Source: Halosimplex halophilum
GTDB lineage: Archaea; Halobacteriota; Halobacteria; Halobacteriales; Haloarculaceae
Direction: 5' to 3'
Length of the DNA stretch: 64,000 nucleotides
Assembly (NCBI RefSeq): GCF_004698125.1
Contig: NZ_ML214297.1
Location: forward strand, 434,001 to 498,000
In this document: piece by piece, positions 1 to 64,000 of the stretch
How the letters are laid out: each line of letters begins with the position of its first letter
Numbering within the stretch: position 1 is the first letter of the stretch
The notes under the pieces: generated by a model
Told to the model about the DNA's origin: nothing
What the model saw: only the letters and a program-made list of their open reading frames with translations
Databases searched by the model: none
Made by a program: the position numbers and the translations under genes

Positions 1-59
1 CCGGGACGAGCAAGGTGGTGGCCTACCACGAGAGCCCGCCGTACGTCGACCTGGTGTAA
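1..59 (+). CDS. C-terminal end of an unidentified protein (partial)
   Basis: An open frame enters from the left edge and ends at a TAA at 57-59. Only about 18 residues are visible, ending ...ESPPYVDLV, and the codon use is typical of the window. This is too little to recognise a family. It lies convergent to the HAH_0734-family gene, with a short gap of about 100 bases that holds nothing I recognise. Confidence 0.5.
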   Translation, partial: GTSKVVAYHESPPYVDLV

Positions 60-155
60 TACGGATTATTGGGAGCGTTTACCGGGTCGACAGCACGCAG
101 TCGTGCGGTCGATCCCGGAATGTCTTGCAACAATCCGTATGAGAGAAGGGGCGGC

Positions 156-413
156 TCAGGCGCTCGCCTTCTCGACGAGTTCGACGGCCTCGGCGTCGAC
201 GGCCTCGGTGTCGAGGAAGTTGGGGATGTAGTCGCGGCGCTCGTAGGTCTCGCGCTCGTCTTCGGTGCCGACGGTGCACCACAGCTGGGGCTCGTCGGGC
301 CCGTGCCACTCGCCCTGGCGCGCGACGCCGAAGACGACGAGCTCCTCGCCGTCGACGGAAATGACGGCGTCCTTCCGGAATCCGGGGTCCCCGTGGACGA
401 TGAGCTTCTTCAT
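156..413 (-). CDS. HAH_0734 family protein (unknown function)
   Basis: A small 85-residue protein starting MKKLIVHGDPGF. This matches my memory of the haloarchaea-specific HAH_0734 family, whose function is not known. The frame is open further upstream, but I chose the ATG at 413 because the conserved N-terminus starts there and a weak TATA-like stretch (437-444, read on the minus strand) lies about 28 nt ahead, fitting a leaderless mRNA. It has no signal peptide or membrane segment. It is divergent from the L44e operon. The identification rests on recalled family sequence only. Confidence 0.75.
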   Translation of the reverse strand: MKKLIVHGDPGFRKDAVISVDGEELVVFGVARQGEWHGPDEPQLWCTVGTEDERETYERRDYIPNFLDTEAVDAEAVELVEKASA

Positions 414-607
414 GCCCGGCGGTTCGACGGAGGCGTACTTAGTGACTTCGAAGCCCGCCGCCCGTGCGGCCCGAGCGCGGTCGATCCACCGGCCTCGACC
501 GACCGCGACGCGGTCTCTCGACGACCGGTCGTGTGCGCCGCGATCCCACGGGGCAGTCGGGTCGAGTCGGCGGTTTCGGTCGCCGCGACCGGCGCGAACC
601 AAACGGG

Positions 608-615
608 TTTTAAGC
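608..615 (+). promoter_or_regulatory. TATA box of the L44e-S27e-eIF2alpha operon
   Basis: TTTTAAGC is a strong haloarchaeal TATA element 35-42 nt before the L44e ATG at 650. Transcription would begin near 635-640. No other strong promoter is visible until after the operon. Confidence 0.65.
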
Positions 616-649
616 GGGGATGTCCAAGTCGACCGCAAGGTCGATATCT

Positions 650-934
650 ATGGAGATGCCACGCCGATTTAACACGTACTGTCCGCACTGCGACGAGCAC
701 AACGAACACGAGGTCGAGCGCGTTCGAAGCGGTCGCACCTCCGGGATGACGAAGGTCAACGGGCGCCAGGCCGAGCGGACGCGCTCGGGCTACGGGAACG
801 CGGGCAAGTTCTCGAAGGTCCCGTCCGGCGGGAAGCCGACCCAGAAGACCGACCTCAAGTACCGCTGCTCCGACTGCGGCAAGGCCCACCTCCGCGAGGG
901 ATGGCGCGCCGGTCGACTCGACCTCCAGGACTAA
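650..934 (+). CDS. rpl44e: 50S ribosomal protein L44e
   Basis: This is the large-subunit protein near the E-site, of archaeal/eukaryotic type. It has 94 residues beginning [14 protein letters not shown]. The zinc-binding cysteines are visible as CPHC near residues 11-14 and CSDC near 71-74. The C-terminal stretch [13 protein letters not shown] is characteristic. The frame extends upstream, but the TATA box at 608-615 and the family N-terminus place the start at 650. The S27e gene follows after 2 nt, so this is the first gene of a translation operon. It is of normal length. Confidence 0.97.
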
Positions 935-936
935 CG

Positions 937-1110
937 ATGGCAGGAAACTTCTTCAGCGTCGCGTGTCCGGACTGTGAGAACGAACAGATCGTGTTCGGCA
1001 AGGCCTCGACCGAGGTCGCCTGCGAGGTCTGCGGGCACACGCTCGCGCGACCGACCGGCGGCAAAGCGGCCATCGAGGGCGAGGTACTCGAGACCGTCGA
1101 GGCTCGATAA
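937..1110 (+). CDS. rps27e: 30S ribosomal protein S27e
   Basis: This is the archaeal small-subunit zinc ribbon protein, 57 residues, [13 protein letters not shown]... Four cysteines form the zinc site (C10, C13, C29, C32). An in-frame ATG at 901 lies inside L44e and is rejected because S27e proteins start just before the first CxxC. The stop codon overlaps the ATG of the next gene (TAATG), which implies translational coupling with eIF2-alpha. Confidence 0.96.
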
Positions 1111-1910
1111 TGAAATACAGCGGCTGGCCCGACCCCGGCGAACTGGTGGTCGGACGCGTCGACGAGATCGAGGACTTCGGCGTCTTCGTCGACCTCCAGG
1201 AGTACGAGGACAAGCGCGGCCTCTGTCACATCAGCGAGGTCGCCTCCGGGTGGATCAAGAACGTCCGCGACCACGTCTCCGAGGGCCAGACGGTCGTCGC
1301 CAAGGTGCTCGACGTCGACGAGGGGTCCCAGCAGATCGATCTCTCGATCAAGGACGTCAACGACCACCAGCGCAAGGACAAGATCCAGGAGTGGAAGAAC
1401 GAACAGAAGGCCGACAACTGGATGCTGCTGGCGTTCGGCGAGGACATCGACGACGAGACCTACGCCGCCATCGCCAACGAGCTGCTCGCCGAGTTCGGCT
1501 CGATGTACGACGGCTTCGAGCAGGCCGCCATCCACGGCGAGGAGGCCCTCGAAGACACGGATCTGGACGACGAGGAGGTCGAGGCCATCGTCGAGACCGC
1601 CCGGGAGAACGTCTCGGTGCCCTACGTCAACGTCACCGGCTACGTCACGCTGGAGTGTCCCAGCGGCGACGGCGTCGACGTGATCAAGGAGGCCCTGCAG
1701 GCCGCCGAGGGCAACGGGGAGATCCCCGAGGAGGTCCAGCTGGAGGTCACCTACGTCGGCTCGCCGGAGTACCGCATCCAGGTGCAGGCGCCCGACTACA
1801 AGACCGCCGAGTCCCACCTCGAGGAGAGCGCCGACCGCGCGGTCGCCGTCGTCGGTGACAACGGCGGCTCCGGTCGCTACCACCGCGAGCGCGAAGAAGA
1901 GACGGAGTGA
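1110..1910 (+). CDS. eif2a: Translation initiation factor IF-2 subunit alpha (aIF2-alpha)
   Basis: This is the alpha subunit of the heterotrimeric aIF2 that delivers initiator Met-tRNA to the small ribosomal subunit. It has 266 residues, the usual length. The N-terminal S1 (OB-fold) RNA-binding domain covers residues 8-85, with the pattern [20 protein letters not shown] and a GLCHISE motif. A helical middle domain and an alpha/beta C-terminal domain (about 170-250) follow. The ATG overlaps the S27e stop by one base. Nop10 follows 49 bases downstream in the conserved archaeal order. Confidence 0.96.
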
Positions 1911-1959
1911 CCGTCCCCCCGCGGGCCGTCGGTCGCCCGGCGCCCCGCTCACCCTCTGC

Positions 1960-2142
1960 ATGAAATCCGACATCCTGGTCTGTTCGGCGTGGCGGACGGA
2001 ACACGAGCGGCCGCGCTACACGCTCTCGGAGACGTGTCCCGACTGCGGCGCGGAGGCGGTCAACTCCGCGCCCGCGCCCTTCTCGCCGGAGGACAGCTAC
2101 GGCGAGTATCGACGCGCACTTAAGCGGCGGCGCCGCGACTAG
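1960..2142 (+). CDS. nop10: Ribosome biogenesis protein Nop10
   Basis: Nop10 is a component of H/ACA RNPs, which guide pseudouridylation, together with Cbf5, Gar1 and L7Ae. It has 60 residues. The zinc site is visible as C8 and CPDC at 26-29, followed by a basic C-terminus (RRALKRRRRD). The first residues MKSDILVC fit the family, so the start at 1960 is preferred to the upstream ATG at 1855, which lies inside eIF2-alpha. The next gene begins 5 nt after the stop. Confidence 0.93.
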   Translation: MKSDILVCSAWRTEHERPRYTLSETCPDCGAEAVNSAPAPFSPEDSYGEYRRALKRRRRD

Positions 2143-2147
2143 CGCGC

Positions 2148-2903
2148 ATGGACGAATTCGAACGCGAGTCGCTGGGCGAGGTCGACCTCGACGACCCCGT
2201 ACTGGTCGAGGGGCTGCCGGGCGTCGGGCACGTCGGCAAGCTCGCCGCCGAACACCTCCTCGAAGAGCTGGACAGCGAGCTCGTCGAGCGGGTCCACTCG
2301 ACGCACTTCCCGCCGCAGGTCAGCGTCGACGAGGGCCGCACGCAACTGGCCGGCGCGGAGTTCCACGCCGTCCGCCCCGAGGACGGGCAGGACATGCTCG
2401 TGCTCACCGGCGACCACCAGGCCCAGGACAACACCGGCCACTACGGCCTGACCGACACGTTCCTCGACGTGGCCGACGACCACGGCGTCTCCCGCGTGTT
2501 CGCGCTGGGCGGCGTCCCGACGGGCGAACTCATCGAGGAGTACTCCGTGCTCGGCGCCGCGACTGCCGACGCGGTCGTCGACGACCTGGAGGACGTGGGC
2601 GTGGAGTTCCGCGAGGACGAGCCCGCCGGCGGCATCGTCGGCGTCAGCGGCCTGCTGCTGGGTCTCGGCGAGCGCAGGGGCTTCGAGGCCGCCTGCCTGA
2701 TGGGCGAGACCAGCGGTTACCTCGTCGACCCCAAGAGCGCCCAGGCCGTCCTCGAAGTGCTCCAGGAGGTCGTCGACTTCGCGGTCGACTACGCCTCCCT
2801 GGAGGAGCGGGCCGACGAGATGGAGGAGGTCGTCCGCAAGATCCAGGAGATGGACCAGGGGACGCCCGCGGCCTCCGACGAGGACCTGCGCTACATCGGC
2901 TAA
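2148..2903 (+). CDS. Proteasome assembly chaperone family protein (PAC2)
   Basis: This 251-residue protein is of the archaeal PAC2 family, related to eukaryotic proteasome assembly chaperones. The N-terminal pattern (DPVLVEGLPGVGHVGKLAAEHL) and the central FALGGVPTGEL region are typical. The C-terminal 40 residues are helical and acidic. It starts 5 nt after nop10, so it is the last gene of the ribosomal operon. A chaperone role in this organism is inferred from family membership. The 80 bases after it hold only the next promoter. Confidence 0.88.
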   Translation: MDEFERESLGEVDLDDPVLVEGLPGVGHVGKLAAEHLLEELDSELVERVHSTHFPPQVSVDEGRTQLAGAEFHAVRPEDGQDMLVLTGDHQAQDNTGHYGLTDTFLDVADDHGVSRVFALGGVPTGELIEEYSVLGAATADAVVDDLEDVGVEFREDEPAGGIVGVSGLLLGLGERRGFEAACLMGETSGYLVDPKSAQAVLEVLQEVVDFAVDYASLEERADEMEEVVRKIQEMDQGTPAASDEDLRYIG

Positions 2904-3013
2904 GCGGCCGCGACCCTCCGCCCGGTCCCCTCCCCGCCGGCCCCGCCACCGTCCGCTCCGACGCCCGACCCGCCGGCGAGACTTTGATAGTGGAGCGACG
3001 CCAACGCTCGCGC

Positions 3014-3619
3014 GTGGTACACGACGCGGTGTTCGGGTTGCCCCACTGGCTGGTCGTCGGCCTCGGTCTCGGCGTCGCGAGTAGCGTCCTCGCCGCCGTC
3101 CTGTTCGTCGCCGCGGACCGGCTCTACCCCTCGCCGCGGGCCCACCGCCGACGCGACGACGGCGAACACCGTCGCCGCGCCGAACTCCGGGACTACCTCG
3201 ACGCGATCGGCGAGTCCTACGCCGAGGACCACTTCGTCGAGGGTCAGCACATCGCCTTCTACCTCCCCGAACGCGACGTGGCGATCACCTTCGACGCCCA
3301 CGCCTACTACCGCATCGACCGCTCGCCGACCCACCCGGTCCTCGTCGAGCACGAGATGCCCGGCGTCCACCTCGGCGACCGACTCCCCTTCGAGGTGCCC
3401 GACGTGGACTTCGGGCCGGCCGAGACCGACGGCGAGCACCGCGACCCCGCCACGGCCGCGTTCGAGGAACTCGGCGTGTCGGCCTCGGCCAGCCTGGACG
3501 AGGTGAAAGCCGCCTACCGGCGGAAGGTCAAGGAGGTCCACCCCGACCAGGGCGGCGACGAGGACGAGTTCAAGCGCGTCCGCGAGGCCTACACGACGGC
3601 GAAACGTCACGCCGGGTAG
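3014..3619 (+). CDS. Membrane-anchored J-domain protein
   Basis: This protein of 201 residues has one N-terminal transmembrane segment (about residues 8-30), a soluble middle region and a C-terminal J domain (about 148-201). The J domain has the HPD loop, seen as EVHPDQGGDEDEF. J domains stimulate the ATPase of Hsp70, so it may recruit DnaK to the membrane. GTG 3014 is preferred over TTG 2984 because a TATA-like CTTTGATA at 2982-2989 lies 25-32 nt ahead of it. It is convergent with dnaK. The 169 bases between them hold no gene that I can see. Confidence 0.8.
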   Translation: MVHDAVFGLPHWLVVGLGLGVASSVLAAVLFVAADRLYPSPRAHRRRDDGEHRRRAELRDYLDAIGESYAEDHFVEGQHIAFYLPERDVAITFDAHAYYRIDRSPTHPVLVEHEMPGVHLGDRLPFEVPDVDFGPAETDGEHRDPATAAFEELGVSASASLDEVKAAYRRKVKEVHPDQGGDEDEFKRVREAYTTAKRHAG

Positions 3620-3788
3620 CTGCGACGCCTCTCGGCCACGGCGGCGGACGCGGGACCCGCCGGACAGACACGACACGGTCACCAGAGATAGACACGCGCC
3701 TCGCCGTCGACAGTGGCTCTCGGCTTCGCAGTCACCCGCAGAAACAGGGGGAAACTAGCGCCGGAACCCGGGTCGGGAACCGGCCTCG

Positions 3789-5732
3789 TCAGGCGGACGA
3801 CTCGCCGGACTCGTCCTCGTCTTCGTCGTCGACGTCCTCGAAGTCGGCGTCGACGTACTCCTCGCCCTGGCCGCCGGCCGCGCCGCCGGCGCCGGCAGCG
3901 CCGCCCGGACCGGCGCCGCCCATGCCGCCCATGCCGCCGGCACCGGCCGCGCCGCCCGCGGCGCCCGCGCCGGCCGCGCCCTCGGCGGCCTGCTCCTGGT
4001 ACATCTGCTTGCCGATCTCCTGGAGCGCCTCGGCGAGGCTCTCGGTGGCCTCCTTGTAGTCCTCGGTGTCGGCGTCCTCGTCTTCGAGGACTTCCTGCAC
4101 CTCGTCGATCTCGGCCTCGATCTCCTCGCGGAGTTCGTCGTCGACCTGGTCCTCGTTCTCCTCCAGCAGGGTCTCGGCGCGCTGGATGGTGTTCTCGGCC
4201 TCGTTGCGGGCCTCGATGCGCTCGCGGCGCTGCTCGTCTTCCTCGGCGTGTTCCTCGGCCTCCTGTTGCATCTGCTCGATCTGCTCGTCGGAGAGGCCGG
4301 CGCCGCCCTCGATGGTGATGTTCTCCTCGTTGCCCGAGCCCTTGTCCTCGGCGGAGACGTTGACGATGCCGTTCTCGTCGATGTTGAACGACACCTCGAT
4401 CTGGGGCGTGCCGGCGGGTGCCGGCGGGATCCCGGTGAGCGCGAACTCGCCGAGCAGTTCGTTCTCCTCGGCGATCTCGCGTTCGCCCTGGAAGACGCGG
4501 ATCTGGACCTGCGTCTGGTTGTCCGCGGCGGTGGTGAAGATCTTCGACTCCTCGGTCGGGATCGTGGTGTTCTTCTCGATGAGCCGCTCGAAGAGGCCGC
4601 CCTTGACCTCCACGCCGAGGGAGAGCGGGGTCACGTCGAGCAGGACGATGTCGTCCACGTCGCCGCTGAGGACGCCGCCCTGGATGGCCGCGCCCAGCGC
4701 GACGGCCTCGTCGGGGTTGACGTTCTTCTTGGGCTCCTGGCCGGTCATCTCCTCGACCTGCTCCTGGACCTGGGGCATCCGCGTGGAGCCGCCGACGAGG
4801 ATGACCTCGTCGATGTCGCCCTTGTCGTAGCCGGCGTCCTCGAGGGCCTGCTCCGTCGGGCCGACCGTCCGCTCGATGAGGTCCTCGGTCAGCGACTCGA
4901 ACTTCGCCCGCGTCAGCTTCTCCTCGAGGTCGAGGGGGCCGTCGTCCGTGGTGGTGATGAACGGCAGGTCGATGCGGGTCTCCTTGCGGTTGGAGAGCTC
5001 GATCTTGGCCTCCTCGGCCGCCTCGGTGAGCCGCTGGAGGGCCTGACGGTCGTCGCGCAGGTCGATGCCGTGTTCCTCTTCGAACTGCTCGGCGAGGTAG
5101 TCGATGATCGCGCGGTCCCAGTCGTCGCCGCCGAGGTCGTTGTCACCGTTGGTGGCGACGACCTCGTAGACGCCGCCGCCGAGATCGAGGATGGAGACGT
5201 CGAAGGTGCCCCCGCCGAGGTCGTAGACGAGGACGGTCTGGTCGGACTCGTCGTCGAGCCCGTAGGCCATCGCGGCCGCGGTCGGCTCGTTGACGATGCG
5301 CTCGACCTCGAAGCCGGCGATCTCGCCGGCGTCCTTCGTGGCCTGGCGCTGGCGGTCGTTGAAGTAGGCGGGGACCGTGATGACCGCCTTCTCGACCTCG
5401 TCGCCGAGGTACTCCTCGGCGTCCCGTTTGATCTTCTGGAGGATCATCGCCGAGACCTGCTCGGGCGTGTACTCCTCCCCGTCCAGCTCCACGGAGTAGT
5501 CGTCCTCGCCCATGTGGCGCTTGATGGACTGGACCGTCTCGTCGGGGTTCTTGACCGCCTGGTTCTTCGCGGGCTTGCCGACGAGGCGCTCGCCGTCGTC
5601 GAACGCGACGACCGAGGGTGTCGTCCGCTCGCCCTCCTGGTTGACGATGATCTCGGGGTCGCCCCCCTCCATGACCGCGAACGCGCTGTTCGTGGTCCCG
5701 AGGTCGATTCCGAGAATCTTGTTACTAGCCAT
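3789..5732 (-). CDS. dnaK: Molecular chaperone DnaK (Hsp70)
   Basis: This is the ATP-dependent Hsp70 chaperone, 647 residues, of bacterial type as in other haloarchaea. The three family signatures are present: [12 protein letters not shown] near the N-terminus, [14 protein letters not shown] near residue 170 and [13 protein letters not shown] near residue 310. The substrate-binding domain follows, then an acidic lid and a Gly/Ala-rich tail ending in an Asp/Glu-rich stretch. grpE lies upstream on the same strand with a 203-nt gap that contains a separate promoter. No dnaJ follows, unlike the grpE-dnaK-dnaJ order known from other haloarchaea. Confidence 0.97.
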
Positions 5733-5758
5733 CTTACGCGTCTATACCCGATTGTGCC

Positions 5759-5767
5759 GGTTAAAAG
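5759..5767 (-). promoter_or_regulatory. TATA box of dnaK
   Basis: Read on the minus strand this is CTTTTAACC, 27-35 nt before the dnaK ATG at 5732, the spacing of a leaderless or short-leader haloarchaeal promoter. dnaK can therefore be transcribed independently of grpE. Confidence 0.55.
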
Positions 5768-5850
5768 TTGCTAGACGCGACCGTCGGCGACCCCATCGTG
5801 ACGCCCGCAGACGGACGATCTGTGGTCGCGCTCCGGACTGCGACCGTTGC

Positions 5851-5866
5851 TTATAAATCCAACCGC
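5851..5866 (-). repeat. 16-bp motif shared with the nos promoter region
   Basis: GCGGTTGGATTTATAA on the minus strand occurs here, 119-134 nt upstream of dnaK, and again exactly at 18190-18205 upstream of the halocyanin gene. It contains a TATA-like core and may be an upstream promoter or a shared regulator site. It lies in the 203-base grpE-dnaK gap, where no gene was seen. Confidence 0.4.
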
Positions 5867-5935
5867 AATACCAGCCAAAGACCGCCGAAAAATCAGCGGA
5901 GAGACAGGTGTGGGAGGTCGCCGCGCGGGCGGTCG

Positions 5936-6628
5936 CTACTCGGCGGACCCGTCACTGACGGTGACCTGCGCCTCGCGGATCACCTTGCCGGCCATCTCGT
6001 AGCCGGGGCGGTGGACCTCCGCGATGGCCCCCTCGGGCTGGTCCGAGTCGACGCGGACCAGCACCTCGTGGCGGTGGGGGTCGACCGCCTCGCCCGGTTC
6101 CGGTTCGACCACCTCGACGTTCTCCGCGTCGAGCACGTCGTCGAACGACCGCAGCGTCGACTCGACGCCGCCGCGGATGTCCGCGTCCTCGTCCTGTTCG
6201 AGCGCGCGCTGGAGGTTGTCGCGCACGTCGAGCAGCCGCGTCACCAGGTCCTCGGTGGCGCGCTCTTTCTCCTCCTCGCGGCGCTTCTCCATGCGCTTCT
6301 TGTAGTTCTGGAACTCCGCCTGCTTGCGCTTGAGCTTCTCGGTCAGCTCGTCGACCTCCGCCTCGCGCGCCTCGAGCTCGTCCTCCAGACCGTCGACGCG
6401 CGTCCGCAGCGCCGCCAGTTCGCGGGCGATCGACTCGGGGTCGGACTCGGCGACCCGGTCGACCAGCTCCTCGTCGACCTCGACCTCGCCGTCGGCGGCC
6501 GTCGCGGAGCCGGCCGCGTCGCCCGACTCGTCGGCGTCGATGACCTCGTCGGGTTCGACGGCCCCGTCGCCTGCGTCTGGCTCCTCGGCTGCGGCCCCGG
6601 CGGGGTCGGACGCGTCCTGCTCGCTCAT
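5936..6628 (-). CDS. grpE: Nucleotide exchange factor GrpE
   Basis: GrpE is the cochaperone that releases ADP from DnaK. It has 230 residues. The N-terminal 70 residues are acidic and probably disordered. A long coiled coil covers about 70-140 (ELEAREAEVDELTEKLKRKQ, then FQNYKKRMEKRREEE). The beta domain near the C-terminus carries the family pattern HRPGYEMAGKVIREAQVTV. The open frame extends to 6712, but the ATG at 6628 starts the usual acidic N-terminus, and a TATA-like CCTTTTGTC lies about 25 nt upstream. It is transcribed toward dnaK. Confidence 0.94.
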   Translation of the reverse strand: MSEQDASDPAGAAAEEPDAGDGAVEPDEVIDADESGDAAGSATAADGEVEVDEELVDRVAESDPESIARELAALRTRVDGLEDELEAREAEVDELTEKLKRKQAEFQNYKKRMEKRREEEKERATEDLVTRLLDVRDNLQRALEQDEDADIRGGVESTLRSFDDVLDAENVEVVEPEPGEAVDPHRHEVLVRVDSDQPEGAIAEVHRPGYEMAGKVIREAQVTVSDGSAE

Positions 6629-6791
6629 ACCCGGAGCCAGTCGCCGCGGCGACAAAAGGGTTGAGAATCCGACCGAGACCGGGGGCGACCACGCCGTCGC
6701 GGGACCGACCACCGGACATCCGCCGACCGACCGCGACCCGGCCGACTGCGGCCCGCACCGCTTAACTCCCGCGGGCGGATACCCCTCGGCA

Positions 6792-8132
6792 GTGACCGTC
6801 CGGCTCGTCTACGAGGAAGGCACCGTCCGGATCACCGGCAGCGACGCGCTCGACGACCTGGCGTTCGTCGAACGGGACGACCGCTCGAAGACCCGCCGGG
6901 CGCCCGCGGGCCGCTACGTCGACCTGCTCGCCGCGCTGGACGACCGCGGCGTCGAGTACGACGACCGCGTCTTCGACCTCCCGGAGCTGTCCCTCGACTC
7001 GACCTACGAACTCCGCGGCTACCAGCGCGACGCCCTCGACGACTGGACGGCCGCCGACCGGCGGGGCGTGCTCGAACTCCCGACCGGCAGCGGCAAGACC
7101 GTCATCGGCATCGCCGCGATGGAATCCGTCGAGACGCCGACGCTCGTCGTCGTGCCAACCATCGACCTGCTCGAACAGTGGCGCCGCGAGCTCGAACGGG
7201 AGTTCGACCGCGAGGTGGGGCAACTGGGCGGCGGCGAGCAGCGACTCGCCGATCTGACCGTCTCGACGTACGACTCGGCGTACCTGCGGGCCGACGAACT
7301 CGGCGACCGCTTCGGCCTCGTCGTCTTCGACGAGGTCCACCACCTCGGCGGCGAGGGCTACCGCGACATCGCCCGCCTGCTCGCCGCGCCCGCCCGCATG
7401 GGCCTCACAGCCACCTTCGAACGCCCGGACGGCGCCCACGAGGTCGTCGCGGAACTGGTCGGCCCGCTCGTCCACCGCGTCGCCGTCGACGAACTCGCCG
7501 GCGACCACCTCGCCGACTACGACATCAAGCGCCTGGAGGTGGAGCTGACTCCCGAGGAACGGGAGGTCTACGAGCGCCACCAGGAGACGTTCACCGACTA
7601 CCTCGCGCAGTCGGGCATCCAGATGCGTAGCGGCAGCGACTATCAGGAACTCGTCAAGCGCTCGGGGTCGGACCCCAGAGCGCGGGAGGCGCTGCTGGCC
7701 AAACAGCGCGCCCGCGAGGTGATGATGAACGCCGACGCGAAGGTCGAACGCCTCGAAGCGCTGCTCGACCGCCACCGCGAGGACCGGGTCATCGTCTTCA
7801 CCGCCCACACCGACCTCGTGTATCGCCTCTCCGAGCGGTTCCTGATCCCCGCGATCACCCACGAGACGGGCGCGGACGAGCGCCGCGCGATCCTGGAGCG
7901 GTTCCGCTCGGGGGAGTACTCCCGGGTCGTGACGGCGAACGTCCTCGACGAGGGGGTCGACGTGCCCGACGCCAACGTCGCGGTCGTCCTCTCGGGCAGC
8001 GGCAGCGAGCGGGAGTTCACCCAGCGGCTCGGCCGGGTCCTCCGCCCGAAATCGGACGGAGAGCGGGCGCTGCTGTACGAGATCGTCACCGAGGAAACGG
8101 CCGAGGAACGGGTCGCACGGCGGCGGCGGTGA
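6792..8132 (+). CDS. XPB/Rad25-type DNA helicase
   Basis: This is a superfamily 2 helicase of the archaeal XPB type, 446 residues. A damage-recognition-like N-terminal domain covers about 1-75. Motif I (LPTGSGKT) follows near residue 100, motif II (DEVHHL) near 183 and motif VI (QRLGRVLRPK) near 415. GTG 6792 is preferred because a TATA-like GCTTAACT at 6760-6767 precedes it by about 28 nt, whereas the long upstream frame is antisense to grpE. Archaeal XPB acts with the nuclease Bax1, whose gene lies 1.6 kb downstream on the same strand. Its role in repair or transcription is inferred. Confidence 0.9.
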   Translation: MTVRLVYEEGTVRITGSDALDDLAFVERDDRSKTRRAPAGRYVDLLAALDDRGVEYDDRVFDLPELSLDSTYELRGYQRDALDDWTAADRRGVLELPTGSGKTVIGIAAMESVETPTLVVVPTIDLLEQWRRELEREFDREVGQLGGGEQRLADLTVSTYDSAYLRADELGDRFGLVVFDEVHHLGGEGYRDIARLLAAPARMGLTATFERPDGAHEVVAELVGPLVHRVAVDELAGDHLADYDIKRLEVELTPEEREVYERHQETFTDYLAQSGIQMRSGSDYQELVKRSGSDPRAREALLAKQRAREVMMNADAKVERLEALLDRHREDRVIVFTAHTDLVYRLSERFLIPAITHETGADERRAILERFRSGEYSRVVTANVLDEGVDVPDANVAVVLSGSGSEREFTQRLGRVLRPKSDGERALLYEIVTEETAEERVARRRR

Positions 8133-8195
8133 GCCGGCCGATACCCGGCATATCAAAGCCCACGTCGGACCTTCCTCCCGGCCGTACGTCCGCGC

Positions 8196-8897
8196 ATGGG
8201 CACCGACGACTTCGACCCGGAGGCGCCGGACGAACGGGAGATCGGTCGGGAGATGGTCGAGCAGAACACCGGACTCGGGTCCGTCGTCGCCCACATGTAC
8301 CGCGGGGAGGTCGCCCGCGAGATATCCTGGCGCGAGCGGCTGGACGCGACGACCAACTGGGCGGTCACGGTCATCGCGGGCATCCTCGCCTACGCGTTCT
8401 CCGCCGACGACGTGTCGCACACGATCATCCTCGTCGGGATGGGCAGCGGCCTGGTGTTTCTCGTCATCGAGGCGCGCCGGTTCCAGCGGTACGACGTCTG
8501 GCGGTCCCGCGTCCGGTCGATGCAGGAGAACCTCTTCGCCAACGCGCTCGACCCCTCCGGCGGCGTCGAACAGCGCGACTGGCGCCGACAGCTGAGCGAG
8601 GACTACCGCAGCCCGACCAGCAGGCTGTCGCTCCGGCTCGCGCTGGCCCACCGGCTCCGGCGGGTGTACCTGCCGTTGCTGGTCGGCCTGCTGTTCGTCT
8701 GGCTGTTCCGGCTCGCCGGCGGCGACGAGTCGGTCGTGGCGGCCGCCGGCGTGTCGAACACGCCCGGCTGGGTCGTGCTCGGCGCCGTCGGCGTCGTGTA
8801 CCTCTGTCTGGTCGCCGTCGCGTTCTGGCCGGGAGCGAGGGCCGTCTCGGAACTGGACGAGGAGGTCGACCGCGGGGACCTCCGCAGGGACGAGTGA
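8196..8897 (+). CDS. DUF2270 family membrane protein
   Basis: This 233-residue protein has four predicted membrane segments (about 68-85, 90-107, 160-178 and 190-212). The cytoplasmic N-terminus contains the conserved pattern MYRGEVAREISWRERLD, and the middle contains RFQRYDVWRSRVRSMQENLF, as I recall for DUF2270. Its function is unknown. It sits 63 nt downstream of the XPB helicase on the same strand, between XPB and Bax1, which may mean a link to that pathway, though this is not shown. Confidence 0.85.
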   Translation: MGTDDFDPEAPDEREIGREMVEQNTGLGSVVAHMYRGEVAREISWRERLDATTNWAVTVIAGILAYAFSADDVSHTIILVGMGSGLVFLVIEARRFQRYDVWRSRVRSMQENLFANALDPSGGVEQRDWRRQLSEDYRSPTSRLSLRLALAHRLRRVYLPLLVGLLFVWLFRLAGGDESVVAAAGVSNTPGWVVLGAVGVVYLCLVAVAFWPGARAVSELDEEVDRGDLRRDE

Positions 8898-8972
8898 CGC
8901 CGGCCCGAACGGCGGAGGCCCCGTCCGGAGCCGGCGCCGGGCCGCCCGCCGTCGAGCGGCCGACGGCCGGCG

Positions 8973-9557
8973 CTATTCGGCCGAACCGGTCGTCGAGTCC
9001 GACGGGTCGTCGCCCGTGTCGGAGCCGTTCGTCGCCGTCCGCGTCGCGTCGCCCGGGTACGGCGTCACCGTCCCCTCGGGGATCGGCGTCTCGGGCGGGC
9101 CGGCCTCGAACGAGACGGAGAACCCGGTCAACTGGTCCTGGGCGACCGGGAAGTGGAACGTGTACTCCCGGGCGGCGCCGGGTTCGAGGGCGACGTGGCG
9201 TGACGGCGTGAACGTCCTGTCGCCGGCCTCGACGCGGAGGGTCATCACCGCCTCGTGGGCCGCCTCGCCGCGGTTCCGGACGGTCAGATCGGCCAGCAGG
9301 TCGCCGTCCCCGTCGGACCGGAAGGCCCGCGCCGGGACGACGAACCGCTGGCGGTCCGGCGTCGGGTCCCCCTCCCCGTCGTCTCCGGCCCCGCCGCCGT
9401 CGCCGCCCGACCCGTCGCCGAACCCGTCGTCCTCGGGCGTCGCGATCCCCTCGGGCGGTTCGGGGGCCGTCGCCGGCACCTCCCGGTTGGCCGTACAGCC
9501 CGCGCCCGCTCCCGCCGCGAGGGCGGCCAGCCCGCGCAGGAGCGTCCGTCGTTGCAT
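8973..9557 (-). CDS. Tat-exported lipoprotein (haloarchaeal, unknown function)
   Basis: This 194-residue secreted protein starts MQRRTLLRGLAALAAGAGAGC, a twin-arginine signal with a lipobox cysteine at residue 21. A Gly/Asp-rich linker (about 40-65) leads to a beta-sandwich-like domain (about 70-160) with the pattern ADLTVRNRGEAAHEAVMTLRV, resembling Ig-like or FxLYD-type domains of haloarchaeal lipoproteins. A Thr/Asp-rich tail follows. It is antisense to its neighbours, between DUF2270 and Bax1. Its partner and role are unknown. Confidence 0.8.
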   Translation of the reverse strand: MQRRTLLRGLAALAAGAGAGCTANREVPATAPEPPEGIATPEDDGFGDGSGGDGGGAGDDGEGDPTPDRQRFVVPARAFRSDGDGDLLADLTVRNRGEAAHEAVMTLRVEAGDRTFTPSRHVALEPGAAREYTFHFPVAQDQLTGFSVSFEAGPPETPIPEGTVTPYPGDATRTATNGSDTGDDPSDSTTGSAE

Positions 9558-9689
9558 ACCTCTCCCCCGGGTGCGGTCCGGTAAGAATCTTCCCGTCCGG
9601 GCGGTGGCGGCCGGGGCGGCCGCCGACCCGTCCCGCCGGTCCGTGGACCTCCCGCCGCGCTTATGCCGGTCGCCGGCCGAGTCGGGGGT

Positions 9690-11195
9690 GTGCTGACGAA
9701 GGACCTGCTGCGCGTCTCGCGGGCCGGCGGCGGCTTCCACCCGCAGTTCGCCGGCGACGACCGCCGGGACCTCGCGGCCCGCGTCCTCGGCGTCTACCAG
9801 GGCCACGTCGACCGCGCCCGCTCGGCGCTCGACGACGCGCTCGCCGACCTCGAACGCGAGGCCGACGACTTCAAGCTCGTCCGCGGGTTCGCCAAGCTCC
9901 TGGAGCGGGAGGCCCGCTTCGAGGTCCGCTCGCCCGTCGAACCCCGGCGCGCCCGCGAGGCCGCCTTCGCCGCCGGCGAGTCCGTGGGGGTCGTCACCGC
10001 CGACGAGCGCGAGCGGGCGCTCCGGCGGGCGGCCGACCGCCTCGACGCCGAGCCGGACGACGTGGCCGACTCGCTGTACGCCGACCTGGACGACCGGCAG
10101 GTCCTCGTCGAGATCGACCCGCGCTGGGACCCCGCGGAGCTGGTCGCCCAGTACAACCTCTCGCTGGCCCAGACGGCGCTGTTCGACGCGACGGAGGTCC
10201 GCGTGCGCTCGTCCGACCCGAAGGCGCTCGTCTCCGCCGTCAAGCGCCTGCGGCTGATGTACGAGGTCCGGAAGACCGACGCCGGCCGCGAGGTGGTCGT
10301 CACCGGCCCGGACGCCCTCTTCCGGGCGACCCGCCGCTACGGCACCCGCTTCGCCCGCCTGTTGCGCACCGTCGCGAAGGCCGACGAGTGGCACCTGGAG
10401 GCGACCGTCGACGACCGCGGCACCGAGCGGGAGATGACCCTGACCGACGCGGACGTGTCCGTGCCCGGCGTCGAGCCCGTGACCGAGGTGAGCTACGACA
10501 GCGGCGTCGAGGCCGACTTCGCGACCCGCTTCGAGTCGCTGGATCTGGACTGGGAGCTCGTCCGCGAGCCCGAACCGCTCGAAGCCGGCGCCAGCGTCGC
10601 CATCCCCGACTTCGCGTTCGACTACCGCCACGCCGACTTCCGCGTCTTCTTCGAGATCATGGGCTTCTGGACGCCCGAGTACGTCGAGAAGAAACTCTCG
10701 CAGCTGGAAGCCATCGACGACGCCGAACTGCTGGTGGCCGTCGACGAGAGCCTCGGCGCGGGCGAGGACATCGAGGCCCGCGCCCACCGCGCGATCCCCT
10801 ACTCCGGGACGGTCCGCGTCAAGGACGTGCGCGACGCGCTCCGGCGGTACGAGGACGACCTCGTCGCCGAGCACGCGGCCGCACTGCCCGACGAGCTTCG
10901 GCCCGAGGCGGACGTGGTGACTATCGAATCGCTGGCCGCCGACCACGGCGTCAGCGAGGACGCCGTCGAGGGCAAGGCCTTCCCCGACCACGAGCGCGTC
11001 GGGCGGACGCTCGTCAGGCCCGCGGTGCTGGACGACCTCGGCGAGCGGATCGAGGCCGGGATGGCCCTGAGCGACGCCGAGGCGGTCCTCGACGAGTACG
11101 GCGTCGACGACGCCAGCGCCGCGCTGTCGGCGCTGGGCTACCGCGTCGAGTGGGCGGGCCTGAGCGGCGGGACCGTCCGCGAGCGCGACGACTGA
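9690..11195 (+). CDS. bax1: Bax1-type nuclease (DUF790), XPB partner
   Basis: This 501-residue DUF790 protein starts VLTKDLLRVSRAGGGFHPQF, the typical N-terminus. In characterised archaea Bax1 binds XPB and is a structure-specific endonuclease. A nuclease motif of PD-(D/E)xK kind is visible near residues 305-335: IPDFAFDY followed by FFEIMGFWTPEYVEKK. GTG 9690 is chosen because a TATA-like CGCTTATG at 9658-9665 precedes it by 25-32 nt. The C-terminal 90 residues look helical. Finding it on the XPB strand supports a nucleotide-excision-repair-like role. Confidence 0.87.
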   Translation: MLTKDLLRVSRAGGGFHPQFAGDDRRDLAARVLGVYQGHVDRARSALDDALADLEREADDFKLVRGFAKLLEREARFEVRSPVEPRRAREAAFAAGESVGVVTADERERALRRAADRLDAEPDDVADSLYADLDDRQVLVEIDPRWDPAELVAQYNLSLAQTALFDATEVRVRSSDPKALVSAVKRLRLMYEVRKTDAGREVVVTGPDALFRATRRYGTRFARLLRTVAKADEWHLEATVDDRGTEREMTLTDADVSVPGVEPVTEVSYDSGVEADFATRFESLDLDWELVREPEPLEAGASVAIPDFAFDYRHADFRVFFEIMGFWTPEYVEKKLSQLEAIDDAELLVAVDESLGAGEDIEARAHRAIPYSGTVRVKDVRDALRRYEDDLVAEHAAALPDELRPEADVVTIESLAADHGVSEDAVEGKAFPDHERVGRTLVRPAVLDDLGERIEAGMALSDAEAVLDEYGVDDASAALSALGYRVEWAGLSGGTVRERDD

Positions 11196-11312
11196 ACGGC
11201 GGCCCACCGTGTTCCGGGGACAGCGACCGCGATCGCGGCGAGGAGTTTTCAGCGCTCATCCGCGAAGGATCGGCCGAATCAGCCGACCAGAGCGCGCGAA
11301 CCCGGTCCGAGG

Positions 11313-12248
11313 TCACGCGCGGCGGGCGAGCAACCGACCGCCGACGGCGAGCGGGACGGCGATCCACAGCGCGAGCCCGACCGCGAGCGCGGGGGTCGAG
11401 ACGGCGGTGGTCGCGAGCGCGGCGCCGACGCCGCCGCCGCTGGTCGGGACCAGCGAGAGGACGACCAGCCTGAGCGCGTCGGCGGGGTTGCCGACGACCA
11501 GCGCGGAGAGGAGCCAGCCGGGCGGGTCCAGCGCGACCACGACGCCCAGCGCCGCGAGGTCGTAGACCAGCACGAACAGCACCCACGCGAGCAGGGCGCC
11601 GCCGAGCGCGCGGGCCTTCTCGGCCGTCGCCGCGGAGAGACAGACGCCGAGCGACAGGAACGCGGCCCCGACCACGACCGCGGTCAGCAGGTAGTGGAGG
11701 TACGCCGGCAGGACCGCCGGGCCGAACCTGGTGAGGACGACCACCGCCCCGGCACCGAGTCCCAGCGCCATGCCGACCGCGAGCGTCGCGGCGCGGCCGA
11801 GGTACTTGCCGACCAGCAGCTCGGTGCGGCCGAGCGGGACGGACAGCAGCAGTTCGAGCGTGCCGCGCTCGTCGGCGCCGACGACGGTCCCGTAGCCGAG
11901 CGCGAGCGCCGCCAGCGGGACGAGATACACCGACAGCTCCGCGAGGGTCACGAGCAGCGCGCCGGCGCCGGTCGGGCCGGTCGCCGTCCCCGCCAGCCCG
12001 ACGACCGCGAGCGAGAAGGCGCCGAACAGCGCCGCCAGCCCGTAGGTCCACCGGGCGCGCGAGAGCACCCGGTACTCCCGGCGGGCGACGCCGAGTACCT
12101 GCCGCGCGGTGCCGTCGGAGCGCGTCTCGTCGGCCGTCATCGCCGCGTGTGCAGTCGTACCGCCGTCCGGACGGGCTCCGTCGGGGCTGTCGTCCGCTCG
12201 CGGGTGCCCGTCGGACGCCGCCGCGGTGTCGTCGTCTTCGGCGCTCAT
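11313..12248 (-). CDS. nosY: Nos ABC transporter permease NosY
   Basis: This 311-residue protein has about six membrane segments. It begins with a hydrophilic Asp-rich N-terminus of about 50 residues, followed by ARREYRVLSRARWTYGLAALFG, typical of ABC-2/NosY permeases. It would form the NosFY complex with the ATPase encoded just upstream; its start overlaps the nosF stop by 4 nt. NosDFY is needed for assembly of the CuZ copper-sulfur centre of N2O reductase in bacteria. It is the last gene of the cluster. The 117 bases after it hold no gene. Confidence 0.87.
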   Translation of the reverse strand: MSAEDDDTAAASDGHPRADDSPDGARPDGGTTAHAAMTADETRSDGTARQVLGVARREYRVLSRARWTYGLAALFGAFSLAVVGLAGTATGPTGAGALLVTLAELSVYLVPLAALALGYGTVVGADERGTLELLLSVPLGRTELLVGKYLGRAATLAVGMALGLGAGAVVVLTRFGPAVLPAYLHYLLTAVVVGAAFLSLGVCLSAATAEKARALGGALLAWVLFVLVYDLAALGVVVALDPPGWLLSALVVGNPADALRLVVLSLVPTSGGGVGAALATTAVSTPALAVGLALWIAVPLAVGGRLLARRA

Positions 12249-13177
12249 CGGTCCGCACCTCCGGGCGCGATGGCGTCGCGGACCGCCGTCTCCAGGTCCG
12301 GCTCCTCGACACCGACGGACTCGGGGTCGGTCTCGACGACCGCCGCGAGCGCGTCGGTCGCCGCGTCGGGGGCGACCGCGAGTTCGAGGGTTCGCTCGCC
12401 CGCGGAGACGTCCGGGTCGAGGTCGCCCCCCGCGTCGCCGAGCGCCGCCCGGACCGACTCCGTGGCCGCCGCGACGGCGTCGCTGTCTGCGTATTCGGCG
12501 GTGACCGTCACCTCGTCGCCGGCCGCGCGGGTCACTTCCTCGACGGTGCCGACCGACCGGAGCGCCCCGTCGTCGAGGACGGCGACGCGGTCGCAGAGCG
12601 CCTCGACCTCGCTGAGGACGTGCGTGCTGAGGACGACCGTCACGTCCCGCTCCGCCCGGACGCGCTCGACGACGCGGTTGAACGCGTCGACGCCGGCGGG
12701 GTCCAGCCCGGCGGTCGGCTCGTCGAGCAGGAGCACGTCGGGGTCGCCCAGCAGCGCCACCGCGAGGCCGAGCCGGCGGTTCATCCCGTTGGAGTACCCG
12801 CCCACGGGCCTGTCGCCCGCGTCGGGGAGGCCGACGACCGACAGCAAGGTGTCGACCCGCGGCGCCTCGACGCCGCGCATGTCCGCGTAGTAGCCCAGCA
12901 CCTCCGCGCCGGTCAGCGCGGGCTGGAAGCCGGCGTCCTCCGGCAGGTAGCCGACCCGCTCGCGGACGCGCGTGCCGTCGGTCGGGTCGACGCCCGCGAC
13001 GCGGACCGTCCCAGCGTCGGGGGTCTCGTGGCCGACGAGCAGGCGGAACAGCGTGGTCTTGCCCGCGCCGTTCGTGCCGACGAGGCCGAGCGATGCGCCC
13101 GACGGCACCGACAGCGAGACGCCGTCCAGCGCGTCGACGCCGTCGTACCGTTTCGTGACGTCAGTGATCTCGATCAT
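12245..13177 (-). CDS. nosF: Nos ABC transporter ATP-binding protein NosF
   Basis: This 310-residue ABC ATPase has Walker A (GTNGAGKTT near residue 38), the signature region YSNGMNRRLGLAVALL and Walker B with D-loop (DVLLLDEPTAGLDP). A 90-residue C-terminal accessory domain follows. Its start overlaps the 3' end of nosD by 17 nt and its stop overlaps nosY by 4 nt, so translation is coupled. It powers the NosDFY system, which delivers sulfur or copper components to NosZ. Confidence 0.92.
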   Translation of the reverse strand: MIEITDVTKRYDGVDALDGVSLSVPSGASLGLVGTNGAGKTTLFRLLVGHETPDAGTVRVAGVDPTDGTRVRERVGYLPEDAGFQPALTGAEVLGYYADMRGVEAPRVDTLLSVVGLPDAGDRPVGGYSNGMNRRLGLAVALLGDPDVLLLDEPTAGLDPAGVDAFNRVVERVRAERDVTVVLSTHVLSEVEALCDRVAVLDDGALRSVGTVEEVTRAAGDEVTVTAEYADSDAVAAATESVRAALGDAGGDLDPDVSAGERTLELAVAPDAATDALAAVVETDPESVGVEEPDLETAVRDAIAPGGADR

Positions 13178-14555
13178 AGTAGTCCCTCCAGTCGTGGGGC
13201 GGTTCGGCCAGCGGCCGGTGGTCGACGACGCCGGGCGCCTCGACCACCGGCAGCGTCCGCTCGGCGAGGCGGAGGACCTCGAAGGCCGGGCTGCCGGTGA
13301 AGGCGCTCGCCTTCGGGTGCTCGCCGGTGAGGTGCTGGACCATCCCGGCCGGGCGGTACCGCGTCTCGCTGACGCCGTCGCCGTCCACGTCGCGGGCGCC
13401 GGCGCCGGCCCAGTAGTTGCCGACCGACTCGTTCCAGACGACCCGGGAGTTCACGTCGGCGCGGACCTGCACGCGGTTGCGGGCGAAGGTGTTGTGGTGG
13501 ACCGACTCGCGGACGCTCCCCGCCGAGAGGTGGACGCCCGCGCCGTTGCCCGCGACGAGGTTCCGGGCGATCTCGTTGTCCAGCGAGTTGTAAACGAACA
13601 GGCCGTTCTCGTTGCCGACGACGTGGTTCCCCCGGACGGTCGTCTTGTCGATGCTCTTGAGCAGGATGCCGTGGCCGCTCTGGCCGCTGTTGTTCACCGC
13701 GACGTTGTCGACGATGCGCAGGTCCTCGGAGACCATCAGCGCGTAGCCGGCGTCGTTGTCGACGGCCGTGTTGTTCACCAGCGTATTGTCGTTCGAGTAC
13801 ATGTAGTGGACGCCGTAGCGGAGGTCCCACAGCGTGTTGTTGCGGGCCTCGACGCCGCTCGCCCACGAGTAGTAGATGCCGTCGCGGGCGTCGGTGATCC
13901 GGTTGTCCGCCACGTATGCGTCGGTTGTCTCGTACAGCTGGATGCCGTTGCCGCGGTCGCTCCGCGATTCGATCCCGTCGCGGCCGACGACGGTGTTGTC
14001 GACCAGCCGCGCGTCGGCGGCGCTGTCGACCCAGATCCCGAAGGTCGTGTCCGTGATCCGGCTGTCGCGCACGGTGACGCCCGCGCCGTCGACCCACACG
14101 GCGGCGTCGTTGTCCTCGGCCGCGTAGCCGGCGTTGCGGACCCACACGCCGTCGAGGGTGACTCCCGAGGCGTTCAGCGCGAGCACGTCGCCCTCGCCGG
14201 GGCCGTCGACGACCGGCATCCGCCCGTCGGCGTCGTCGGCCCGGACCGTCACGTTCGGCGTCTCGACGACGACCGTCGCCTCGGGGTCGAACCGGCCCCG
14301 GAGTTCGACGGTGTCGCCCGGTTCGGCCGCGTCGACGGCCGGCCCGAGCGCGTCGAACTCGTCGCCGTCGACGGCCGCGACGCCGGGCTCGTCGGTCGCC
14401 TCGAACTCGTAGGCGTCGGGGACGCCGGCGTCGAACGCGACGTCGTCACCCGTGGGCGCCGTGTCGGTGGGGACGGCGACGACCGTCCCGGCGGCCGCGA
14501 CCAGCAGGGCGGCCGCGACGGCGGCCAGCGCCGCGTCGGCGGACGGTCGTCCCAC
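13161..14555 (-). CDS. nosD: Nitrous oxide reductase maturation protein NosD
   Basis: This 464-residue exported protein has an N-terminal hydrophobic signal segment (about 7-28) and then a right-handed beta-helix of PbH1/CASH repeats (about 150-400). The ladder of N-rich turns is visible: RDSRITDTTFGIWVD, DNTVVGRDGIESRSD and NNTLWDLRYGVHYMYSNDN. NosD works outside the membrane with NosFY in CuZ maturation. Its start lies 3 nt after the preceding membrane protein gene, so it belongs to the same operon. The sequence family is clear. Confidence 0.92.
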   Translation of the reverse strand: MGRPSADAALAAVAAALLVAAAGTVVAVPTDTAPTGDDVAFDAGVPDAYEFEATDEPGVAAVDGDEFDALGPAVDAAEPGDTVELRGRFDPEATVVVETPNVTVRADDADGRMPVVDGPGEGDVLALNASGVTLDGVWVRNAGYAAEDNDAAVWVDGAGVTVRDSRITDTTFGIWVDSAADARLVDNTVVGRDGIESRSDRGNGIQLYETTDAYVADNRITDARDGIYYSWASGVEARNNTLWDLRYGVHYMYSNDNTLVNNTAVDNDAGYALMVSEDLRIVDNVAVNNSGQSGHGILLKSIDKTTVRGNHVVGNENGLFVYNSLDNEIARNLVAGNGAGVHLSAGSVRESVHHNTFARNRVQVRADVNSRVVWNESVGNYWAGAGARDVDGDGVSETRYRPAGMVQHLTGEHPKASAFTGSPAFEVLRLAERTLPVVEAPGVVDHRPLAEPPHDWRDYYDRDH

Positions 14556-14558
14556 GGC

Positions 14559-15386
14559 TCAGTCACCTCCGCTGGCGCCCGGGCCCGACGGACCGTCGTG
14601 CTCGCGCCGGCCGTCGCCCTCCCGGCCGTCGCCCTCACGGTCGTCCCACTCGTCGTCGCCGACGGTGTGCTCGTCGAGCCACCCGCGGGCGCCCTCGATC
14701 CGGCCGGCGACCCGGTCGGGCAGGTCGCCGAACGTGGCCGGCGTGTCGCGGTAGTAGAAGGCGACGACGAGCAGGCCGATGGCGAGGGCGGTGAGGTAGG
14801 CGCCGGCGCCGAACCGCGAGCGACTGGTGATGTTCGCCACCTCGTAGGTCCCCCACAGCGGCGGCGTGAACCCGTCGACGCCCATGACCGGCGCGTCCGG
14901 GTCGAGGGTGTGACCGGCCTGGTAGAGCCGGTACTGGATGTCGGCCAGCATCACCGTCAGCACCGTGACCGTGCCGGCGAGCTGGTAGGTCAGCCCCTTC
15001 TTCAGCCGGTCGGTGTCGGGGGCGAACGCGACGAACAGGCCGGCGGCCGCGACGGCGGCGAACGCCAGGGGGCCGAGCGACCACTCGGGCACGTCGACCG
15101 CGTAGGGGTGGGGTTCGTAGTTCGGCGGCCAGATCACCGGGTCCGGGTAGTAGAACCCGATGTACTTGTTGAGCGCCGCCATCTCCTCGTAGTCCCCGCC
15201 GATGAACGGGTAGGCGTGCAGGTGCAGGTGCAGCGTCGTGTCGGGGTACTGCACCGCGTTGACCGCGATGTGCCACATCGGCAGGATCGGTGCGACCACG
15301 AGCATGACCGCCGCGACGACGGGCAGGCCGCGGCGCAGTTGCGTGAACTCGCCGAGGTCGGGTGGTTCGTAGTTCATGGGTGTCAC
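14559..15386 (-). CDS. His-rich integral membrane protein of the nos cluster
   Basis: This 275-residue protein has about five membrane segments (about 20-42, 105-125, 135-158 and 205-225 are clear). A large loop after the first segment contains WHIAVNAVQYPDTTLHLHLHAYPF, a dense histidine cluster that could bind metal or heme. The C-terminal tail is Asp/Gly-rich. It lies between nosZ and nosD with a 3-nt gap to nosD. No NosR-like flavoprotein is seen, so it may help electron transfer or maturation, but this is inference. A second ATG three codons in (MNYEPPD) is an alternative start. Confidence 0.75.
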   Translation of the reverse strand: MTPMNYEPPDLGEFTQLRRGLPVVAAVMLVVAPILPMWHIAVNAVQYPDTTLHLHLHAYPFIGGDYEEMAALNKYIGFYYPDPVIWPPNYEPHPYAVDVPEWSLGPLAFAAVAAAGLFVAFAPDTDRLKKGLTYQLAGTVTVLTVMLADIQYRLYQAGHTLDPDAPVMGVDGFTPPLWGTYEVANITSRSRFGAGAYLTALAIGLLVVAFYYRDTPATFGDLPDRVAGRIEGARGWLDEHTVGDDEWDDREGDGREGDGRREHDGPSGPGASGGD

Positions 15387-15536
15387 CGCGTTATCGTGGG
15401 TCGTTTTGTGGGTCCGTGGGTCGGAGTTCGTCGCGAGTCTGACTCCGTCGCGGGTCGGTTCGCGAGCGATGCGTGGTCGGAAGAAGCCGCCGGGCGGTGA
15501 AACCCGCGCGGCTCGGGCGGTCGCGCGGCGGCGGTG

Positions 15537-17561
15537 CTACTCGCTCGGTTCGACGATCATCCGCGAGCGCATCTCCAGGTGCAGCGCGCTGCAGAAGTAC
15601 GTACAGTAGATCCAGTAGACGCCCGGATCGTCGGCGGTGAACGTGACCTCGCGGGTGTCCTGGGGCGCGACGGCGAGGTTCACGTCGTGTTCGGGGATCG
15701 CGACGCCGTGGATGATGTCGCGGACGCCCTCGACGTTCGTGATCGTCAGGCGCACCTCGTCGCCCTCCTGGACGGTGAAGTCGTACATCCCGTACTCCGA
15801 GCGCTTCGAGGAGGCCTTGACGTGGACCGTCGAGTCGTCGATGCGCTCGACGCCCGAGTCTTCCTGGGTGATGTAGGGCTTCTCGCCCTCGTAGTCGCTC
15901 TTGTCCCACGTGGTCGCCGGGTCGATCTTGTCCCGGTGGGCGAACACGCAGTCGTGCGGTTCGGGGTAGGCCGGGTGGTCGGCGACGATCTCCATCTCCT
16001 TCTCGCCGTCGCCGATGTGGATGAGCTGGTCGTTGTCCGGGTGGATCGGCCCGACCGGCAGGAACCGGTCCTTCGAGAGCTTGTTCAGCGAGACGAGCCA
16101 CTCCCCGTCGGGGTCGGTCGTCATCGCCTCCAGCGCCTGGATGTGCCCGGGGTTGTAGTGGACGTCCTGCTTCTCCAGGATCGGCTCGGTCGAGCCGTTC
16201 TCGGCCTCGACCGCCGCCTCGATGTCCCACTTGGCGACCTGCGAGTCGATGAACAGGCTCGTGTAGGCGTGGCCGTTGCCGTCGAAGGTCGTGTGCAGCG
16301 GCCCCAGCCCGACCTTCGGGCGCCCCGCCACCGCGTCCGTGGGGTCGTCGACCTCGTCGATCCGGTCGAGGTCGAGCATCGTCACCGTCGGCGAGAGCTT
16401 GCCCGCGATGAAGGCGTACTTGCCGTCGGGGCCGACCTCGACGCAGTGGGGCGACTTGGGCACCGACACGTAGCGGACGATCGGCTCGTCGCCGGAGTTG
16501 AGGTCGCTCTCGCGCGTGCCGTCGACGACGGGGACGCCGTTGACCTCCTCGTAGTCCCCGTTGTCGACGGCCTCCTCGATGGCGGGGATGTCGAAGACCT
16601 TCGCGTAGTCGCGGTCGTCGCGGGTCATCCCCTGGATCTCGGTCGCCTCCTCGCTATTGTAACAGGAGGAGATGGCCCACCGGCCCTCCTTGCCGGTGTC
16701 GACGATGTCGAGGTTCCCGTCGACCTTGACCTGCCAGGCCGTCTCCATCGACTCGGGGTCGACGGCGGCGAACAGCGAGACGTACTCGTCGGGGTTGTTC
16801 ACGTCGCGGCCGTCGTTGGGCAGGGGCGCCCGGAACTCGCCGTTCCCGAGGACGTACTCGGTGTCCGGCGAGAGGACCGAACAGCCGTGGATCGCCTGCA
16901 TGTTCGGCACGTCCACGATGGCGTCCGTCTCGAAGTACTTCAGGTTCACCCGGGCGATGCGGCCGTTGGCCTTGTCGTTGACGTAGAGGTACTCCCCGTC
17001 GTAGTCGCCGTCCGTCTCGGAGAGGTTCGGGTGGTGGTTGTCGCCCCACGTGTAGCCGCCGCCCTCCTCTTCGAGCATCTCCGACGTCTGGTCGTCGTAG
17101 CCGTAGCCCCGGGCGGGTTCGGTGTTGAACACGGGGATCCGCTGGAGTTCGCGCATCGACGGGATGCCGATGACGCGGATCTCCCCGGAGTGGCCGCCCG
17201 ACCAGAAGCCGTAGTACTCGTCTTTCTCGCCCGGCGGGACGAAGTGGCCGTGGCTGGCGGACGCGCCCTGCGAGCCGCCGCCGTCGCCGCCGTCGCCGCC
17301 GTCGGCGGGCGTCTTGCCCTGGGGCAGCGCCGTCTGACAGCCCGCGAACGCGCCGGCCGCGCTCGCCACGCCCGCGGCGGCGCCGGCCTTCATGAAGTCC
17401 CGGCGGTCCAGCTCCAGGCCCGCCAGTTCCATCGAGAAGCCGTCGTCGCCGTCGTCGAGTTCCGCCGGGTCCTCCACGTCCTGGAGGAGGTCGTTGATGC
17501 GCTGTTCGTGTTCCGCGACGAGTTCCTCCGCGTCACCGGTGTCGCCGTTGTCGTTGCTCAT
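15537..17561 (-). CDS. nosZ: Nitrous-oxide reductase NosZ
   Basis: This enzyme reduces N2O to N2 as the last step of denitrification. It has 674 residues. A twin-arginine motif RRDFMKAG at 53-60 follows an unusually long acidic n-region, then a hydrophobic stretch and a cysteine. The seven-bladed propeller carries the CuZ histidines, seen as DNHHPN, IHGCSV, SPHCVEV, LHTTF, NPGHIQ and EPHDC. The C-terminal cupredoxin CuA site is intact: IIHGVAIPEH and CTYFCSALHLEM. It starts 2 nt after the halocyanin stop, so the two are one operon. A 150-nt gap without any gene follows its stop. Confidence 0.96.
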   Translation of the reverse strand: MSNDNGDTGDAEELVAEHEQRINDLLQDVEDPAELDDGDDGFSMELAGLELDRRDFMKAGAAAGVASAAGAFAGCQTALPQGKTPADGGDGGDGGGSQGASASHGHFVPPGEKDEYYGFWSGGHSGEIRVIGIPSMRELQRIPVFNTEPARGYGYDDQTSEMLEEEGGGYTWGDNHHPNLSETDGDYDGEYLYVNDKANGRIARVNLKYFETDAIVDVPNMQAIHGCSVLSPDTEYVLGNGEFRAPLPNDGRDVNNPDEYVSLFAAVDPESMETAWQVKVDGNLDIVDTGKEGRWAISSCYNSEEATEIQGMTRDDRDYAKVFDIPAIEEAVDNGDYEEVNGVPVVDGTRESDLNSGDEPIVRYVSVPKSPHCVEVGPDGKYAFIAGKLSPTVTMLDLDRIDEVDDPTDAVAGRPKVGLGPLHTTFDGNGHAYTSLFIDSQVAKWDIEAAVEAENGSTEPILEKQDVHYNPGHIQALEAMTTDPDGEWLVSLNKLSKDRFLPVGPIHPDNDQLIHIGDGEKEMEIVADHPAYPEPHDCVFAHRDKIDPATTWDKSDYEGEKPYITQEDSGVERIDDSTVHVKASSKRSEYGMYDFTVQEGDEVRLTITNVEGVRDIIHGVAIPEHDVNLAVAPQDTREVTFTADDPGVYWIYCTYFCSALHLEMRSRMIVEPSE

Positions 17562-17563
17562 AG

Positions 17564-18100
17564 TTAGACCACCTTGACGTAGCCGACCATCCCGTTCAGC
17601 TCGTGGGGGATGCAGTAGTACTCGTACGTGCCCGCCGTCTCGAACGTGTGTTCGTACGACTCGCCGCCGGGGATGTTGCCCGCCTGCTCCGAACTGTAGG
17701 CGTCGGAGGCGGCGCTCTGTGACTCGAAGCCCCCGGAGGCGAAGTACGTCGCGCCGTCGGGGATCCCGTCGTCGTAGGCCGTGACGGTGTGGCCGATGTT
17801 GCCGGTGTTCTCGAAGGTCACCGTCGTCCCGCTGGAGACCTGGATCCGCTTGGGTGCGTAGACGAGTTCGTCGGTCATCTCGACCGTGCTCGTCTGGGTC
17901 CACTCGCCGCCGGACCCGCCGTCGCCGCCGTCTCCGGACGACGTGGGCGTCGGCGTCGCGTCGCTGGACCCGTCGCCACCGTCACCACCCGCGTCCGACG
18001 ATTCGCCCGGCGCGGCCGAACAGCCGGCGACCGCCCCGCCGGCGATCGCCGCGCCCGTCAGCCGCAGTATCCGTCGCCTCGATGGATCGGAACTGGTCAT
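17564..18100 (-). CDS. Halocyanin-type blue copper lipoprotein
   Basis: This 178-residue protein has a Tat signal (RRRILRLTG from residue 8) ending in a lipobox AVAGC with cysteine 27, then a Ser/Gly/Asp linker and a plastocyanin-like domain (about 80-178). The type 1 copper ligands are visible: H in IGHTVTAYDD, C and H in YYCIPHELNG, and M just after. Encoded immediately before nosZ, it is the likely electron donor to CuA. ATG 18100 fits the Tat motif and a TATA box about 30 nt upstream; the ATG at 18127 is rejected. Confidence 0.9.
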   Translation of the reverse strand: MTSSDPSRRRILRLTGAAIAGGAVAGCSAAPGESSDAGGDGGDGSSDATPTPTSSGDGGDGGSGGEWTQTSTVEMTDELVYAPKRIQVSSGTTVTFENTGNIGHTVTAYDDGIPDGATYFASGGFESQSAASDAYSSEQAGNIPGGESYEHTFETAGTYEYYCIPHELNGMVGYVKVV

Positions 18101-18128
18101 CGACACCTGCAACTGGACGCCTCTCACT

Positions 18129-18181
18129 CATATACCGTCGAGGGCGTTCCCGACCCCCCGGAACCACCGCGAATCGATTCG
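18129..18181 (-). promoter_or_regulatory. nos operon promoter with palindromic operator candidate
   Basis: On the minus strand GGTATATGAG (18127-18136) lies about 30 nt before the halocyanin ATG and is the probable TATA box. A perfect 12-bp palindrome CGAATCGATTCG sits at 18170-18181, about 35-45 bp further upstream, a plausible activator site. Anaerobic control by a redox regulator of the NarO kind is an inference. Confidence 0.5.
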
Positions 18182-18189
18182 GCTGCCGT

Positions 18190-18205
18190 TTATAAATCCA
18201 ACCGC
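18190..18205 (-). repeat. Second copy of the 16-bp motif found upstream of dnaK
   Basis: GCGGTTGGATTTATAA on the minus strand, identical to 5851-5866. Here it is 90-105 nt upstream of the halocyanin ATG, just beyond the 12-bp palindrome. It could be a distal promoter. Confidence 0.4.
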
Positions 18206-18263
18206 GGCCGGGGGTCCGACCGCCGTGCGACAGCCACCACCACACCGTCCGGAGAGAGACGAG

Positions 18264-18273
18264 TTTTTATACC
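18264..18273 (+). promoter_or_regulatory. TATA box for tRNA-Glu
   Basis: TTTTTATACC lies 41-50 nt upstream of the mature tRNA 5' end at 18314, leaving room for a short 5' leader. Confidence 0.5.
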
Positions 18274-18313
18274 ACGAGTGCAATCTCCCGAGTGCGACGC
18301 GCGGCCGACACGG

Positions 18314-18388
18314 GCTCCGTTGGTGTAGTCCGGCCAATCATTTCGGCCTTTCGAGCCGATGACCTGGGTTCAAATCCCAGACGGAGCA
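18314..18388 (+). tRNA. tRNA-Glu (anticodon TTC)
   Basis: A complete cloverleaf is visible: acceptor GCTCCGT pairs with ACGGAGC, followed by the discriminator A. The D arm contains GTGTAGTCCGGCCAATCA. The anticodon stem TCGGC/GCCGA closes the loop CTTTCGA with anticodon TTC. The T arm is CTGGGTTCAAATCCCAG. CCA is not encoded and there is no intron. About 190 bases follow before the next gene and hold only its promoter (CTATACTTAC near 18538-18547). Confidence 0.95.
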
Positions 18389-18575
18389 TTCTCCGGGGTG
18401 CGAACCGGCGAGCGACGGCTTTCTGTTGGATCCCCGACGGGTCGAGGGGGGCTGCCGAACCGGTGAGTCGGGAGTCGGTCGAGCCCGCGGGTCGCCGGTA
18501 AGTGGGGGTTGTCCGGCCGATACGACCGATAGGCCGGCTATACTTACAACCGGTTCGGGTCAACCCGTCGACGCC

Positions 18576-19682
18576 ATGCCCTCCGCTCGACAGGCGGCGC
18601 TGGCCGTTCTCGCGCTCTCGGCGCTTCTCGTCGCCGGGGCGGTCGCAGTCGGTCTCTCCTGGGGGACCGACTCCGTCCGCCGGGGCGGGATCCCGGACCG
18701 CGTGAGCGACGCGCCCGTGAACGCGTCGGCGATCTCGGTCGAGTTCACGCGGACGGACAACTCGACGATGCTGCGCTACAACTCCCACGACGCGGTGGTG
18801 TTCGACGACTCGGCGGACGCGTACCACCTGCTCGTCCACAACTCGAACCGCCGGCGGATCCTCCTGCGGTCGGTCGAGCCGGAGCTCCCGACGAACGCGA
18901 GCGGCTGGGAGCCGGTCGAGCTGACGGTCAACGGGCGCAACCCGGGCGGGTCGATCGATACGGCCGTGGAGGTGAACGGGACCTACTACGCCTACCAGGA
19001 CGGCCAGGTGTACACGTCGACGACACTCGCCGCCGAGAAGTGGACCCACCGGAGCGACTCCCCGCCGGGCCAGGACCACGGGGTCTACTACGACACGGCG
19101 ACCGGACGCTTCCACCTGTTCTACGAGGCGGGCGACAGGGAGGACCACTCGGGGCTCGCGATCGGCCACGCCACGAGCCCGAACGGCGTCACCGACTGGA
19201 CGGTCCGCCCCCCGGTCTACAACACGTCGGGCCGCTACAAGGTGGGGGACTTCGAGGTGGTCGAACAGGACGGGGTCTACTTCATGTTCGGCGACTACAC
19301 GACCGACCACCCGCAGTACAGCGTCTCTGTGTGGGCGAATGACGACCTCTACACGAACTTCACGCGGGTCGACACCGTGATGGCGCCCAGCGGCAACGAC
19401 TCGGCGACCCTGGACGGGTACGGCATCCAGGACGCCGACGTCGTCAGGGTCGGCTCGGACGGCCGGTACGTGATGTTCGCCCACGGCCACACCGGCGAGA
19501 CGGGGCCGCGCTACCTCCACACCTTCACCGGCCGGATCCGCGTCGGCGAGCGCGCCCTCGCGTCGAACGACACCACCTCCGCGCCGAACGGAACCGACGA
19601 CGCCAGCGGGACCGACCAGCCGCACGACGCCCGGCGACCGGGTACTCGAATCGACGGCGGACCCGGTGACCGGCCGGCCTGA
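18576..19682 (+). CDS. Secreted beta-propeller protein, glycoside-hydrolase-like
   Basis: This 368-residue protein has an N-terminal hydrophobic signal or anchor (about 8-28) and then repeated blade-like motifs with Asp, Trp and Tyr: YHLLVHNSNRRRILL, YYAYQDGQVYTS, GVYYDTATGRFHLFYEA and FEVVEQDGVYFMFGDYTT. The pattern recalls five-bladed propellers of the GH43/GH32/GH130 type. An acidic catalytic pair is possible but cannot be assigned. The tail is Ser/Asp/Thr-rich. Many Asn-x-Thr/Ser sequons suggest N-glycosylation. A membrane GT-like gene follows 40 nt downstream. Confidence 0.65.
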   Translation: MPSARQAALAVLALSALLVAGAVAVGLSWGTDSVRRGGIPDRVSDAPVNASAISVEFTRTDNSTMLRYNSHDAVVFDDSADAYHLLVHNSNRRRILLRSVEPELPTNASGWEPVELTVNGRNPGGSIDTAVEVNGTYYAYQDGQVYTSTTLAAEKWTHRSDSPPGQDHGVYYDTATGRFHLFYEAGDREDHSGLAIGHATSPNGVTDWTVRPPVYNTSGRYKVGDFEVVEQDGVYFMFGDYTTDHPQYSVSVWANDDLYTNFTRVDTVMAPSGNDSATLDGYGIQDADVVRVGSDGRYVMFAHGHTGETGPRYLHTFTGRIRVGERALASNDTTSAPNGTDDASGTDQPHDARRPGTRIDGGPGDRPA

Positions 19683-19722
19683 ACACCCGTCCCCCACCCG
19701 ACCCCCGAACACGTCCCCACCG

Positions 19723-20877
19723 ATGCCCCTCCACAGAACCGCCCTCGGCCGGTCGATCGGACGACGGATCGGTCGCACGCACGCGCTCGTGTTCGCGGTC
19801 GCGCTCGCGCTGCGAGCGTGGCTGTGGTCCCGGACCGGATCGCTCGTCGTCCGGGACGCCCACCGCTACATCGAGTGGTGCGGCCAGCTCTCGGCGTCGA
19901 CGCTGTTCGGGAGCCGGGCGCTCGTCTACTCGGGGTACTGGCTGCCCTACTGCGGCTGGCTGCGGGCCACGGGCGAGTTCGTCGACGGCTGGGTGGCGCT
20001 CCAGGTGGTCCTCTCGGCGCTCGCGTGCGTGCTCGTCTGCGAGACGGCGCGGCTGCTCGTCGACGCGCGGGCCGGGCTGGTCGCCGGCCTCCTCCTGGCC
20101 GTCCAGTGGGAGGTGTACAAGTGGGTCGTCAGGCCCCAGTCGGAGTTCATGCTCGCGTTCGCCGTGGCGCTGGCGCTGTGGCGCCTCACCGCGTATCACC
20201 TGTCGGCGACCCGGCGGAACCGCGTCCTCGCGCTGGCCGCGCTGGGGTTCGTCGCGCTCGTCCGGCCGAACGGGCTGGTCATCGTCCTCGGATACCTCGC
20301 CTACGACTTCCTCCCGGCGTCGAGCGGCCGGCGGCTGAACCTCTTCTTTCCGGCCCCGGTGAACGTCGCGCTCGCGGGCGCGCTCGGCTCGTTCGCCCTC
20401 TACCGGCTGTCGTTCGGGCTGTACCACGGGAACACGGTCCTGTCGCCGTGGAAGGAGGGGGTCGTGATCACGCCCGAGCGGTTCGTCTACGACTACACGC
20501 CCGCCCCCGCCGACGGCGTCGTCGAGTTCCTCGTCCGCAACGCCGAACACGTCGTCGCCATCGCCGGACTGCGCGGGCTCTGGTTCTTCGCGCCGGTACT
20601 GCCCGGCTGGTCGGTCGCCCACGCGGTCAAGACGGGGGTCACCCTGACGCCGCTGACGGTGCTCGGACTGCTGGGCGTCTACAGGGCCGCCCGGACGGAC
20701 CGGGAGCTCCTGGTGCTGTGGGGGACCCCGCTGGCGATGGTCGTCCTGACCGCGATGGCCGTCTGGGTCGCCGGCTGGCGCAACTTCCTGGGGCCCGCCG
20801 CGGTCGTCTACGCGCTGTTCGCGGGCTACTTCGTCTCGGCGGCGGGTCGTTCTCGCCGGGTCCCGCTCCCGGACTGA
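19723..20877 (+). CDS. Integral membrane protein, GT-C glycosyltransferase-like
   Basis: This 384-residue protein has about 9-10 membrane segments. After the first segment an external loop carries VRDAHRYIEWCGQLSAS, with the Asp expected for GT-C enzymes (GT39/ArnT-like) that use lipid-linked sugars. The later VALVRPNGLVIVLGYLAY is also typical of that superfamily. The start at 19723 is chosen because the in-frame upstream region lies in the tail of the previous gene. It probably forms a unit with the secreted protein encoded before it. The substrate is unknown. Confidence 0.65.
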   Translation: MPLHRTALGRSIGRRIGRTHALVFAVALALRAWLWSRTGSLVVRDAHRYIEWCGQLSASTLFGSRALVYSGYWLPYCGWLRATGEFVDGWVALQVVLSALACVLVCETARLLVDARAGLVAGLLLAVQWEVYKWVVRPQSEFMLAFAVALALWRLTAYHLSATRRNRVLALAALGFVALVRPNGLVIVLGYLAYDFLPASSGRRLNLFFPAPVNVALAGALGSFALYRLSFGLYHGNTVLSPWKEGVVITPERFVYDYTPAPADGVVEFLVRNAEHVVAIAGLRGLWFFAPVLPGWSVAHAVKTGVTLTPLTVLGLLGVYRAARTDRELLVLWGTPLAMVVLTAMAVWVAGWRNFLGPAAVVYALFAGYFVSAAGRSRRVPLPD

Positions 20878-20900
20878 CCGCGTCGGCGGGTCGTCGCCGG

Positions 20901-21944
20901 TCAGGAGTCGCGGTTCCACTCGACCTCGGTCACGTCGTCGGTCTCCCGGAGGATGAACGGGCCGATCGAGAGCGTGTGCTGGGTCACCGTCGCGATCCGC
21001 ATGACGTAGGAGAGCAAGATTAGAAACGGGACGACGGCGACGGTGGCCGCGACCGCCACGACCAGCGCCAGCGTCTCGACGCCGAAGACGGTCGCGCCGT
21101 AGGTGGCGTCGTCGAAGAAGACGATCATGACCGCAGACACCAGCAGCGCGGGGATCGACGCCACGAGGATCTGCCGGGAGAGGTTGATCAGCTCCCACTG
21201 GAAGTACAGCGTCTTGAAGTGCTCGCGCGCGGGCCCGAACAGCTGTAACACCTCGATCAGCCCGTCGAGCGCCTCGGTGCCCTCCTCGCCGAGGTCGTCG
21301 CCGTACTGTTCGCGGATCCGGCGGGCGGTGAAGATCTTCCAGGAGTAGTTGAAGTTCAGCGCCGAGGAGATCACGTCGAACTCGCCGAACCGGGCGTCGT
21401 CCAGCCCCGCAGAGACCCCGCCGGCGTTCTCGACGAGGCTGTCGGTCAGGTCCGCGACCTCCGAGGCGACCTCGCTGTCGCCCGACCCGGGGACCGCCTC
21501 GCGCAGCTCCTCGGCGCGGTCGCCCGACACCTGGACGAGCGCGCGGAGGAACTGCGCGGGCCGCGAGGGGCTGACCGACGCCTCGATGACCTCGGCCACG
21601 TCCCGGCGAAACTCCATGGCGCCCTCCATGCGCTCGCGCTGGTCCTCGGCGGCGCCCAGCTCCTGGGAGAGGACGAGCTGGTTCAGCGTCAACACGAGCG
21701 TAACGCCGGTGATCGTCGCGGTGAGAAAGCCCTGGAACAGCGTGTCGACGGAGTCGCCCGTCCCGATGGCGTTCTCGGCCGTCGGGGAGAGATAGCCCGC
21801 GCCGACCAGCGCGAGGAAGACGAGGGTCACCAGGATGCCGGCCACGAGCCAGCGGTCGGCCTCGAGGAGGACCCACAGCTTCCACCGGCTCTGGTCGGCC
21901 CGCTCGCGCAAGCGGTCGCTCGGCGCGTCCCCGTCCCCGGCCAT
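20901..21944 (-). CDS. Four-TM haloarchaeal membrane protein, unknown function
   Basis: This 347-residue protein has two N-terminal membrane segments (about 32-52 and 72-92), a cytoplasmic middle domain (about 95-260) and two C-terminal segments (about 265-287 and 292-315). The middle begins LNQLVLSQELGAAEDQRERMEGAMEFRRDV. This architecture recalls other haloarchaeal DUFs, and I do not recognise a catalytic motif. It is convergent with the GT-like gene and separated from the next minus-strand gene by 90 nt. Confidence 0.75.
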   Translation of the reverse strand: MAGDGDAPSDRLRERADQSRWKLWVLLEADRWLVAGILVTLVFLALVGAGYLSPTAENAIGTGDSVDTLFQGFLTATITGVTLVLTLNQLVLSQELGAAEDQRERMEGAMEFRRDVAEVIEASVSPSRPAQFLRALVQVSGDRAEELREAVPGSGDSEVASEVADLTDSLVENAGGVSAGLDDARFGEFDVISSALNFNYSWKIFTARRIREQYGDDLGEEGTEALDGLIEVLQLFGPAREHFKTLYFQWELINLSRQILVASIPALLVSAVMIVFFDDATYGATVFGVETLALVVAVAATVAVVPFLILLSYVMRIATVTQHTLSIGPFILRETDDVTEVEWNRDS

Positions 21945-22034
21945 GCGACCGGATACTCGCGGCGGTCCCGAAAAGACACCGGTCGCGGCGGTCGGGAAAA
22001 CACCGGCGACGCCGCCCGACGGCGCCGTCGGCGT

Positions 22035-22334
22035 CTAGGCGTGTTCGAGCCGGTAGGGCCAGTAGTCGGCCTCGCGCAGCGCCGCGCCGACGGCCTTGTG
22101 GAAGTCGGGGAAGTCCGCGAACTCCTCCTGGTCGACGTGCTCGAAGATCTCGGAGACGCTGACGACCGTCTCGTAGTCGATGCGGATCGGGTGGTCGCCG
22201 AACTCCGAGACGAACTCCGACTGCGTGAGCGGGAAGTCCTCGCCCTCGTCGATCTTCTTGGCGAGCACCGCCTGCCCGTACTTGCGGCGCCCCTCGCTGC
22301 CCTCGTCCCCGTCGGGGTCGTGCGGCCAGTCCAT
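22035..22334 (-). CDS. DUF5785 family protein
   Basis: This 99-residue acidic protein starts MDWPHDPDGDEGSEGRRKYGQ, which I recall as the conserved start of haloarchaeal DUF5785. It has no membrane segment or cysteine cluster. The frame is open to 22475, but the ATG at 22334 carries the family start. It is divergent from the GNAT gene with a 103-nt intergenic region. The function is unknown. Confidence 0.78.
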   Translation of the reverse strand: MDWPHDPDGDEGSEGRRKYGQAVLAKKIDEGEDFPLTQSEFVSEFGDHPIRIDYETVVSVSEIFEHVDQEEFADFPDFHKAVGAALREADYWPYRLEHA

Positions 22335-22437
22335 ACCCGGACGTGCGGACGAATCACGCAAAAGGATTTCTCTCTCCGTGCGACACCTCGTCGCACGCGG
22401 GGACAAAGCCCTTGCCGGCCGACCGCGACCTCCGGCC

Positions 22438-22986
22438 ATGCCAGGCGCGCGCATCGCGGAGGGGGACAGTGTCACGCTCCGGACCGTCGAGAAAGAGGAC
22501 GTGCCGTTTCTGCAGCGCGCGGGCGCGAACCCCGAGATTCGCTACCCGCTGGGTAACCCGCTGCGGAACCGGGAAGCGATCGACGTCGACGAGGCGGACG
22601 GCACCGACCGGCTGCTCGTCTGTCTCGACGGCGAGGACGCCGGCCCCGGCCGACCCGACGAGGGCGAGACGCGCCGCATCGGCGCCGTGAGCGTCGAGGG
22701 CGTCGACTACCGCCGGCCGGAACTGGGCTACTGGCTGATTCCAGAGGTCCACGGCCGGGGGTACGGGACGGAGGCGGTCGGGCTGGCGATCGACTACGCC
22801 TTCCGCTCGTACGACAAACCGGCCGTCGGCGCGGGCGCGTTCGACCACAACGACGCCTCGCGGGGCCTGCTGGAGTCGCTGGGTTTCGTCGAGGAGGGGC
22901 GGCGCCGGAAGTTCATGTTCGTCGACGGCGCCCACCGCGACATGGTCCGGTACGGGCTGCTCCGCGAGGAGTGGCGCGACGGGTGA
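22438..22986 (+). CDS. GNAT family N-acetyltransferase
   Basis: This 182-residue acetyl-CoA-dependent acetyltransferase is of the RimJ/RimL-like type. Residues 8-25 (GDSVTLRTVEKEDVPFLQ) form the first strand-helix. The acetyl-CoA binding motif A is EVHGRGYGTEAVGLAIDYAF near 98-117. N-D-A-S-R in FDHNDASRGLLESLGF is the typical motif B region. Its substrate, either a ribosomal protein N-terminus or a small molecule, cannot be told from sequence. Confidence 0.88.
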   Translation: MPGARIAEGDSVTLRTVEKEDVPFLQRAGANPEIRYPLGNPLRNREAIDVDEADGTDRLLVCLDGEDAGPGRPDEGETRRIGAVSVEGVDYRRPELGYWLIPEVHGRGYGTEAVGLAIDYAFRSYDKPAVGAGAFDHNDASRGLLESLGFVEEGRRRKFMFVDGAHRDMVRYGLLREEWRDG

Positions 22987-23074
22987 GGCGGGCCGTGCTC
23001 TCCACGCGACAGCCCGTTGTCGGTGGCGTGTCGCGATCGGGGCGCTTAATCGGTTCAAACCCGTAGGCCGGGCG

Positions 23075-26002
23075 ATGACAGACGCCGGAGCGACCGGTGA
23101 GGCCGACGCCGAGGCCCCGGGCGAGCCGCGCTCGGGCGACGCCGACGGAGCCGACACCGGCGGATCCGACCCGACTTCGGGCGACCCGGGCGCGTTCACC
23201 GCGCTGGGGTCGGAGGTCCGGGCGGCGCTCTCCGAGCGGGGGTTCGCGACGCCGACGGAGCCACAGCGCGAGGCGATCCCGCCGCTGGTCGACGGCGAGG
23301 ACGTCCTCGTCGTCGCGCCGACGGGGACCGGCAAGACCGAGACGGCGATGCTCCCCGTCCTCGACGCCCTCGAAGGCGAGGAGCGGTTCGGCATCGGCGC
23401 GCTGTACGTCACGCCGCTGCGGGCCCTGAACCGGGACATGCGCGAGCGCCTGAAGTGGTGGGGCGAGCGGCTGGACCTGGACGTGCAGGTCCGCCACGGC
23501 GACACGACCGACTACCAGCGCCAGCAGCAGGCCGACGACCCGCCCGACGTGCTCGTGACGACCCCCGAGACGCTGCAGGCGATGCTCACCGGGTCGAAGC
23601 TCCGGACCGCCCTCGCCGACGTGGACCACGTCGTCGTCGACGAGGTCCACGAACTCGCCGTCTCGAAGCGGGGCGCCCAGCTGACCGTCGGGCTCGAACG
23701 ACTGGTCGAACTCGCCGACGACTTCCAGCGGATCGGGCTCTCGGCGACCGTCGGCGACCCCGACGAGGTCGGCCGCTTCCTCACTGGGGATCGGGGCTGC
23801 TCGGTCGTCGAGATCGACGTGGGCAGCCGCCTCGACGTGCGCGTCCGCTCGCCCGAGGTCCGGGAGGAGGACGAGCGCCTCGCCGGCGAGCTGATGACCG
23901 AACCCGACTTCGCGAGCCACGTCCGCTACATCACCGAACTCGTTGACGAGTACGAGTCGACGCTGATCTTCGTCAACACCCGTCAACTCGCGGAGGCGCT
24001 GGGCTCGCGGTTCAAGGAACTCGACGCGGACATCGGCGTCCACCACGGCTCGCTCGCCAAGGAGTCACGCATCGAGGTGGAGGACCGGTTCAAGGCCGGG
24101 GAACTGGACGGGCTGCTCTGCACCTCCTCGATGGAGCTGGGGATCGACGTGGGCCACGTCGACCACGTGGTCCAGTACAACAGCCCGCGGCAGGTGACGC
24201 GGCTGCTCCAGCGCGTCGGCCGCGCGGGCCACCGCCGCGACCAGGTCTCCCGGGGGACCGTCGTGACGACCCACCCCGACGACACGCTGGAGGCGCTCGC
24301 CATCGCCCGCAAGGCCCGCGCGGGCGAGGTCGAGTCCGCCGACATCCACGACGGCAGCCTCGACACCGTCGCCAACCAGGTCGCCGGGGTCGTCATGGAC
24401 TTCGGCGAGGTACGGGCGATGCGGGCCTACGAGATCATCACCCGGGCGTACCCGTTCCGCGACCTCTCCGAGCGGGCGTTCGAGTCCGTCGTCCGCGAAC
24501 TGGCGGGCAACAAGGTCGTCTGGCTGGAGGAGGACAGCGACGAGATCCAGAAGCGGGGCGGGACCTGGCAGTACTTCTATCACAACCTCTCGATGATCCC
24601 CGACGAGGCGACCTACACCGTCGAGGACGTGGCCAGCGGCCGCGACGTGGGGACCTTAGACGAGCGGTTCGTCGTCAACTTCGCGACGCCCGGGGAGATC
24701 TTCATCCAGCGCGGCGAGATGTGGCGCATCACCGAGATCGACGAGGAGGAGGAGACCGTCACGGTCTCGCCGGTCGAGGACCCCGGCGGGGAAGTCCCCT
24801 CCTGGACCGGCCAGGAGATCCCCGTCCCCTGCGGCGTCGCCCAGGAGGTCGGCGAGATGCGCGGGGTCGCCGGCCGACAGCTCCAGCAGGGGGCGAGCGT
24901 CGACTCGGTCGCCCGGGAGTTCACCGCCCGCTACGACGGCGACGCCGACACGATAGCGGTGGGACTCGAACAGCTGGCCGACCACGACCCCGACCACCCG
25001 ATCCCGACCGACGAGACGGTCCTGATCGAGTTCCGCGGGCGGGAACTCGTCGTCAACGCCGCCTTCGGCCACAAGATCAACGAGACGCTCGGACGCTTGC
25101 TCTCGGCGCTGCTGGGCCAGGCCACCGGCTCGTCGGTCGGGATGGAGATCGACCCCTACCGGATCGAACTGGAGGTGCCCCGCACCGCCTCGGCGACCGA
25201 CGCGCTGGGGGTGCTGGAGGACACCGACCCCGACCACGTCGCCGAACTCGTCGAGCTCTCCCTGAAGAACGCCGACTCGCTGAAGTTCAAGGTGGCCCAG
25301 GTGGCGACGAAGTTCGGCGCGCTGAAGCGCTGGCGCGGCCGCGGGTCGAGCGACCGGTTCGGCCGCGACCGGCTGATGGACGCGCTGGAGGACACGCCGG
25401 TCTACGACGAGGCCGTCCGCGAGATCCTCCACGAGGAACTGGACGTTGACGGGGCCAGCGAGGTCCTCGAACGGGTCCAGTCGGGCGACCTCTCGGTCGA
25501 GTTGCTCGGCGACCGGACCCCGATCGGCCTCGGCGGGCGCAGCGCCGGCCAGGAGTTGCTCTCGCCGGACCACGCCGACGCGAGCGTCATCCAGACCGTC
25601 AAAGAGCGGATCCGGAACGACCGGATGATCCTCTTCTGTCTCCACTGCCAGGACTGGAAGCGCAAGAAGCCGGTCAAGCGGATCCGGGACCAGCCGGAGT
25701 GTCCCGAGTGCGGGTCCACCCGGATCGCCGCGCTCAATCCGTGGGCGGACGAGGTGGTATCGGCCGTGAAGGCGACGGACAAGGACGACGAACAGGAGAA
25801 GATGACCGAGAAGGCCTACAAGTCGGCGAGTCTCGTCCAGAGCCACGGCAAGCGAGCCGTGATCGCGCTGGCCGCCCGCGGCGTCGGTCCGCGCAACGCC
25901 GCCCGGATCATCAACAAACTGCGGGAGGACGAGGACGAGTTCTACCGGGACATCCTCCGCCGCGAGCGCGAGTACGCGCGCACCCGGAGCTTCTGGGACT
26001 GA
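23075..26002 (+). CDS. Lhr-type DEAD/DEAH helicase with C-terminal zinc ribbon
   Basis: This large superfamily 2 helicase has 975 residues. After an acidic tail of about 45 residues come motif I (APTGTGKTE), motif Ia (TPLRALNRDM), motif II (DEVHEL), motif III (SATV) and motif VI (QRVGRAGHRRDQ). The winged-helix and Lhr C-terminal domains fill about 400-850. Near 850-890 a zinc ribbon is visible: CLHC then, 18 residues on, CPECG. Lhr proteins act in DNA or RNA repair and processing. A TATA-like GCTTAATC near 23044 sits about 30 nt ahead of the ATG. Confidence 0.88.
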   Translation: MTDAGATGEADAEAPGEPRSGDADGADTGGSDPTSGDPGAFTALGSEVRAALSERGFATPTEPQREAIPPLVDGEDVLVVAPTGTGKTETAMLPVLDALEGEERFGIGALYVTPLRALNRDMRERLKWWGERLDLDVQVRHGDTTDYQRQQQADDPPDVLVTTPETLQAMLTGSKLRTALADVDHVVVDEVHELAVSKRGAQLTVGLERLVELADDFQRIGLSATVGDPDEVGRFLTGDRGCSVVEIDVGSRLDVRVRSPEVREEDERLAGELMTEPDFASHVRYITELVDEYESTLIFVNTRQLAEALGSRFKELDADIGVHHGSLAKESRIEVEDRFKAGELDGLLCTSSMELGIDVGHVDHVVQYNSPRQVTRLLQRVGRAGHRRDQVSRGTVVTTHPDDTLEALAIARKARAGEVESADIHDGSLDTVANQVAGVVMDFGEVRAMRAYEIITRAYPFRDLSERAFESVVRELAGNKVVWLEEDSDEIQKRGGTWQYFYHNLSMIPDEATYTVEDVASGRDVGTLDERFVVNFATPGEIFIQRGEMWRITEIDEEEETVTVSPVEDPGGEVPSWTGQEIPVPCGVAQEVGEMRGVAGRQLQQGASVDSVAREFTARYDGDADTIAVGLEQLADHDPDHPIPTDETVLIEFRGRELVVNAAFGHKINETLGRLLSALLGQATGSSVGMEIDPYRIELEVPRTASATDALGVLEDTDPDHVAELVELSLKNADSLKFKVAQVATKFGALKRWRGRGSSDRFGRDRLMDALEDTPVYDEAVREILHEELDVDGASEVLERVQSGDLSVELLGDRTPIGLGGRSAGQELLSPDHADASVIQTVKERIRNDRMILFCLHCQDWKRKKPVKRIRDQPECPECGSTRIAALNPWADEVVSAVKATDKDDEQEKMTEKAYKSASLVQSHGKRAVIALAARGVGPRNAARIINKLREDEDEFYRDILRREREYARTRSFWD

Positions 26003-26119
26003 GGGGCGGTTCCCGGTCCGGGCGAGACCCGGTGGCGTGTCCGCCGAGAGTGGGACAACCGGCGGACGGCACCAGGATCGGCGTCGGACTTAAGCGGACG
26101 CGGGTCCCACGCGCGAACG

Positions 26120-26311
26120 ATGCCATCCTACTCGGTCGAACTCCCGGAGGGCGAGGAACAGGGGATCCGCATCGAGTGCGACGAACACGGCGAGTGGACG
26201 GAACTGCCGGCGGACCGCCGCAGCGGGGCCTTCTACTGCGAGGGCTGCGGCCGCGAACTCGAAGTCGGTCTCAACACCGAGGACTGGCGCGACCTCGCCG
26301 AGATGTGCTGA
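26120..26311 (+). CDS. Small zinc-finger-like protein
   Basis: This 63-residue acidic protein contains ECDEHGEW (about 19-26) and YCEGCGRELEV (about 40-50). Together Cys, His and CxxC may bind zinc. A TATA-like GACTTAAGC near 26087-26095 lies about 25-33 nt before the ATG, which supports a real leaderless gene. The family is haloarchaeal and unnamed to me. It follows the Lhr gene on the same strand after 117 bases. The 167 bases after it hold the next promoter. Confidence 0.75.
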   Translation: MPSYSVELPEGEEQGIRIECDEHGEWTELPADRRSGAFYCEGCGRELEVGLNTEDWRDLAEMC

Positions 26312-26478
26312 GCGGCGGCCCCGGCCGGGGACCGACGAGCGGACCGGTAGCGACTCCGTACGGCGGTCGGTGACTGGGCCGCCGCCGGTCGCTCACGACC
26401 GGCGGAACAAGCGGCGAATCTGTGGCGGACCGGCCCCTTTTTAGCCGGCCCTGGCTAACAGGCGCGACAGTCGAACCC

Positions 26479-28443
26479 GTGAGCACAGACCAGGCGATCG
26501 ACGCGGAGTACATCGAGCGGCACAGGGAGGAGATCGACCACCCGCTGTGGCAGCTGTTCATGCGTTTCGGCGACGGGCACCGTCGCTGGTTCGTCCTCGG
26601 CGTCCTCGCGAGCATCGGCTCGCGGTTCTTCTCGCTGGTGCCGCCCGTGATCCTCGGGCGGGCCATCGACGCCATCTTCCGGGACGACGCCGCCTTCACC
26701 CTGCCGTTCGTCCCCGCGGCCTGGCTCCCCGAGACGACGATGGGCCAGTTCTGGTTCGCGATCGGCGCGATGGCCGTCGCGATGCTCGGACAGGCCGTGC
26801 TGATCTTCACCCGGGCGACTTCCCTCAACCTGTTCTCCCACCGGGTGAAACACGAGGCCCGCACCGCCACCTACCAGCAGATGCAGCGGCTGGACATGAA
26901 CTTCTTCAACGAGGTCCAGACCGGCGAGCTCATCTCGATCCTCTCGAACGACACCAACCGGCTGGAGCAGTTCCTCGACTCGATGATGGGCGAGATGATC
27001 CAGCTGATCGTCCTCATGCTGGGGACGGCGGTCATCCTCCTGTGGATGAACCCGATGCTGTCGGTCGTGACGCTGACTGTCATCCCGCTGTCCGCGGTGT
27101 TCACCCTCTGGTACATGCGGCTGGCCGAGGAGCGCTACGCCGACATCCGCGAGTCGGTCGGTGACCTCAACAGCCGCCTGGAGAACAACCTCGGCGGCAT
27201 CGAGGTCATCAAGACCTCCAACACCGAGGACTACGAGGACGAGCGCGTCAGGGACCACTCCTACCGCTACTTCAAGCTCGACTGGCTGGCGCTGCGGCTG
27301 AGCTTCGTCTACCGCCCGGGGCTGCGGGCGCTGACCTCCCTCGCGTTCATCGCGACGTTCGTCGTCGGCGGGATCTGGATCCTGAACGGGCCGCCGGGGC
27401 CGCTGTCCAACCAGCTGACGTTCATGGGCCAGACCTACGACACCACACTCACCGTCGGGACGCTCGTCACGTTCCTCCTGCTGACCCAGCGGCTGGTCAA
27501 CCCGCTCGCGCAGATGTCGAACATCATCGAGCGCTACGAGGACGCCAAGGCCTCGACCAAGCGCATCCTCGGGCTGATGAGCCTGCCGGTCCGCATCCAG
27601 GACAAGCCCGACGCGGTCGACCTCGGCGACGTGGAGGGCCGCGTCGAGTACGACGGCGTGACCTTCAGCTACGACGAGGACGAGGTCGTCCTCGACGACA
27701 TCGACATCGACGTGGAGCCGGGCGAGACGGTCGGCCTCGTCGGTCCCACGGGCGCCGGCAAGACGACGATCGTCAAGCTACTCCTGCGGCTGTACGACGT
27801 GGACGAGGGGGCCGTCCGCGTCGACGGCCACGACGTGCGCGACGTGACGGTCTCCAGCCTGCGCGGGGCGATGGGCTACGTCGGCCAGGACAACTTCCTG
27901 TTCGACGGCACCGTCGCCGACAACGTCAAGTACGGCCAGTTCGACGCCAGCCGCGAGGAGGTGGTCGAGGCCTGCAAGCGCGCCGAGGCCCACGAGTTCA
28001 TCCAGAACCTCCCGGAGGGCTACGACACCGACATCGGCGAGCGGGGCGTGAAGCTGTCGGGCGGGCAGCGCCAGCGGGTCGCCGTCGCGCGGACCATCCT
28101 CCAGCACCCCGCGATCATGATCTTCGACGAGGCGACCTCCGCCGTCGACACCGAGACGGAGATGCTCATCCAGCGCTCCATCGACGAACTCGCCGCCGAC
28201 CGCACGACATTCATCATCGCCCACCGGCTCTCGACGGTCCGGGACGCCGACACGATCCTCGTCCTCGACGACGGGGAGATCGTCGAGCGGGGCACCCACG
28301 AGGAGCTGCTGGAGAGCGACGGCCTCTACGCCAACCTCTGGCGCGTCCAGGCCGGCGAGATCGAGGACCTCCCCGAGGAGTTCGTCGAACAGGCCAGCGA
28401 GCGGGTGGCCCAGCAGGCGCTCGACGCCGCCGAGGACGACTGA
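26479..28443 (+). CDS. ABC exporter (fused TMD-NBD, multidrug/lipid type)
   Basis: This 654-residue half-transporter has a six-helix ABC_membrane domain (about 40-340) followed by the ATPase domain (about 380-625). Visible motifs are Walker A (GPTGAGKTT), Q-loop (GYVGQDNFLF), signature (LSGGQRQRVAVART), Walker B (IMIFDEATSAVD) and the H-loop (IIAHRLSTV). It is a likely homodimer. GTG 26479 is preferred because CCTTTTTAGCC (26437-26447) is a plausible TATA box ahead of it. The substrate is unknown. The acidic tail after the NBD is common in haloarchaea. Confidence 0.9.
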   Translation: MSTDQAIDAEYIERHREEIDHPLWQLFMRFGDGHRRWFVLGVLASIGSRFFSLVPPVILGRAIDAIFRDDAAFTLPFVPAAWLPETTMGQFWFAIGAMAVAMLGQAVLIFTRATSLNLFSHRVKHEARTATYQQMQRLDMNFFNEVQTGELISILSNDTNRLEQFLDSMMGEMIQLIVLMLGTAVILLWMNPMLSVVTLTVIPLSAVFTLWYMRLAEERYADIRESVGDLNSRLENNLGGIEVIKTSNTEDYEDERVRDHSYRYFKLDWLALRLSFVYRPGLRALTSLAFIATFVVGGIWILNGPPGPLSNQLTFMGQTYDTTLTVGTLVTFLLLTQRLVNPLAQMSNIIERYEDAKASTKRILGLMSLPVRIQDKPDAVDLGDVEGRVEYDGVTFSYDEDEVVLDDIDIDVEPGETVGLVGPTGAGKTTIVKLLLRLYDVDEGAVRVDGHDVRDVTVSSLRGAMGYVGQDNFLFDGTVADNVKYGQFDASREEVVEACKRAEAHEFIQNLPEGYDTDIGERGVKLSGGQRQRVAVARTILQHPAIMIFDEATSAVDTETEMLIQRSIDELAADRTTFIIAHRLSTVRDADTILVLDDGEIVERGTHEELLESDGLYANLWRVQAGEIEDLPEEFVEQASERVAQQALDAAEDD

Positions 28444-28508
28444 GGTAACCTCGGCTTCAGCGGCGGTAGCTGGCCTATACCCTTTCGGCTCCGCCCGCTA
28501 TCGCGCGT

Positions 28509-28667
28509 ATGGCGACGCTCCAGGAGTACTGGGAACAGGTCGGCGTCGGCGGCCTGATACTCGTCGGCGTCCTGCTGTTTTTCGTCCCCGAACCGACCAC
28601 GTCCTTCCTCGGCATCGTCGTTCTGATGATCGCCTCGGTGATCTGGCTGGCGAACTGGGAGCGGTAG
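28509..28667 (+). CDS. Small two-TM membrane protein (52 aa)
   Basis: A short frame begins MATLQEYWEQVGVGG and has two hydrophobic helices (about 14-26 and 34-48) separated by PEPTTS. It ends ANWER. CCTATACCC near 28474-28482 lies about 28 nt ahead of the ATG, the spacing for a leaderless gene. The codon usage is like that of real genes here. I think of it as a conserved haloarchaeal small membrane protein; its function is unknown. Confidence 0.7.
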   Translation: MATLQEYWEQVGVGGLILVGVLLFFVPEPTTSFLGIVVLMIASVIWLANWER

Positions 28668-28711
28668 AGCGGAGAAGAATCCGAACAGATCCGAGTCGGA
28701 GAGAGTGACGC

Positions 28712-28819
28712 TCACTCGTCCCCGTAGATGTACTTCTCCGTCTCGGTTGCAGTCAGTGTTTCGTCTGAATCGATGTCCGAGTAGTCGAAATCCCGAAAGA
28801 ACGTGTCTTCCTCGTTCAT
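28712..28819 (-). CDS. Possible 35-aa acidic micro-protein
   Basis: The frame starts MNEEDTFFRDFDYSDIDS and ends YIYGDE. More than a third of the residues are Asp or Glu, typical of haloarchaeal proteins. A TATA-like sequence (minus strand CAAGATATTGTG, near 28843-28854) lies about 25-34 nt upstream of the ATG. The local GC is lower than that of the surroundings. There is no known family. It could be a real small gene or chance, since the frame is short. Confidence 0.45.
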   Translation of the reverse strand: MNEEDTFFRDFDYSDIDSDETLTATETEKYIYGDE

Positions 28820-28885
28820 AGGACCTGATTCGGTCTCCAAGCACAATATCTTGACCCTGAACGTGGAGGGAACAGCGATGCCGTG

Positions 28886-30850
28886 TTACTTCCCTTCGAA
28901 CTCGGGCTCGCGGTCCTGCTGGAAGGCCGCGAGGCCCTCCCACACGTCGTCGGTGGTAAAGAGCTGGCCGAAGGCGGAGGCCTCGTATTCCAGGCCGGCG
29001 TCGGTGTCGTCGCGGCCGGCGACCATCGCGCGCTTGGTGAGCTTCTGAGCGATGGGCGGCCCGGCGGCCAGATCCCGGGCTAGCTCCCACTTGCGGTCGT
29101 CGTACTCGTCCGGACTCACGACCTCGTTGACGAAGCCGTAGTCGTACATCGTCTCCGGGTCGTAGTCGTTCTTCGCGGTGAAGATGATCTCCTTGGCGCG
29201 GCCCTCGCCGACGACGTGTTTCAGGCGCTGGGTGCCGCCCCAGCCGGGCAGGAGGCCGAGGTTGTGCTCGGGCTGTCCGAACTGGCCGCTCTCGCTGGCG
29301 ATCCGCATATCCGCCGCGGTGGCGAGTTCCATCCCGCCGCCGAGGCAGTAGCCGTCGATCGCGGCGACGACCGGCATCCCGACCTCCTCCAGGCGGCCGA
29401 AGACGCGCTGGCCCTTGCGGGACATCTCGCTGGCGTCGAGGCCGCTCTCGGGCGCGGCGCTTGCGGCGTCGAACCCGGCGGAGAACGCGCGGTCGCCCGC
29501 GCCCTCGAGGAGCACCGTCCGGATCTCGTCGTCGGCTTCGAACTGGTCGAGCGCGGCGTCGATCTCGTCGATCATGTCGACGGTGATCGTGTTCATCCGC
29601 GCCGGGCGGTCGAGCCGGATGTGGCCGACCGCGCCGTCGGTCTCGACGACGATCTGTTCGTACTCGACTGTCTCGCCCCCGTCGTCACCGCCGTAGAAGC
29701 CGCCCTCGTCGGCGGCCGCGCGGAGGCCGTCGGAGACCTCGTAGCGGGCGGCGCCGGTCTCCTCGTGGAGGTCCTCCAGGGTTTCGACGAGGTCGTCCAG
29801 GCCGTAGGCGTCGGCGCGCTTGCCCGGCCCCTCGGGGAAACCCGCGCCGAGCATCATCGCCTCGTCGACGTCCGAGACGGGTGCCACGTCGTTCTCGACG
29901 AGCTTGCCGACCTCGTTGGCCATCACGGCCAGCAGCCGCGCCTCCACGTCGTCGCGGCCTTCGTCGGCCGGGATCTCGACGCCGCCGTCCTCGTAGTCGT
30001 AGAAGCCCTTCCCGGTCTTCTTGCCGAGTTCCTCGGCCTCGACCTTCTCTTCGAGGAGCGGACAGGGCTCGTAGGCGTCGCCGAGCACCTCGTGGAGGTA
30101 TTCGAGGACGTGCAGGGTCACGTCGTGGCCGACCTGGTCGCCGAGTTCGAACGCGCCCATTGGCAGGCCCATGTCGAAGGAGGTGGTGGAGTCGACCTCC
30201 GCGACGGTGGCCACGTCGTCGTGGACGAGCCAGCAGGCCTCGTTCATCTGCGGGACCAGGACCCGGTTGACGATGAACCCCGGCGAGTCCTTGCGCACCC
30301 GGACGGGCGTCTTGTCGAAGGCCTCGGCCAGTCGCTCGATGGCGTCGAGCGTCTCGTCGGCGGTGTGGTCGCCGCGGATGACCTCGACGAGCGCCATCCG
30401 GACCGGCGGGTTGAAGAAGTGCATCCCGCAGAACTGCTCCGGTCGCTCCGTCACCTCCGACAGTTCGGTGACCGAGAGGCTGGAGGTGTTCGTCGCGAAG
30501 ATGGCCTCGTCGGGCGCGTACTCCTCCAGTTCGGAGTACACGTCCTTCTTCACGTCCATCCGCTCGGGGACGGCCTCGATGACCACGTCCGCTTCGGCGA
30601 CGGCGGACTCGAAGTCGACGAGCGGTTCGACGCGGTCGAGCGCGGCGTCCGCCTCGTCATCGGAGATCTGGCCGCTCTCTGCGAGTTTCCCCAGCGACCA
30701 CTCGATGTTCTCGTAGCCGTCCTCGACGAACTCCTCCTTGATGTCCCGCATCGTCACGTCGTAGCCCGCCAGGGCCGCGACCTCGGCGATCCCGTGGCCC
30801 ATGTTGCCGGCGCCGAGTACCGCGACCTGCTCGATGTCCTCGAAGTTCAT
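28886..30850 (-). CDS. 3-hydroxyacyl-CoA dehydrogenase / enoyl-CoA hydratase fusion
   Basis: This 654-residue bifunctional enzyme has the NAD-binding dehydrogenase first (GAGNMGHGIAEVAALAGYDV from residue 12, then ATNTSSLSVTEL and HFFNPP) with its C-terminal helical domain to about 375. An enoyl-CoA hydratase/crotonase domain follows (about 395-654), with the oxyanion motif DGYCLGGGMELATAADMRIA. The order is the reverse of bacterial FadB and is known in archaea. The role is beta-oxidation or crotonyl-CoA hydration/3-hydroxybutyryl-CoA oxidation. It is divergent from an acyl-CoA dehydrogenase gene. Confidence 0.93.
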   Translation of the reverse strand: MNFEDIEQVAVLGAGNMGHGIAEVAALAGYDVTMRDIKEEFVEDGYENIEWSLGKLAESGQISDDEADAALDRVEPLVDFESAVAEADVVIEAVPERMDVKKDVYSELEEYAPDEAIFATNTSSLSVTELSEVTERPEQFCGMHFFNPPVRMALVEVIRGDHTADETLDAIERLAEAFDKTPVRVRKDSPGFIVNRVLVPQMNEACWLVHDDVATVAEVDSTTSFDMGLPMGAFELGDQVGHDVTLHVLEYLHEVLGDAYEPCPLLEEKVEAEELGKKTGKGFYDYEDGGVEIPADEGRDDVEARLLAVMANEVGKLVENDVAPVSDVDEAMMLGAGFPEGPGKRADAYGLDDLVETLEDLHEETGAARYEVSDGLRAAADEGGFYGGDDGGETVEYEQIVVETDGAVGHIRLDRPARMNTITVDMIDEIDAALDQFEADDEIRTVLLEGAGDRAFSAGFDAASAAPESGLDASEMSRKGQRVFGRLEEVGMPVVAAIDGYCLGGGMELATAADMRIASESGQFGQPEHNLGLLPGWGGTQRLKHVVGEGRAKEIIFTAKNDYDPETMYDYGFVNEVVSPDEYDDRKWELARDLAAGPPIAQKLTKRAMVAGRDDTDAGLEYEASAFGQLFTTDDVWEGLAAFQQDREPEFEGK

Positions 30851-30964
30851 GACGTGTGCATCCTCGCTCGGCTCCCGTTTCAAGGTTTCTCTCGGCCGTA
30901 AACGCTCGACTAGTTGATCGTTGATTACGAAGCGTTATGTATGCGAGACGATGACAAACGAGGT

Positions 30965-32122
30965 ATGGACTTCGCACTCACAGACGAGCAAGAGCAGGTC
31001 CGCGACGAAGTCCGTCGGTTCGCCGACAACGAGATCCGCCCGGTCGCCACCGAGTACGACACCGAGGAGAAGTTCCCTCGCGAACTGGTCGAGGAGGCCG
31101 CGGAGCTGGGACTCGTGGGCGCCAACGTCCCGCTGGAGTACGGCGGCGTCGGCTACGACTACCTGACCAACATCGTCATCGTCGAGGAGCTGTTCGCCGC
31201 CGACCCGGGGATCGGCCTCTCGATCTCCTCGGCGGCGTTCGGCGCCGACGCACTGGTCGAGTTCGGCACCGAGGAGCAGAAAGAGGAGTACCTCCGCCCG
31301 GTCGCGGAGGGCGAGGCAATCATGGGCTCGGCCATCAGCGAACCCGACGTGGGGTCGGACGTGTCCAGCGTCTCCACCAGTGCCCGCAAAGAGGGCGACG
31401 AGTGGGTCATCGACGGCAACAAAATGTGGATTACGAACGGCTCCGTGGGGGACTTTTTCGTCGTCCTCTGCGAGACGGACCCCGACGCCGAGGGCCGGTA
31501 CAACGGGTTCTCGCAGATCATCGTCGAGTCAGATCGAGAGGGATTCGAGGCCGAGAAGATCACCGGCAAACTGGGGATCCGCGCCTCGGACACCGCAGAA
31601 CTGCTGTTCGACGGTGTGCGAGTCCCCGAGGAGAACCTGCTGGGCACTCGCGGCGCGGGCTTCCTGCAACTCATGCAGTTCTTCGACGAGACCCGGACTG
31701 CGGTGGCCGCCCAGGGCGTCGGGATCGCCCGCGGCGCCGCCGAGCGCGCGCTCGACTACGCCCAGGAGCGCGAGCAGTTCGACCGCCCCATCAGCGAGTT
31801 CCAGGCCATCCAGCACAAGCTCGCGGACATGCACACCAAGACGGAGGCAGCCCGCCAGCTGACCTACAAGTCGGCCTGGAGCGTCGACCACGCCGACGAC
31901 CAGCTCACGAAGCTCGCCTCGATGGCCAAGGAGTACGCCTCCCGGATCGCCGTCGACGTGGCCGACGAGGCCGTCCAGATCCACGGCGGCGCCGGCTACG
32001 TCAACGACTTCGACGTCGAGCGGTTCTACCGCGACGCCAAGATCACCCAGATCTACGAGGGCACCACCGAGATCCAGAAGAACATCATCGCCCGCGAACT
32101 GCTCGGCAAGGGCATGGTCTGA
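30965..32122 (+). CDS. Acyl-CoA dehydrogenase
   Basis: This 385-residue FAD-dependent enzyme oxidises acyl-CoA to enoyl-CoA. The N-terminal helix domain starts [19 protein letters not shown]. The FAD signature [15 protein letters not shown] is near residues 120-135. [22 protein letters not shown] is typical, and the catalytic region near the C-terminus reads [21 protein letters not shown] with [14 protein letters not shown]-like CGTTATGTATG near 30931-30941 is about 28 nt ahead. It is divergent from the HBD-ECH fusion, so the two steps of beta-oxidation are likely co-regulated. Confidence 0.95.
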
Positions 32123-32139
32123 TCCCTCGGCCCTTTCGG

Positions 32140-32605
32140 TGACTATCCGATGGCTTTCCGGATGGCGCGCGCTGTCGAGCGTGCCCGCCTTCTGGCGGGC
32201 CGCTCGAAATAGTCGTGCGAGGGATGAGCACCGCAGCTTGCGAGGAGCGCAAGAGGCTGGGGAGGTGTGAGGCCCGCTGCGGTGCTGTGCGGGGCGGTCT
32301 GCGGTGCCGTGCTGTGCGGTCCCTGGCGTCCGCGCGAACGTGTGAGCGCGGGCTCGGGAGAGCTTGCTCTCCCGGCGGACTGAACGGGCGAGGCGCGCTC
32401 GCGTTTATCCAGTCGTCTGAGCGGGCCACTATCCGAAGCGGCCTCTTGGGCCGCAAGGATATCCCGCTCAGCGACCGCGAGCGGGCCGAGGGCTTTCATC
32501 GCTTGCTGTCTCCTGCGGTCGAAACGACTGCTAGCGAGCGGGCCGAGGGCTTTCGATGCCTGCTGTCACCTGCGGTCGACGAGACCGCTAGAGCGGGTCG
32601 GATAA
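32140..32605. repeat. Non-coding hairpin-rich repeat element
   Basis: Between the acyl-CoA dehydrogenase and cysE lie about 660 bases without a convincing gene. They contain four strong inverted repeats: 32175-32207 (14-bp stem with one bulge, TTCT loop), 32228-32285 (10-bp outer stem GCACCGCAGC/GCTGCGGTGC with inner TTGCG/CGCAA), 32355-32374 (9-bp stem CGGGAGAGC) and 32418-32470 (8+4+6-bp nested stem). Two copies of a 57-bp tandem repeat follow at 32477-32590. I recall similar sequence, such as the GGGCCGAGGGCTTTC core, between genes in other haloarchaea. It may be a mobile palindromic repeat family or a structured RNA. Confidence 0.7.
32477..32590. repeat. 57-bp tandem repeat, two copies
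   Basis: Unit 1 is 32477-32533 and unit 2 is 32534-32590. The first 21 bases are identical (GCGAGCGGGCCGAGGGCTTT then C) and 48 of 57 positions agree by my alignment. A third partial start, GAGCGGGTCGG, follows at 32591. The period is a multiple of three, so spurious ORFs run through it. It forms the 3' part of the hairpin-rich element. Confidence 0.75.
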
Positions 32606-32786
32606 TTTAAGCCGCTGGCAGAGCGACACCGAAACATGGACTTCGGGCGCTCGCGCTCGTCCGGTCGCACGGCACACGACCAGCCGAACAGTGTTCGGCG
32701 CTGCCGTTGTTGAGCGCCCGCTCTTTCTCCGACGCATCGACCCGTTCGACCCACCGATCCCGACCGACCACGACACGGACCAGACA
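32602..32786 (+). promoter_or_regulatory. cysE promoter and structured 5' leader
   Basis: GATAATTTAAGCC (32601-32613) is a good TATA box. Transcription would begin near 32635, leaving a leader of about 150 nt, long for this genome. The leader can fold: GGGCGCTC (32645-32652) pairs with GAGCGCCC (32712-32719), enclosing a 17-nt near-perfect palindrome GCCGAACAGTGTTCGGC (32683-32699). It could be a regulatory RNA structure or a repressor operator. Its effect on cysE is inferred only from position. Confidence 0.5.
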
Positions 32787-33443
32787 ATGTTCGACAGACT
32801 CCGCGAAGACGTACGCACAGCCCGGGAGACCGACCCCGCCGCGAAAAGCAGCGCCGAGGTACTGCTCTACGCCGGCGTCCACGCCGTCTGGGCCTACCGG
32901 CTGGCCCACTGGCTGTGGACCCGCGAGTTCCACTTCACCGCCCGACTCCTCTCCCAGCTCACCCGGTTTTTCACAGGCGTAGAGATCCACCCCGGCGCGG
33001 ACCTGGGCCGTCGAGTCTTCGTCGACCACGGGATGGGCGTCGTCATCGGCGAGACGGCCGAGGTGGGCGACGACGTGGCGATGTACCACGGCGTCACGCT
33101 CGGCGGGGACGACCCGCGACCCGTCAAACGGCACCCGACCGTCGGCGACCGCGTGACGCTGGGCGCGAACGCGACGCTCGTGGGCGACATCACGGTCGGC
33201 GACGACGCGACCGTCGGCGCCGGCGCCGTCGTCGTCGAGGACGTGCCGCCCGGCGCGACCGTCGTCGGCAACCCCGCCGAGGTCGTCGACGGGGACGACG
33301 CCGGGACCGAACCGGAATCCGCGACGACACCGGAAGCCGCCGAAGGAAGCAGCGCCGAGCCCACTGCGGACGAACCGGCGGACGACGAGACGGCGACGCC
33401 CCCCGACCCACCGGCCTGCTGCGGCGCGGCCGGCGCGAGTTGA
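32787..33443 (+). CDS. cysE: Serine O-acetyltransferase (CysE/EpsC type)
   Basis: This enzyme transfers acetyl from acetyl-CoA to serine, the first step of cysteine synthesis. It has 218 residues. A helical N-terminal region (about 1-65) is followed by the left-handed beta-helix of hexapeptide repeats (about 70-165). [18 protein letters not shown] and YHGVTLGGD contain the catalytic His-Asp/His residues of the family. The C-terminal 50 residues are a Pro/Ala/Asp/Glu-rich tail ending [11 protein letters not shown] 32787 starts the usual FDRLREDV helix, whereas the upstream frame is leader. Confidence 0.92.
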
Positions 33444-33536
33444 ACGGGCAGGGTGCGCCCCGCCAGTCGACTGCTCCTCGGCGGCGCCGCGGCCGTCCGA
33501 AACCCCCATGCCGTCCCGGCACCGAACACCGGGGCG

Positions 33537-34115
33537 ATGACAGCGGACCCAATCGAGGAACTCGCCGCGGACGACGTGCTCGGGCCGGTCGTCGACGAGC
33601 ACGGACCCGTCGCGCTGGAGCCGGCCGACGACCTCTACGAGCGGCTGGTCGTCTCGCTGATCCGCCAGCAGGTGTCGATGGACGCCGCCGCGGCCATCCG
33701 CGAGCGGCTGTTCGACGCCGTCGAGGTCACGCCCGAATCTATCGTCGAGGCCGACCACGCCACCCTCCACGAGGCCGGCCTCTCCGAGGCGAAGGCCGAC
33801 TACGTCAAAAGCGCCGCGAGCGCCTTCCTCACGCGCGAGTGGGACCGCGACACCTTCGCCGAGATGAGCGACGAGGCGGTCAAAGCGGAACTGACCGACA
33901 TCCACGGCATCGGCCCGTGGACTGCCGATATGTTCCTGATGTTTGGACTGGCCCGTGAGGACGTGTTCCCCGTCGGCGACCTGGGCATCCGAAAGGGGAT
34001 GGACCGGCTGTTCGACGCCGACATGACCCGCGCCGAGATGACCGACGCCGCCGAGCGCTGGCAACCCTACCGGAGCTACGCCAGTCTCTACCTCTGGCGG
34101 GCCGTGGAGGGGTGA
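33537..34115 (+). CDS. DNA-3-methyladenine glycosylase (HhH-GPD, AlkA-like)
   Basis: This base-excision repair glycosylase has 192 residues. The helix-hairpin-helix and Gly/Pro/Asp loop are visible: DIHGIGPWTADMFLMFGL then VFPVGDLGIRKG, where the Asp in GD is the catalytic residue. LIRQQVSMDAAAAIRERL is the typical N-terminal helix. It lacks an iron-sulfur cluster, consistent with AlkA/MAG-like enzymes. The start at 33537 excludes an implausible N-terminal extension. The next gene begins 3 nt after the stop. Confidence 0.9.
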   Translation: MTADPIEELAADDVLGPVVDEHGPVALEPADDLYERLVVSLIRQQVSMDAAAAIRERLFDAVEVTPESIVEADHATLHEAGLSEAKADYVKSAASAFLTREWDRDTFAEMSDEAVKAELTDIHGIGPWTADMFLMFGLAREDVFPVGDLGIRKGMDRLFDADMTRAEMTDAAERWQPYRSYASLYLWRAVEG

Positions 34116-34118
34116 GTC

Positions 34119-34457
34119 GTGGGCGACGATCCTATCGATGACGGTGGGTCACTGCAGGAGCGCGTCGAACGCCTCCACGCCGAACTCGAAGCGACGGAGG
34201 AGCGGCCGGTCGACCGGACGGCGAGCCGGTGGATCGGGGAGGCCCAGGCGGTCGCCGGCGACGCGGCGGGTCTGGCAGCCGACGCGGCGGGCTCGGCCGC
34301 CGACGAGTCGGCCGCGTCGACCGTCCGCGAGCGGGTCGGCCACGTCGCCGACCTGCTCGACAACGTCGACGGGACCGGCGATCCGGCGGCCGACGAGCGC
34401 GTGGCGACGGCGCGGTCGCTGGCGGAAGATATCGCGGGGGACGACGACGAGAACTGA
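34119..34457 (+). CDS. Hypothetical acidic protein downstream of alkA-like gene
   Basis: This 112-residue protein starts at GTG 34119. The N-terminus (residues 8-30) is a predicted coiled coil (LQERVERLHAELEATEERPVD), the middle is an Ala-rich helix and the C-terminus is acidic. It has no membrane segment or cysteine. The 3-nt spacing suggests an operon with the glycosylase. I recall that similar small proteins follow this glycosylase in haloarchaea, but I cannot name the family. The function is unknown. Confidence 0.65.
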   Translation: MGDDPIDDGGSLQERVERLHAELEATEERPVDRTASRWIGEAQAVAGDAAGLAADAAGSAADESAASTVRERVGHVADLLDNVDGTGDPAADERVATARSLAEDIAGDDDEN

Positions 34458-34490
34458 GAGCGGGCGCGGAACCACCCCGGCGAAGGCCGG

Positions 34491-35834
34491 CTATTCCTCG
34501 GACTCGACTTCGGGGTCGGACTCCCGGTCGGCCTGCCGGGACACGTCGACCTGGTAGTCGCCGAGGATGTCCCGGCCGAGGATGACGGGGTAGTTCATGT
34601 GGCTGCGGTCCTCGACGCTGGCGGTGACGGTGTGGCGCGTGCCACCGACGCCGACGACCACGTCCACGAGCGGCCGGCTCTTCGAGGCCTTGTTCGACCC
34701 CGACCGGACCTTCGTGATCGACTTGATCGGCCCGGCGCCGATGTCGGCCGCGAGGCGCGTGTCGATGCTCGTCCGGGTCGCGCCGGTGTCGGACTTGGCG
34801 ACGACCGACTCCGAACCCTTCGTCCCGCTGATCAGCACCTCCTCCGTGTAGCCGATGACCAGCGACTCCGCGGCCCCCGAGGAGACCGCCGGCGGTTTGC
34901 AGGCGGGCACGGAGTCGTCGAGGAAGCCCGACAGCTCCTCGACGCGCTCGCGGTCGACGCTGCCGCCGCCGCGCTCGACGGCGAGTTCGGCGATGTAGGG
35001 CGCGGGACTGGTCCCGGTCGCCTCGAACAGTCCCTTGAACCCCGCGGTGGGGTTGACTTCGAGGACGTACCAGCCGTCGGCCCCCTCCATGAGGTCGACG
35101 CCGGCGTAGTCCAGCCCGACCGCCTCGACGGCCTTCCGGGCGGTGTCGATGACCGCCTCGTCGACCTCGCCGTCGGCGTCCTCGACGCGGCCGCCGAGGG
35201 CGACGTTGGTCCGCCACTCGTTTTCGGGGGCGTAGCGGAACATCGACCCGACGACCTCGCCGCCGACGACGTAGACGCGCAGGTCGCGAGTGGGGGCGTC
35301 GCCCCGCTCTAAGAGCTTCTGGAGGAACGCGTAGCGGTTGCCCACCCGGGCGTTGACCCGCTCGGTCGCGTCCACCTTCCACGTGCCGCCGCCGTTGGTG
35401 CCGATCGCCGTCTTGTAGACGGCCTCATCGCCGAACCGCTCGCGTTCGAGGTTCAGCCGGTCCGACGACAGCGCCAGCAGGGCGTCGGGCACCTGCACGT
35501 CGGCGTCGGAGAGCGCGACGGCCGACGCCACCTTGTGCATCGAGGTGAGCGTCTTCGCCGGCTCGTTGAGCATCGGGACGAGCTGCTCGAAGGTGTTGGC
35601 CAGCCCCATCTCCTCGCAGGGCTCGGTCGACTTCGACAGCAGCAGTCGGTTCGCGATCACGTCCACGTCGGGTTCGAGTCGCGGCTCGGAGTCCTCGACC
35701 CGGAGCGTCGTGTTCTCGCGACGCAGCCACTCGGGGTCGTGGCCCAGCGCCTCCACCGCGTTGAGTATCGCCTTGGTCTCCTTGCTGTTGTGCAGGCTCA
35801 ACACCCCCACCGAAACGGCGTCAGAAGTCGCCAT
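34491..35834 (-). CDS. RimK-like ATP-grasp ligase fused to RimB/retropepsin-like domain
   Basis: This 447-residue protein has two parts. Residues about 1-300 are a RimK-type ATP-grasp glutamate ligase (N-terminal pre-ATP-grasp domain SLHNSKETKAILNAVEALGHD; ATP/Mg residues in VYKTAIGTNGGGTWKV and YVLEVNPTAGFKG). Residues about 315-430 are an aspartyl protease-like RimB domain, with the DTGATRTSID active-site motif and the second motif HMNYPVILGRDIL. In bacteria these are separate genes (rimK, rimB). It is divergent from a succinylglutamate-desuccinylase-like gene. The acceptor protein or peptide is unknown. Confidence 0.88.
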   Translation of the reverse strand: MATSDAVSVGVLSLHNSKETKAILNAVEALGHDPEWLRRENTTLRVEDSEPRLEPDVDVIANRLLLSKSTEPCEEMGLANTFEQLVPMLNEPAKTLTSMHKVASAVALSDADVQVPDALLALSSDRLNLERERFGDEAVYKTAIGTNGGGTWKVDATERVNARVGNRYAFLQKLLERGDAPTRDLRVYVVGGEVVGSMFRYAPENEWRTNVALGGRVEDADGEVDEAVIDTARKAVEAVGLDYAGVDLMEGADGWYVLEVNPTAGFKGLFEATGTSPAPYIAELAVERGGGSVDRERVEELSGFLDDSVPACKPPAVSSGAAESLVIGYTEEVLISGTKGSESVVAKSDTGATRTSIDTRLAADIGAGPIKSITKVRSGSNKASKSRPLVDVVVGVGGTRHTVTASVEDRSHMNYPVILGRDILGDYQVDVSRQADRESDPEVESEE

Positions 35835-36058
35835 GCCGATCCGGTCGGCCGGGCGGCCGAAAGTACTAACGGTCGCGAATCGCCGGCGAGGGGCGTTTCT
35901 GACGGCGATCCGGAAAGAAGAGCGTCGGCAGTCGAGCGCGAACGGTCGCTCGCACTGGCGGTTCTCCGCCGGGCGAGTCCACGGGCCGCCAGGACGGGCC
36001 CCGGGCGCCGGAGTCCGCGGGTCGCCACACGTTTCAACCCCCGGACGTAGAGGGCAGT

Positions 36059-37105
36059 ATGGACGAGGCCGAACCGTTCACCTACGACGGCGGGCGGGTC
36101 GACCCGGGTGAGCGGGTCAACGTGCGCTACACCGTCAGCGAGACCTATCTCGGTGACCCCGTCAGGATCCCCGTCACGGTCGTCGTCGGCGAGCGGGCGG
36201 GCCCGACGGCGTTTCTCAGCGCCGCCGCCCACGGCGACGAACTCAACGGCGTCGAGGTCGTCCGCGAGGTGGCCCACGAGTGGGACCTGTCGGACCTCCG
36301 GGGGACGCTCGTCTGTCTCCCCGTGCTGAACGTCCCCGGCTTCATCGCCCAGGAGCGGTACCTCCCGGTCTACGACCGCGACCTGAACCGCTCGTTTCCG
36401 GGGAAGGCGGGCTCGACCAGCGCCAAGCGGATGGCCCGGCGCATCTTCGACAACTTCGTCGATCCCTGCGACTTCGGGCTGGACCTGCACACTTCCACCC
36501 GCGGCCGGACGAACATGCTCCACGTCCGCGCCGACATGGCCGACTCGTCGGTCGCCCGCGTCGCGAAGGCGTTCGCCTCCAACGTCATCATCGACGGCCA
36601 GGGCTCCGAGGGGACGCTCCGCCGGGAGGCCAGCGAGCGCGGCACCTCCACGGTGACCGTCGAGATGGGCGAGGCCCACCGCTTCCAGCGGGAGTTCATC
36701 GACCGGGCCCTGGTCGGCGTCGAGAGCGTCCTCGCCGAGTTCGGGCTCCTGCCCACCGAGCGGGTGCGCTGGCCCGGCTGGCGGATGGTCGTCGAGGGCT
36801 CCAGCGAGAAGACGTGGCTGCGCGCCGACGCCGGCGGCCTCGTCGACATGCACGCCGCCCGCGGCGGCGTCGTCCGCGAGGGCGAGACCATCTGCACCAT
36901 CGCCAACCCGTTCAAGACCGAGCGGACCCACGTCGAGGCGCCGTTCACCGGCCTGCTCGTCGGGATCCTCGAGAATCCCGTCGTCTACCCGGGCAACCCG
37001 CTCTGTCACCTCGTCAAGCTCGACGACGACACGCTCGACGCCATCGAGCGCGACGGCGGGCCGACGACGCCCAGGGACCCGGTGCCCGACTCCGCGGCGG
37101 AGTGA
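36059..37105 (+). CDS. Succinylglutamate desuccinylase/aspartoacylase family protein
   Basis: This 348-residue zinc metallohydrolase has the family motif AAAHGDELNGVEVVREVAHEW near residues 57-77 (zinc His and Glu), DLHTST near residue 143 (third zinc ligand His) and VEMGEAHRFQ (catalytic Glu). A C-terminal barrel-sandwich-like segment (about 240-330) is also typical. It is divergent from the RimK/RimB fusion over 224 bases that hold no other gene. Such genes often accompany RimK, which suggests removal or trimming of a glutamyl-type modification. Confidence 0.85.
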   Translation: MDEAEPFTYDGGRVDPGERVNVRYTVSETYLGDPVRIPVTVVVGERAGPTAFLSAAAHGDELNGVEVVREVAHEWDLSDLRGTLVCLPVLNVPGFIAQERYLPVYDRDLNRSFPGKAGSTSAKRMARRIFDNFVDPCDFGLDLHTSTRGRTNMLHVRADMADSSVARVAKAFASNVIIDGQGSEGTLRREASERGTSTVTVEMGEAHRFQREFIDRALVGVESVLAEFGLLPTERVRWPGWRMVVEGSSEKTWLRADAGGLVDMHAARGGVVREGETICTIANPFKTERTHVEAPFTGLLVGILENPVVYPGNPLCHLVKLDDDTLDAIERDGGPTTPRDPVPDSAAE

Positions 37106-37296
37106 GGAGCCGTCGTCACGGCACCGACCCACGGGCCGCGCGCGAGCGGGCGACGCCGGCCCGCGGGCGCGAACCCTGACAGCCGAGTGGTACGTTCCCG
37201 ACGGCGGCGGCGAAAATCCCCGAAACACACGCCGAACCCGGCCGCCTGTGGACGCGCGTGAACGTGTTCGGTGGCCGAGACGGGGCGGTGTAGAAA

Positions 37297-37306
37297 CTAC
37301 TATAGC
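37297..37306 (+). promoter_or_regulatory. TATA box of the sdh operon
   Basis: ACTACTATAG lies 25-34 nt ahead of the sdhC ATG at 37331, so the operon mRNA is probably leaderless. The stretch 37106-37296 shows no gene. Confidence 0.55.
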
Positions 37307-37330
37307 CCCTGCTACCATTGCGCCCGTTGT

Positions 37331-37723
37331 ATGAGCGGAACGTACGACCGCGGAGCGGTCGAGGACTTCGGCCGGTGGCGGGAGTTCCAGCCGGGCATGT
37401 GGGCCTGGATCTTCCACAAGTTCACCGGCTGGGTGCTCGTCGGCTACCTCTTTACGCACATCGCGGTGCTGAGCACCGCCACCGCCGGCGACCCGACGGT
37501 GTACACGAACACGCTCCAGGGACTCGAGGAACTGCTGATCGTCCGCGTGCTGGAGGTCGGCCTCCTGTCGGTGGCCGTCTTCCACATCCTCAACGGGGTT
37601 CGGCTACTGTTCGTCGACCTCGGGTTCGGCCTGGAGAACCAGGACAAGAGCTTCTACGCGTCGCTCGTCGTGACGGCCGCCATCGTCGTCGCGAGCGTGC
37701 CGACGTTCCTCGCGGGGGTGTGA
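37331..37723 (+). CDS. sdhC: Succinate dehydrogenase cytochrome b subunit SdhC
   Basis: This 130-residue membrane anchor of complex II has three helices (about 27-45, 65-90 and 105-127). [19 protein letters not shown] carries the likely heme b His ligand and the His near the quinone site. It starts [16 protein letters not shown]. An upstream in-frame stretch is ignored because the TATA box lies within it. It is followed by sdhD after 4 nt in the order sdhCDBA. Confidence 0.92.
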
Positions 37724-37727
37724 ATCC

Positions 37728-38093
37728 ATGGCACAACACTACTCGTCGTTCGAGCGGGGCGGCACCAAGTGGCTGCTCCAGCGGCTGACTGCGGTCTTCC
37801 TGGTCGGCGTGCTCGCCTTCCACTTCTTCCTCCTGCACTTCGTCAACCACGCCGCCGAGATCACCTTCGCCGGCACCCAGGCGCGGATGAGCCAGGTCGG
37901 CTACTTCGCGACGATGTGGCTGTTCCTCGTCACCGCGACCTTCCACGGCGTCAACGGCGTCTACAACGCCCTCGTCAACCAGGGACTGACCGGCGCCCGC
38001 AAGAAGGCAGTCGGGGCCGTTTTGGCGCTGGCGAGCATAGCACTGATCGTTCAGGGAACCCGCGTGGCACTCGCGATGACCAACCTACTATGA
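37728..38093 (+). CDS. sdhD: Succinate dehydrogenase membrane anchor SdhD
   Basis: This 121-residue protein has three membrane helices. WLLQRLTAVFLVGVLAFHFF is the typical first helix with the heme or quinone-associated His. FLVTATFHGVNGVYNAL contains a second conserved His. The stop codon overlaps the sdhB start by 4 nt (ATGA), so translation is coupled. It pairs with SdhC to hold heme b and quinone. Confidence 0.92.
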   Translation: MAQHYSSFERGGTKWLLQRLTAVFLVGVLAFHFFLLHFVNHAAEITFAGTQARMSQVGYFATMWLFLVTATFHGVNGVYNALVNQGLTGARKKAVGAVLALASIALIVQGTRVALAMTNLL

Positions 38094-38980
38094 GCACGCA
38101 AATCGAGCAAGAGCAGACCGAGGAGCAGACCGACGCCGAGGCGGCCGAACCGGCCGAGCAGTCGCCCCAGGAGCGGCGCCTCTCCGAGAAGAAGGCCCGC
38201 GCCGAGGCCCGCGAGCGCGAGGAGCAGGCCCGCGAGGAGGTCCGGGACGCCGACGAGACCGTCCGGATCAAGGTGTTCCGCTACGACCCGGAGGTCGAGG
38301 GCAAGGAGGAGCCGCGGTTCGACGACTTCCAGGTCCCCTTCTTCAAGGGGATGACCGTCCTCGACGCGCTGATCTACGCGCGCGACCACTACGACTCGTC
38401 GCTGACCTTCCGCCACTCCTGCCGGCAGGCGGTCTGTGGGTCGGACGCGCTGTTCGTCAACGGCCAGCAGCGACTCGGCTGCAAGACGCAGATGGCGGAC
38501 CTTGACGACCCGGTCCGCATCGAGCCGCTCCCCCACCAGGACGTGGTCAAGGACCTCGTCGTGGACATGGAGCACTTCTACGAGCAGATGCACGCCGTCG
38601 AGCCGTACTTCCAGCCCGACGAGCTGCCGGAGGGCGAGCGCGAGGAACAGCGCCAGTCCCCCGAGAACCGCGAGAAGGTGAAGATGTCGACGCGGTGTAT
38701 CTGGTGTGGCGCCTGCATGTCCTCGTGTAACATCGCCGCGGGCGACAACGAGTACCTCGGCCCGGCGGCCATCAACAAGGCCTACCGGTTCGCGATGGAC
38801 GAGCGGGAGGGCGAGATCCAGAAGGAGGACCGCCTGGAGATCATCGAGCAGGAACACGGCGTCTGGCGGTGTCAGACGCAGTTCTCCTGCACGGAGGTCT
38901 GTCCGAAGGACATCCCGCTGACCGAGCACATCCAGGAACTCAAGCGCGAAGCGGTCAAGTCGAACCTCAAATTCTGGTAA
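38090..38980 (+). CDS. sdhB: Succinate dehydrogenase iron-sulfur subunit SdhB
   Basis: This 296-residue electron-transfer subunit has a highly charged Glu/Arg/Ala-rich extension (about 1-58) preceding the ferredoxin domain. The 2Fe-2S ligands are in CRQAVCGSDALFVNGQQRLGC. The C-terminal ferredoxin shows CIWCGACMSSC, SC and CTEVCPKDIP for the 4Fe-4S and 3Fe-4S clusters. It ends NLKFW. It links SdhA to the membrane anchors and begins inside the sdhD stop. Confidence 0.95.
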   Translation: MSTQIEQEQTEEQTDAEAAEPAEQSPQERRLSEKKARAEAREREEQAREEVRDADETVRIKVFRYDPEVEGKEEPRFDDFQVPFFKGMTVLDALIYARDHYDSSLTFRHSCRQAVCGSDALFVNGQQRLGCKTQMADLDDPVRIEPLPHQDVVKDLVVDMEHFYEQMHAVEPYFQPDELPEGEREEQRQSPENREKVKMSTRCIWCGACMSSCNIAAGDNEYLGPAAINKAYRFAMDEREGEIQKEDRLEIIEQEHGVWRCQTQFSCTEVCPKDIPLTEHIQELKREAVKSNLKFW

Positions 38981-38982
38981 CC

Positions 38983-40806
38983 ATGCACGAACACGACGTA
39001 CTCGTCGTCGGCGCGGGCGGCGCGGGCCTGCGCGCGGCGATCGCGGCACACGAAGAGGGAGCGGACGTGGCGATGGTCACGAAGCTCCACCCCGTCCGGA
39101 GCCACACCGGGGCGGCCGAGGGCGGCATCAACGCCGCGCTCCACCCCGAGGACTCCTGGGAACTGCACGCCTACGACACGATGAAGGGCTCGGACTACCT
39201 CGGGGACGCCCCCGCGGTCGAGACCTTCGCCCAGGACGCGCCGGACGAGGTCATCCAGCTCGAACACTGGGGGATGCCGTTCTCCCGCGAGGAGGACGGC
39301 ACCGTCTCCCAGCGGCCGTTCGGCGGGCTCAGCCACCCCCGCACCACCTACGCCGGCGCCGAGACCGGCCACCACCTGCTGCACACGATGTACGAGCAGG
39401 TCGTCAAGCGGGGCATCACCGTCTACGAGGAACAGCAGGTGCTCGATCTGGCCGTCACGGACCACGACGACGTCGAGGACCGCGAGTGTCACGGCGTCGT
39501 CGCCTACGACATCGCCAGCGGCGAGATCCGGGGCTACCGCGCCACCGACGGCGTCATCCTCGCGACGGGCGGCCCCGGCCAGGTCTTCGACCACACCACC
39601 AACGCCGTCGCCAACACCGGCGACGGCTACGCGATGGCCTACCGCGCCGGCGTCCCGCTGGAGGACATGGAGTTCGTCCAGTTCCACCCGACGACCCTGC
39701 CGTCGACGGGCGTGCTCATCTCCGAGGGGGTCCGCGGCGAGGGCGGCATCCTCTACAACGACGAGGAGGAGCGGTTCATGTTCGAGTACGGCTACGCGAA
39801 CAACGAGGGCGAACTCGCCTCCCGCGACGTGGTCTCGCGGGCCGAACTGACGGAGGTCAACGAGGGCCGGGGCATCGAGGACGAGTACGTCCACCTCGAC
39901 ATGCGCCACCTCGGCGAGGAGCGCATCCTCGACCGCCTCGAGAACATCCTCCACCTCGCGGAGGACTTCGAGGGCGTCGACGGGCTCGACGAGCCGATGC
40001 CGGTCAAGCCCGGCCAGCACTACCAGATGGGCGGCGTCGAGTGCAACGAGAACGGCCAGACCTGCATCGACGGCCTCTACGCCGCGGGCGAGACGGCCTG
40101 CGTCTCCCTGCACGGCGCCAACCGCCTCGGCGGCAACGCCCTGCCCGAGCTGCTCGTGTTCGGCGCCCGCGCGGGCAAGCACGCTGCCGGCGGCGACATG
40201 AAGGACGCCGAGATCCCGACCGGGCCCAGCGCCGAGAGCGAGGCGGGCGACCTCCCCGACGACATCGAGATCGGCGCCGTCGACGCCGGCGGCGAGTCGG
40301 TCGCCGCCGACGGCGCCGCAGTCGACGCCGAGACGGTCGTCGAGGCGGAGGTCCAGCGCCAGCAGGAACGGGTCGACCGGCTGCTGGAGGAGGACGGCAT
40401 CAACCACGCGCAGGTCCGCGACGACATCCAGCAGACGATGACGGCCAACGTCAACGTCTTCCGCCGCGAGGACAACCTCAAGGAGGCGCTCGACGACATC
40501 CGCGAGGCCCGCGAGCGCTACCGGCACGTCGCCGCCTCGGACCCGTCGCGCACCTACAACACCGACCTGATGCACACGATGGAGACCCGCAACATCATCG
40601 ACATCGCGGAGGCCATCACGGTCGGCGCGCTGGCCCGCGAGGAGTTCCGCGGCGCCCACTGGCGCGAGCAGTACCAGGAGCGCCGGGACGACGAGTGGCT
40701 CAAACACACCATGCTCGCCTGGTCGGACGGCAACCCCGAACTCTACTACAAGCCCGTCCTCCTCGAGGGCGAGAAGGAGTACGAGCCGAAGGAACGCTCC
40801 TACTGA
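38983..40806 (+). CDS. sdhA: Succinate dehydrogenase flavoprotein subunit SdhA
   Basis: This FAD-containing subunit of complex II has 607 residues. The N-terminal FAD-binding site is VLVVGAGGAGLRAAI. RSHTGAAEGGIN carries the His that binds FAD covalently. FHPTTL and EGVRGEGGILYN are active-site segments, and the second FAD stretch GETACVSLHGANRLGGNAL is clear. The C-terminal helical domain ends with the YNTDLMHTMETRNI region. An acidic insertion lies near 405-450. It starts 2 nt after sdhB and ends the operon. The 252 bases after it hold no gene I can identify, only short repeats of CCGTCTCG. Confidence 0.96.
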   Translation: MHEHDVLVVGAGGAGLRAAIAAHEEGADVAMVTKLHPVRSHTGAAEGGINAALHPEDSWELHAYDTMKGSDYLGDAPAVETFAQDAPDEVIQLEHWGMPFSREEDGTVSQRPFGGLSHPRTTYAGAETGHHLLHTMYEQVVKRGITVYEEQQVLDLAVTDHDDVEDRECHGVVAYDIASGEIRGYRATDGVILATGGPGQVFDHTTNAVANTGDGYAMAYRAGVPLEDMEFVQFHPTTLPSTGVLISEGVRGEGGILYNDEEERFMFEYGYANNEGELASRDVVSRAELTEVNEGRGIEDEYVHLDMRHLGEERILDRLENILHLAEDFEGVDGLDEPMPVKPGQHYQMGGVECNENGQTCIDGLYAAGETACVSLHGANRLGGNALPELLVFGARAGKHAAGGDMKDAEIPTGPSAESEAGDLPDDIEIGAVDAGGESVAADGAAVDAETVVEAEVQRQQERVDRLLEEDGINHAQVRDDIQQTMTANVNVFRREDNLKEALDDIREARERYRHVAASDPSRTYNTDLMHTMETRNIIDIAEAITVGALAREEFRGAHWREQYQERRDDEWLKHTMLAWSDGNPELYYKPVLLEGEKEYEPKERSY

Positions 40807-41058
40807 CGCCCCGCCGTTTCGTCCCTCGCGGTCCGACCGCCGTCTCGACCGCGCTCGAAGACCGTCTCGATCCCGTCCGGACGCCGTCTCGGTCACGCCC
40901 GGACGGAGCCAGCCGCGAGTCGATTGCGAAACCTATCGTTGGCTACCCTCGGACTTGCTGCCGCAAAACTCCTCGATCAGTGAGACCTGGACAGACGTCG
41001 TCGTAGTGATCACAGGGGACGTGTCCGGCGGGGCGGCCTGAGCCCTCCGAGTCCCCGA

Positions 41059-42018
41059 TCACCGCCACGCAACGTCTATTTGCTCCGCCCGAAGAGAGCC
41101 ATCTCGGCTGATAGAAACGCTCGAGACCCCGGCGTCGCCGGGGTTGTGTGCGTACGAATGCCCGCCGGTAGTCGGGATCGCTGTCAGTCCGCGCTGGTGG
41201 GTGTGTCCGGAGAGACAGGCGTCGACACCGGTTGCCGCCAGTGCGACCCGAAGCGCCACGGAGCCGAAGTGGTAGTCCCCGTCGCGGGAGTGCTGTCCGC
41301 GGATATCGAACGGTACGTCGAACGGGGAGACGTGGCTCGCGACGACGGTCGGGCTGTCGGCTCCGCCTACCAGTTCGACCAGTGTCTCGAAGCGTGCATC
41401 GAGCCGAGCGAGCGCCGTCTCGAAGGAGGGGTTCGTCGCCTCAGTGCCGAGCCTGTCTGCGAGGCTCGTTCCGGACAGGTCTCCGGCGAGGTACTGCCCA
41501 GCCGCACGGAGCAGAGCGCTTGCGACGGCGTCCGGCGTCTGTGCGTCGTCTCCGACCGGGATATCCGGGTAATCGGGGGACAGCAGGGCCGGCGTGAAGT
41601 CGAACTGCTCACAGCCCCAGCCGGCGACGGTGAGCGACCAGTCCCCTCCCACGGCTACGTTTCGAGTACCGCCGTGGAGTGAGTGGACGTTCGCGAGCCC
41701 CTCGTTCAGCCGCCGGGTGCAGCCGACGGGGTCGTGGTTCCCGGGCACCGCGAGTACTGGAACTCCCCGCTCGTCGAGACGCTCGAGGAACGCCCGACCC
41801 CGTTCCTCGTAGGCTTCGCCGGCCGACACGGACTTGGCGTGCTCGCGGTTCTCGTCGATCACGTCACCGAGAGACAGCACGATGTCGTGTGTCTCGACCG
41901 GGAGGTCCCCGACCGGATATCGCGCCCCCGTCGCCCGGAGGTGCAGGTCGGAGACGACCAGCAAGTCGACGGTGGGCCCCTCGACACTGCAGAGCGGTTC
42001 CGGGTCGGGTTCAGTCAT
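41059..42018 (-). CDS. Calcineurin-like metallophosphoesterase
   Basis: This 319-residue enzyme carries the five metal-binding blocks of the family: DLHLRATG, GDVIDENREH, GNHDPVG, SHVSPFD and GHTHQRG. The substrate may be a phosphodiester or a nucleotide and is unknown. Its ATG overlaps the upstream gene's 3' end by 8 nt, so the pair is translated together. Codons such as GAA/CAA/AGA appear slightly more often than in neighbours, and the base composition is lower in GC, as for acquired genes. No defence or repair domain is fused. Confidence 0.87.
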   Translation of the reverse strand: MTEPDPEPLCSVEGPTVDLLVVSDLHLRATGARYPVGDLPVETHDIVLSLGDVIDENREHAKSVSAGEAYEERGRAFLERLDERGVPVLAVPGNHDPVGCTRRLNEGLANVHSLHGGTRNVAVGGDWSLTVAGWGCEQFDFTPALLSPDYPDIPVGDDAQTPDAVASALLRAAGQYLAGDLSGTSLADRLGTEATNPSFETALARLDARFETLVELVGGADSPTVVASHVSPFDVPFDIRGQHSRDGDYHFGSVALRVALAATGVDACLSGHTHQRGLTAIPTTGGHSYAHNPGDAGVSSVSISRDGSLRAEQIDVAWR

Positions 42019-42574
42019 TCGTCGTCAGGGCCTTCTCGGCAGCGGTCCGATCGGGGAACCGTTCGCCGCAGGCCAGATAGTCGACCAGTCTGTCGGCCGC
42101 CAGCGGTCGGTACTCCAGTAGCTCGACCGAGAGGTTGACGCGTCGGGTCCCGTGGTCGATGAAGGAAAACCGGTCGGGCCAGTTGTTGTGATGGTGGCCG
42201 TGAAGCAGCCACCCCTTCCAGTTCGAGGGGGCGTCAGCGGGGTCGTGGACGGCGCGGAACGGGACGCCGCGGTGCTCGAACCGAAACTCCTCGACGAACT
42301 GGACCCGATCCAGCCCCTCTAGTACGGTGCCGTCGTGGTTACCCAGCAGAAAGACGATCTCGCCGTCGAGTTCGTCGAGCCAGTCCAGCAGGGCCGCAGT
42401 CGACGTGCGAATCGTCAGATCGCCACCGTACAGCACCTCGTCGTTCGAGTCGACGACGGCGTTCCACCGCTCGACCAGCGTCTCGTTCATCTCCTCGACT
42501 GAGCCGAACGGTCGGTCGCAGTAGTCGATGATATTGCCGTGGTCCAGGTGGAGATCCGATACGAGGTAGTCCAC
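42011..42574 (-). CDS. Small calcineurin-like metallophosphoesterase
   Basis: This 187-residue protein begins VDYLVSDLHLDHGNIIDYCDRPF with the first metal motif. GGDLTI, LGNHDGT and HGHHHNNWP supply the others. This is the phage-like or YfcE-type compact form. GTG 42574 is preferred, since a TATA-like AAACTAGG (minus strand) lies about 25-30 nt upstream. It precedes the larger phosphoesterase with an 8-nt overlap. The 202 bases upstream hold no other gene. Confidence 0.85.
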   Translation of the reverse strand: MDYLVSDLHLDHGNIIDYCDRPFGSVEEMNETLVERWNAVVDSNDEVLYGGDLTIRTSTAALLDWLDELDGEIVFLLGNHDGTVLEGLDRVQFVEEFRFEHRGVPFRAVHDPADAPSNWKGWLLHGHHHNNWPDRFSFIDHGTRRVNLSVELLEYRPLAADRLVDYLACGERFPDRTAAEKALTTND

Positions 42575-42776
42575 GTTTCCCGATCGTCGAGGGGGCACTC
42601 CTAGTTTACGTCGGTGTGTGAAAACATACCGCGGCGGAATACGCACCCGCGAGCACCGGGTATCCGAACCACTATCCCCGTCTCACCGACATCACGTGCT
42701 CCGATGGCCACTCACCAGCCGAGAACGACCGAAACTGCCGGGAGAGAAGGCGTTCCGGACCGCGGCCGACCGCCGG

Positions 42777-43439
42777 TCAGGACTCGTCCGCTTCGGCTTC
42801 CTCGTCACCGCCATCGTCGTCCGCCTCCGTCTCGGCGTCTTCCGCACCTTCCTCGTCGTCGCTGTCGTCGACGATCCAGTCCTCGCGGACGCGCTTGGTG
42901 CCGGAGTCGGTCTCGATGATGAGGATGTTGTAGTCCTCGGTCCCGGTCTTGACGCCGGTGACCGTCCCGCTGTCGGTGCCGTAGACCGAGGAGTCGGGGC
43001 CGGCCACGTGGAACGTGACCTCCTCGCCGCGCTCGACGGGCACGTCGCCGAACCCGACGGGCGAGCGGGGGACCGACTGCGCGCCGCCGCCGCGGTACAG
43101 CGGCTGGGCCCGCGCCGACCCGTCGTCGGACGCGGACGCCTCGACGGCGTCCTCGTCGGCCTCGCCGACGCGCCGGCCGAACCCGCAGCGCTTGGTCTCC
43201 TCGACGACCACCTGGTCGATCGTCAGCGTGGGGTGGCCCTCCTTCCACTCCGAGAGCGCCTCCTCCATCCGCTCGGCGGTCAGCTCGTCGCGTGCGGACA
43301 CGTCGACCTCGAACGACCGCACCGAGCGCTCGCCCGTCCGCGACTCGACGACCAGCCGGGCCTCGAAGACGCTCTCCGATCTGTTCTTCGCCTGTCGCTC
43401 GTACTCAAGTTCCGAACCGTCAACAGTTATGTCTGGCAT
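42777..43439 (-). CDS. Hypothetical haloarchaeal protein with acidic tail
   Basis: This 220-residue protein has an N-terminal alpha/beta domain (about 1-85, with the pattern LTIDQVVVEETKRCGFGRR), a low-complexity middle, a beta-rich domain (about 130-190, YNILIIETDSGTKRVREDWIV) and a tail of Asp/Glu/Ala (about 191-220). I do not recognise the family. A TATA-like CAATATACG on the minus strand (about 43457-43465) lies about 20-26 nt before the ATG, in an AT-rich stretch. It is divergent from the Gfo/Idh gene. Confidence 0.65.
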   Translation of the reverse strand: MPDITVDGSELEYERQAKNRSESVFEARLVVESRTGERSVRSFEVDVSARDELTAERMEEALSEWKEGHPTLTIDQVVVEETKRCGFGRRVGEADEDAVEASASDDGSARAQPLYRGGGAQSVPRSPVGFGDVPVERGEEVTFHVAGPDSSVYGTDSGTVTGVKTGTEDYNILIIETDSGTKRVREDWIVDDSDDEEGAEDAETEADDDGGDEEAEADES

Positions 43440-43637
43440 GTCGATAGCTCGACTGTTCGTATATTGGCAAGAACTGAGTGATATATCTTTTCCAAGCCGT
43501 TTGGCAGAATCGAACGCGGGGTGGGAGCGATTACCAGGCGAGCGGGGTGGCGCGGCGGTCTGTACCGGACTACACGTCGATTTAGGGGAACGAGAGCGAC
43601 CGAAAGAGGTTTTGGCGCGTTCTCGCTGGGTGATGGC

Positions 43638-44756
43638 ATGACGTACACCGTGGCCGTCGTCGGAACGGGGCCCGACCCGGAGAACCCGACCGTCGAGGGG
43701 TTCGCGATGGGCTACCGCCACGCCGAATCGTTCGGGAACAACGCGGACTGCGAGGTCGTCGCCTGCGCCGACATCGTCCCGGAGAACGCCGAGGCGTTCG
43801 GGCGGACGTTCGACCTGCCCGACGAACACGTCTTCGAGGACTACGAGGCGATGCTCGCGGCGGTCGAACCGGACATCGTGACGGTGGCGGTCCCGCCGGC
43901 CGTCCACGAGGACGTGGTCGTCGACTGCGCCCGCAGCGGCGTCGTCTCGGCGATCCACGCCGAGAAGCCGATGGCCCACACCTGGGGGTCGGCCCGCCGG
44001 ATGGCCGACGCCTGCTGGCGCCGCGACGTGCAGCTCACGTTCAACCGACAGCGACGCTTCGGGAAACCGTTCCGCGAGGCGAAACGGCTGATCGACGACG
44101 GGGAGATCGGCGAGCTGCGCCGCGTCGAGACGACCTGGAGCGACCTCTACGACACCGGCGCCCACACCATCGACCTGACGGGGATGTTCGCCGGCGAGGC
44201 CGAACCCGAGTGGGTCATCGCCCAGATCGACTACCGCGAGGAGGACGTGCGCTTCGGGATGCACCAGGAGAACCAGGCCTGGGCGCTCTGGGAGTACGAG
44301 ACCGGCGTCCAGGGCGTGATCTCCGGCGGGAAGGGCAGCGACTTCGCCGACGCCGCCCACGCCATCCGCGGCACCGACGGCGAGATCCGTATCGACAGCG
44401 ACACCGGTAACATGCTGGAGATCCGCCGGGCCGGCGACGAGGAGTGGGAGGCGATCGACGTGGACGGCGAGGACCTGCACGGGGCCAACGCCGAGGGCCG
44501 GGAGTACGGCAGCGAGTACATCGACCGCGCCGCGGCGGAGGTCGTCGACGCGCTCCGCGAGGGCCGCGAGTCGGAACTCGGCGCGAAAAACGGCCTCAAG
44601 ACTGCCGAGATCATCTTCGGCGCCTACGAGTCCGCCCGCAAGCGCGGCCGCGTCGACTTCCCGCTCGACGCCGAGGACAACGCCTTCGAGGCCCTGGTCG
44701 AAGCGGGCGAGCTGGAGTACGTCCCGGACGGCGCGGCGGACGAGACCGACGACTGA
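43638..44756 (+). CDS. Gfo/Idh/MocA family oxidoreductase
   Basis: This 372-residue NAD(P)-dependent oxidoreductase probably acts on a sugar or cyclitol. The N-terminal Rossmann fold starts VAVVGTGPDPENPTVEGFAMG. The central motif AEKPMAHTWGSARRMAD contains the EKP of the family (Lys in catalysis). The C-terminal alpha/beta domain covers about 130-350. An ATG at 43632 is out of frame; the ATG at 43638 fits the family. The substrate cannot be told. Confidence 0.88.
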   Translation: MTYTVAVVGTGPDPENPTVEGFAMGYRHAESFGNNADCEVVACADIVPENAEAFGRTFDLPDEHVFEDYEAMLAAVEPDIVTVAVPPAVHEDVVVDCARSGVVSAIHAEKPMAHTWGSARRMADACWRRDVQLTFNRQRRFGKPFREAKRLIDDGEIGELRRVETTWSDLYDTGAHTIDLTGMFAGEAEPEWVIAQIDYREEDVRFGMHQENQAWALWEYETGVQGVISGGKGSDFADAAHAIRGTDGEIRIDSDTGNMLEIRRAGDEEWEAIDVDGEDLHGANAEGREYGSEYIDRAAAEVVDALREGRESELGAKNGLKTAEIIFGAYESARKRGRVDFPLDAEDNAFEALVEAGELEYVPDGAADETDD

Positions 44757-44820
44757 ACCGGGCGAACGCCGGTGTCGGTCGGAGACGCCTTTTTTGTGAC
44801 GACGCCCCCACCCTCCGGTC

Positions 44821-45528
44821 ATGCAGTTCACGGAGTTCGGCGACGGCGACGAGCGCGTCCTCTTCGTCCTGGGATGGGGTAATCGGACCCACCACGAGAA
44901 CGTCCGGTGGCTGGTCGACGAACTGGTCGACGCCGGCTACACGGTCGACGTGGGGACGATCCCCGACCACGGGAGCGACTTCGACGCGGGCTACGTCCGC
45001 CCGACCCAGCGACACCACGACGCGACCGATCCCGACCGGGTCCTCTCCCACAGCACCGGCGGCCTGGTCGCGGCCCACCTCGACTCGGCCGCCCCCCGCG
45101 TCTATCTGAGCCCGTGGTGGGGGATGGCGGGCGAGGACGGGATCCTCGAACGGCTCGTCGCCTCACTCCCTACTGCCCGTCCGGTGATTCCGGTCTCGTT
45201 CGAGGAAGGCGCGCTCGGCGAACTGGCCACCGAGCGCCAGCGCGCCGAGGGGCCCGATCGGATCGCACCGGCGTTCCTGCGGACGGTCGCTGACGCCCAG
45301 TCGCGGTTGCCCGACTTCCGCGCCGATAGCGTCGTCTTCTGCTCGCTCCGCGACAGCGTGGTCGGCGTCGACGCCATCGGCGGACACGCCCCCGCCGAGC
45401 GGACGGTCCTCTACGACGGCGGCCACGAGTTGTTCTCCTCGTCGTCGCGCGACCGAACCGTCGAGTGGGTCCGGGCGGTGCTCGCCGACGGTCCGGCGGC
45501 GCTGGCGGGACCGGTCCGGACGGCCTGA
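44821..45528 (+). CDS. Alpha/beta hydrolase
   Basis: This 235-residue protein has the alpha/beta hydrolase pattern: LFVLGWGNRTHHENV (oxyanion region), SHSTGGLVAAH with the nucleophilic Ser, FCSLRDSVVG with a possible acid Asp and YDGGHELF with the catalytic His. It lacks a signal peptide. The gap to the Gfo/Idh gene is 64 nt and may contain a TATA-like GCCTTTTTTG. The substrate is unknown. Confidence 0.85.
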   Translation: MQFTEFGDGDERVLFVLGWGNRTHHENVRWLVDELVDAGYTVDVGTIPDHGSDFDAGYVRPTQRHHDATDPDRVLSHSTGGLVAAHLDSAAPRVYLSPWWGMAGEDGILERLVASLPTARPVIPVSFEEGALGELATERQRAEGPDRIAPAFLRTVADAQSRLPDFRADSVVFCSLRDSVVGVDAIGGHAPAERTVLYDGGHELFSSSSRDRTVEWVRAVLADGPAALAGPVRTA

Positions 45529-45551
45529 GCGCCGGATCGCACGTGTGACAG

Positions 45552-46106
45552 TCAGAACAGCACGTACAGCATGAGGTAGACGACGACGCCGAGCGTGAAC
45601 GAGACCAGCCACAGCGCCGCGGCGACGCGGCCGACGGTCGGGTGGCGCGTCTCGCGCACCTCGGCCACCGGGCGGGTCAGCGCCAGCAGGAGGACGTAGA
45701 TGACCAGCGGGACGCAGACGATGGCGAGGACGATGTGCACGGCGAGAATGCCGGGGTAGATCACGCTCTCCACGAGCGGCGGCCCGGAGAAGTCGCTCGG
45801 GCCCAGCAGGGCGACGCGGTAGAGGTACGCGACGAGGAAGAGGGCAAAGAGTCCGGTCGTCGACAGCATCGCCGCGCGGTGGCGGGCCACGTCGCCCCGG
45901 CGGGCCGCCCGCCAGCCGACGGCGATGGTCCCGACCGCCGTCGCGCTCACGACGGCGTTGACGTGGGGGATCGCCGCCAGTACCGGGTCGGGCGCCCGTG
46001 GCAACAGCGCCTGGGGGATCGCCTGTAGCGCCGCCGCGAAGACGAGCGCGAGCGCGACGACCGAGAGGAGGCCCGAGACCGCCGGGACGTGCTCGCTGAC
46101 GTTCAT
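45552..46106 (-). CDS. DUF420 family membrane protein
   Basis: This 184-residue protein has about five membrane segments. Conserved His residues lie in IPHVNAVVSATA, DVARHRAAMLSTTG and AVHIVLAIVCVPLVIY. This pattern recalls DUF420 proteins, which resemble cytochrome oxidase assembly proteins and may bind heme. It is convergent with the alpha/beta hydrolase gene. There is no oxidase gene in view. The function is unknown. Confidence 0.85.
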   Translation of the reverse strand: MNVSEHVPAVSGLLSVVALALVFAAALQAIPQALLPRAPDPVLAAIPHVNAVVSATAVGTIAVGWRAARRGDVARHRAAMLSTTGLFALFLVAYLYRVALLGPSDFSGPPLVESVIYPGILAVHIVLAIVCVPLVIYVLLLALTRPVAEVRETRHPTVGRVAAALWLVSFTLGVVVYLMLYVLF

Positions 46107-46194
46107 CGGCCGGAACTGGGGACTCGACCGTCAACCCAGTTGCGCTTCCGGACGACGCGGCGTCGCTCGGCGGGAATCGAACTCCCGGGACCCG

Positions 46195-47493
<1,299 letters not shown>

Positions 47494-47503
47494 GGTGAGT
47501 CCG

Positions 47504-47656
47504 CTACTCCAGCGACATCGCGCGGTTCTGGAGACCGCCGTCACACTCCGGACAGTCGCCCGGGTGCGAGTCCGCTCGCACGATGTTCCCGCAGACGAGA
47601 CACTCGTAGGCCGATTGCGTCTCCGCGTCGTCGTCGATGTCCTGATGGTGCGGCAC
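47504..47656 (-). CDS. Rubrerythrin-like zinc/rubredoxin domain peptide (50 aa)
   Basis: This short protein has CLVCGNIV (about residues 19-26) and [16 protein letters not shown] (about 36-50), the two CxxC knuckles of a rubredoxin-like or zinc-ribbon fold. This matches the haloarchaeal rubrerythrin-like domain proteins. The start GTG 47656 lies 25-30 nt downstream of a strong TATA (ACTATATAATC, minus strand). It stops 10 nt before gdh, so the pair is one operon. Its role is not known; redox or metal sensing is possible. Confidence 0.8.
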
Positions 47657-47720
47657 AGGGAACCCAACGACCCGAGATTATATAGTATTAAGTATTTAGG
47701 GTATATTAACACATATTAAT
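47657..47720 (-). promoter_or_regulatory. AT-rich promoter of the zinc peptide-gdh operon
   Basis: On the minus strand this stretch contains ATTAATATGTGTTAAT and the TATA box ACTATATAATC (47677-47687). ATTAA/TTAAT arms (47705-47720) form an inverted repeat suited to a regulator. This is one of the lowest-GC stretches in the window. It also lies beyond the 3' end of cdc48. Confidence 0.55.
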
Positions 47721-47792
47721 ACTCATCGGGGCGGGACGAAGCGCGCCGCTCCGGGAAGAAAAAACGGAAAACGGTCGGGCGGGGCGGCCGCG

Positions 47793-50059
<2,267 letters not shown>

Positions 50060-50063
<4 letters not shown>

Positions 50064-50290
50064 GCGTTCACCTCGATAGTGAGAACGCCGTTGCGGATAA
50101 ACGCTCGCGCGTCACCCGAAAGCTCCAGGTCGTACTGCTCGCCGTCGACGACGACGATGACGGTCTCGTCGAGCACGTCCACGGACGCGTCCCGACCGGG
50201 ACCGAGGTCCGCCGCCAGCACCGTCTCGTCGTCGCCGTACTCGTACCGACGCAGACCGACGTCGTCGGCCAGCTGTTGGGTTCCGGTCAT
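50060..50290 (-). CDS. DUF7127-like Hsp20-like small protein
   Basis: This 76-residue protein looks like a truncated alpha-crystallin domain. A beta-rich core (residues 22-60, [19 protein letters not shown] and [16 protein letters not shown]) is followed by [11 protein letters not shown], the GVL motif of small heat-shock proteins. I recall this family as DUF7127. It lacks the N-terminal arm and the C-terminal I-x-I extension of classic Hsp20. The stop overlaps the cdc48 start by 4 nt, which suggests a functional link. Confidence 0.75.
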
Positions 50291-50291
50291 A

Positions 50292-50334
50292 CTAACTCAG
50301 AGTTAGCGCGATAAGTACTTAAATCTATCGCTAA
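50292..50334 (-). promoter_or_regulatory. Dyad-rich promoter of the Hsp20-like/cdc48 operon
   Basis: A TATA box (minus strand GATTTAAGTAC, 50315-50325) lies about 30 nt upstream of the ATG at 50290. A perfect 7-bp inverted repeat CTAACTC-A-GAGTTAG (50292-50306) covers the probable transcription start. A second dyad, TTAGCG...TATCGCTAA (50303-50334), is centred on TAAGTACTTA (50312-50321) and encloses the TATA box. This looks like an operator for a dimeric regulator. Confidence 0.55.
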
Positions 50335-50470
50335 ACCACCCCGCACGTGGGGGCCATTCGCACGAGCGGTAGAATTGCGGTTCACACTGACACCCGGCCG
50401 AGGGGTCGCGCCCCGGGCCGTCCGACGGCCGGCCCCGACGGCTTTGGTCGGGGCGGTCGAACGGGACGGC

Positions 50471-51295
50471 ATGGAGACCGTTCGCCACGACGGCCGGGAG
50501 ACGGCCTACCGATTAGCTGGCGGCGATCCCGACGCCGACACGACGGCCGAGTCCCAGTCGACGACGGGATCGGGGAGGAGCGCCGAAGTCCTGTACGTCC
50601 ACGGCAGCGGCGCGACCCACCGGCTGTGGGCCGCCCAGTACGGCCCCGACGGCCCCGCCCGCCCGGCGGCCGCGCTCGACCTGAGCGGCCACGGCGATTC
50701 TGAAGACGTAGCCACCGACCCCGGCCCGGAGACCCTCGACGCGTACGCACGGGACGTAATCGCTGTCGCCGAGGCGACCGGCGCGGACGCCCTCGTCGGG
50801 AACTCCCTCGGCGGCGCGGTCGTCCTCCGCGTCGCGCTGGACACGGATTTCGACCCGGCCGCGCTCGTGCTGGCCGGCACGGGCGCGAAGCTCGCCGTCG
50901 CCGAGGACCTCCGGGCGTGGCTCGCCGACGACTTCGACCGCGCCGTCGACTTCCTCCACGACGACGACCGGCTGTTCCACGACGCCGATGAACGGGCGCT
51001 TGACCGCTCGAAGTCCCAACTGCGGGCCACCGGGCAGGCCGTCACCCGCAGGGACTTCCTGACCTGTCACACCTTCGACGTTCGCGACCGGCTCGACGAG
51101 GTCGACGCCCCCGCGCTGGCGGTCGTCGGCGAGCACGACTCGCTGACCCCGCCCGCCTACCACGAGTTCCTCGCCGACGAACTCCCGGAGTGCGAATACG
51201 CCGAGATCCCCGACGCGGCACACCTCGCGATGGCCGAGCGGCCGGCGGCGTTCAACCGCGCGGTCGGTCGGTTCCTCGACTCGCTCGACGACTGA
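50471..51295 (+). CDS. Alpha/beta hydrolase
   Basis: This 274-residue protein has VLYVHGSGATHRLW (oxyanion HG), VGNSLGGAVVLRVA with the nucleophilic Ser, VVGEHDSLTPP with the Asp and DAAHLAMAERP with the His. It is an esterase, lactonase or similar; the substrate is unknown. A Thr/Asp/Ser-rich insertion lies near 20-40. The ATG at 50471 is chosen over an upstream frame. It is divergent from the cdc48 operon, with 180 bases between that contain both promoters. Confidence 0.87.
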   Translation: METVRHDGRETAYRLAGGDPDADTTAESQSTTGSGRSAEVLYVHGSGATHRLWAAQYGPDGPARPAAALDLSGHGDSEDVATDPGPETLDAYARDVIAVAEATGADALVGNSLGGAVVLRVALDTDFDPAALVLAGTGAKLAVAEDLRAWLADDFDRAVDFLHDDDRLFHDADERALDRSKSQLRATGQAVTRRDFLTCHTFDVRDRLDEVDAPALAVVGEHDSLTPPAYHEFLADELPECEYAEIPDAAHLAMAERPAAFNRAVGRFLDSLDD

Positions 51296-51393
51296 ACGGG
51301 AGCGTCGGGCGCCAGCGCGCCGATCCGCGCCGATCCGCGTCGCCCCGGGGCGAAAACGGGGGACTCAAGGCGCCGTCGGCGGAAGGGTCGGGT

Positions 51394-51627
51394 GTGCCAG
51401 CGCGCGTCGAGCGGACCGACCCGGACGGCGTCGACTACGGCCGGGTCATGCAGCTCACCTTCGTCGCCACGATCGTCGCGGGAGCGCCGCTCGTGGCCGC
51501 GCTCTCGCTGACGGTCGAACTGACGACGTGGACCGAACGCGCGCTGTTCGCCGTCCGCGTCGGCGCCGTCGTCTGGATCGTCACCGCCCTCTCCGTCTAC
51601 GCCTACGAGCGCCGGGTCAACGCCTGA
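51394..51627 (+). CDS. DUF5822 family small membrane protein
   Basis: This 77-residue protein starts at GTG 51394 with PARVERTDPDGVDYGRVMQ, the recalled start of DUF5822. Two hydrophobic helices follow (about 18-38 and 49-70). A TATA-like element is not clear. The function is unknown. It follows the hydrolase by 98 nt. Confidence 0.7.
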   Translation: MPARVERTDPDGVDYGRVMQLTFVATIVAGAPLVAALSLTVELTTWTERALFAVRVGAVVWIVTALSVYAYERRVNA

Positions 51628-51678
51628 CCGCGGCGGGACGGTCGGCCGGCGAGCCAGCCGTTCGGCCAGCCGGCCGGC

Positions 51679-52206
51679 TCAGACCCGCTCGTCGACCCAC
51701 TGGAAGTCCAGCCCGGCGGCCGCGGCGGCCTCCCGGTCGGAGTCCGAATCCCCCACGAATAGCGCCGAGGACGGTTCCGCGCCGAGCAGGTCGGCGGCGT
51801 GGACGAGCGGCTCGGGGTCGGGCTTGACCGTCTCGTGGGAGTCCCGGCCCACCACCGCGTCGACGTACCCGTCGATGCCGTGCAACTCCAGGGCGATTCG
51901 GCAGGCCGCCTCGCAGTTGAGCGAACAGACGCCCACCGGCACCGAGTGGGGCAGCTCGTCGGCGAGCGCGAGCCGGCGGGCGCTCCGCGCGCCGTCGCGC
52001 TCGAACTCCGCGATGGCCTCGTCGACGCGGTCGAGCAGGCCGTTGGCCGCAGCGACCTCGCGCATCTCCCAGATGTCCGCGCCCGACACGTCGTGGCCGC
52101 GGGCCCGCAACACCGCGGCGCACCGCTCCGCGACTTCCCCCCAGTCGACGTCGAGGCGGACGAGCGTCCCGTCCAGGTCGTAGACGATGGCGTCGTACTC
52201 CGTCAC
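51679..52206 (-). CDS. HAD family hydrolase
   Basis: This 175-residue phosphatase has motif I DLDGTLVRLD at residues 9-18 (nucleophilic Asp), motif II GVCSLNCE (Ser replaces the usual Ser/Thr position acceptably), motif III Lys in VKPDPEPL and motif IV FVGDSDSDREAA. It resembles phosphoglycolate phosphatases. GTG 52206 is preferred because the family starts with TEYDAIVYDLDG; a longer ATG start at 52233 adds unlikely residues. The substrate is unknown. Confidence 0.87.
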   Translation of the reverse strand: MTEYDAIVYDLDGTLVRLDVDWGEVAERCAAVLRARGHDVSGADIWEMREVAAANGLLDRVDEAIAEFERDGARSARRLALADELPHSVPVGVCSLNCEAACRIALELHGIDGYVDAVVGRDSHETVKPDPEPLVHAADLLGAEPSSALFVGDSDSDREAAAAAGLDFQWVDERV

Positions 52207-52345
52207 GCGTCGGGGTAGGGATCGAGCCAGCAAATGCGTGTCGACCGGCGACGACCCCGCCGGTGGCGGACGACCGACCCCGCCGCAGCGCCCGAGCGGC
52301 CCCGCAACGTCGGTCCGGCCCGCCGGCCGCGGTGTCGACCGCCGT

Positions 52346-53479
52346 TCACTCCAGGAGGACCCGCGCGACGATGTTCTTCTGGATCTGGCTGGTCCCCTCG
52401 TAGATGGTGGTGACCTTCGCGTCCCGGTAGAACCGCTCGACCGGGAACTCCGACGTGTAGCCGTAGCCGCCGTGGATCTGGACGGCCTCGCCGGTCACGT
52501 CGACCGCCGCCTCGCTGGCGAAGTACTTCGCCACGCTCGCGGCCGTGCGGGCGCTCTCCCCGCGGTCCTGGGCGGCCGCGGCCTCGTGGGTCAGCGCCCG
52601 CGCCGCGCGCACGTCCGTCTCCATGTCCGCCAGCTTGTGCCGGATCGACTGGATGTCGGCGATCGGTCGGTCGAACTGCTCGCGGTCCCGGGCGTAGGCG
52701 ACGGCCTCGTCCAGCGCCGCCTGGGCGAGCCCGACCGACTGGGCCGCGATGCCGATCCGCCCGCCGGTCAGGATGGAGAACGCCGCGGCCAGCCCGCGCC
52801 CGGGCTCGGTCAGCCGGTAGCGCGCCGGCACCGCCACCCCGTCGAAGACCAGACTCGTCGTGTCGCTCGCCCGCAGGCCGAGCTTGTCCTCCTTCTTCCC
52901 GACCTCCAGCCCGTCGGCGTCGGCCGGGACCAGGAACTGCGTCACCGAGTCGGGGTCCGTCGGGTCGGTCTTCGCGAAGACGACGTAGACGCCGGCGCGC
53001 TCGCCGTTGGTGATCCACTGCTTCTCCCCGTCGATGACGTACGCGTCGCCCCCGTCGACCGCGCGGGCGGTCGTCGACATCTCCGCGGGGTTCGAGCCGG
53101 CCTCCGGTTCCGAGAGCGCGAACGCGCCGACCGGCCGGCCGTCGACCATCTCCGGGAGCCACTCCTCGCGGACCGACTCGTCGCCGAACTCCGCGATGCA
53201 GGACGTGGCGAGACAGTGGACCGACAGCGCCGTCGCGACGGCGAGCGACCCGTGGGCGACTTCCTCGTTGACGACCGCGTAGGTCAGCCGGTCGGCGTCG
53301 AACCCGCCGTACGAGTCGGGAACGGTCAGCCCCGTCAGGTCCAGATCGGCCAGCCCGTCCCACACGTCCTCCGGGAAGACGCTCTCGCGGTCGGCCTCGG
53401 CGGCGACCGGTCGGATCTCCGCCTCGGCGAACTCGCGGACCGCCTCGCGGACCGCCGCCTGCGTGGGTGTCAACTCCAT
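52346..53479 (-). CDS. Acyl-CoA dehydrogenase (second paralogue)
   Basis: This 377-residue FAD enzyme has the N-terminal helix ELTPTQAAVREAVREFAEAE, FALSEPEAGSNPAEMS at about 120-135 and QWITNGERAGVYVVF. The C-terminal [21 protein letters not shown] and EGTSQIQKNIVARVLL are typical. It is about 20-30% different in wording from the enzyme at 31 kb, so it probably has another chain-length preference. The start at 53479 begins MELTPTQ. Upstream is a pilin-like gene. The 139 bases after its stop hold no gene. Confidence 0.93.
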   Translation of the reverse strand: MELTPTQAAVREAVREFAEAEIRPVAAEADRESVFPEDVWDGLADLDLTGLTVPDSYGGFDADRLTYAVVNEEVAHGSLAVATALSVHCLATSCIAEFGDESVREEWLPEMVDGRPVGAFALSEPEAGSNPAEMSTTARAVDGGDAYVIDGEKQWITNGERAGVYVVFAKTDPTDPDSVTQFLVPADADGLEVGKKEDKLGLRASDTTSLVFDGVAVPARYRLTEPGRGLAAAFSILTGGRIGIAAQSVGLAQAALDEAVAYARDREQFDRPIADIQSIRHKLADMETDVRAARALTHEAAAAQDRGESARTAASVAKYFASEAAVDVTGEAVQIHGGYGYTSEFPVERFYRDAKVTTIYEGTSQIQKNIVARVLLE

Positions 53480-53540
53480 GGGGCGCTCTTGGGTCAGCGC
53501 CGGCAAAAATTGCGCGGCCGTTCGGACGCCGGCTCGGCGG

Positions 53541-54560
53541 TCAGGGGCTGGCCGGACAGTTGACGGCGGGCGCGCTCAGTTCCACGGGCGGGTCGGTCCG
53601 GCTGGGGTTGTCCCTGCTGTAGGTGTAGGTGTCCGGGACGGCCACCTGACCGTTGACGTAGATCCGGTTGTGGTAGCCGGCGTCGACGTCGATGATCTTG
53701 AGCGTGCTGCCGGAACAGCCCGGCTTGAACAGCATGTAGATGTCGTTGGTCGGCTCGCTCCCGGAGGGGTCGAGCACCAGGTCGTTGCCGCTCCCCGTGT
53801 TACTGATGGAGTAGGCGTCGCTCCCCGGGGCCCCGGTCGGGTCGTCGGTCCAGTTGAGGCCGCCGCCGACGGACTTCCAGTGGACGTTGTCGGTCATCAC
53901 GATGACCCAGACCGGCGGCGACATCCCCTCGATCGGCTTGTCGTACTTGCGGATGTAGTGCCACTGGTTGGTCACCGGGATCGTCCCGATGTTCTGCTTG
54001 TGGACGTCGTTCCCGAGGGTTCGGTCCGGCCCCGTCCCGTCGGGGTCGATCTCGATGCCGAAGGTGAAGTCGGGCTGGACGCGTACCTTCTCCGAGGTCG
54101 TCCGGTTGTCGATGTACGCGTACTCGAACTTCTCGGGGAGCGGCCGGATCCGCTCGCAGGAGAGGGCCCGCTCGACGGTGTACTCCTGGACGGGATAGGT
54201 CGTCTCGCCCTCCTTCGAGACGATCTCGACGTGGTCGCCGGGGTACAGACAGGTGAACTCCAGCGGCTCGTGGCCCCGCCAGCGGTGGATGCGATTGTCG
54301 TTGACCTCGAGGATGTACGTCGTGTCCTCGTTGCGGAGCGCGTCGGGCGCGATCCGCAGCGAGTCGTTGCCGCTCTCCTGGAACTCGACGTCGAAGGTCC
54401 CGACCCCGTGGACCTGGGCGCTGTCCTGCGTCGAGCGGGCCAGGTCGGTCGTCATCACGGTGACCAGCGTCGCCAGCAGGACGACGATGGCGACCATGAT
54501 CGTCACACCGACCGGTGTCGAGACGCCCGAACCCCCGCTGTCACCGCCGGTCGTGAACAT
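53541..54560 (-). CDS. Type IV pilin-like (archaellin/pilin N-terminal domain) protein
   Basis: This 339-residue protein has a short Gly/Ser-rich leader and then the hydrophobic helix GVSTPVGVTIMVAIVVLLATLV (about 12-35), as in haloarchaeal pilin N-terminal domains that prepilin peptidase may cut. The large extracellular region is beta-rich, with cysteine pairs near 105, 135 and 290. It is longer than most pilins. No pilus assembly gene is nearby. It could be a surface-exposed adhesin or DUF1628-type protein. Confidence 0.7.
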   Translation of the reverse strand: MFTTGGDSGGSGVSTPVGVTIMVAIVVLLATLVTVMTTDLARSTQDSAQVHGVGTFDVEFQESGNDSLRIAPDALRNEDTTYILEVNDNRIHRWRGHEPLEFTCLYPGDHVEIVSKEGETTYPVQEYTVERALSCERIRPLPEKFEYAYIDNRTTSEKVRVQPDFTFGIEIDPDGTGPDRTLGNDVHKQNIGTIPVTNQWHYIRKYDKPIEGMSPPVWVIVMTDNVHWKSVGGGLNWTDDPTGAPGSDAYSISNTGSGNDLVLDPSGSEPTNDIYMLFKPGCSGSTLKIIDVDAGYHNRIYVNGQVAVPDTYTYSRDNPSRTDPPVELSAPAVNCPASP

Positions 54561-54650
54561 GCCACTCCCCCTGCTGGACGCCACGACACACGTCAACTAC
54601 TTATGTCGTTCGAGCTGTTTCTCGCTCTGAAAACACCCGCTCCCCGACTG

Positions 54651-55157
54651 TCACTCCGAGTCGACCAGCTGCACGTCCAGCTCGCCTTCGAGGGCGGCGA
54701 TGAGCGACCCGCCGACGTTGGCCTGGGTCGCCCGGCCCTGCTCGACGGCGAGCACGTCGGACTCGTCGGCGTCGACGGCCTCGGCGAGCTCCTCGGTCTG
54801 GAGGCCGGCGTCCTGGCGGGCCTCGACGAGCACGTCGCCGTAGTCGCTGACGAGGTAGGGGAGCTGGTCGTCGTCGTAGTCGGCGCCGTCCTCCCAGTGG
54901 CCGGCGTCGGCGCTGGCGGCGTCCTGCATGCGCGCCGCGTTCTGTGCCGCCTGCCGCTTCCGGTCGCGCTCGTCGCGACTCGAACCCCCGTCGTCTGACC
55001 CCCCGCCCGGCGTCTCGTCGTGCTGGGCGCACTCCGAACAGACGCTGAGCGTCGCCCCGGCGACGCTCGCGGTCTGCAGGTCCACGTTCTCCGCCCCGCA
55101 GAGTTCGCAGCTGTCGCTGGCGCTGGAGCCGGCGCCACCGGTCGAGTACTTGGCCAT
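54651..55157 (-). CDS. Multiprotein bridging factor aMBF1
   Basis: This 168-residue transcription cofactor has an N-terminal zinc ribbon (CELC near residues 17-20 and CSEC near 40-43), a charged linker and a C-terminal helix-turn-helix of the cro/C1 type (about 105-165, GDVLVEARQDAGLQTEELAE). aMBF1 may bridge TBP/TFB and activators or ribosomes. The TATA-like ATTCAAATAGG (minus strand, 55180-55190) lies about 25-30 nt upstream. The 223 bases up to the tRNA hold its promoter and the tRNA promoter. Confidence 0.9.
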   Translation of the reverse strand: MAKYSTGGAGSSASDSCELCGAENVDLQTASVAGATLSVCSECAQHDETPGGGSDDGGSSRDERDRKRQAAQNAARMQDAASADAGHWEDGADYDDDQLPYLVSDYGDVLVEARQDAGLQTEELAEAVDADESDVLAVEQGRATQANVGGSLIAALEGELDVQLVDSE

Positions 55158-55380
55158 GCTGGGGGTAGTGGAGCCCCCCTATTTGAATGGCCCGTTTTCT
55201 CTCGTCCGGATGACCTGACACTCGGTCGACGCCCGTCGACGGGCGCCGCTGGCTCCGCCCGCCGCCCCGCCGGGTTCCCCGGACGGCGTGGGGTCGACCC
55301 CCACCGAGCGGCGAAACCGACAGTGATTTTAATGCCCCTCGGGAATGGACAGATGCGGAAAACCGCAAGAGCCGACGAGT

Positions 55381-55465
<85 letters not shown>

Positions 55466-55471
55466 CTGCCA

Positions 55472-55520
55472 GTCCGCCCACGGCGGACGAGAGTGCAGGT
55501 GCGTCCCTCAGGGACTGCAC
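55472..55520 (+). other. Tandem hairpins downstream of tRNA-Leu
   Basis: Hairpin 1 is GTCCGCC-CAC-GGCGGAC (55472-55488). Hairpin 2 is GTGCAG...CTGCAC with an inner TCCC/GGGA stem (55493-55520). They start 7 nt after the mature tRNA end, so they may be transcription-termination or processing structures. An extra CCCACGCA follows at 55520-55527, repeating the tRNA 3' end. Confidence 0.5.
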
Positions 55521-55585
55521 CCACGCAAACTTCCTATCGAAGCTACATCGACCAGCGACGGCCCTCAAGTGGGGGCTCGGTCGGG

Positions 55586-56848
55586 TCACCGGTCGCGGAC
55601 GACCAGCGAGGCAGCGAGCGCGAGAGCGGCCGCCGCGAAGCCGGCCAGCACCACGAACAGCAGCCGCGGCGAGCCGTAGGTGAGCACCGCGCCGGTGACG
55701 GAGGCGCCGAGCGCGCCGACCCCGAAGATGGCGAGGTAGGTGTAGCCGAACGAGAGCCCGCGGCGTTCCGGCGGGGAGTACTTCGCGATGGTCGCCTGGG
55801 TGATCGGCTGCATCCCGAACAGGACGAACCCGAGCGCGGCGCTGACGGCCAGCAGCGCCGGGAGCGACGCCGACGCGGGGACGAACAGCAGCGCGATGGC
55901 GACCAGCGAACCCAGCGCGACCACCAGCGCTCGCTCGGGCTCGACGGCGTCGGTGAGCCGGCCGCCGACGTACTGGCCGCCGATGCCGACGGCGAGCAGG
56001 CCGGCGTAGAGGTACCGCGAGCGGTCGAACTCGCGGGCGGCGGGGCCCTCCGAGAGCGGCCCGACGGCGAGGCCGCCGGTCCCGACCAGCGGTTCGAGGA
56101 AGTCGCTCAGCAGGCCGGGGAGGAACGTCAGCATCCCGCGGTAGTACAGCCCGTTGAACATCACCAGGGCGAAGACGGTCAGGAAGCCGGCGGTGAACAC
56201 CGCCCGCGAGGCCGAGACGAACTCCCCGAGCGACCCGATGTCCGTCTCGGGGGCGTCGCCGCCGTCGGCGGCCGCCTCCCCGGTTCCGACCGCCGCGGTC
56301 TCGTCGAACTCCACGCGGAGGCCGACGGCGGTCGCCGCGAACGCCGGGACCGCGAGCGCCGCGACCGCAACCCGCCAGTCCGCGACCACGAGGAGGACGG
56401 CGGTGAGGAACGGGCCGGCGACGATGCCGGCGTTGCCCGCCATGCCGTGGTAGGCGAACGCGGCGCCCCGCTCCTCGACCCCCTTGCTGATGAGCGTCAG
56501 CCCGGCGGGGTGGTAGACGCTGGCCGCCACGCCCCACAGCGCGAGCGCGACGGCGATGCCCGCGACGCCGGGCAGGGCGCCCAGCAGCAGGAAGGACAGT
56601 CCCATCCCGAACGTGCAGCCGACGACGAGCGCCCGCGACCCGAAGCGGTCGACGAGCAGGCCCGCCGGCAGGGCGCCGACGCCGAACAGCCCGTAGCCGA
56701 CCGCGACGACGCTCCCGAGCGTGGCCGAGGTGACGGGGAACTCGACGAGCCAGACGGTCACCAGGATCGGCACCGCCAGCTCGTAGGTGTGGACCAGCCC
56801 GTGCCCGGCCATCGCGAAGCCGGTGATCGCCCGGTCGTTGCGGTTCAT
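55586..56848 (-). CDS. MFS transporter
   Basis: This 420-residue transporter has 12 predicted membrane segments. Segments 2-3 are joined by the typical loop LLVDRFGSRALVVGC (D-R-x-G-x-R), and a second such loop occurs in VGGRLTDAVEPERA. A central loop rich in Gly/Asp and acidic residues (about 195-215) separates the halves. The substrate cannot be assigned. It lies convergent to the tRNA-Leu gene; 184 bases upstream hold no gene. Confidence 0.88.
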   Translation of the reverse strand: MNRNDRAITGFAMAGHGLVHTYELAVPILVTVWLVEFPVTSATLGSVVAVGYGLFGVGALPAGLLVDRFGSRALVVGCTFGMGLSFLLLGALPGVAGIAVALALWGVAASVYHPAGLTLISKGVEERGAAFAYHGMAGNAGIVAGPFLTAVLLVVADWRVAVAALAVPAFAATAVGLRVEFDETAAVGTGEAAADGGDAPETDIGSLGEFVSASRAVFTAGFLTVFALVMFNGLYYRGMLTFLPGLLSDFLEPLVGTGGLAVGPLSEGPAAREFDRSRYLYAGLLAVGIGGQYVGGRLTDAVEPERALVVALGSLVAIALLFVPASASLPALLAVSAALGFVLFGMQPITQATIAKYSPPERRGLSFGYTYLAIFGVGALGASVTGAVLTYGSPRLLFVVLAGFAAAALALAASLVVRDR

Positions 56849-57032
56849 CCCGCCGCCACCCCGCCGTCGCGTCCTGTCGTCATCTCACGTCGGACCGACG
56901 GGCGCATCGTTCAACCCGATTTCCGTTGGAGAAGCGAACCACGCGGCGGTCCGAACTTGCGGTTCCGAAGCGGGGCGGGCCGAAGCGGTTCGGTCGCGGG
57001 CGCGGGGAGCGGCCGGGCGGTCCGGCGAGCGG

Positions 57033-58499
57033 TCAGTAGCTCGCGTCCTGGACGACGTTGAGATCGAAACTCTCGTCGACGGGTTCGTCGTCCGGCGTCA
57101 GGTACCCCTGGGCGAAGGCGGTGTAGGCCGTCCCGCCGTTCAGCGACACGTCGTAGTCGGCGACCACGTCGCCGTCGTTGCCCTCGGTGTCGCCGCGGAT
57201 CTGGACGGTGTAGTCGTTGGCCTCGACGGTCGTGTAGCCGGACTCGCCGAACGCGACGCCGTCGAACAGCACCACGTCCCCCCCGGCGGCGGTCACGTCG
57301 ACCGCGGGCGCGTCGGGCGAGCCGTGGACGACCCGCAGCCGCGCGGAGTCGCCGCCGGGGTCGCTGTTGTCGTCCTCGAGGACCAGCGGCTGGAACTCCG
57401 TGTCCTCGCCCGTCAGTTCGCCGGCGGCGACGATCGTGTAGTCGCCGGCGCCGACGGTGACCGGCCCCTCGAAGGCGACGGTCTCGGCGTCGTCCGCGGC
57501 GGTGATCGTGACGGTGCGCTCGCCGGCCGGCACCGAGAGGTAGTCGCTGACGGCGCCGAAGGGCACGTCCGAGAGCACCTCGCTGTCGTCGACGTACACG
57601 TCCACGTTCGGCGCGTCCGGCGACATGTGTGCGACGCGGACCGAGCCGGTCTCGACCAGACCGCCGCCGCCTTCGCCGGCATCGACGGCCAGCGTGAGGT
57701 CGAACGGTTCGTCCGCGGGACTGTCGCCCGGCATGAGGTACCCGCCCGCGAAGCCCGTGTAGACGGTGCCGCCGGTCAGTTCGACGGTGAACTCGGCGAC
57801 CACGTCGCCGTCGTTGCTCTCGGTGTCGCCGCGGACCCCGAGCGTGTAGGTGCCGGCCGGGACCTCGACGTAGCCGGCCTCGCCGAACGGGACGCCGTCG
57901 AACAGGACGGTGTCGCCGCCGGCGGCGGTCACGTCGACGGCCGGGGCGTCGGGCGAGGCGTGGACGAGGCGGACCCGGGCCGTGTCGGAGTCGGGCGGAC
58001 TGTTGTCGTCGACGAACGCCTGAACCCGGAACTCCGTGTCGCCGTAGAACTCGCCCAGCGCCGCGAGCGTGTAGTCGGTGTCGGCTTCGACGGTCACGTC
58101 GGTCTCGAAGGGTTCACCGGACCCATCGGCGGCGGCGAGGGCGACCGTGTGGGTACCGGCGGGGAGTTCGAGGTAGTCGCTGACGGCGCTGAAGGCCACG
58201 TCGGCGAGAACCTCGTCGCCGTTGACCGTGACGTTCACGTTCGGCGCGTCCGGCGAGAAGTGGGCGACGCGGACGTTCGCGGTCCCGTCCGTCCCGGCGT
58301 CGGTCTCCGTCTCCGTGTCCATCCCGCCGTCCATCGCGTCGGTTTCGGTGTCCATCCCCCCGTCCATGGCGTCCGTCTCGTCGGCGCCGTCGTCGGCTTC
58401 GGTGTCGGTGGATCCGCCGTCGGATCCACAGCCGGCGAGGCCGACCGCGGCCGATGCGCCGAGCGCTGCGAGCAGGTCGCGACGTGTCTTGCGCGTCAT
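57033..58499 (-). CDS. Tat lipoprotein with tandem DUF4397 domains
   Basis: This 488-residue surface protein has a twin-arginine signal (KTRRDLLAALG) and lipobox (GLAGC). A short Asp/Met/Thr repeat (DAMDGGMDTET twice) forms a linker. Two tandem DUF4397 units follow, each with two halves: HFSPDAPNVNVTV and HASPDAPAVDVTAA in unit 1, HMSPDAPNVDVYV and HGSPDAPAVDVTAA in unit 2. Such beta-rich domains are found in cell-surface proteins of unknown ligand. The internal duplication is close enough to be recent. The 165 bases upstream hold no gene. Confidence 0.85.
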   Translation of the reverse strand: MTRKTRRDLLAALGASAAVGLAGCGSDGGSTDTEADDGADETDAMDGGMDTETDAMDGGMDTETETDAGTDGTANVRVAHFSPDAPNVNVTVNGDEVLADVAFSAVSDYLELPAGTHTVALAAADGSGEPFETDVTVEADTDYTLAALGEFYGDTEFRVQAFVDDNSPPDSDTARVRLVHASPDAPAVDVTAAGGDTVLFDGVPFGEAGYVEVPAGTYTLGVRGDTESNDGDVVAEFTVELTGGTVYTGFAGGYLMPGDSPADEPFDLTLAVDAGEGGGGLVETGSVRVAHMSPDAPNVDVYVDDSEVLSDVPFGAVSDYLSVPAGERTVTITAADDAETVAFEGPVTVGAGDYTIVAAGELTGEDTEFQPLVLEDDNSDPGGDSARLRVVHGSPDAPAVDVTAAGGDVVLFDGVAFGESGYTTVEANDYTVQIRGDTEGNDGDVVADYDVSLNGGTAYTAFAQGYLTPDDEPVDESFDLNVVQDASY

Positions 58500-58664
58500 C
58501 GCTAGTGTCGGGGGAAACGAGCGACGTGAAGGTTGTCCGACGTGTCACCGGACCCTCGCCCGGGAGTCACCCAATTTCGTTCGGACTCCGGCTCGGCTCG
58601 CGGGCGAGAAAGGTGGCGTCGGGGCGGCGTGGTCGAGAGAGGCGGCGGCCGCCGGAGTCGGGCG

Positions 58665-58967
58665 TCAGTCCCAGGTGACCCAGGCGAGGAAGACGATGGC
58701 GGCGAGTTCGAGGATCTGGACGAACGTCATCGCGCGGCCGGCGACGGGGGCGGCCGAGCGCAGCAGTGCCGCCACCTCCGGGTCGATCACGTAGTAGTAC
58801 ACCGACAGGCAGTTCTCGGCGAGCAACAGGAGCCCGAAGACGAGCAGGCCCAGCGGGTGTTTCGACCGGAACTCCAGGTAGTTGCGGGCCCAGATGCCGA
58901 CGAGCGCGGTCAGCAGGACCACGTTCAGGGTCGCGGCCGCGCTCGCGGCGTCGAGCCAGAGACTCAT
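58665..58967 (-). CDS. DUF7521-like small membrane protein
   Basis: This 100-residue protein has three membrane helices (about 13-30, 40-58 and 78-98). ARNYLEFRSKHPLGLLVFGLLLL and VYYYVIDPEVAALL are typical of the haloarchaeal DUF7521 proteins, which are usually encoded next to a winged-helix gene. Here such a gene lies 55 nt upstream on the same strand. The two probably act as a regulator and membrane sensor pair, but that is inference. Confidence 0.75.
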   Translation of the reverse strand: MSLWLDAASAAATLNVVLLTALVGIWARNYLEFRSKHPLGLLVFGLLLLAENCLSVYYYVIDPEVAALLRSAAPVAGRAMTFVQILELAAIVFLAWVTWD

Positions 58968-59022
58968 CCGTTCCTCCGTTGTTCGCGCCGTCGAATATAC
59001 GTGTTCCCAATTTCGACCATAC

Positions 59023-59298
59023 TCACTCGACCCGTTCGAAGATCTCCTCGACCGTCTCCCAGTTGGCCCGCACGCGGTCGCTCGGCAGGTAGACCGCCCC
59101 GTAGTCGTCGCCGCTCTTGTCGACGATGTCGTTGTCCACCAGCACGTCCAGGTGGTGTCTGACCGTCTTGTAGTCCAGTTCGAGGTCCTCGGCCAGCTGG
59201 TTGGCGTTGCGCGGTCGCTCGTCGACCGCCTGGAGGATCCTGATGCGGTTGCGCCCGCCGCGCGTCCCGGTGAGCACGTACCACAGGATCCCCTCCAT
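59023..59298 (-). CDS. Winged-helix transcriptional regulator
   Basis: This 91-residue DNA-binding protein is of ArsR-like type. NRIRILQAVDERPRNANQLAEDLELDYKTVRHHLDVLVDNDIV shows the helix-turn-helix and wing. The ATG at 59298 is chosen because the longer frame begins with unlikely residues. It is co-oriented with the small membrane protein downstream and ends in an acidic helix. There is no visible metal-binding cysteine. Confidence 0.85.
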   Translation of the reverse strand: MEGILWYVLTGTRGGRNRIRILQAVDERPRNANQLAEDLELDYKTVRHHLDVLVDNDIVDKSGDDYGAVYLPSDRVRANWETVEEIFERVE

Positions 59299-59417
59299 TA
59301 CCAGTCCGCTACGGAGCACGCGCCGTAAGCGTACCGGAGTCGACGGGATTCGACGACGCCGTCGGCCGTCCGGTCGAGGGAGCCATCGGTCACTCCGGTC
59401 GGTCGCTCCGCCCCCGG

Positions 59418-60044
59418 TCACCGGGTCCCGACCGGCTCGGGTCCGCCCGTGTCGACGATGTCGGGTTCATCGCCGGCCACGACGCTCTCCAGCCGCTCGG
59501 TCTCGATTCCGAGCGACGCCCGCTGGTCGGCGAGCCGTTCCTCGATACGGCGGTAGGCCTCGCTGTCCGCGAGTTCGTCGGCGTCGGCGTTCGCCTCCAG
59601 CGTCGCCTTCTTCGAGGCGAGCGCGAGGAACCGCCGGAACCGGTCGTCGTAGGTCGCCCGCCGGCACATCTCGTCGACGACGGCGACCAGCTCCGGCCGG
59701 CCGACCGGCTTGACGACGTACTCGTCGAACGGCAGGTCGACGATGTCGACCGCCGGGTCGACCGCGGTCACCATCACGACCCTGGGGTCCAGCGCCAGCT
59801 CCTCGATCCGGGCGAGCACTTCGTCGCCCGACAGCCCGGGCATCCGCCGGTCGAGCAGGACCACCTCGACCCCGGGGTCGAGCGTCGACAGCGCAGCCTC
59901 CCCGCTGTAGACCGCCTCGACCGCGTACTCGTCGGCGAGGAAGGACGCGTAGGTGTCCGCGACAGCCCGGTTGTCGTCGACGACCAGCACCGACGGGTCG
60001 TCGGCCCCGGCGGACGCCGCTGGTCTCTCCGACTCCACCGTCAT
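59418..60044 (-). CDS. Response regulator with HalX domain
   Basis: This 208-residue two-component regulator has a receiver domain (about 20-130) with VLVVDDNRAV (acidic pair), LLDRRMPGLSGDEVL (phospho-acceptor Asp) and YVVKPVGR (Lys). A HalX domain follows (about 140-190, RRFLALASKKATLEANADADEL). It lacks a DNA-binding output, and HalX is specific to haloarchaea. No histidine kinase is in view. The start at 60044 is the first ATG of the recognisable sequence. Confidence 0.88.
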   Translation of the reverse strand: MTVESERPAASAGADDPSVLVVDDNRAVADTYASFLADEYAVEAVYSGEAALSTLDPGVEVVLLDRRMPGLSGDEVLARIEELALDPRVVMVTAVDPAVDIVDLPFDEYVVKPVGRPELVAVVDEMCRRATYDDRFRRFLALASKKATLEANADADELADSEAYRRIEERLADQRASLGIETERLESVVAGDEPDIVDTGGPEPVGTR

Positions 60045-60452
60045 CGGCGGCCGCCCCCCGTCGCCGCCCGCCCGCCGTCGTACAGCCTCTCGGGTCTCAT
60101 TGCCGGATCGTCGGCCGGTTCGCGCAAATAGGTTGCTCCCTCGTTTACAGAATTGATACCGGAAGCCGAGTGTAGTGAGAGAGAAGTAGCGGTTCAGTAC
60201 GGCGTTCGTCGCGTCGCGACCGTAGAATATAATTTTGAGAACCAACCAAATTCAGATTCGATAATTCGAGAGTAATCTTTATTACCCACCACCGGCTCTA
60301 CTCAGGTGCGGCACCAGTTCGGTGCCAACCCACCCACCCACCCCCACACCCACCCACCCCACCTTTCTGCGGGAGTCACCCCCCGAGCGGCAGTGCCGTC
60401 CGCGTCGCGCCCGTGCCGAAACCCCTGAGTGGCGACTGGCTGTAGGACGGGT
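60045..60452. other. Intergenic region with AT-rich patch and C-rich tract
   Basis: This 408-base divergent gap has no gene I can support. It holds an AT-rich patch near 60160-60290 (ATATAATTTTGAG, AATCTTTATTACC), a GGCACC/GGTGCC hairpin at 60310-60326 and then seven C-tracts at 60329-60360. The open frame that runs from the response regulator into this gap up to 60245 is unlikely to be coding. Confidence 0.6.
60329..60360 (-). other. Potential G-quadruplex motif
   Basis: On the minus strand seven runs of three to five G are separated by loops of one T, except one loop of TGT. Four such runs are enough for a quadruplex, so several registers are possible. It lies 93 bases before the XapX start and about 285 bases upstream of the response regulator. 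Confidence 0.65.
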
Positions 60453-60644
60453 ATGGTCTCGGCCACCACCGCGGGGCTCGCCCTGCTGACCGGCTTTCTG
60501 ACGGGCGCCGTCTTCCGCTTCCTGAACGTCCCGATCCCGGCCCCGCCGAACGCGGCCGGCGTCCTCGGCATCGTCGGGATCTACCTGGGGTACGTCGTTC
60601 TCGACCACTTCGACGTGGGGATCGACCTGGTCAGTTACCTCTGA
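60453..60644 (+). CDS. XapX domain protein
   Basis: This 63-residue membrane protein has two helices. LLTGFLTGAVFRFLNVPIPAPPNAAGVLGIVG matches the XapX domain, with its signature P-x-P-A-P-P. The ATG at 60453 starts MVSATTAGL; the longer frame begins at an ATG at 60429 that adds unlikely residues. XapX is often found near xanthosine uptake genes in bacteria. The function here is unknown. It is convergent with purF. Confidence 0.82.
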   Translation: MVSATTAGLALLTGFLTGAVFRFLNVPIPAPPNAAGVLGIVGIYLGYVVLDHFDVGIDLVSYL

Positions 60645-60695
60645 GGGGTCGGAGAAACGACGGCCGGTCGAGAAGGGCCGGTCCAGGCCGGCCGG

Positions 60696-62123
60696 TCAGT
60701 CGTCGGCCGAGGAGTGGCCGACGGCGGGGCGCTGGACCTCGCGGTCCGTCCGTTCGCCCTCGATGTCGTAGGGGTACTCCCCCGTGACGCACCCGAGGCA
60801 CAGATCCGAGTCGGACTTGCCCAGCGCGTCGGCGACCGCCTCGATCGAGAGGTACGACAGCGAGTCGGCCTGGATCTCCTCGCGGATCTCCTCGACCGAC
60901 CGGTCCGCGGCGATGAGTTCGTCGCGGCTCGCCATGTCGATGCCCATGTAACAGGGGGCGATGATCGGCGGCGCGCCGATGCGGACGTGGACCTCCTCGG
61001 CGCCGGCCTCGTAGAGCAGCTCCACCAGCTGCGAGGAGGTCGTCCCGCGGACGATGGAGTCGTCGATGACCGTGACGGACTTGCCCTCGACGGTCGACCG
61101 GATGGGGTTGAGCTTCAGGCGGACGGCCCGCTCGCGCTCGTCCTGCGTGGGCATGATGAACGTGCGGCCGACGTACCGGTTTTTCATCAGCCCCTCGGCG
61201 AAGTCGACGCCGTCGGGCGCGGCGTCGGCGTAGCCCGTCGCGAACGCCCGGCCGGAGTCGGGGACGGGCATCACCACGTCCGTCTCGATGCCCGACTCGT
61301 CCCACAGCGCCCGGCCCAGGTCGCGGCGGACCTCGTAGACGAGCTCGTCGTCGATGACCGAGTCCGGCCGCGCGAAGTAGACGTGCTCGAAGAAGCAGTG
61401 GGCGGTCTGCTCGGTCTCGACGAGCTGGTAGGTGTCGAAGCCGCTGCCGTCGTCGTGGAGGACGACCAGCTCGCCCGGCCGCACGTCCCGGACGAGCTCG
61501 CCGTCCAGCGTGTCGATCGCCGCGCTCTCCGAGGCGAGGACGTAGCCGTCGTCGAGTTCGCCGATACAGAGCGGGCGGTTGCCCTGCGGGTCCCGCACGC
61601 CGAGGACGGTCTCGTCGTGGGTGATCGTCAGCGAGTACGAACCGTGGATTCGGGACATCGTCCGCTTGACCGCCCGGACGAGGTCCTCCTCGAGGAGGTT
61701 GCGAGCGAGGTCGTGGGCGATGACCTCGGTGTCGCCGTCGGAGGTGAACGCGTGGCCCAGCGCCGCGAGTTCCTCGCGGATCTCCTCGGTGTTGATGAGG
61801 TTGCCGTTGTGCGCGAGGCCGAGCGACCCGCTCTTGAACGACACCGAGAAGGGCTGGGCACAGCAGTTGTTGACCGACCCCGAGGTGGGGTAGCGGACGT
61901 GGCCGATGCCGTTCGAACCGTTCAGCGAGTCGAGGTCGTCCTCGTCGAACACGTCGCCGACGAGGCCCATCTCGACGTGTTCGTACTGCTGGAAGCCGTC
62001 GTGGGTGACGATCCCGGCCGACTCCTGGCCGCGGTGCTGGAGGGCGTAGAGCGAATAGTAGAGGGGGCGGGCGACGTCACGGCCGGCGGTGGAGATGCCG
62101 ACAACGCCGCACTTCTCGTGCAT
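60696..62123 (-). CDS. purF: Amidophosphoribosyltransferase
   Basis: This enzyme makes 5-phosphoribosylamine from PRPP and glutamine, the first step of purine synthesis. It has 475 residues. The catalytic Cys is in MHEKCGVVGIS; a short propeptide is likely removed. The PRPP motif is VTVIDDSIVRGTTS. Cysteines in TAHCFFEHV, IAPCYMGID and DLCLGCVTGEYP would ligate a 4Fe-4S cluster, as in Bacillus-type enzymes. The ATG lies 3 nt after the L37e stop, so it is the last gene of the Lsm-L37e-purF operon. Confidence 0.95.
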   Translation of the reverse strand: MHEKCGVVGISTAGRDVARPLYYSLYALQHRGQESAGIVTHDGFQQYEHVEMGLVGDVFDEDDLDSLNGSNGIGHVRYPTSGSVNNCCAQPFSVSFKSGSLGLAHNGNLINTEEIREELAALGHAFTSDGDTEVIAHDLARNLLEEDLVRAVKRTMSRIHGSYSLTITHDETVLGVRDPQGNRPLCIGELDDGYVLASESAAIDTLDGELVRDVRPGELVVLHDDGSGFDTYQLVETEQTAHCFFEHVYFARPDSVIDDELVYEVRRDLGRALWDESGIETDVVMPVPDSGRAFATGYADAAPDGVDFAEGLMKNRYVGRTFIMPTQDERERAVRLKLNPIRSTVEGKSVTVIDDSIVRGTTSSQLVELLYEAGAEEVHVRIGAPPIIAPCYMGIDMASRDELIAADRSVEEIREEIQADSLSYLSIEAVADALGKSDSDLCLGCVTGEYPYDIEGERTDREVQRPAVGHSSADD

Positions 62124-62126
62124 CCC

Positions 62127-62300
62127 TTACTCGCCCGCTTTGTCCTGCCAGGCGTAGTCCCGTCGCTTGGCCGACTCGCCGAACCCGCAGGACGCACAGA
62201 CCTTGTTCTTGACGTGGTACGATTTCTCGCCGCAGCGGCGACACTTGACGTGTGTCGTCGTGTTCTTCTTTCCCTGACTCGGGGTTCCTGCGCCAGTCAT
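62127..62300 (-). CDS. rpl37e: 50S ribosomal protein L37e
   Basis: This 57-residue zinc-containing ribosomal protein has [10 protein letters not shown] and [17 protein letters not shown]. The ATG overlaps the Lsm stop (ATGA). The upstream frame to 62528 is antisense-free but lies in the Lsm gene and is rejected. It is a typical archaeal L37e. Confidence 0.95.
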
Positions 62301-62482
62301 GGGTTGATGGAGACGACGTTGTCGCCGCGTATAATCGTTGTGTCTTGGCCGTCCTCGAGGACCAGGTTCATGTGCTGGTCGTACCCCGAGAGGTCGCCGA
62401 CGTACTCCTCGCCGCCCTTCAGACGAACCGTGACCTCCTCGCCGAGCGACGCCTCCAGCACGTCCAGCGGTCGTCCACTCAT
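62297..62482 (-). CDS. LSM domain protein
   Basis: This 61-residue Sm-like RNA chaperone is shorter than most archaeal Lsm proteins. The Sm1 motif is [28 protein letters not shown] and the Sm2 motif is [12 protein letters not shown]. The ATG at 62482 follows a TATA box near 62505-62515 (CGTTTATGCAC on the minus strand). The stop overlaps the L37e start by 4 nt. It likely forms a heptameric ring that binds U-rich RNA. Confidence 0.93.
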
Positions 62483-62504
62483 ACCCTGACTGCCTGCCGT
62501 CGCG

Positions 62505-62515
62505 TGCATAAACGT
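62505..62515 (-). promoter_or_regulatory. TATA box of the Lsm-L37e-purF operon
   Basis: CGTTTATGCAC on the minus strand lies 23-33 nt upstream of the Lsm ATG, the right distance for a leaderless transcript. Confidence 0.5.
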
Positions 62516-62573
62516 ACCGCTTGCCCAATCGCCCGACGACCGGCCCGCTCCCCGCTGGTGGTCCGACCCCGTA

Positions 62574-63641
62574 TCAGATGTCGACGCCGAACGGCGCGTG
62601 CGACTCGGCGGTGACACCGACGGCCCCCAGCAGGTCGGCCATCGCGTCGAGGTCGTCGGCGTCGATCACCTCGACCGGCGTGTGCATGTAGCGGTTGGGC
62701 AGACCGAGGCTCAGCGCCGGCGTCCCGCCGCGGGCGGTGTAGAAGGCGTCGGCGTCGGTGCCGGTCCGCGAGCCGGTCGCCTGGAGCTGGACATCGATCC
62801 CCCGCTCGTCGGCCACCTCGCGCACAGTCCCGACCAGCGCCGGGTGGTTCGCGCTCCCGCGGGCGACCACGGGGCCCTCGCCGAGTTCGACGCCGGTCGA
62901 CTTCTTCCCCGGCACGCCCGGCGAGTCCGTCGCGTGGGTCACGTCGCAGGCGACCACCGCGTCGGGGTCCAGGTCGAACCCGACCATCTCCGCGCCCTGC
63001 AGCCCGACCTCCTCCTGGACGGTGCTGACGGCGTAGACCGTCGCGTCGGCGCCCGCCTCGACCGCCCGGCGCAGCCCCTCGGCGGCCGCCCAGATCCCCA
63101 CGCGGTTGTCCATCCCGCGGGCGGTCAGCCGGCCGTCTTCGAGCTCCCGGACGCGCTGTGCGAAGGTGACCGGGTCGCCCACCTCGACGAGCGCCTCGGC
63201 GTCCTCGCTCTCGTCGACGCCGATGTCGACGTGCTGCTCGGCGATGTCCGGCGCCTCGTCGTCGTCCGCGTCGCGCAGGTGGATCGCCGTCTGCCCGACG
63301 ACGCCCGCGACGGGCCCGTCGTCGGTGTGGACGGTGACGTGCTGGCCCTGCGTGACCGTCTTGTCCGAGCCGCCGACGCGGCCGATGGTCAGGAAGCCGT
63401 CGTCGGTGACCTCGCGGACGACGAACCCTATCTCGTCGCCGTGGCCCGCGAAGGCGATCGACGCGTCGGTGTCCGCCTCGCCCTCGTGGACGGCGACCGC
63501 GTTGCCGTACTCGTCGACGCGCACGTCGTCGGCGAACCCTTCGACGTAGTCGACCCAGACCCGCTGGCCCGGCACCTCGTAGCCGGACGGGCTCGCCGTC
63601 GAGAGCAGATCCTCCAGAAACGCCCTGTGTTCGCGCTCCAT
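62574..63641 (-). CDS. M42 family metallopeptidase
   Basis: This 355-residue aminopeptidase has the metal ligands in AGHGDEIGF (His), MDNRVG (Asp), VQEEVGLQGAE (Glu) and ACDVTH (Asp), with a His in NRYMHTPVEVI near the C-terminus. It starts MEREHRAFLEDLLSTASPSGYE, the typical N-terminus. M42 enzymes form tetrahedral assemblies (TET) that trim peptides. The gap of 91 bases before the Lsm gene holds no other gene. Confidence 0.93.
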   Translation of the reverse strand: MEREHRAFLEDLLSTASPSGYEVPGQRVWVDYVEGFADDVRVDEYGNAVAVHEGEADTDASIAFAGHGDEIGFVVREVTDDGFLTIGRVGGSDKTVTQGQHVTVHTDDGPVAGVVGQTAIHLRDADDDEAPDIAEQHVDIGVDESEDAEALVEVGDPVTFAQRVRELEDGRLTARGMDNRVGIWAAAEGLRRAVEAGADATVYAVSTVQEEVGLQGAEMVGFDLDPDAVVACDVTHATDSPGVPGKKSTGVELGEGPVVARGSANHPALVGTVREVADERGIDVQLQATGSRTGTDADAFYTARGGTPALSLGLPNRYMHTPVEVIDADDLDAMADLLGAVGVTAESHAPFGVDI

Positions 63642-63723
63642 GCCCCTCCGTTCGGGCGAACGGTCTTGAATCGTGCGTCTGGCGGCCGGCGGTGCGCGCG
63701 CGGGCGGCGGTGACCCGTCCGCT

Positions 63724-64000
63724 TCACCAGGAGGTGATCTCGGCGTCCCGCAGCGGGCGGTCCAGCGGGATCGACACCTGTCCTCCCGTGTAGTGCGAGA
63801 GGTAGAACCCGACGATGATCTCCAGCGACCGGGTCGCCTCGCGGCCGGTCGAGCGGTTCTCGGCGGTCCCGTCCAGCAGTTCCTCGACGTGGCGGGCGGC
63901 GTTCGGGAACGCCCGCTGGTAGTCGTCGTCCCACGTCCAGGCCCCCTCGATGCCGTACTCGGCGAGGTCCTCCTCGACGTGGTCGCCGTCTTCGAGCCGC
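63724..64000 (-). CDS. C-terminal part of a Gfo/Idh/MocA oxidoreductase (partial)
   Basis: The visible 91 residues end at a stop at 63724-63726 and run off the right edge. The C-terminus reads EIIVGFYLSHYTGGQVSIPL and then DRPLRDAEITSW, characteristic of haloarchaeal Gfo/Idh oxidoreductases. The Rossmann domain lies outside the window. It is co-oriented with the M42 peptidase. Confidence 0.72.
   Translation of the reverse strand, partial: RLEDGDHVEEDLAEYGIEGAWTWDDDYQRAFPNAARHVEELLDGTAENRSTGREATRSLEIIVGFYLSHYTGGQVSIPLDRPLRDAEITSW

Follow-up and report, generated by a model that had tools for sequence, protein, structure and literature searches.

The hairpins that fill the intergenic stretch upstream of cysE in Halosimplex halophilum form one repeat element, which we read as one copy from a superfamily of dispersed, palindromic and non-autonomous repeats that spans the class; the ends of these repeats would be recognised by a putative enzyme and their interiors swapped, and we put the probability of this reading at roughly one in two. 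The element lies in a window of 64,000 nucleotides, by which we mean the whole stretch of DNA analysed, and positions are given in window coordinates. The unit of the superfamily is a core of approximately 110 nt, the + strand of which forms a single long imperfect hairpin. The base of this hairpin is constant (TGAAAG, a GG/GG plus GA/GA loop, the stem P1 and GGGCTTTC), and its interior is drawn from at least two unrelated hairpin cassettes, here called type I and type II and assigned by short motifs.

In the window, the intergenic stretch extends from the end of an acyl-CoA dehydrogenase gene (32122) to cysE (32787-33443, TIGR01172), and the repeat copy, from about 32164 to about 32590, is longer than the hairpin cluster alone. 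The region 32123-32640 folds with -286.8 kcal/mol, compared with -250.6 +/- 6.9 for dinucleotide shuffles (z = -5.2; none of 100 shuffles as good), and the four stems described in an earlier note on this DNA are all present: 32175-32207 (14 bp with one bulge and a TTCT loop), 32355-32374 (9 bp), 32417-32471 (nested) and 32227-32286 (11 bp). An open reading frame at 32215-32610 was rejected as a protein gene, as it has no Pfam match and its frame is not kept, the copies varying by inserts of many lengths.

Read along the + strand, the copy begins with module A (32164-32228), composed of the left end GGCGCGCGCTG and a long hairpin with a swappable cassette tip, followed by GTGCGAGGGATGAG; the left end is common to 77 of 81 aligned copies from the same genome, among which a handful of alternative tip hairpins occur. 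Module B (32252-32265) is GAGGCTGGGGAGG, including GGCTGGGGAGG at 32255-32265, and its pattern GGYTGGGGAGGNNNGNGGC was counted at about 80 sites in the genome, nearly all of them immediately 5' of a core in the same orientation (reversed control: 8); modules A and B are tightly linked to the core in the Halosimplex genome. The alignment of copies further defines module C (32266-32321), a GCGGT/GCTGT-rich tract of variable length. Between CCTGGCG and GGACTG the window copy has a paired-hairpin insert (32329-32376) that is optional, since other copies lack it at the same position, and a cognate with different stems is found at another site (TCTTCGTGAAC...GACGG). The core itself (32377-32498), supported by a covariance model and by covariation, is the long imperfect type I hairpin GGACTGAA..GGGCTTTCA, with internal loops of conserved non-Watson-Crick oppositions: GG/GG and GA/GA near the base, a 3x1 loop, and, in most copies, GA/GA near the tip. 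It scores 103.9 bits against covariance model R1 (E 3.9e-21). The copy closes with a tandem tail (32477-32590) of two 57-bp repeats (D1, 84% identical), each opening with a copy of the core 3' end, GCGAGCGGGCCGAGGGCTTTC; among copies the tail comprises one to four units of about 57 bp.

The genome containing the window (G000; 4.47 Mb in 7 contigs) holds about 80 copies on both strands, nearly all of them intergenic; one weakly scored open reading frame overlaps a copy (L062). A 28-base core pattern with up to three mismatches gave 82 sites (40 forward, 42 reverse) and none for its reversed control, the core covariance model gave 76 matches at E <= 0.001, and BLAST returned at least 76 matching pieces, with 40 of 183 candidates scored. 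Simple codon-usage gene calling around 81 copies placed 26 of them in the gene configuration ++, 22 in -+, 18 in +- and 11 in --, so that tandem genes run with the element direction 26:11 (p 0.02). A role as a terminator was rejected, with no enrichment between convergent genes (18 convergent, 22 divergent), and so was a tie to a single gene or regulon, since the neighbours differ among copies. Spacing along the chromosome is random (KS p 0.32), the gaps following an exponential, which also rejects regular spacing. All 81 copies are on the large contigs, with 0 found and 5.6 expected on the small ones (P = 0.004). No two copies are near-identical, the best pair reaching 94.7% over at least 250 bp.

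Across copies, the core is mostly 101-131 nt long where long tip inserts are absent, and its terminal arms are TGAAAG/CTTTCA plus P1. The structure comprises 39 pairs in 37 diverse sequences, with 95.4% of the paired cells standard, a percentage biased toward the structure because this was derived from the same 37 sequences. Two-sided changes occur at 25 of the 39 pairs, across genera (0 of 500 shuffles), and the covariation score is 0.314, compared with 0.118 for shuffled alignments (0 of 500) and at most 0.053 for slid ones, so the structure is conserved beyond mere stability. The G-G oppositions G11-G124 and G12-G123 are invariant in 37 of 37 sequences. A tandem G-A opposition is found at the core base in 30 of the 37, and a second lies near the tip, where four sequences have G-C/C-G instead.

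Both types show a strand asymmetry, although copies within a genome are related and the counted events are therefore not independent: the mispairs are G-U 20 to A-C 7 and G-G 26 to C-C 3 in type I, and G-U 47 to A-C 15 in type II, and, folded as RNA, the + strand is the stabler of the two in 123 of the 127 sequences of type I and in 40 of the 48 of type II. The excess of G-U over A-C and the better folding of the + strand point to this strand acting as a single strand, and the data fit RNA and single-stranded DNA alike. Searches of Rfam gave no match above the gathering score for the window element, the type II loci, the composites or the plasmid pNG500, and a known RNA family was accordingly rejected.

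Many copies are orthologous across sister species with the fold retained. At two sites (L032 and L090) the element is found in every sister compared, with stems that have been replaced and mostly still pair; at a third (L046) it is found only in the genome containing the window, among the sisters compared. Orthologous copies that still fold also fit a host function, such as a structured RNA transcribed from the + strand, with a neighbour or on its own, that would bind a conserved protein at the GG/GG and GA/GA loops and act on mRNA stability or in trans. We consider this doubtful. The features specific to one strand (a large excess of G-U over A-C, G-A loops in tandem, a stabler + strand), the invariant G-G oppositions and the fold kept despite replaced stems are what such an RNA would leave, yet the copies occur in all gene orientations and have no consistent UTR position, no common promoter was seen, the copy number far exceeds that of known ncRNAs, and genera essentially without copies (g26 and g4) indicate that the element is dispensable.

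At many loci the same ends, CCTGGYGGACTGAAAGGGCGAG / CGAGGGCTTTC, enclose the type II interior (...GACGCAAGCACCGCAG..hairpin..GAGGAGCGCAGCGAG...), which also covaries, with single pairs such as G-C 33 / U-A 14 and G-C 21 / A-U 20 (raw counts, with no shuffle baseline). At one site strain HArc-gm2 (G063; L239) has type II and the close relative G065 has type I, in flanks that are about 90-95% identical. At the acyl-CoA dehydrogenase-cysE site, type I is found in the window and in L307 and a type II-like interior in L310 (judged by eye), L308 retains only modules A-B and the tail (also by eye), and L311 and L312 are without the element. Sequence comparison thus identifies two unrelated covarying interiors with common ends that have been exchanged at orthologous sites twice, including the window locus. 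It should be noted that ordinary gene conversion could also bring about such an exchange. Two further states of this spacer were observed: L312 carries by eye an inserted gene resembling a PAS/histidine-kinase gene where other Halosimplex species have the repeat, and in L309 (sister species G090) module A is apparently fused to the distal half-core, as if by an internal deletion joining two hairpins.

A purely mutational origin, by quasi-palindrome template switching and gene conversion between copies with neither a selected function nor an enzyme, would be expected to produce nested and exchanged hairpin tips, 57-bp tails in tandem and the replacement of whole stems. We hold it to be improbable, since template switching would perfect the mismatched loops, yet GG/GG and GA/GA persist across genera in all copies or in most of them, and two unrelated interiors share the same ends. 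The superfamily of non-autonomous repeats with swapped interiors could, more specifically and only tentatively, represent a new class of archaeal element, in which a putative enzyme would identify the folded single strand (RNA or single-stranded DNA) from its constant base and exchange or copy the interior hairpin between the shared ends, unrelated interiors alternating at a given site.

In 8-kb loci drawn from many genera, cores separated by less than 600 bp are divergent in 13 of 13 pairs, with central spacers of 43-482 bp. The composite of HArc-gm2 has hairpin modules resembling A-B in its centre, and in another genus (L119, L120 and L160) A-B is inverted relative to the core, an arrangement that the composite form explains. 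From the divergent pairs and the A-B-like centre, the Halosimplex element is best read as the centre plus one of two cores; the fullest form has two cores facing outward from a central hairpin module, of which Halosimplex would keep one core, the central module and a tandem tail. In L240 (about 1700-1880) the centre of a composite repeat contains an unrelated insertion of approximately 110 bp, the inverted ends of which are ACGGTCGTGCGTGA...TCACGCACGACCGT. The apparently orthologous L192 lacks this insertion, which is probably a MITE and offers a natural marker of insertion. Such symmetrical divergent pairs, together with the intergenic placement and the confinement to large contigs, would be consistent with an element of DNA architecture, acting by cruciform extrusion or, as with BIMEs, through DNA binding by a chromosome-organising or topoisomerase-like protein. 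This seems unlikely in view of the random spacing, the absence from many haloarchaea, the occurrence on plasmids in other genera, and the strand-asymmetric tolerance of mismatches, which is unexpected for duplex binding.

The distribution extends across the class. A DNA search with a 149-nt consensus found matches in 98 of 146 family genomes, and the end pattern TGAAAGGG-N80..110-GGGCTTTC, the counts of which are lower bounds with types I and II mixed, was found in 231 of the 391 genomes sampled from the class, covering 66 of 86 genera, and its reversed controls gave counts near zero; the highest such counts are 172 (G063) and 143 (G065), and genera such as g26 and g4 have essentially none. 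Exact matches to an end pattern come from Halorussus, Halonotius, Haloparvum, Natronolimnohabitans, Halovenus, Natronomonas, Haladaptatus and Halomicrococcus, and plasmids with similar sequences are known from Haloarcula, Halorussus, Halovenus and Natrinema. The Haloarcula plasmid cores (L302 5001-5109, pHH126; L303 5001-5113, pNG500) adjoin a gene with the annotation SOSS complex subunit B family. In Haloarcula a conserved hairpin-rich region is seen 5' of the core, and in pHH126 the core touches a hypothetical gene whose annotation is possibly wrong. A phage origin was rejected, with no match in 50,697 phage records. The earlier note had likened the hairpins to palindromic repeat elements or a multi-stem RNA and, on the strength of a familiar-looking motif, GGGCCGAGGGCTTTC, had proposed a dispersed haloarchaeal family. 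The motif corresponds to the conserved 3' terminus of the core, and the copy number, the class-wide copies and the covariation support the proposal. Its suggestion that the family had not been properly named agrees with the lack of an Rfam match and with the literature, where no described family was found among open-licence papers, a scope within which absence is no proof.

A mobile-repeat reading has to account for several negative results: an autonomous relative, a transposase and a clean target-site duplication were all not found in the loci examined, and the best pair of copies does not look recent. With respect to a MITE, no transposon with these ends was present in the loci fetched, the right end is diffuse and there is no clean duplication; at the L311, L313 and G064 sites without the element, the spacers are too diverged for the junctions to be read, and a clean empty site with a duplication was not found. 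Across 60 genomes, the number of Y1 transposases (IS200-type, PF01797) does not correlate with how many repeats a genome carries (Spearman rho -0.08, p 0.54), and only 1 of 27 TnpB loci has a repeat within 1.5 kb, so that REP or PATE repeats driven by IS200/IS605 were rejected. Among 22 high-copy genomes, 8 lack any PF01797 match, and such matches are present in 14 of the 20 genomes that have no copy of the repeat; high-copy genomes without a Y1 transposase exclude the obvious known driver. In the reading as enzyme-recognised repeats, a putative host or mobile enzyme would instead recognise the folded ends, as RNA or single-stranded DNA, and copy or exchange cassettes between the constant ends; a slow spread would then have been followed by vertical inheritance of copies over long periods.

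Bacterial REP/BIME elements associated with RAYT are likewise dispersed intergenic hairpins, sometimes paired and divergent, with one acting strand. The haloarchaeal repeats share all of these features, but are much longer and modular and reach high copy numbers in genomes lacking a Y1 transposase. Nested hairpin repeats of mitochondria and cyanobacteria (double-hairpin elements and SDRs) likewise place hairpins within hairpins at fixed sites, but they are not known to share a core that has covarying stems and invariant non-Watson-Crick loops. The nearest described elements are the SMR-A of Haloquadratum walsbyi (HqIRS42, HqIRS43 and HqIRS55), which are about 110 bp long with prominent inverted terminal repeats, occur in tens of copies per genome, have no transposase gene and are mobilised in an unexplained manner (PMC3119063). 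Compared by description, our core shares the size of about 110, the inverted arms, the tens of copies, the haloarchaeal hosts and the missing transposase gene. Among SMR-A, identities above 95% between copies are common and insertion strongly favours near-terminal palindromes of IS605-type elements and PATEs (PMC3119063), whereas the Halosimplex copies diverge widely, with no pair above 94.7%, and lie between ordinary genes rather than in IS605/PATE targets. The family is further set apart from the published description of SMR-A by its two interiors and its modules, and it spans the whole class. The PATEs and IS200/IS605 elements of haloarchaea are also palindromic and present in many copies with no clear target duplication, PATEs being without inverted termini (PMC3119063); the repeats described here resemble them in the former respects, but have inverted termini and show no link to the number of Y1 transposases or to TnpB loci.

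The intergenic stretch had also been described in the earlier note as gene-free, which holds for the repeat part but not for 32636-32713 (+), between the repeat and cysE, where we find a conserved short open reading frame of 25 codons ending in a run of cysteines. Its start lies about 25-30 nt past a TATA-like TTTAAG (32606-32611), a distance matching the expectation for a leaderless haloarchaeal transcript, and the inverted repeat CGGGCGCTC/GAGCGCCCG (32644-32652 / 32712-32720) brackets it. An upstream short reading frame with at least two cysteines in its last seven codons is present at 19 of 30 haloarchaeal cysE loci from 9 genera (a raw count, with no random baseline), for example ...PCCCC, ...RRCCC and ...ACCCC, and is kept in species without the repeat. 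Judged by its sequence, this looks like a candidate cysteine-sensing leader peptide (attenuator) controlling cysE in archaea, a form of control for which no archaeal report was found in open-licence papers.

The repeat family thus appears to be a widespread element of archaeal genomes that was not described before, and it explains many of the long "empty" intergenic regions in haloarchaea. As interchangeable interiors occur between constant ends at orthologous sites, the mechanism of exchange can be put to a direct test in tractable hosts, for instance Haloarcula hispanica, in which the plasmid pHH126 carries a copy.
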